Virus record (IMG/VR): IMGVR_UViG_3300034160_000018
Coordinates: 1-20,324 of that record
Length of the DNA stretch: 20,324 nucleotides
Strand: one strand, 5' to 3'
From: a virus
The translations under genes were made by a program, and so were the position numbers. Under the pieces are notes generated by a model. The model was not told the origin of the DNA. It ran no database searches and saw only the letters and a list, made by a program, of their open reading frames with translations. Shown one piece after another: positions 1 to 20,324 of the stretch. The first letter of the stretch is position 1; each line of letters opens with the position of its first letter.

Positions 1-326
1 TACCGGTGCCGCGCAGGTCCAGAGAGCCGCCAACGTTTAACCCGTCCGGCAGCGCCGTGATACCGGTGCCTTCCAGGTCCAGAGAGCCGCCAACGTTTAA
101 CCCGTCCGGCAGCGCCGTGATACCGGGCCTTCCAGGTCCAGAGAGCCGCCAACGTTTAACCCGTCCGGCAGCGCCGTGATACCGGTGCCGCGCAGGTCCA
201 GAGGGCCGCCAACGTTTAACCCGTCCGGCAGCACGGTAATCCCGGTGCCTTCCAGGTCCAGAGAGCCGCCAACGCTCAGCCCGTCCGGCAGCACGGTAAT
301 CCCGGTGCCTTCCAGGTCCAGAGAGC
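1..326 (-). repeat. 60-bp tandem repeats (five copies plus a partial) inside the LRR-like gene
   Basis: Copies start at 1, 61, 121, 180, 240 and 300; the last is partial and the array runs off the left edge. All are 60 bases except the third (121-179), which is 59. Two alternating variants occur, reading LDLRG or LDLEG on the minus strand. The copies are almost identical, which suggests recent duplication or homogenisation. There are no unique spacers, so this is not a CRISPR array. Confidence 0.9.
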
Positions 327-405
327 CCGGAACAGTAATTTTGTTATCTTGGCTGATCGTGTGTTCAATGCCTTGTTCTTTCAAAATGCTCAACAAATTA
401 GTCAT
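97..405 (-). CDS. Leucine-rich-repeat-like tandem repeat protein, frameshifted
   Basis: The protein opens with about 27 unique residues (MTNLLSILKEQGIEHTISQD...) and then runs into near-identical 20-residue units of the pattern LDLEGTGITVLPDGLNVGGS, a regular leucine spacing expected to build a short solenoid. Repeat proteins of this style are familiar from enterobacterial prophages but I know of no proven function. The start is supported by AAGG five bases upstream. One T is missing near position 127 compared with the other copies (59 instead of 60 bases), so the frame shifts and ends at 97 with a non-repeat tail (GPVSRRCRTG). If the base is restored, the repeats stay open to the left edge of the window, so the intact protein would be longer. 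It is the last gene seen in the leftward operon and is separated from its upstream neighbour by a terminator, so expression may depend on readthrough or antitermination. Confidence 0.6.
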   Translation of the reverse strand: MTNLLSILKEQGIEHTISQDNKITVPGSLDLEGTGITVLPDGLSVGGSLDLEGTGITVLPDGLNVGGPLDLRGTGITALPDGLNVGGSLDLEGPVSRRCRTG

Positions 406-424
406 TTTTTGGCCTTATTCAGGG

Positions 425-451
425 TAAAGAAAAGGCCACTGAATGGTGGCC
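425..451 (-). terminator. Rho-independent terminator between the two leftmost genes
   Basis: On the minus strand GGCCAC-CATTCA-GTGGCC forms a perfect 6-bp stem (434-451), followed by TTTTCTTT. It lies downstream of the 534-833 gene and only about 20 bases upstream of the repeat gene, so it would limit expression of the latter. A second GC-rich hairpin (464-481, GCCGGG/CCCGGC) lies just before it but lacks a U-run. Confidence 0.75.
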
Positions 452-533
452 TGGGAATTCGGGGCCGGGATGATGCCCGGCGTCAGATGCCTTTACTTTT
501 AAGCCCAATTTAGTGCTGCATCCCTCCGGGCTG

Positions 534-833
534 TTATTTATGGCGAGAACGACGCTTCTGCTCCTTCGTCAGCAGCTTTAATAAAGCGGACGTGTTTCGC
601 TTCGCAGACTTGCGGTCGCTTCCCGATGTAAGCGCTACTAACTCTCTTAGCGCCGCACCGTCACCGCGTGAAAGGAACTCAACCTTTATGCCGCCGACCG
701 TATTTGCAAACTCGGTGTTGATTTCGCGAATTGTCATATTGCGGCCTGTATTTTTTATCCGGTTCTCTTTAACAAGAACCGCAGTCATCAGTTCTGCCAA
801 CTGCTTATCATTGAGTTGCTGCTCGTGATTCAT
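534..833 (-). CDS. Small phage protein of unknown function
   Basis: This 99-residue protein is rich in charged residues, with a very basic C-terminus (KEQKRRSRHK). No domain is recognised. It probably forms a helical, nucleic-acid-compatible small protein, but that is inference from composition only. The start is supported by GAGG about six bases upstream. Its first 26 bases overlap the end of the preceding gene, so the two are likely translated as a coupled pair in the leftward early operon. A terminator follows at 425-451. It is probably one of the accessory early proteins that lambdoid phages carry left of the immunity region. Confidence 0.7.
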   Translation of the reverse strand: MNHEQQLNDKQLAELMTAVLVKENRIKNTGRNMTIREINTEFANTVGGIKVEFLSRGDGAALRELVALTSGSDRKSAKRNTSALLKLLTKEQKRRSRHK

Positions 834-1131
834 GTTCGCCTCGGTGCGTTGTTAAAAAATGAAGGCTGGCAGCGATGAACGAGATTACTTGGCGCAGTTC
901 CGCCTCATTTTTTATCGTCGCTGGCAGTTCCTCCTTGATTTGCTGAGGTAAATAAATATTGCCGTTCCAACTCAGAACATCGCCAAAGCGGTAACTACAC
1001 AGCCATTCGCAATCGTTATCCGCTTCCCAAATGCACAGTAGAGTGGCTTCGCTGCTTGCTTTGGTTTCTACGGTCAGATCGAGTCCGCGACGTAGCGCCA
1101 TTTTGAAAGTGGTTTTTGAGATATCAAACAT
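808..1131 (-). CDS. Small phage protein of unknown function
   Basis: This 107-residue protein has no recognised domain. It has a mixed alpha/beta look, with several Trp and Cys residues in the middle (LLCIWEADNDCEWLCSYRFGD), and no signal peptide or membrane segment. AGAGGG lies about nine bases before the ATG. It is the first full-length gene after the 560-bp leader with the boxA element, and its end overlaps the 534-833 gene by 26 bases. Position suggests an early leftward-transcribed accessory function; the sequence does not say which. Confidence 0.7.
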   Translation of the reverse strand: MFDISKTTFKMALRRGLDLTVETKASSEATLLCIWEADNDCEWLCSYRFGDVLSWNGNIYLPQQIKEELPATIKNEAELRQVISFIAASLHFLTTHRGEHESRAATQ

Positions 1132-1147
1132 CGAGTAACCCTCTGCT

Positions 1148-1270
1148 TTAGTGGCCTTGCCGAAACCCTCGACAGCGCAAGGGCAGCGGTAAAATCACTT
1201 CTCTATCTGTTACATGATCGAATCCTCTTGGTTGAAGCAGCAGCCCACGGCGCCAGTGATGCCGATTCAC
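1148..1270 (-). CDS. Possible 40-residue Arg-rich peptide
   Basis: A GTG start preceded by AGGGAG with about seven bases of spacing opens a 40-codon frame beginning VNRHHWRRGLLLQPRG, rich in Arg and His, ending 16 bases before the start of the 808-1131 gene. The strong ribosome-binding site is the main support. Position downstream of boxA and the basic composition recall short RNA-binding antiterminators, but at 40 residues it is far shorter than lambda N, and chance is a real alternative. Confidence 0.25.
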   Translation of the reverse strand: MNRHHWRRGLLLQPRGFDHVTDREVILPLPLRCRGFRQGH

Positions 1271-1381
1271 GCAGGTTCTCCCTCTCAGGCCTGGCTAATC
1301 TTCCCCTCCGACGGATCGCCCCGGTGGGTACATCGCATTTGTGCGTACGGGTCTAAACGTCGCGTTCTGCTGGTAATCATC

Positions 1382-1397
1382 AAATTGTTAAAGAGCA
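1382..1397 (-). promoter_or_regulatory. boxA-like antitermination element in the leftward leader
   Basis: The minus strand reads TGCTCTTTAACAATTT, which matches the boxA core and following bases of the enterobacterial rRNA operon leader as I remember it. It lies about 250 bases upstream of the first leftward gene. boxA RNA is bound by NusB/S10 and supports antitermination. No clear boxB hairpin is seen beside it, so it may be an rrn-style, boxA-only element. Confidence 0.6.
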
Positions 1398-1602
1398 ATC
1401 CCGGTGATCTGGGCGACGGTGTGGCTGTCTGTGGGGTGAATATTGAACCAATAGTACGCATTAATCAAGAACCATAAGTACGAATCTTGAAGGTTAAAAC
1501 GAACTTTTGGTTTAATTAATTGAAATTTATGATGATTTATTTTTCGCTCTATAGTGATTTGCCTCAAATTTCAGGCGTAAGACAACCGCGCACGGGGGTA
1601 GG

Positions 1603-1659
1603 GCGCAGGAGTATCGAAAAAGTGCAGGAGAACGGATTTAGTGCAGGAGTGGGGATCGG
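1603..1659 (+). repeat. Three 19-bp direct repeats, GYGCAGGAG core
   Basis: Units 1603-1621, 1622-1640 and 1641-1659 follow each other without gaps and share GCGCAGGAG, GTGCAGGAG and GTGCAGGAG at their left ends, with a G-A pair conserved near the middle. They stand between the terminator of the repressor operon and the leftward leader. The exact spacing suggests a protein-binding array; the protein is unknown. Confidence 0.6.
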
Positions 1660-1664
1660 CAGGC

Positions 1665-1694
1665 ACAAAAAAACCCGGCGCGGTGGCCGGGTTT
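1665..1694 (-). terminator. Strong terminator ending the repressor operon
   Basis: AAACCCGGC (1671-1679) and GCCGGGTTT (1686-1694) form a perfect 9-bp stem with a 6-base loop. On the minus strand a run of seven T follows. The stem touches the stop codon of the 1694-1939 gene. A shorter U-rich tail on the plus strand could make it weakly bidirectional. Confidence 0.85.
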
Positions 1695-1939
1695 TATTTA
1701 GTGACTAATGACAGGAGTATTGGCACTAGTATTGATGAAATTATAAGTGCAATTACCCACTTATGATTTTCTTCAGCTTTATCTACTAAACGTCGTTCTA
1801 CGTTTCTTAGTTCACCTGTAGTATTTTTGTCAAATTGCTGGATATCTGCGCGTATTCCGCGAATATCTTCATGAATATCAATAATTAGTTGTTTTTGCGA
1901 CTCGATGATTGTTTCAACTCTTGTCACTCGGCTATTCAT
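1694..1939 (-). CDS. Small coiled-coil protein with C-terminal membrane anchor (XhlA-like layout)
   Basis: I place the start at the ATG at 1939 because GGAGG lies exactly seven bases upstream; this gives 81 residues starting MNSRVTRVETIIESQ. A longer frame starts at 2017 with a weaker site and adds 26 residues, including a GSGNGGGDD stretch that largely reflects the Shine-Dalgarno sequence. Residues 1-58 look like an amphipathic coiled coil; residues 60-80 (HKWVIALIISSILVPILLSL) form one membrane segment with a single Lys after it, so the coil probably faces the cytoplasm. The layout recalls XhlA-type phage proteins and anti-holin or exclusion factors. It is the last gene of the cI transcript and ends in a strong terminator, so it should be made in the lysogen. 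Confidence 0.75.
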   Translation of the reverse strand: MNSRVTRVETIIESQKQLIIDIHEDIRGIRADIQQFDKNTTGELRNVERRLVDKAEENHKWVIALIISSILVPILLSLVTK

Positions 1940-2027
1940 ATCATCGCCTCCGCCATTCCCGGAACCATGTCGCGTTGAGTTGGGGAATGGAATTACCTTA
2001 AATTCTTCCTGAATCATAGACCACTCT

Positions 2028-2399
2028 TCATTTTATGTCACCATGTTCAATCCAGGCGATGATAGGCATAGCTGAGAACCACTGCGTATAACCGCAGTTG
2101 CCGCAATGCATTGGATAGTAAAAGTCACCTAAGTTATTGGTTTCACTCATTACTCCATATATCCCAGTTATTTTTCTTGATTCAACATAAGTATATGATT
2201 TTTTTGATATTTCACCATTATGGTAATGACCTCCAATTGTTGCCATCACTCCAATTTTATCATGGTTGCAAACTGGACATATTAATGAGGAAACACCTTT
2301 TGACAACAAGTATTTATAAAATATATCTGGAGTTATTTTATAAAAAGCATCGAGTAAACTCTGATCTATATTTGTTTTTTTATTTTTATAATCATTCAT
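2028..2399 (-). CDS. Zinc-ribbon protein of unknown function in the repressor operon
   Basis: This 123-residue protein carries two CxxC pairs, C41-P-V-C44 and C99-G-N-C102, spaced as in a zinc ribbon with a 54-residue insertion between the knuckles. The insertion is rich in Gly, His and Tyr. No enzyme motif is seen. The gene is clearly more AT-rich than its surroundings, a usual sign of a recently acquired cargo gene. AGGTG lies about nine bases before the ATG. It starts 46 bases after the cI stop and ends 10 bases before the longer start of the membrane protein gene, so all three likely share the PRM transcript. The position equals rexA of lambda, but there is no visible sequence likeness to RexA. 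Confidence 0.75.
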   Translation of the reverse strand: MNDYKNKKTNIDQSLLDAFYKITPDIFYKYLLSKGVSSLICPVCNHDKIGVMATIGGHYHNGEISKKSYTYVESRKITGIYGVMSETNNLGDFYYPMHCGNCGYTQWFSAMPIIAWIEHGDIK

Positions 2400-2445
2400 A
2401 AAAATTCACACCTATATTTTTATGGATAGAAACATTAGCTAAGAG

Positions 2446-3141
2446 CTAAACCAACCTCATCTTAGTCTCTACACCCACGCCAATGATCCGGCAATTACCG
2501 TTGATTGGTATGAGTGGCCACGCCGGGTTGAGTCCCTTTAGGTATTTTAAGCCACCATCCATGATCAGCCTTTTAAACGTCGCTTCGTTTGAGTCGGACA
2601 ACTTTGCGATCACCAAACTTCCATTAACCGGTTCCCGGCCAGTATCAAACAGGACAAAAGTACCGTCTGGAATACTCATCCCTGCTGGTGCCGTCATTGA
2701 GTCACCCTCAACCAACAACCAGAACGCCTCGCCTTGAATATGCGCGTCAGACTCCAGCCATAGATCGATATCTGCCAACGTGTATGTTTCGACAGCCTCA
2801 GCCCACGCGCCAGCCTGGACGCTGCTGAGTACTGGATATTTCTTTCCGGCCTTGTATGCCCCTGCATAGGTGATGTTATCGCCGTGAATACTAATGACAG
2901 ATTCAGAAGATTTACCGTGTTGCAGCCAAACCACATCGACACGAAGGAAGTTAGCCAAGGCATTCATTTTATCCTGTCGAGGTAGTGACTCGGCATTTAG
3001 CCACTTACTAACGCCTTTCGAAGATAACCCCAAGGCTCTAGCTATAGCCATTCCGCGACCATGTTCATCTAACCCAGCATCTCTACAGGCCTGCGCAAGC
3101 CGCTGGGAAAATTCTTGACGCACTTTTTCATTTTGTACCAT
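2446..3141 (-). CDS. cI: CI-type prophage repressor with S24 autoprotease domain
   Basis: The 231-residue protein keeps lytic promoters off in the lysogen and is expected to self-cleave when RecA is activated. Residues 8-70 form a helix-turn-helix domain (ARALGLSSKGVSKWLNAESLPR). The C-terminal half is a LexA/UmuD-like peptidase S24: cleavage site A110-G111 (SVQAGAW), nucleophile S148 in VEGDSM, and general base K190 in ATFKRL. Length and order fit lambda-family repressors. No Shine-Dalgarno precedes the ATG, and a TACTAT -10 element ends about seven bases before it, so the mRNA from PRM is probably leaderless, as for lambda cI. It is divergent from cro. Confidence 0.93.
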   Translation of the reverse strand: MVQNEKVRQEFSQRLAQACRDAGLDEHGRGMAIARALGLSSKGVSKWLNAESLPRQDKMNALANFLRVDVVWLQHGKSSESVISIHGDNITYAGAYKAGKKYPVLSSVQAGAWAEAVETYTLADIDLWLESDAHIQGEAFWLLVEGDSMTAPAGMSIPDGTFVLFDTGREPVNGSLVIAKLSDSNEATFKRLIMDGGLKYLKGLNPAWPLIPINGNCRIIGVGVETKMRLV

Positions 3142-3220
3142 GAGTTCGATAGTAAACCACTTGCAAAAACTTTCAGTTCAATCATAATCCGTACTGAAAG
3201 TTCAATTTAAGGGTGTCCCA
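3142..3220. promoter_or_regulatory. Divergent PRM/PR promoters and operators of the immunity switch
   Basis: A perfect 10-bp inverted repeat, AACTTTCAGT (3168-3177) and ACTGAAAGTT (3193-3202), is separated by 15 bases and each arm is extended toward GTTCAAT; a weaker related AGTTCGAT lies at 3143-3150. These are the likely CI/Cro operators. Rightward PR reads TTGCAA (3161-3166), 16 bases, CATAAT (3183-3188), overlapping the left arm. Leftward PRM has TACTAT (3149-3154, minus strand) with a weak CTGAAA -35 sixteen bases upstream, as expected for a promoter needing activation. Confidence 0.75.
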
Positions 3221-3448
3221 ATGAACAATTTAGAAATTGCAATCAAGGGCGTGGGTATTCCAGAAGTAGCCAAAGCCTGTGGCGTCAGCGAACGTGCTGT
3301 TTATAAATGGATAAAAAATGGCTTCCTTCCCAAAACAGAGTTTTTTGGAAAAACCACTTACGCAAAAACCATAGAGAGCATTTCGTCTGGCAAGTACCAA
3401 GCAGATGAGCTGCTGAATACCAGCCGATTGAGATTACTCGCTAGTTAA
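3221..3448 (+). CDS. cro: Cro-like repressor
   Basis: The 75-residue protein has a helix-turn-helix at residues 12-33 (IPEVAKACGVSERAVYKWIKNG), as in small Cro/YdaS-type proteins of lambdoid phages, and little else. It is the first gene transcribed from PR, divergent from cI, with AAGGG seven bases before the ATG. It should compete with CI for the operators between the two genes and drive the lytic choice. Small size and lack of a dimerisation or protease domain separate it from the CI class. Confidence 0.85.
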   Translation: MNNLEIAIKGVGIPEVAKACGVSERAVYKWIKNGFLPKTEFFGKTTYAKTIESISSGKYQADELLNTSRLRLLAS

Positions 3449-3479
3449 AAATGGTATTAAAAAAACAGGGAAATTATTA

Positions 3480-3803
3480 ATGGAAAACAACGGAATAGCA
3501 CGGAAGTTAGAACCTCCTATCCTCAACCCGCGTGAGATTGAGGGGCTATTACTCAATCGACTTGCATCGGTGGGGCAGAAGTTTTACGCGGAGAAATCCG
3601 GTATCAGCGAATCGACCGCGAGTCGTCGCAAGGCAGAAGGGTATTTCGCTTCGATGGCCAGGGAGCTGGCAATACTCGGCATCCAGGCGGCACCGCCGGA
3701 AGCCGTACTCGTATCACGCGCTTATCTGGCATCGGTCGAGACATTGGCTGATATCGGATTGAAAGCAGAACGCAGCCGACCAGGGCCGCTGGGGTGGGAT
3801 TAA
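3480..3803 (+). CDS. cII: CII-like transcriptional activator
   Basis: The 107-residue protein contains SVGQKFYAEKSGISESTASRRK (about residues 31-52), the helix-turn-helix region of the phage CII family, followed by a helical part and the tail VETLADIGLKAERSRPGPLGWD, a typical end in P22 C1/lambda CII relatives. In that family the protein forms tetramers and activates PRE, PI and PaQ toward lysogeny. AGGG lies nine bases upstream of the ATG. Position right after cro agrees. I did not find a clear TTGC-N6-TTGC target nearby, so the recognition sequence may differ. Its stop overlaps the next start (TAATG). Confidence 0.85.
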   Translation: MENNGIARKLEPPILNPREIEGLLLNRLASVGQKFYAEKSGISESTASRRKAEGYFASMARELAILGIQAAPPEAVLVSRAYLASVETLADIGLKAERSRPGPLGWD

Positions 3804-4067
3804 TGGCTTGGGATACTTTCGTTTTTGACAATATCAATAAGCAACTGATAGCTGAAGGTTTTCCGCCTGGATTGGCTCAGGGGGGGGGCGGCACATGGAG
3901 CTGATTACTACCGTCGCATGTCACAGGCCAGTAAGCGTGGAGCCGCTTTTGATGATTGCCTTTTTCGTGCGCGTCAGTTCGTGCTGGCAGGCTGCCCGAA
4001 GAAGGATAAGCCCGTTAAGAAAAAACAAAGCCGAACTGCGCCAACAGCTCGGCCAAGCTTGCTTTAA
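3803..4067 (+). pseudogene. Small replication-region gene split by a run of nine G
   Basis: The ATG overlaps the cII-like stop (TAATG), so this is a coupled cistron. The frame reads MAWDTFVFDNINKQLIAEGF... to a homopolymer of nine G (3880-3888), after which it stops at 3902-3904 (33 residues). In another frame directly after the run, a sensible protein continues (ADYYRRMSQASKRGAAFDDC... ending at 4067). Removing one G joins the two parts into an 87-residue protein with consistent composition. So the gene carries a one-base expansion: a real knock-out, a slippage-controlled gene, or a sequencing error. Function is unknown; neighbours are cII-like and the initiator gene. The basic C-terminus (PKKDKPVKKKQSR) suggests nucleic-acid contact. 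Confidence 0.65.
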
Positions 4068-4090
4068 GAAAAACCAGCGAGGTTTTAATC

Positions 4091-4255
4091 ATGATACGCA
4101 AAAACAAGCGCAGAACGCAACAACAGGAAATTACACAGGCGGACTACCTGAAATGCCCAGACCCGATCGGCACCTTACCGCCAGAAGTGCAAAAGCGCTT
4201 TGTGGAAGAGTTTCGCAAGCTTCAACAGGCAAAGCAGGCAGGGCGCCATGAGTAA
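4091..4255 (+). CDS. 54-residue phage protein of unknown function
   Basis: A short frame begins MIRKNKRRTQQQEITQADYLK, is basic at the start and helical and charged at the end ([23 protein letters not shown]). GAGG lies eight bases upstream of the ATG, and the stop overlaps the start of the initiator gene by eight bases, which makes translation coupling likely and supports the gene although it is short. No domain is recognised. Small genes in this place are common in lambdoid replication modules. Confidence 0.65.
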   Translation: MIRKNKRRTQQQEITQADYLKCPDPIGTLPPEVQKRFVEEFRKLQQAKQAGRHE

Positions 4256-5306
4256 CACCGCTGAAATCATTCAATTCCGCGCGCCTGTGGTGCGCGAGGA
4301 GCATCGCGTGGCTGATACCGATGATGGGTATATCCGCCTGGCGAATGAGCTGTATGAGGAACTGATAGGCGCTAATTTAACGCGCAATCAGGCCAAGGTT
4401 GCGCATGCTGTATGCCGCAAGACCTATGGCTACAACAAGAAGGTTGACCGCATCGCTGATAGCCAGTTGTCAGAGCTGACCCGGCTGCCACGTCAGAAAG
4501 TTAACAAGGCCAAAAACGAACTGATCGCCATGCGCGTTCTGTTGCGCGAAGGGGTGCTGATTGGCCCCAATAAGAACCTCTCTGAGTGGCAAATTCCAGA
4601 GTGTCACCAAGATAGTGACTTTGTCACCAAAGCAGTGACAAAAAGTGTCACCAAAACAGTGACAGGGTTGTCACCAAAACAGGGACACACAAAAGACACT
4701 ATTCAAAAGACATTAAAAACAGATCCCCCTAAAGCCCCCAAGGGGGAATTTTCGGAGGAGGTTCTCTCACAAGCAAAACAGGTCTTGGAGTATTACAACA
4801 AACTCACACACGGATCTTGCCGTTCTGCAGAACCCTTCGCAGTGCTGCTGACAGAAACCAAATCCCGCAGCGCCTACACCCTGCAAGACCTGCAGTTGGT
4901 TGTTCGTTGGGTGGTGATGACCTGGAAGCGCAGAGACAACACGGTCGCCAAGCCGATGAATATCTGCCGGGTTAACCGCTTCGATGGCTACCTGTCCGAC
5001 GCCGAAGCTTGGCAGAAGACCTGCGTTGATATCGACTGCCAAGCGGTGATCGATGTCTACAACGACGTGACCAATGGGCGCATGGCCCCGGTCGAACTTG
5101 ACCGAGGGCGCGAGATAGCGATCCGGGAACTGGTCACGCACTTGGCAACTAAAACGCCCGCCGGGTTCCGGGCCTACTTTTCTGCATTCCTGGAAGATGC
5201 CCGCGAGTTCTACTTCGGCGGCGCGGACGGCACCGGCTGGCATGCCGATTTTGAATACCTGATGAAGCCTGAAACGCTGCGTAAAGTACGGGAGGGAACC
5301 CTGTGA
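4248..5306 (+). CDS. O-like replication initiation protein
   Basis: I start at the ATG at 4248 ([13 protein letters not shown]) because it overlaps the previous stop; an in-frame upstream ATG at 4200 has no support. The 352-residue protein has an N-terminal winged-helix DNA-binding domain typical of lambda O/P22 gp18 ([27 protein letters not shown], then ...[22 protein letters not shown]), a linker with the repeated peptide VTK encoded by the origin iterons, and a C-terminal conserved phage domain (about residues 180-250, ending near [12 protein letters not shown]). In the family it binds the iterons inside its own gene, melts the origin and recruits the helicase, here encoded by the next gene. 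The 3' end overlaps the helicase start by four bases (GTGA). Confidence 0.88.
4603..4730 (+). repeat. Replication origin: four 17-bp iterons plus A-rich tract
   Basis: GTCACCAAGATAGTGAC (4603), GTCACCAAAGCAGTGAC (4623), GTCACCAAAACAGTGAC (4647) and GTCACCAAAACAGGGAC (4670) are near-identical and internally symmetric (GTCAC...GTGAC). Start-to-start spacing is 20, 24 and 23 bases. An A-rich stretch follows (about 4684-4730), where melting would begin. Four symmetric iterons next to an A-rich tract inside an initiator gene is the plan of lambda ori. Confidence 0.85.
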
Positions 5307-6703
5307 ATAATATCGATATCGAAGCCAGCGTGATCGGCGGCCTGCTGCTGAGCGGGTTAACCCCAGACGCCGCCGACGTGATCGCCACACTTGATCCTGA
5401 TGCGTTCTCCGCGCCGCTGTACCGAGATACGTTTAGGGAGATCATGCGTCAGGCCAATAATCGCGGGATGATTGACGGCCTTCTGGTGGCCGAGGCAATG
5501 GGCGAGGGGTGCTTCGCTGACATCATGGAAACCATGTCAAGGAACCGTGGCCCGTCGGTCGCAAACCTGAAAGGCTATGCGCGTGTTGTTGGCGAGTATT
5601 ACCAGATCCGCGAGTTCACAAAACTTATGGAGTCTAGCTATGAGCTGATCACCGGCGCGCACAATCATGAGCAGGCGCTGGACGGCATACAGGCATTCGC
5701 CAGTAAGATTTTTTCCATCTCGAAACCGCATGATGAACACCGCCCGATCCACATCAACGAATTGCTTGGTTCTTATGCTGAACTGCTGGAACAGCGCAAT
5801 CTTAATGGTGAAGAGTCCGATACGCTCAAAACCGGGATCCCCGAACTGGACGAGATAACCGGCGGCATGAACCCAGTTGACCTGGTTGTCGTGGCCGCTC
5901 GTCCTGGCATGGGGAAGACCGAGTTTGCGCTCAAGGTTGCTGAAGGTGTGGCCACCACGTCAGTGCGTATCGGTGATGCCGACATGCCGCGCGGCGTATT
6001 GATCTTCAGCATGGAAATGAGTGCGCACCAGGTTATCGAGCGTCAACTGGCCAATGCTTCAAACATGCCCGTATCCGTACTGCGCAATCCCGCAAAGAGC
6101 ATGGGCGACGAAGAGTGGGCGCGTGTTTCCATGGGCATTCAGCGTCTTATTGGCTTGCAGGTGTGGGTTGTCGATGCCTCCAAACTCACGGTAGAGCAGA
6201 TCCGGGCGATTGCTCAGCGGCACAAGATGGAGCACCCGAACCTTTCACTGATTTTGGCTGACTATCTTGGCCTCATTGAAAAGCCTCGAGCAGAACGTAA
6301 CGACCTGGCCATTGCGCATATTTCTGGCTCACTCAAGCGCATGGCAAAAGACCTAAAAACCCCTGTGATGACGCTAAGCCAGCTCTCCAGAGACGTTGAA
6401 AAGCGTCCTATGGGCCAGCGCAGGCCGACGAACTCAGACCTGCGTGATAGCGGCAGCATCGAGCAGGACGCAGACAGCATCATCATGCTGTACCGCGAAG
6501 CGGCATATCAGGAAGACAGCCCGGCAGCTCCCTTCGCGGAAATCATCGTCACGAAGAACCGCTTCGGGATCCAGGGAACCGTTTACCAAGAATTCAAGCA
6601 TGGCCACTTCATACCGACCGACCAAGCACATGCGGCGCAGATCTGCCGCGCGAAACCACAGCAGGCCGCTACCGGCCGCAGTTATGCCAAGAGGGATCTG
6701 TGA
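5303..6703 (+). CDS. DnaB-type replicative helicase
   Basis: This 466-residue protein is a phage copy of the hexameric replicative helicase, as in P22 gp12, so the phage needs no lambda P-type loader to borrow host DnaB. The N-terminal helical domain (residues 1-100) is followed by the RecA-like motor: Walker A ARPGMGKT (K205), catalytic glutamate region FSMEMS (E238), Walker [13 protein letters not shown] (D320), and the arginine-finger/Gln region ([21 protein letters not shown]). It starts with GTG, overlapping the initiator stop, with GGGAGGG a few bases upstream. Length fits the family. Confidence 0.93.
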
Positions 6704-7125
6704 TGGATGACTTTTGCCTGCATGAGACAACCAAGGCGCAGTTATGGCCAGTGCTGAAAGAGCTGGTGGCCACTGGCAAGCGCTATCGAGTCAGTATCGT
6801 TGAATGGAAAGAGAAGCGATCGTTAAGCCAAAACTCGCTGATGTGGAAGTGGAACGGCGAAGTGGCCACGCAGCTGACGCGCGCAGGGAAGGGCAAATTT
6901 AATCAGGACGATATTCACGAATACCTGAAAGACCTGTATTGCCCGCCTAAGCCGATCTCGGTCATGGGCGAAACGCGCTACGTGAAATCAACAAAATTAC
7001 TCGATACCGGGGAAATGACCCGCTATCTGGAACAGATCGACATGTGGGCGCATAAGCGAGGCCTGCGGCTGACGATCCCCGCGCACTGCGAATACCGAAA
7101 ACTCATGGAGGCCCAGAACGCATGA
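6703..7125 (+). CDS. ninB: NinB recombination protein
   Basis: The 140-residue protein resembles the NinB/Orf family of lambdoid phages, including the marks SLSQNSLMWKW near residue 40 and DIHEYLKDLYCPP near residue 73. Lambda NinB (Orf) binds single-stranded DNA and replaces RecFOR functions in phage recombination. I choose ATG 6703 (stop/start overlap TGATG, GAGGG seven bases upstream) over the in-frame GTG at 6700, which is too close to the ribosome site. It overlaps rusA by four bases. Confidence 0.88.
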   Translation: MDDFCLHETTKAQLWPVLKELVATGKRYRVSIVEWKEKRSLSQNSLMWKWNGEVATQLTRAGKGKFNQDDIHEYLKDLYCPPKPISVMGETRYVKSTKLLDTGEMTRYLEQIDMWAHKRGLRLTIPAHCEYRKLMEAQNA

Positions 7126-7478
7126 AGACCTACGCGATAGTCCCGATCCCAAAGCCCAGAATGACGCAGCGCGACCGCTGGGCGAAGCGACCGCCAGTGC
7201 TGCGTTACCGCGCGTTTTGCGATGAGGTACGACACAACCGGATTTCGCTGCCGGAAAGCGGCTATCACGTTACCTTTGTGCTGCCCATGCCGCCGATCTG
7301 GAGCAAGAAAAAACGCGCTGAGATGGTCGGGAAACCGCATCAGCAAAAGCCTGACAAAGACAATTTAGAAAAAGCATTGCTGGATGCAATTTTTGAGGAC
7401 GACTGCCGGATTTGGGATGGCCGTGTAACAAAACTTTGGGGCGATGTAGGCCAAATCATTATCGGAGAAATAGTATGA
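7122..7478 (+). CDS. rusA: RusA Holliday junction resolvase
   Basis: The 118-residue protein has the RusA signature: KPDKDNLEKALLDAIFEDDCRIWDG, with acidic residues D78 and D80 (equivalent to E. coli RusA D70 and D72) and D93/D94 near the third metal ligand, plus the N-terminal IPKPRMTQRDRW element. It is a metal-dependent dimeric resolvase that cuts four-way junctions formed in phage recombination and replication. It overlaps ninB (ATGA) and the Q gene (ATGA), consistent with a coupled recombination/late-control unit. Confidence 0.92.
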   Translation: MKTYAIVPIPKPRMTQRDRWAKRPPVLRYRAFCDEVRHNRISLPESGYHVTFVLPMPPIWSKKKRAEMVGKPHQQKPDKDNLEKALLDAIFEDDCRIWDGRVTKLWGDVGQIIIGEIV

Positions 7479-8296
7479 GATTAGAGTCCATTCCAAAATA
7501 TTTTTCACCTAAATCGCCAACGTTTAGCGATTCACCGCGCGCTACCGCATCAGACATGCTCACTGGCACAGATATCATGGCCGCTTTAGGCCTGGCGGAT
7601 TTGAAAGGTGGTTTCGGGCTGGACTTGTTCTTAGCCAAGCAGGGGGTTAGCGCACCGGCCAGCGCCGTGCATAGTCTCTTTGCAATTGCTCGTAAGCTGG
7701 CAATCAAGCATAGGGCTATGACCAAGCATGCTGAAGACGTGCAGCTCCGCGCGCTGGCGGTGATGACCGTATTCGCCTATCAGGATTACTCGCGCAGTGC
7801 GGCCAGCACGCGGCCCTGCGATTGCTGCTCGGGTAATGGATTTATTGCCGTGGAGGTGTTCACTACCAAGGCGCATATGCCGTGGGTGGCAAAAGGCATT
7901 GTGCGCGTGAGCAAAGAGTGGGGAGGGGAGATTACCCCCTCAGTGTTTGAGGTTCACCGCAAGCTACGCGAAACAACACGGGTTCTATGCCCGGAATGCA
8001 AAGGCAAGAAGGTGATCAGTAATGCCTGCCGCTGTCACGGCCGAGGCGTCGTGGTCGATAAGATAAAAAGCAAAGCAGCTGGGATCCCCATAACGAAAGA
8101 GTGCTGTAAGTGCAGCGGGCGCGGATTCGCGCGGTTGCCCGCCGAGCAGGTGCGTAAGGCTCTGGCGTTGGTGGGCATGGATATCGCCGAAACAACGTGG
8201 CGCCGTGACTATAAGCCGCTCTATGAGCAACTGGTAACCCAGTGCTACAAGGAGGAGAGTGACACTGATGCAATACTGGCAACGGTGACGTCATAG
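7475..8296 (+). CDS. Q: Late antiterminator Q (phage 82-like), with enlarged zinc region
   Basis: The start at 7475 (MRLESIPKYFSPKSPTFSDSPRATASD) matches the N-terminus I remember for Q82-type antiterminators and overlaps the rusA stop; the frame's 21 upstream codons are not coding. Q binds the late promoter region, joins paused RNA polymerase and makes it ignore terminators. The 273-residue protein has DnaJ-like CxxCxGxG knuckles at 115-122 and 210-217, and between them additional cysteines (C172-P-E-C175, C185, C187) in a stretch of about 90 residues. As I recall, standard Q82 relatives carry two knuckles and are shorter. The tail YKPLYEQLVTQCYKEES is typical. The pR'/tR' site follows directly. 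Confidence 0.9.
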   Translation: MRLESIPKYFSPKSPTFSDSPRATASDMLTGTDIMAALGLADLKGGFGLDLFLAKQGVSAPASAVHSLFAIARKLAIKHRAMTKHAEDVQLRALAVMTVFAYQDYSRSAASTRPCDCCSGNGFIAVEVFTTKAHMPWVAKGIVRVSKEWGGEITPSVFEVHRKLRETTRVLCPECKGKKVISNACRCHGRGVVVDKIKSKAAGIPITKECCKCSGRGFARLPAEQVRKALALVGMDIAETTWRRDYKPLYEQLVTQCYKEESDTDAILATVTS

Positions 8297-8302
8297 GAGC
8301 GA

Positions 8303-8356
8303 TTGACACTTTGGCGAAAATGGACTAATTTCATTCACATGATGGGAAATTAACGC
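8303..8356 (+). promoter_or_regulatory. Late promoter pR' with promoter-proximal pause element
   Basis: TTGACA (8303-8308), 17 bases, TAATTT (8326-8331) parallels lambda pR' (TTGACT, 17, TAAATT). The transcribed start region CACATGATGGGAAATTAACG is laid out like the lambda pR' pause region (ACGATGGGTTAATTCG), with CATGAT as a -10-like pause sequence. It stands a few bases after the Q stop and before terminator tR', so it should be the Q-responsive start of all late genes. Confidence 0.8.
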
Positions 8357-8380
8357 CTGTCACATGAACAGAATTAAAAG

Positions 8381-8404
8381 AACCCGCCGCCGTGCGGGTT
8401 TTTT
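8381..8404 (+). terminator. Q-dependent leader terminator tR'
   Basis: AACCCGC (8381-8387) and GCGGGTT (8394-8400) form a 7-bp stem with a 6-base loop, followed by six T in total. It would end a leader transcript of roughly 65 bases from pR' unless Q is bound, giving late-gene control. Confidence 0.85.
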
Positions 8405-8483
8405 CATATCCAGCCAAGGCTGCGCTAACGCGTGGCCTTTTTTATTGACAACAGCACACCCCGACAGCCGGGAGGTGGAGATC

Positions 8484-8756
8484 ATGAAGATGGACGACAA
8501 GTACAGTAACGCCACATATGGCAGTGCTGGTCTTACCGCCTTCTTTGCTAGCCTATCGCTGCAGGACTGGGGATTTATCATCGGCGTGGCCTTCAGTATC
8601 GCGCTAGGTGTCTTAACCTACCTGCTGAACAGGCGAGAGCAAATAAAGCGCACCAGAATACTGCAGGACATTCTCACCAAGACCAGCGCACAGAACCCCT
8701 CTGCCACAGCTCAAGTTATTGCCGAATTAGGCTCAAAAGCTCCGAACGAGATCTGA
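8484..8756 (+). CDS. Class II pinholin (S21-like) with dual start
   Basis: The 90-residue protein begins MKMDDKYSNATYGSAGLTAFFAS, much like S21 (MKSMDKIS...). Segment one (about 11-27) is small-residue-rich and weakly hydrophobic, as in a SAR-type TM1 that leaves the membrane; segment two (IIGVAFSIALGVLTYLL, about 31-47) is a firm helix, followed by a basic cytoplasmic tail. In S21 the extra N-terminal Met-Lys form is an antiholin. Here Met1 and Met3 flank Lys2, and each has its own ribosome site: GGAGG eight bases before Met1 and GGAG nine before Met3. Pinholins depolarise the membrane and thereby release the SAR endolysin encoded next. An in-frame upstream ATG at 8364 lies within the tR' leader and is not used. 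Confidence 0.88.
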   Translation: MKMDDKYSNATYGSAGLTAFFASLSLQDWGFIIGVAFSIALGVLTYLLNRREQIKRTRILQDILTKTSAQNPSATAQVIAELGSKAPNEI

Positions 8757-8757
8757 T

Positions 8758-9237
8758 ATGACCCCCAGTCTGAGGAACAAGATTATCGCCGCCACCAGTG
8801 GCGGTGCGCTGGCGATCGCCGCTGTGCTTATCCCTGAACTCGAGGGCGTCCGTTATGAGCCTTATTACGATGTGGCCGGTGTGCTGACTGTTTGTTATGG
8901 GCATACGGGCACAGACATCGTTATCGGCAAAAAGTACACGCCAGCGGAATGCAAGGCGATGCTGGAGAAAGACCTGGTGCCGTTCTCGCGGTCAGTACAG
9001 CGCTCTGTAAAAGTTCCAGCTACCGAACACCAGAAGGCTGCGCTGATCAGCTTCAGCTACAACGTAGGCGTGTACGCGTTCGAGCGCTCGTCGCTGCTGC
9101 GTAGACTCAATGCTGGTGATTACGTGGGCGCGTGCGCGGGCCTGCGGCAGTGGATTTATGCTGGTGGCAAACAGTGGAAAGGACTGATGAATCGCAGGGA
9201 AGTAGAGCATGAGGTCTGCACGTGGAGCCAAAAATGA
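8758..9237 (+). CDS. SAR endolysin (R21-like lysozyme, glycoside hydrolase 24)
   Basis: The 159-residue muramidase cuts peptidoglycan glycan strands. Catalytic triad spacing E29-D38-T44 (ELEGVRYEPYYDVAGVLT) equals E11-D20-T26 of T4 lysozyme. Residues 8-25 (KIIAATSGGALAIAAVLI) form a weak, Gly/Ala/Ser-rich signal-arrest-release segment in place of a cleavable signal, so the enzyme is exported by Sec, held in the membrane and freed on depolarisation. It starts two bases after the holin stop and overlaps Rz by four bases. Confidence 0.93.
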   Translation: MTPSLRNKIIAATSGGALAIAAVLIPELEGVRYEPYYDVAGVLTVCYGHTGTDIVIGKKYTPAECKAMLEKDLVPFSRSVQRSVKVPATEHQKAALISFSYNVGVYAFERSSLLRRLNAGDYVGACAGLRQWIYAGGKQWKGLMNRREVEHEVCTWSQK

Positions 9238-9599
9238 AATATGCATTGAGCGGCCTGTTGCTGGTGGCCATCTGTCTTGGCGGTCTGGCGTTTCACTATC
9301 ACGGCCAATCCGTTGATGTGGGCAAGGCTCTATCTCAAGCCATGGATGAAAGAGATAGCGCAGAAAAGATAACAGGCAATGTCATTACCACAATGAACCT
9401 GTTCAACGATATCGCTAAGGCTAATGAAGATGCAAAGCAAAAAAACGCAAACGACAGCGAACCTGTCAGAGTGGTCTACAAAACCATACTGGCAAAGTCT
9501 GCCTGCTCTCGCGACGCTGTTGATAGGGATGTCGCTGACGGGCTGCTCAACCGAGCGGGTAAAATACGTTCCGGTACCAGTGGTGCCTATCCCCGCTAG
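9234..9599 (+). CDS. Rz: Inner-membrane spanin subunit Rz
   Basis: The 121-residue protein starts MKYALSGLLLVAICLGGLAF, an uncleaved membrane anchor, followed by a periplasmic helical coiled-coil region (KALSQAMDERDSAEKITG...). This is the i-spanin plan; with Rz1 it bridges the envelope and fuses outer and inner membrane at the end of lysis. I use the ATG overlapping the endolysin stop (ATGA); the in-frame ATG at 9222 lies inside the endolysin gene. Rz1 is embedded in the +1 frame of the 3' part. Confidence 0.85.
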   Translation: MKYALSGLLLVAICLGGLAFHYHGQSVDVGKALSQAMDERDSAEKITGNVITTMNLFNDIAKANEDAKQKNANDSEPVRVVYKTILAKSACSRDAVDRDVADGLLNRAGKIRSGTSGAYPR

Positions 9600-9777
9600 C
9601 CTGACCGCTGACTGTATTCCCCCATTGCCCGAATTACCTCTCACGTACGGTGGCAGTGTCATCTGGAATGACCAGTTGTTGGAGGTCATTGAGAACTGCA
9701 ACCGCGATAAGGCCGATATCAGGAAGATCGAATCAACCAGAAAGGTGGTAAGCCATGATATGCAACCTGGTATGTGA
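9430..9777 (+). CDS. Rz1: Outer-membrane lipoprotein spanin subunit Rz1
   Basis: It begins inside Rz in the +1 frame and continues 178 bases past it. I prefer Met at 9430 (AAGG nine bases upstream) over the one at 9424 (only three). The signal peptide is long and ends in lipobox SLTGC, Cys39, with CSTE giving outer-membrane sorting. The mature part is proline-rich (YVPVPVVPIPASL... PPLPELPL), typical of Rz1. Mature length of about 77 residues is longer than lambda Rz1 (about 40). Its end overlaps the next small gene by 23 bases. Confidence 0.85.
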   Translation: MQSKKTQTTANLSEWSTKPYWQSLPALATLLIGMSLTGCSTERVKYVPVPVVPIPASLTADCIPPLPELPLTYGGSVIWNDQLLEVIENCNRDKADIRKIESTRKVVSHDMQPGM

Positions 9778-9922
9778 GATTAAAGTTCGTCGCTGGGCTT
9801 TTCCAATCCTCATTATTTCCCATTATTTGCGATGGGACTGGCTAGGAAAAAAATGCATCAGGACTGAAGTGAAGGCGGTCCCAATCAAACAAAAATGTCA
9901 GGTCCGGAAAAAAGAGGATTGA
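9755..9922 (+). CDS. 55-residue basic protein after Rz1, unknown function
   Basis: The frame reads MICNLVCEIKVRRWAFPILI..., with a hydrophobic/aromatic core (RRWAFPILIISHYLRWDWL) and a basic Lys/Cys-rich tail. GGTGG lies about seven bases before the ATG. It overlaps the Rz1 end and stops two bases before the ATG of the fibre-like gene, filling an otherwise empty gap, which supports it. The hydrophobic stretch is too broken for a sure membrane helix. I recall short proteins of this kind near lysis genes in other enterobacterial prophages but cannot name a family. Confidence 0.55.
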   Translation: MICNLVCEIKVRRWAFPILIISHYLRWDWLGKKCIRTEVKAVPIKQKCQVRKKED

Positions 9923-9924
9923 TA

Positions 9925-10560
9925 ATGGGATTATTTCCAGATGGCGGGTTAGGCAATGGAGGTGGCGAGCCTGGGCCGGGTAACGTGCTTACCATTGGTA
10001 CTGTAACAACACTGCCAGCAGGACAGCCTGCTACAGCGACAATATCCGGCACCTCGCCCAACCAAGTTCTATCGCTCGGCCTGCCCGTTGCCGCTGTACA
10101 GCCTTATTTGCAAAGCCTATTCACATGGACTGGTAGCCAGAATATCAACAACGGCGTATTCCAGAATTTCGCAGCGCTTAACTTGCTTGCCGCCACGTCG
10201 AATACTGCAGGCGTTACCAGGGTGGGCAATCTGCTGTTTTTCCCGGCACTGGCAAGTCAGAGCGGTGTGGTTATCAGGACGCGCATCACCGGCACCATCG
10301 GTGGATCATCTGGAAGCGCCCGAGAGTGGTTCATTCAAACTAGGCGGTCCAATGGAACAACGATTGTTGGCAGTCAGAGTTGTGTGAAAGTCACTGGCAC
10401 TCCGATAACCAACCGTGATGCTGTATTGACTTCGTACACGCTCGACGCCTTAGACCCATTCACAACGCAGGGAATTATGGTCGGGCTTGATAACCAGTCC
10501 ACGCAGACGATCACCATTACCGCTATCGACCTGCTAATCCAGCGTTTCGTAAACCCTTGA
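9925..10560 (+). CDS. Fibre-like virion protein with collagen-type N-terminus
   Basis: The 211-residue protein starts MGLFPDGGLGNGGGEPGPGN (GAGG seven bases upstream; a longer frame from 9895 lacks support). The Gly/Pro-rich start is followed by VLTIGTVTTLPAGQPATATISGTSPNQVLSLGLP, a repeat-like motif common in trimeric phage fibres and head fibres, and then a C-terminal beta-rich domain of about 140 residues. It is probably a surface-exposed trimeric head or tail fibre/decoration; which one cannot be told. The odd place, between lysis and terminase genes rather than with the tail genes, favours a head-attached or accessory fibre. Confidence 0.6.
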   Translation: MGLFPDGGLGNGGGEPGPGNVLTIGTVTTLPAGQPATATISGTSPNQVLSLGLPVAAVQPYLQSLFTWTGSQNINNGVFQNFAALNLLAATSNTAGVTRVGNLLFFPALASQSGVVIRTRITGTIGGSSGSAREWFIQTRRSNGTTIVGSQSCVKVTGTPITNRDAVLTSYTLDALDPFTTQGIMVGLDNQSTQTITITAIDLLIQRFVNP

Positions 10561-10567
10561 GGCTAAC

Positions 10568-10801
10568 ATGACAGAAAAAAACGATTTCAGAATCCAACTG
10601 TTCCGCACTCTGTCGCTGGATCCGGAGGCATTTCGTCAGGCGAAAGAGTTCATCAGTGAAAGCCAAGTCCGCTATGAGCTGTTCACCGCTGAATACACCG
10701 CGCCTAGCGACGAAGAGGAAGAAGGGAAGCAGCAGACTCCGACCGAGAAAACCCGAGCCATCATCGAAAAGATGACCGCTTATATCAGCATGTTCGAGTG
10801 A
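10568..10801 (+). CDS. Small helical acidic protein, unknown
   Basis: The 77-residue protein is helical by composition, with an acidic middle (APSDEEEEGKQQTP) and no cysteine or membrane segment. GAGG overlaps the previous stop six bases before the ATG, so it is coupled to the fibre-like gene. It may be a chaperone or partner of the fibre, but that rests on position alone. Confidence 0.65.
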   Translation: MTEKNDFRIQLFRTLSLDPEAFRQAKEFISESQVRYELFTAEYTAPSDEEEEGKQQTPTEKTRAIIEKMTAYISMFE

Positions 10802-10808
10802 GGCCATC

Positions 10809-11045
10809 ATGACTGTAAGGACGGTGGTTCAAACAATTGGCAGCACATGGGTTCAACTGTCAGATGGTACGCAGACAAAGACGCTGCAGGTGTTGAATGG
10901 CTTGGTCATCATGGTTGATGCCGATGAGGCTCCGCCAGCCAACACCAAAGGTCACATTGTGAACACTTGGATGACTATCACGCCGCCGACAAAGGCATGG
11001 GTTAAAGCTAATGCCGGTGGTTTTGCAAATATCGCAGTGAGCTGA
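10809..11045 (+). CDS. Small beta-rich protein, possibly virion surface
   Basis: The 78-residue protein alternates hydrophobic and polar residues (TVVQTIGSTWVQLSDGTQTKTLQV... WMTITPPTKAWVKANAGG), a beta-sandwich look found in small phage structural proteins that decorate virions. GAGG lies about six bases before the ATG and the spacing to the previous gene is seven bases, so the three genes from 9925 form one unit. No catalytic motif is present. Confidence 0.65.
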   Translation: MTVRTVVQTIGSTWVQLSDGTQTKTLQVLNGLVIMVDADEAPPANTKGHIVNTWMTITPPTKAWVKANAGGFANIAVS

Positions 11046-11167
11046 TTTATAAAGTTCTGCAAAAGCTGTCGTAATGATGGCTTTTTCAGAGTTTTATACA
11101 GGTTTTAAAGTATGCAGGTCTCAGTAATTGCGAGTGTTGTATTTTAATAGGTAGAGGATTGTTCTAA
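11046..11167 (+). promoter_or_regulatory. Intergenic gap with hairpin
   Basis: CTGCAAAAGC (11057-11066) and GCTTTTTCAG (11080-11089) pair over ten positions with one mismatch; the U-run is part of the right arm and followed by CAGAG, so it is a weak terminator at best. The rest is AT-rich; I find no firm promoter. It separates the fibre-like trio from the packaging genes. Confidence 0.4.
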
Positions 11168-11794
11168 ATGGATAACAGAAGGCCGTACCCCCCATTAAAT
11201 TGGGTTAACTCGCCAGACGTTAAACCTTACATCAGCCTTATTCCTGCCAATGAAGTACATGAGTGGCTGATAAGCCAGATATTAAGTGAAGAAGGGCGGT
11301 TATATAACCCAGATCACTCCCACCTGATTGATGCAGACATTTGCTTTTTGTGGGCATCGAACGTTTTTGAAAAGCAAGGGCGCTCAGTACTCGGTCAAGC
11401 TGAGGAAGTAATGATGCGCGCTGGCGGCTGGCAAAAGGCGCGAATGGAACAGCAGATGTATGAGTGGTTCGGGCATGTGCCTAACTTCATCATTACGTTA
11501 GCTGCCGACTACTGCGCCCAATGCAACGACGTAGAGTTTTGCGCGCTGGTTGAGCATGAGCTCTATCACATAGCGCAAGCCACTGATGAGTTTGGGGCCC
11601 CTAAATTCACTCGAGAGGGCGCGCCTAAGCTAAAACTGCGTGGCCATGATGTGGAAGAGTTCGTTGGCGTTGTGCGTCGATACGGTGCCAGTAAAGAAGT
11701 ACAGGAAATGGTTGATGCGGCAAGCAGACCGGCGGAGGTTGCACATCTCGACATTGCCAGGGCGTGCGGTACATGCATGCTGCGACTGGCATAA
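11168..11794 (+). CDS. Putative phage metallopeptidase-like protein
   Basis: The 208-residue protein contains VEHELYHIAQ with a zincin HExxH motif (H130, E131, H134) and a conserved-looking GHDVEEFVGVVRRYG thirty residues later, where H160 or an acidic residue could be the third ligand. Members of the putative phage metallopeptidase family share this layout and often stand next to terminase genes. Cysteines at 116, 119 and 125 lie just before the motif. Its substrate is unknown. AGAGG precedes the ATG by ten bases after a 122-base gap. It could modify virion or host proteins, or be an inactive fold; the motif favours activity. Confidence 0.75.
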   Translation: MDNRRPYPPLNWVNSPDVKPYISLIPANEVHEWLISQILSEEGRLYNPDHSHLIDADICFLWASNVFEKQGRSVLGQAEEVMMRAGGWQKARMEQQMYEWFGHVPNFIITLAADYCAQCNDVEFCALVEHELYHIAQATDEFGAPKFTREGAPKLKLRGHDVEEFVGVVRRYGASKEVQEMVDAASRPAEVAHLDIARACGTCMLRLA

Positions 11795-11825
11795 ATTATA
11801 GACTGGTATGGACGGATGGTGAAAC

Positions 11826-12305
11826 ATGGCGGCATTAAAACCAGAGATTAAAGCCTTCATCATTCAATCGCTTGCGTGCTTCGATACCCCATCACAGGTG
11901 GTTGAGTCTGTCCATAAAGAATTTAAGGTGACGATTACAAGGCAGCAAGCGGAGGCTCACGACCCGACGAAGGCTAGCAGTAAAGGGTTGGCTAAGAAGT
12001 GGGTAGGCATGTTCTACGCCACACGCGAACGCTTCCAGAACGAGATGGCTGATATCCCGATCGCCAACAAGGCATACAGGTTGCGAGTTCTCGACCGGAT
12101 AGCGACCAGTACAGAGAAAATGAAAAACTTCCCTCTTACCGTTCAAGTTTTGGAGCAGGCAGCCAAAGAGATGGGGGACGCGTACACGAACAGGCAGAAA
12201 GTAGAGCATACCGGTAAAAATGGTGGCCCGATTGAGTCAGCCACGTTAACGCGTGATGAGTACAAGCAGGCTCGACAGGAGATGTTGGAGGATGACGACT
12301 GTTGA
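11826..12305 (+). CDS. Terminase small subunit (DUF2280-type)
   Basis: The 159-residue protein begins MAALKPEIKAFIIQSLACFDTPSQVVESVHKEF, a helix-turn-helix region followed by a helical domain, as in DUF2280 proteins found directly before terminase large subunits. It should recognise the packaging start on the concatemer and hand DNA to the motor. The C-terminus is acidic (EMLEDDDC). It overlaps the large subunit start by 14 bases, so the two are co-translated. Confidence 0.82.
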   Translation: MAALKPEIKAFIIQSLACFDTPSQVVESVHKEFKVTITRQQAEAHDPTKASSKGLAKKWVGMFYATRERFQNEMADIPIANKAYRLRVLDRIATSTEKMKNFPLTVQVLEQAAKEMGDAYTNRQKVEHTGKNGGPIESATLTRDEYKQARQEMLEDDDC

Positions 12306-13764
12306 GCAGCGGAACTATGCCCGCAAGATAGAATGTGAAGAGGACGGCCTGTACTTTAGCCGCTATTTCTTCAAGCAGCGCACTGGCGGCAAGATGATTG
12401 TCGCGCCGCATCACAAAGTTATTCAGGACGCGCTGGACAGGGTTGTAAGCGGTGAAATACAGCGCCTAATCATTAACGTTCCCCCTGGTTATACCAAGAC
12501 CGAACTGGCGACCATCAATATGATGGGGCGAGGCCTGGCGCTGAACAATCGCGCTCGCTTCATGCACCTGTCATATTCGCATAACTTGGCGTTGCTCAAC
12601 TCATCGACCACGCGAAGCATGGTTAAGTCCAAGCTCTTTCAGGCCATGTGGCCGATGGAGTTACGCGACGACGCTGACAGCAAGGCGATGTGGTGGAATG
12701 AGTATGGCGGCGGTGTTTACGCTTCTTCTGCCGCTGGCCAGGTTACCGGCTTTCGTGCCGGGCACATGGAGCCTGGTTGGCAGGGCGCGCTGATCATCGA
12801 TGACCCGGTTAAGCCAGATGACGCATACAGCGATATCGTTCGTAACGGGGTGAACAATCGCTTTAACGAGACCATAAAATCACGACTGGCCGTCGAAACG
12901 ACGCCGATCATCGTGATAATGCAGCGCATCCACTATAACGACCTGAGTGGTTACCTGCTGCGCGGTGGCAGCGGCGAAGAATGGCATCACCTAAACCTAC
13001 CGGTGATCATTGATAACAGCAAAAGCTACGCTGAAGTCTACCCGGAAAACACTCACGCAATTCCTATCGTTCACGGCTTGCCTGATGGCTGGCTATGGCC
13101 ATTCAAACACAACGAGTCACACCGAGTTTCCCTATTCTCGCATCGCAGAACGGCGGAAGCGCAGTACATGCAGAATCCCAAGCGATTCAACGCCGAGGGC
13201 GCGCTGTGGAATGAGGAGATGGTTAACGCAGCTCACGAGATGCGGATCACTCAAGAACTTATGCGTACCGTCGTGGCCATCGACCCGCAGGCGACTAACA
13301 GTGACGAAAGCGACGAAACCGGGATAACAGTTGCCAGTGTTTATGGCGTTGGTGATGAACGACAGTATTCGGTCGATGCTGATTACAGCGGGAAATACTC
13401 ACCTAATGGCTGGGCCACCAAGGCTATCGAAGCCTACAACCAACATGAAGCTGACGCCATCGTGATCGAGACGAACCAGGGCGGCGATATGGCCGAGGAT
13501 ACTCTGGTCAATGCCGGGTTTACCGGGCGGATCATCCGCGTACACGCCAGCAAGGGGAAATTCGCTCGAGCGGAACCGATATCAGCGCTTTATGCGCAAG
13601 GTCGCGTTGCGCATCGCGGCAGTCTCTACATGTTGGAAAATCAGTACATGGAGTATGTGCCGTTTACCGCCAAAAAGTCACCGGACCGACTCGACTCAGC
13701 CGTTTACGCGCTAACCGAACTATCTGAACCGCAATTCATTGGCATGTTGGTGCGCTCGCGCTGA
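12292..13764 (+). CDS. Terminase large subunit
   Basis: The 490-residue ATPase-nuclease drives DNA into the prohead. Walker A-like NVPPGYTKTE (K69), Walker B GALIIDDP, motif III around IIVIMQRIHYND, and a C-terminal RNase H-fold nuclease starting VVAIDPQAT (catalytic Asp) are seen in order. I choose ATG 12292 (MTTVEQRNYARK; AGGAG ten bases upstream); in-frame GTG 12253 and ATG 12256 are alternatives that lack homology-like sequence. It overlaps the small subunit stop. Length fits headful or cos terminases; the type cannot be told here. Confidence 0.93.
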   Translation: MTTVEQRNYARKIECEEDGLYFSRYFFKQRTGGKMIVAPHHKVIQDALDRVVSGEIQRLIINVPPGYTKTELATINMMGRGLALNNRARFMHLSYSHNLALLNSSTTRSMVKSKLFQAMWPMELRDDADSKAMWWNEYGGGVYASSAAGQVTGFRAGHMEPGWQGALIIDDPVKPDDAYSDIVRNGVNNRFNETIKSRLAVETTPIIVIMQRIHYNDLSGYLLRGGSGEEWHHLNLPVIIDNSKSYAEVYPENTHAIPIVHGLPDGWLWPFKHNESHRVSLFSHRRTAEAQYMQNPKRFNAEGALWNEEMVNAAHEMRITQELMRTVVAIDPQATNSDESDETGITVASVYGVGDERQYSVDADYSGKYSPNGWATKAIEAYNQHEADAIVIETNQGGDMAEDTLVNAGFTGRIIRVHASKGKFARAEPISALYAQGRVAHRGSLYMLENQYMEYVPFTAKKSPDRLDSAVYALTELSEPQFIGMLVRSR

Positions 13765-13776
13765 CGGAGGGACATT

Positions 13777-15222
13777 GTGAACGAAAGTGAAATGAAGCAG
13801 CACCAGCGAGCCGCCAATAGCCAATATAAAGATCGGCTAAATAACATCTCTCGTTTGTTTGGCGGAACCAGTAACACTAAACGAGAACGGCTTTACCAGG
13901 AGTTCGGTTACCCGGTAGAGCTTTCATTTGAGGATTTCTATCGGGCGTACAAACGCAACGCGATTGGCGGCGCCGCAGTAAAGCGCATGTTGGATTGCTG
14001 GGAGGACTACCCGGAAGTATTCGAAGGAGACAAAAGCAAAGACTCAACCCAGTTAACGCCGTGGGATAAGAAAATCAACAAGCTGTTGAAGCGCTGCTGG
14101 AAGCAGATCCGGGGCGCGGACCGCCGCAATCTTGTTGGCCGCTATTCGGCACTGCTGATACAGCTCAAAGACGGCGGTAAGTGGAGTGAAGAGGTTAATG
14201 CCGCTGCGGTGAGGCTGCTTAAAGAGCGTGCGCTGGTGAGGCTGATACCCGTATGGGAAGCGCAGATCGAGCCAGTATCATGGGAGAGCGACGAAGACAG
14301 CCAGGACTTTGGCATGCCGACCATGTATTCCTTCATGGAACTGCCGGTCGAGGGCCAGAAGGATAGCAAGCCTGGGCGGATCATCGATGTGCACCCAAGC
14401 CGCGTAATTATTCTGGCTGAAGGCGCTGACGACGATAACTTAAGCTCGGGAACATCTCTGCTTGAGGCTGGATTTAACAACCTCCTCGATATTGAAAAGG
14501 TCAGCGGCGGATCTTCAGAAGGTTTCCTGAAGAACGCCAGCCGGCAACTTAATTACTCGTTCAGTGAGAAGACCAACTTTCCGGCACTGGCCAAGGCGCT
14601 AGGCGTTGATGAAGGAAGGCTTTCTGACGCACTCGACGAGCAAGTCCGGCGCATGAACAACAATACCGACGCAGCCAGCTTCATGCAGGCGGGTACCGCT
14701 GAGGTTCTTTCTGTTGCTGCTGCAGATCCGGAGCCAACGTGGCGAACCGCGCTTAGCGCATTCGCTGCCACAGTGCCTATCCCCGTAAAAGTGATAATCG
14801 GACAGATTACGGGTGAACGGGCATCCGGCGAGGATATGAAAGACTGGGCCCGGACGCGCATGACCCGCCGTAAAGGCTTCCTGACTGACTTGATCATCGA
14901 AATAGTGACGCGGTTCTGGACGCTAGGGGTTATAGAAACACCTGGTAGTGATGGTGAGATAACCGTCCAATGGTCAGATTTATTGGCACCGAGCGAATCA
15001 GACAAGATCGAGAACATGAACAAGACGGCGGAAGTGGCTGAAAAAACCACTCGCGCATTTGGGCGATCTGCAATAACTGAAAATGAGGTTCGCGCTGCGG
15101 GTGAACTGCAGACGGACCCATCTCTAGACGGCGGTAACGAGGATGGCAAACCAAAAAATCGGCCAGACCCTCTCGCCGATGATGAGACCAAACAGCCCGG
15201 TAATACCCCGCAACAAAGTTGA
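13777..15222 (+). CDS. Portal protein (DUF1073-type)
   Basis: The 481-residue protein begins with GTG, with GGAGG six bases upstream. It has the DUF1073 portal layout: N-terminal NISRLFGG...LYQEFGYPVELSFEDFYRAYKRN, a middle wing/stem region, and the helix TWRTALSAFAATVPIPVKVIIGQITGERASGEDMKDW, followed by an acidic, Pro-rich tail. Twelve copies form the ring through which DNA enters and leaves the head. Its place between terminase and head morphogenesis genes agrees. The DUF1073 family name is also used in databases for anti-CBASS Acb1-like proteins because of a shared N-terminal part; nothing here shows a phosphodiesterase domain. Confidence 0.9.
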   Translation: MNESEMKQHQRAANSQYKDRLNNISRLFGGTSNTKRERLYQEFGYPVELSFEDFYRAYKRNAIGGAAVKRMLDCWEDYPEVFEGDKSKDSTQLTPWDKKINKLLKRCWKQIRGADRRNLVGRYSALLIQLKDGGKWSEEVNAAAVRLLKERALVRLIPVWEAQIEPVSWESDEDSQDFGMPTMYSFMELPVEGQKDSKPGRIIDVHPSRVIILAEGADDDNLSSGTSLLEAGFNNLLDIEKVSGGSSEGFLKNASRQLNYSFSEKTNFPALAKALGVDEGRLSDALDEQVRRMNNNTDAASFMQAGTAEVLSVAAADPEPTWRTALSAFAATVPIPVKVIIGQITGERASGEDMKDWARTRMTRRKGFLTDLIIEIVTRFWTLGVIETPGSDGEITVQWSDLLAPSESDKIENMNKTAEVAEKTTRAFGRSAITENEVRAAGELQTDPSLDGGNEDGKPKNRPDPLADDETKQPGNTPQQS

Positions 15223-16147
15223 CCCAACCCAGTCGTACAAGCAAGTTAACAGAATGAACCGGGATATCGAAAACCGCTATTACGATATCAAGGTGGCACT
15301 GCGTCAGCTTCTTGACCAAAATCTTGTTGGACAAGAGCGGATCGGCAACGCCAGTGAAACCTACCTCATGTCAGGCGAAACGCTCTATGCGGTCAACGCC
15401 GGTACATTCGTTTATGACATGACAGGGCCGCAATTGGCCCACTTACTCGAGCGTGTACAGGTTATTTTGGACGATTACCTGTTGGAAGGTAACGGCCAGG
15501 ATATCTGGGCGCTGCAATATGTCGCGCAAGAGTACCAGCGCGGCACGCTGAACGCTTTTACTAACCTTTCAGTGCAATCAGCGTCCTATGCGCAGCAGAC
15601 CACGCTGGCCGCGTTGCTGTCGTCGCCTGGTTATCTGAACCAAGTCGCCGCAGCTTACGTGTCAACCTATAGCGACTGGGTAGGCATAAGCGACGCGGCG
15701 AGGAATGACCTGGCCAACATTATTTCGGATGCGATTGGGCGAGGTATAAACCCGCGCGAAACCATGAAGGTGATCAGCAAGCGCCTTGATGTTTCGATGT
15801 CCAGGGCAAAGACGATTGCCCAGACAGAGCAAGTGGGCGCGTTGCGAGAGGCTCAGTGGAACGAAACCGACTGGGCAAGGGAACGACTAGGCCTAAATAC
15901 AAAGCTCTTGCATCTCTCAGCTTTGAAGTCCACAACCCGTCCATGGCATGCTTCCAGGCACGGAAAAACGTATACGGTCGAAGAGGTGCGCGACTGGTAT
16001 GCACAGAACGGTAACCGGTATAACTGCTATTGCAGCCAGATCCCGGTAATTGTTGACGAACAGGGCAAGATTGTTAACGAGGGGCTTGTCGATAAGCTCT
16101 TTAAAGAGAGACAGCAGTGGCAAGATGAATATGCAAAGGCTGCCTGA
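15143..16147 (+). CDS. Phage head morphogenesis protein (Mu gpF / SPP1 gp7-like)
   Basis: The 334-residue frame is a minor head protein: a helical N-terminal half and a C-terminal conserved region with DVSMSRAKTIAQTEQVGALREAQWNE and W-HASRHGKTY...NRYNCYCSQIPV, the usual Cys-x-Cys end of this family. It may sit by the portal and help head assembly or DNA entry. The start is uncertain: ATG 15143 overlaps the portal gene by 80 bases with GAGG directly abutting it, and ATG 15179/15182 (MMRPNSPVIPRNK) would give a shorter overlap but no clear ribosome site. Confidence 0.88.
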   Translation: MANQKIGQTLSPMMRPNSPVIPRNKVDPTQSYKQVNRMNRDIENRYYDIKVALRQLLDQNLVGQERIGNASETYLMSGETLYAVNAGTFVYDMTGPQLAHLLERVQVILDDYLLEGNGQDIWALQYVAQEYQRGTLNAFTNLSVQSASYAQQTTLAALLSSPGYLNQVAAAYVSTYSDWVGISDAARNDLANIISDAIGRGINPRETMKVISKRLDVSMSRAKTIAQTEQVGALREAQWNETDWARERLGLNTKLLHLSALKSTTRPWHASRHGKTYTVEEVRDWYAQNGNRYNCYCSQIPVIVDEQGKIVNEGLVDKLFKERQQWQDEYAKAA

Positions 16148-16188
16148 TACGGACTTTTAAAATCACTTCCAATTAATGAGGTCACAGC

Positions 16189-17544
16189 ATGAAACGCTAC
16201 CGCGTTAACGTGCTGTCGGTCATCAACTCTACATCCAATATCACTGAACAAGACATCAACGGGAAGCCACATATCGTGGTGCGCGGCGTTACGCCTGTCG
16301 TTGACGATATTGTGATGAACAAGAAATTGTACCCGACAGCAGAAATTGAGAAGGGCTATAAGACGCTCGAGCGCACGCCAATGCCACTCGGTCACCCAAA
16401 AGTGAACGGCAAACATGTCAGTGCCCGTGACGTCCAGGCGGTCAATGATTACCACGTCGGAGCATGGTTTCAGGATGTCGTTCACACCAACGGTAAGGTC
16501 AGTGGCGACATGTATGTTGATCGCCGATACGCAGAAAGCAGCGAGCATGGAAAGACGCTGGTTAACCGGCTGGATGACATGGCCGCTGGTAAAAATGTTG
16601 AACCGATCCACATTTCAACCGGGCTCTTTTACTCCGGTATCGCCGCCAATGGCGAATCCAAGGGAAAGCGCTACAGCGAAATAGCAACGAACCAGATGTA
16701 TGACCATGTTGCGATCCTGCTCAATGAGTCTGGCGCTGGAACCCCGTCTGAAGGGGTGGGCATTTTCGTGAATGCCGATGGTACAGAGCAGGAGATTGAA
16801 ACTGTAAACCTATCTGAGGCTGCCGACTGCACGAAAGAAGGCCTGTGGAATAAGACAAAATTTTTCTTCACCAACGCTTCCGGTTACTCGTTTGACGATA
16901 TTCAACGCGCAATTACCAGAATGCTGCGCGCCGCTTACCCAACAGAAGAATATCTTTGGCCGGACACTATATGGCCAGACAAGTTCATCTACAGCATCCG
17001 TGAAAAAATCCTGCAACAGAAGTACCTCATCGACGATGACGGAGAGGCCGAATTCGTCGGCGAACCTGTAGAAGTCGTGCGCAAACCCACTGAGTACGAA
17101 ATTAAAACCAACGGAGAGGATCCGATGAAAAACATCATTATCAATGCGCTGAAAGAAGCCGGTAAGCCGACCGAAGGCAAGACCGATGCCGAGTTACTGG
17201 ACGCGTACAACCAACTGAATGCGCCAGTATCGCCAGCTATCAACACTGATGCGCTAACAGCAGCGATTAACGCCGCTGTATTGCCGCTGAAAGAAGAGAT
17301 TGTTGGCCTGAAGTCGCAAATGAACGCTAGCGCTGAGAGCGAAATCAAGATCAAGCGCGAAGCGGTGAAGCTGGCCATGAATATGAGCGATGAAGAAGTC
17401 GCAGATCTGGCTGGTAAGGCTCTGGATAAGCTTTATGCCAATTGCCAGAGCAGCCAAGGCCTGAACACATCCTTCCAGCCGAACGCGGAAGGCGACCAGT
17501 GGAAGGACTACAACATCAACGCAGGCTTTGAGGAGACTAAATAA
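16189..17544 (+). CDS. DUF2213-type prohead protease-scaffold fusion
   Basis: The 451-residue protein fits a capsid maturation protease fused to a scaffold. Residues 1-200 resemble DUF2213; H69 (TPMPLGHP) and S143 (HISTGLF) lie where HK97-family proteases have their His and Ser, with V[25 protein letters not shown] between. A middle segment (about 205-305, Trp/Tyr-rich: [21 protein letters not shown]) looks like a separate small domain. From Met313 on is the scaffold: helical, Ala/Glu/Lys-rich with a coiled coil ([23 protein letters not shown]). GAGG lies ten bases upstream of the ATG, after a 41-base gap. Decoration and capsid genes follow. Confidence 0.85.
17125..17544 (+). CDS. Nested scaffold protein from an internal start (Nu3-like)
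   Basis: An in-frame ATG at 17125 (Met313 of the fusion) is preceded by GGAGAGG with five bases of spacing, a strong ribosome site inside a coding region. It would give a 139-residue protein beginning [21 protein letters not shown], equal to the scaffold domain alone, in the manner of lambda Nu3 within C. Predicted helices and the acidic/Lys-rich make-up agree with scaffolds. That it is really made is inference from the start site. Confidence 0.6.
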
Positions 17545-17981
17545 TGGTGGCACATGTCATTTATCGCGGCCCCGCAGAGCGTGAGCCAGAAACTATCAAC
17601 ATTCCCATCGTTGGCGCGTATTTGCCTGGTATTGCCGTAAAGCGCAATGCCAGTAACCAAGGCGTGGCCGCCACTGACGCAACCGGACGTAACTTCATTC
17701 TGGGTAATCGTCGCTTCATCGGCCAGGCGATTGATACCGCTTACGCGGTTGGCGATACGGCAGTGCTTTACCGCGTTGAGGTCGATCAGGAATACAACGT
17801 CCAGCTCGTTGCCGGGGCTTACACGATTGGGCAGGAACTGACTATCGGCACAGGCGGTGTATTTAGAGCAGCGGTCGCTGGCAACGTGGTTTATGCCGCG
17901 TTCGATGAAAAGGCTGGTCGCACGCTGGCTACCCAAGGCTTTGGCGATATCGTCATTGTCAACGCATACGTCAAGGCTTAA
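17544..17981 (+). CDS. Head decoration/capsid cement protein
   Basis: The 145-residue protein is beta-rich and Gly/Ala/Val-rich without cysteine, of the kind that fits lambda D or DUF2190-like cement proteins placed between scaffold and capsid genes. A recognisable part is [31 protein letters not shown] and [19 protein letters not shown]. It starts with an overlap TAATG and AGGAG eight bases upstream. It should bind the outside of the expanded head and stabilise it. Confidence 0.75.
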
Positions 17982-17991
17982 GGAGAACACA

Positions 17992-19017
17992 ATGCTTCGA
18001 TTTACTAAGGCTCAACAGGAGCTGATCATTAATCAGCGTCGAACCTGGGAACGAGCGCAAAGACGCCTAGCCGAAAGCAACGGCATGCGCTTTGACATAA
18101 ACACCGGTATGGCTTACGACGATCTGATCGGTAACGCTTCCGTACTGCCAAAAGATGTCTGGGGAGAGTGGGATCGCGACGGCATCATGGTTCAACGCGA
18201 TGTTCTGGCCGTATTCGGCGATTTGGCAGCATCAGTTGCTAAGCCGATGCCTCTCGGCAAAATCGTGCACTATTTCCAGACGATTTCAGATTCTGGTGAA
18301 GTGAATATCTCGCTGGACGGTCGCGGAAAGGCCAAAACTGACCAACCGGTCATCGATTATGAAGGCACGCCGTTGCCGATCATCGATTCACCGTTCAGCT
18401 TCGGCTGGCGTCAAATGCTGGCCGCTCAAACCGAGGGTTATTCTCTGGATGCTGGCGCTCGCATGAACCATCAGCGCAAAGTGGCCGAAAAGCTCGAGGA
18501 CATGGCGTTGAACGGGGACCAGACCATCAAGGTGGCGGGTTCAACAATCTACGGCTTACGCACCGCGCCTAACCGCGCAACTGGTGTGCACGGCCTAGAT
18601 CTGTCTTCTGCTACCGGTCCGCAGTGGGTAGCAGTGCTGACTGCAGTTATCGCGGCTCTGCATGCGAAGAACTATTACACCCCGCTCACGTTGTATCTTA
18701 ACTATAGCGACTGGTTTTATACCTCCACGACTGACTATGTTGCGAACTACCCGAAAACTATTTTGGCACGTTTGCAAGAGATCCCCGGCATTGCCGCCAT
18801 CATTCCAGGCAGCCGCGTACCTGAAGATGAAATATTGGGCATTGCCAAGCGTCGTGACGTTGTTGAAGTGTTGAACGGCATGCCGCCAACCATTCGTCCT
18901 AAAGCGCGTCAAAACCCTGAAGACGACTACGTTTTCATTGCCATGGCCGCCGCAGCTGTTGAACTGAAGTTCGACGCGGAAAAACAAGCGGGTTACGTCC
19001 AGTTCACCAGATCATAA
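17992..19017 (+). CDS. Major capsid protein (encapsulin-like HK97 fold)
   Basis: The 341-residue protein starts at 17992 ([26 protein letters not shown] six bases upstream); a frame from 17857 overlaps the decoration gene and is spurious. It has the marks of the encapsulin-like major capsid group: [39 protein letters not shown], then [10 protein letters not shown], and a P-domain [11 protein letters not shown]. It forms the icosahedral shell. There is no obvious N-terminal delta domain, consistent with the separate scaffold upstream. A terminator-like hairpin follows. Confidence 0.9.
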
Positions 19018-19018
19018 G

Positions 19019-19042
19019 AAAAGGGGCTTAGGCTCCTTTTTT
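19019..19042 (+). terminator. Terminator-like hairpin after the capsid gene
   Basis: AAAAGGGGC (19019-19027) and GCTCCTTTT (19032-19040) pair over nine positions with one mismatch and a 4-base loop, with six T at the end. It sits immediately after the capsid stop and should lower transcription of the connector genes unless Q-modified polymerase passes. Confidence 0.7.
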
Positions 19043-19053
19043 ATGGAGGCTTC

Positions 19054-19377
19054 ATGAGTAAACAAAAATATATCCTCACGCACGATAGCCACACGTTCAA
19101 AAAGGGCGACGTGTTTGAAGGTGAAACGCTGCCAGCCTGGCTGGTGGGTAAAGCGGTACTGGCTTCTGAAAACCTGCCTGGCTCGGAAGCCTTGTTCGAC
19201 TTGCAGACCGCGCTGGATGCGGAGGTGGCAGCCAAAGACGCAGCGTTGGTGGAAGTTGCCGAACTGAAAGCCACTATCGAAAAAATGTTGGCAGAGCACA
19301 AGACCGCGCTGGATGCGGAGAAACAGCGTGCTGATAATGCTGTCGCCGCTTTGGACGCTAAAGCAAAAGGAAAATAA
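19054..19377 (+). CDS. Small phage structural protein with coiled-coil tail
   Basis: The 107-residue protein has an N-terminal beta-like part (MSKQKYILTHDSHTFKKGDVFEGETLPAWLVGKAVLA) and a C-terminal Ala/Glu/Lys coiled coil (residues 55-100) with an imperfect repeat LQTALDAEVAAKD / HKTALDAEKQRAD. GGAGG lies about five bases before the ATG. It stands between capsid and connector genes, as small hypothetical head proteins do. Its function is unknown. Confidence 0.7.
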   Translation: MSKQKYILTHDSHTFKKGDVFEGETLPAWLVGKAVLASENLPGSEALFDLQTALDAEVAAKDAALVEVAELKATIEKMLAEHKTALDAEKQRADNAVAALDAKAKGK

Positions 19378-19379
19378 CC

Positions 19380-19766
19380 ATGGCAGCCCAGATCCCCGCA
19401 TCTGATGTAAAAGCGTTGTTGGCCGAACTGGGCTACGCCATCCCCGATGCCGTGTTGAATTTGCTGTTTTGCCAGCTTGAGAAGATACAAGACTGCTTGG
19501 ACGGGGCCGGATATGACGAATGCACGCAGCAACTGATCCAGTTGTATGCGATGTGTCTAATGTCGGCCTCGTCTGGGGCCAGGAAGATTAAATCGCAGGG
19601 AGCGCCGTCTGGTGCCTCACGGTCATTTGATTACGGCGAAGATGGTCTAACCCAGTTACGCGAGGCATTGCGCGTTATCGACTCTGGCGGATGCACCGCG
19701 GCATTGCCGATCACGGTGTCGCCGCCAGTAGGGCTCTTTATGGTTGTTGGTGGAGGATGTCGTTGA
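19380..19766 (+). CDS. Putative head-tail connector protein
   Basis: The 128-residue protein is helical in the first half (VLNLLFCQLEKIQDCLDGAGYDECTQQLIQLYAMCLMSASSGARKIKSQGAPSGASRSFDYG), typical of phage DUF7370-like gp15/gp6-style adaptor proteins that attach below the portal. It starts two bases after the previous stop and overlaps the next gene at TGATG. Five cysteines are notable. Identity is supported mainly by position and by the GAPSGASRSFDYG motif seen in such proteins. Confidence 0.7.
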   Translation: MAAQIPASDVKALLAELGYAIPDAVLNLLFCQLEKIQDCLDGAGYDECTQQLIQLYAMCLMSASSGARKIKSQGAPSGASRSFDYGEDGLTQLREALRVIDSGGCTAALPITVSPPVGLFMVVGGGCR

Positions 19767-20026
19767 TGGCAATATCAATTATTCGCGCACTTTGTGTGAC
19801 GATTATTTACCGACTTAATGGTGAGGTGAAAGAGTTTCGCCGACGCGTTATCGCTCCGCTTGTAATAGAACGGTATTTAAAGTTAGAAGCCAGTGAAACG
19901 GATGGTCTATTCGTTCCTGTAGGCAACGGGCAGCAAATTAGCGCCAAAAATATCGAGTGGTTTGAAATCATTCGTGCGACTGATGAATGTGATTGCCAAG
20001 ATCAGTATGGGGACTATCTCACATGA
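19766..20026 (+). CDS. Small head-completion protein, unknown
   Basis: The 86-residue protein starts at 19766 (stop/start TGATG; GGAGG nine bases upstream); the earlier in-frame ATG at 19691 lies inside the previous gene. It has a beta-rich C-terminal half (GLFVPVGNGQQISAKNIEWFEIIRATDECDCQDQYGDY). Neither membrane segment nor known domain is seen. It overlaps the next gene by four bases (ATGA). Position suggests a stopper or head-completion factor. Confidence 0.65.
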   Translation: MAISIIRALCVTIIYRLNGEVKEFRRRVIAPLVIERYLKLEASETDGLFVPVGNGQQISAKNIEWFEIIRATDECDCQDQYGDYLT

Positions 20027-20324
20027 GCAGCCTCGCTAATTGGAGTTATACCGCGAAGGCCACAATCTGGCCGCTGACCGTTACAGACGACTGGAACAAG
20101 CCAGCATACGGGCCGCCGATCGTCATCGATTGCGACTATGGCAGCAAGACGCGCCGAAAAGGTGCCGAAGCCGGTCGCGAAATTGCAGTGAAGCTGTATG
20201 TCTGGACTGAATACGTCGATGCGAAGATGGGCGACAAGCTGGCGATAGGTGAATACACCTCACTAACGCCAACTGATGACGCCAACGAGGTGATCGACAT
20301 TGGCCGCGACGCTGACACGTTCGA
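20023..20324 (+). CDS. Head-tail joining protein, cut by window edge
   Basis: The ATG overlaps the previous stop (ATGA), and the frame stays open to the right edge, about 100 residues: MSSLANWSYTAKATIWPLTV... then TRRKGAEAGREIAVKLYVWTEYVDAKMGDKLAIGEYTSLTPTDDANEVIDIG. Short beta-rich proteins of this sort after the adaptor genes are usually head closure or tail completion proteins. The 3' part is missing. Confidence 0.65.
   Translation, partial: MSSLANWSYTAKATIWPLTVTDDWNKPAYGPPIVIDCDYGSKTRRKGAEAGREIAVKLYVWTEYVDAKMGDKLAIGEYTSLTPTDDANEVIDIGRDADTF

What the first reader, a model, noticed from the sequence alone, without database searches (positions are those of the whole stretch)
1694..2445. Two unknown genes in the rexAB position of the repressor operon
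A zinc-ribbon protein (C41/C44, C99/C102) and a coiled-coil protein with one C-terminal membrane helix follow cI on the same strand and end in a strong terminator, so they should be expressed in the lysogen. The zinc-ribbon gene is much more AT-rich than its neighbours. A soluble sensor plus a membrane effector in this place is the plan of RexA/RexB; neither protein looks like Rex. This is my best candidate for an undescribed exclusion or anti-phage system.
Basis: partly seen in the sequence, partly recalled or inferred. Interest (0 to 1): 0.7.

Follow-up and report, generated by a model that had tools for sequence, protein, structure and literature searches.

The report
Prophage zinc-ribbon plus membrane coiled-coil pair
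Behind its repressor gene this phage carries a small zinc-binding protein and a membrane protein that many enterobacterial prophages keep as a pair, probably as a shield against other phages, and the membrane gene appears to make two proteins from one reading frame.

Summary
Behind cI on the minus strand lie a 123-aa zinc-ribbon gene (ZnR, 2028-2399) and a 107-aa coiled-coil gene with one C-terminal membrane helix (CC-TM, 1694-2017), ended by a terminator. Both are AT-rich (32% and 38% GC; window 52%). They match only function-unknown PHROGs (4293, 6324) and no PADLOC, Pfam or NCBIfam family above cut-off.

The pairing is strongly conserved: CC-TM follows ZnR in 69 of 70 loci. The module sits behind several different repressors, between repressor and integrase, in baseplate operons, or between tail chaperone and tape measure (the slot of the HK97 exclusion gene gp15). 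Tail-slot copies carry their own conserved promoter-like leader.

(1) CC-TM looks like a gene within a gene: its glycine linker encodes a Shine-Dalgarno sequence before a conserved internal start codon (0 of 1000 codon-randomised sets match it, in each of two locus sets). (2) CC-TM also occurs behind an unrelated ~140-aa soluble family, and its N-terminal peptide differs with the partner.

Best reading: a lysogen-expressed exclusion module with an exchangeable soluble sensor and a membrane anchor/effector. Defence is inferred, not shown. It is not RexAB, gp15 or XhlA by descent.

The parts
2446..3141 (-). cI-type repressor (HTH + S24 peptidase), first gene of the presumed lysogenic operon
   Evidence: Pfam Peptidase_S24 E 5e-23, HTH_3 E 1.4e-5; phrog_4 transcriptional repressor E 2e-49
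2028..2399 (-). ZnR: 123-aa soluble zinc-ribbon protein (C41/C44, C99/C102), phrog_4293
   Evidence: AlphaFold2 mean pLDDT 79.6, zinc-ribbon-like weak matches to NrdR, Rpb9 and TFIIS
1694..2017 (-). CC-TM long form: 107 aa, N-terminal FP peptide, Gly-rich linker, coiled coil, C-terminal membrane helix; phrog_6324
1694..1939 (-). CC-TM short form (predicted): 81 aa, started at internal ATG (Met27)
   Evidence: strong SD (duplex energy -9.5 kcal/mol, against -2.9 for the long-form start) and conserved start codon; AlphaFold2 helix begins at residue 26
1947..1951 (-). GGAGG Shine-Dalgarno sequence inside the Gly linker, 7 nt before the internal ATG
   Evidence: sequence GGAGGCGATGATATG; codon-randomisation test
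1940..2017 (-). Residues 1-26 of the long form: FP-type peptide plus flexible linker; proposed docking segment for ZnR
   Evidence: [FYL]P/YT motif in 23 of 28 ZnR-partnered and 1 of 9 beta-partnered genes, Fisher p 2.5e-4
1700..1756 (-). Predicted membrane helix (residues 88-106)
   Evidence: hydropathy 2.7 over 19 residues; helix in AlphaFold2
1667..1695 (-). Rho-independent terminator overlapping the CC-TM stop codon

Best explanation
A prophage-expressed, membrane-tethered two-gene exclusion module. The pair is transcribed with cI in the lysogen (inferred from position). ZnR is a small cytoplasmic zinc-ribbon protein. CC-TM is anchored in the inner membrane by one C-terminal helix, with its coiled coil in the cytoplasm (topology inferred). 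CC-TM is probably made as two products from one frame: a long form with an N-terminal FP peptide on a flexible glycine linker, and a short form that starts at an internal ATG whose Shine-Dalgarno sequence is encoded by the linker (strong sequence evidence, not shown in protein). The forms would co-assemble through the coiled coil. The long form's peptide would dock ZnR, holding it at the membrane, while the short form sets the stoichiometry (inferred). When another phage injects or replicates, ZnR would recognise a phage-derived signal, and the complex would cluster or rearrange and either perturb the membrane (Rex-like abortion) or block entry of DNA (inferred). In other prophages ZnR is replaced by an unrelated ~140-aa family while the CC-TM design is kept, which fits an exchangeable sensor on a common membrane part. 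Rough likelihoods: conserved functional unit ~0.95; expressed in the lysogen ~0.85; dual start ~0.8; physical docking of ZnR on the peptide ~0.65; phage exclusion as the role ~0.55-0.6; membrane-effector mode rather than injection block or other ~0.5 of that.
For: Pairing 69/70. Behind different repressors: the window cI; ENT1 cI (L004); an identical ZnR-CC-TM pair behind two other S24 repressors (L010, L013); between HTH repressor and integrase (L060-L062). In tail operons between tail chaperone and tape measure, the slot of HK97 gp15, a superinfection-exclusion protein (PMC10883804). Tail-slot copies have a conserved extended -10-like leader 23-31 nt before ZnR and nowhere else in the loci except one chance hit; the cI-slot copies lack it. 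The slot behind this cI type is variable cargo: related phages PhiR12_1 and SI5 carry other genes there. L050 has a PADLOC candidate defence gene, PDC-S43 (E 8e-39), between cI and the pair. Internal start: SD energy -10.2 against -7.6, sd 0.41 (24 genes), and -10.5 against -7.8, sd 0.52 (16 further genes), 0 of 1000 randomisations each; start codons are ATG, or GTG in L008, or TTG in L119 and L126, never a non-start codon. Partner exchange: L083, L117, L118, L120, L121, L123, L125, L126, L128. The lysis cassette lies elsewhere in the window (holin 8364-8756, lysozyme 8758-9237).
Against: No member has a tested function in the papers searched, and no PADLOC family matches either protein. One membrane helix is a poor pore; Rex-type effectors have four. 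Slot and lysogenic expression are also typical of morons with non-defence roles. The promoter-like leader and the internal start are sequence inference; no RNA or protein data were available. Loci are related, so the randomisation counts are not independent events.
Confidence: 0.5

Rival explanations
1. Injection-blocking superinfection exclusion without cell death, as for HK97 gp15: CC-TM sits in the inner membrane and interferes with the incoming tape measure or DNA conduit; ZnR stabilises or regulates it.
For: Tail-slot position next to the tape measure identical to gp15; small single-helix membrane protein; gp15 and SieA act at the inner membrane against DNA injection (PMC10883804).
Against: No sequence similarity to gp15 (15 aligned columns, probability 1%). 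gp15 has an N-terminal helix and no partner. A cytoplasmic zinc-ribbon partner and exchangeable sensors are not needed for this mode. The module also occurs far from tape measures.
Confidence: 0.22
2. Toxin-antitoxin type pair: CC-TM is a membrane toxin, restrained by ZnR and/or by its own short form (gene within a gene, as in Rpn), with phage defence or addiction as the outcome.
For: Best Foldseek hit of ZnR is the zinc domain of the antitoxin MqsA, though weak (E 0.38); Rpn antiphage toxins are inhibited by an intragenic small protein (PMC10327210); the coiled-coil part varies in length by tandem repeats (L123, L136).
Against: The MqsA match is not significant. The short form contains the whole membrane part, so it would be the likelier toxin. 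Copies lacking ZnR survive (L084-L092, L105).
Confidence: 0.1
3. Lysogenic-conversion or regulatory module unrelated to phages: ZnR is a nucleic-acid-binding regulator (zinc ribbons of NrdR, TFIIS or Lar type) held at the membrane by CC-TM.
For: Zinc-ribbon fold resembles NrdR, Rpb9 and TFIIS (Z below 3); very weak Lar (anti-restriction) hits at E 0.001-0.004 in homologues.
Against: All scores are far below cut-offs. Replacement of ZnR by an unrelated family behind the same membrane part argues against one fixed regulatory target. It sits in slots that hold variable cargo.
Confidence: 0.15
4. Lysis accessory (XhlA-like haemolysin/holin partner).
For: PGAP names the E. coli CC-TM 'hemolysin XhlA family protein'; Pfam XhlA E 8e-6 for L002.
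Against: Below the Pfam cut-off (26.4 against 34.7 bits; window protein 16.1 bits). A holin and a lysozyme lie elsewhere in the window. Position behind cI means expression when lysis genes are off.
Confidence: 0.03

Closest known systems
Lambda RexA/RexB and RexAB-type systems (P. putida RexABpp; phages Sbash, CarolAnn, Butters)
   Same: Two-gene soluble + membrane pair behind the repressor or otherwise expressed in the lysogen; proposed sensor plus membrane part
   Different: No sequence relation found. RexA-type proteins bind DNA without a zinc ribbon. The membrane partners have four helices, here one. No gene-within-gene or partner exchange of this kind is described in the passages read.
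HK97 gp15 superinfection exclusion moron
   Same: Same slot (tail chaperone | moron | tape measure); small inner-membrane protein
   Different: 62 aa, N-terminal helix, no partner gene, no detectable similarity
XhlA haemolysin family (PF10779)
   Same: Short coiled coil followed by one C-terminal membrane helix
   Different: Below the curated cut-off; lacks the lysis-cassette position; has the N-terminal peptide, Gly linker and a soluble partner
Rpn intragenic toxin-antitoxin (RpnL/RpnS)
   Same: Internal start in one frame giving a second small product that contains the oligomerisation part; repeat-driven length variation
   Different: Rpn is a PD-(D/E)XK nuclease; here a membrane coiled coil with a separate soluble partner. 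Inhibition is not tested.
PHROG families 4293 (ZnR), 6324/6136/3556 (CC-TM), 5893 (second soluble family)
   Same: Direct sequence families, all annotated function unknown
   Different: These give no function; the window proteins are diverged members (about 25% identity for ZnR)

Membership tests
RexA/RexB exclusion system | Sequence family membership of RexA and RexB | tested here: not met
   No Rex-named family among Pfam, PHROGs, NCBIfam or PADLOC matches of either protein
RexA/RexB exclusion system | Membrane protein with four transmembrane helices | tested here: not met
   One hydrophobic helix, residues 88-106
RexA/RexB exclusion system | Co-transcribed with cI in the lysogen | tested here: inconclusive
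   Same strand, 46-bp gap without terminator, terminator after the second gene; no RNA data
RexA/RexB exclusion system | Aborts growth of other phages | not testable with these tools
   Needs plaque tests
HK97 gp15 exclusion protein | Sequence similarity to gp15 | tested here: not met
   hhalign of A4 against gp15: 15 columns, probability 1%
HK97 gp15 exclusion protein | Moron between tail chaperone and tape measure | tested here: met
   Met by most homologues (gp15); not by the window copy, which lies behind cI
XhlA (PF10779) | Score above the gathering cut-off (34.7 bits) | tested here: not met
   Window 16.1 bits, best homologue 26.4 bits
XhlA (PF10779) | Location in a lysis cassette | tested here: not met
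   Holin and lysozyme at 8364-9237 on the + strand; the pair is behind cI
Lar restriction-alleviation zinc ribbon | Score above TIGR03655 / PF14354 cut-off | tested here: not met
   19.3 against 39.6 bits at best, in a homologue; window protein not listed
MqsA-type zinc antitoxin domain | Same fold | tested here: inconclusive
   Foldseek E 0.38, probability 0.35; not among the second-look rows
Gene-within-gene (intragenic second product) | Conserved internal start codon with ribosome-binding site | tested here: met
   0 of 1000 codon randomisations in two locus sets; ATG, GTG or TTG always kept
Gene-within-gene (intragenic second product) | Second protein product detected | not testable with these tools
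   Needs a tagged construct or ribosome profiling

The most novel reading that the evidence does not exclude
A new, widespread class of enterobacterial prophage exclusion system: a common membrane platform encoded as a gene within a gene, whose glycine linker doubles as the ribosome-binding site, combined with exchangeable soluble sensors (zinc ribbon or an unrelated ~140-aa family) that dock on a partner-specific N-terminal peptide.
Probability: 0.45. Interest if true: 0.8.

Novelty: new variant of a known kind. Interest (0 to 1): 0.62.

Why it matters
Exclusion genes are usually found by luck or by similarity. Here anatomy alone marks a recurrent module in phages or prophages of Escherichia, Salmonella, Klebsiella, Enterobacter, Citrobacter, Pseudocitrobacter, Yersinia, Brenneria and Pectobacterium that the defence library used (PADLOC 2023) does not contain. 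The embedded ribosome-binding site offers a simple test: does a glycine linker that is also a Shine-Dalgarno sequence set the ratio of two forms of one membrane protein? If defence is shown, the modular exchange of the soluble part would let one compare what different sensors detect on a common membrane output.

Tried and rejected
A collection scan with the single ZnR protein in genome contigs found nothing; the alignment-based scan did. The first CC-TM alignment was too divergent for a pattern scan. The genome search does not draw relatives of a virus record, so genomes reached through loci were used as centres.

XhlA/lysis role: rejected on cut-off scores and position. HK97 gp15 homology: rejected. 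PDB fold searches with the ZnR model gave no significant match. No solved-structure sequence search was run. A fold search with the CC-TM model was not run, since a single helix would match anything.

A fused architecture was suspected because phrog_3556 is 276 positions long and CC-TM matches only its C-terminal half. The loci found with it encode separate adjacent genes, so no fusion is claimed.

Literature searches for the combination zinc ribbon + prophage + superinfection + coiled-coil + transmembrane, and for XhlA + superinfection exclusion, gave nothing relevant.

A first run of the start-site test had two mis-set coordinates; the corrected run is the one relied on.

Full report
1. On the minus strand, cI (2446-3141) is followed after 46 bp by ZnR (2028-2399, 123 aa) and after 10 more bp by CC-TM (1694-2017, 107 aa). 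No terminator lies between cI and ZnR. A 9-bp stem, 6-nt loop and T run overlaps the CC-TM stop codon. Both genes are AT-rich: 32.0% and 37.7% GC, against 49.3% for cI and 51.7% for the window. ZnR has the CxxC pairs 41/44 and 99/102. CC-TM has one hydrophobic helix at its C terminus.

2. Known families. ZnR matches phrog_4293 (E 7e-17) and CC-TM matches phrog_6324 (E 3e-16), both of unknown function. Pfam, NCBIfam and PADLOC give nothing above cut-off. The AlphaFold2 model of ZnR (mean pLDDT 79.6) is a zinc ribbon with an N-terminal helical part. PDB matches are weak: MqsA zinc domain by Foldseek (E 0.38); NrdR, Rpb9 and TFIIS ribbons at Z below 3. CC-TM is modelled as a disordered stretch 1-25 and one helix 26-106.

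3. Conservation. tblastn against phage records found ZnR in Enterobacter, Salmonella and Klebsiella phages. Scans with an alignment brought 57 loci from IMG/VR and 6 from GTDB genomes. Of 70 ZnR loci (35 distinct proteins), 69 have CC-TM directly downstream; the exception, L064, has a truncated ZnR. Seven ZnR positions are invariant in 27 diverse sequences: C41, C44, C99, N101, C102, P112, W116. In whole genomes ZnR is uncommon: 12 of 395 sampled genomes of the order and 3 of 369 of the class had a match at E 1e-3, several of them short and weak.

4. Places. (a) Behind repressors: the window; Enterobacter ENT1 (L004); L065; L050; and an identical ZnR-CC-TM pair behind two further S24 repressors, L010 and L013. 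(b) Between an HTH repressor and an integrase: L060-L062. (c) In tail operons between tail chaperone and tape measure, among Rha, Ant and KilA-N genes: most of the others, including an E. coli chromosome. (d) In a baseplate operon (L008). The tail slot is where HK97 keeps gp15, a superinfection-exclusion protein (PMC10883804). In the phages whose cI-cro region is closest by DNA, PhiR12_1 and SI5, other genes follow cI, so the place is a cargo slot. In L050 a PADLOC candidate defence gene, PDC-S43, stands between cI and the pair.

5. A promoter of its own outside the cI operon. Tail-slot copies share a leader with a terminator-like hairpin, then CAGT(T/A)(C/T/A)A, 13-20 nt, and TGnTA(A/G)ATT, an extended -10-like element, 23-31 nt before ZnR. 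The pattern occurs in the loci only there, apart from one chance hit; the copies behind cI lack it. Together with (4) this says that the module is kept where it can be expressed in a lysogen. This is inference from sequence.

6. A gene within a gene. In CC-TM the residue that follows the glycine run is Met in nearly all members. Before it the glycine codons spell GGAGG or a near form at Shine-Dalgarno distance. When the glycine codons were redrawn from background usage, the anti-SD duplex energy averaged -7.6 (sd 0.41), against -10.2 observed for 24 genes; for 14 representatives below 60% identity it was -8.0 (sd 0.58) against -10.7. No randomisation out of 1000 reached the observed value, also when the linkers' own codon usage was used. 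A second set of 16 loci found through whole genomes repeated it: -10.5 against -7.8, 0 of 1000. Where the residue is not Met it is Val coded GTG (L008) or Leu coded TTG (L119, L126), that is, still a start codon. L054 and L126, with little of the glycine run left, still keep GGAG or GGGAGG. In the window the internal site (-9.5) is much stronger than that of the long form (-2.9). One GenBank record already annotates the short form as the gene (MK448231). The modelled helix starts at this residue. The loci are related, so this is strong but not independent evidence, and no protein data exist here. A possible origin is that a separate gene's ribosome-binding site was read through in frame and became the glycine linker.

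7. Exchange of the partner. CC-TM with the same design also follows an unrelated ~140-aa family (phrog_5893-like, called beta partner here): L083, L117, L118, L120, L121, L123, L125, L126, L128, mostly behind repressors. All-against-all comparison links most of these proteins to each other, except L118, which joins only by place and length. L119 has a third partner. The peptide before the linker differs with the partner: [FYL]P or YT occurs in 23 of 28 ZnR-partnered genes and 1 of 9 others (Fisher p 2.5e-4, relatedness ignored). The simplest reading is that the peptide binds the soluble partner.

8. What it does. A unit that is kept in lysogen-expressed cargo slots, in the two places where known exclusion genes sit (rex and gp15), made of a soluble part that is exchanged and a membrane part that is kept, is best read as an exclusion system with sensor and membrane anchor or effector. 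RexAB-type systems work this way, with a soluble RexA that activates a membrane RexB (PMC12894663; PMC7542560). The short form would set the composition of the membrane complex; in Rpn, an intragenic product inhibits the full-length antiphage protein (PMC10327210). Defence, sensing and the output are inferred. I place phage exclusion at about 0.55-0.6, and the membrane-event mode at about half of that.

9. What it is not. It is not RexAB by sequence or by number of membrane helices, not gp15, and not a Pfam XhlA although PGAP uses that name. It is not a lysis gene: holin and lysozyme are at 8364-9237.

10. Limits. Homologue sets are samples and related. The family libraries have dates. The literature library holds open-licence papers only. 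Structure models of the complex could not be run.

Noticed in passing
window 1-405: Gene at the contig edge (97-405, minus strand) with about 20-residue repeats (GGSLDLEGTGITVLPDGLNV), weakly LRR/DUF5649-like.
   Followed up: no
window 808-1131 and 534-833: Two small minus-strand genes beyond the terminator; the first matches phrog_6147 (unknown function, E 4e-32), the second nothing above chance.
   Followed up: no
L050 3705-4046: PADLOC candidate defence gene PDC-S43 (E 8e-39) between cI and the ZnR/CC-TM pair.
   Followed up: partly
L123, L132, L136 (CC-TM genes): The coiled coil is lengthened by tandem repeats (e.g. NKIQSVESSLS, DAMDKKFDSK), recalling the repeat-driven length variation of Rpn C-terminal domains.
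   Followed up: no
L005 3370-3948 and 3914-4201: Klebsiella phage Kp4864-1 has the short-form CC-TM without ZnR or Gly linker, overlapping a 192-aa gene with an HExxH-like motif (KHEAGH), phrog_36675.
   Followed up: partly
tail-slot loci, upstream of ZnR (e.g. L051, L055, L056): TGATCA palindromes (TGATCAAATGATCA) upstream of the extended -10-like element, possibly an operator.
   Followed up: partly
L151 1914-2939, L152 1592-2464: Genes that take the post-cI slot in phages PhiR12_1 and Salmonella SI5 (341 and 290 aa, no PADLOC match); candidates for other exclusion genes.
   Followed up: no
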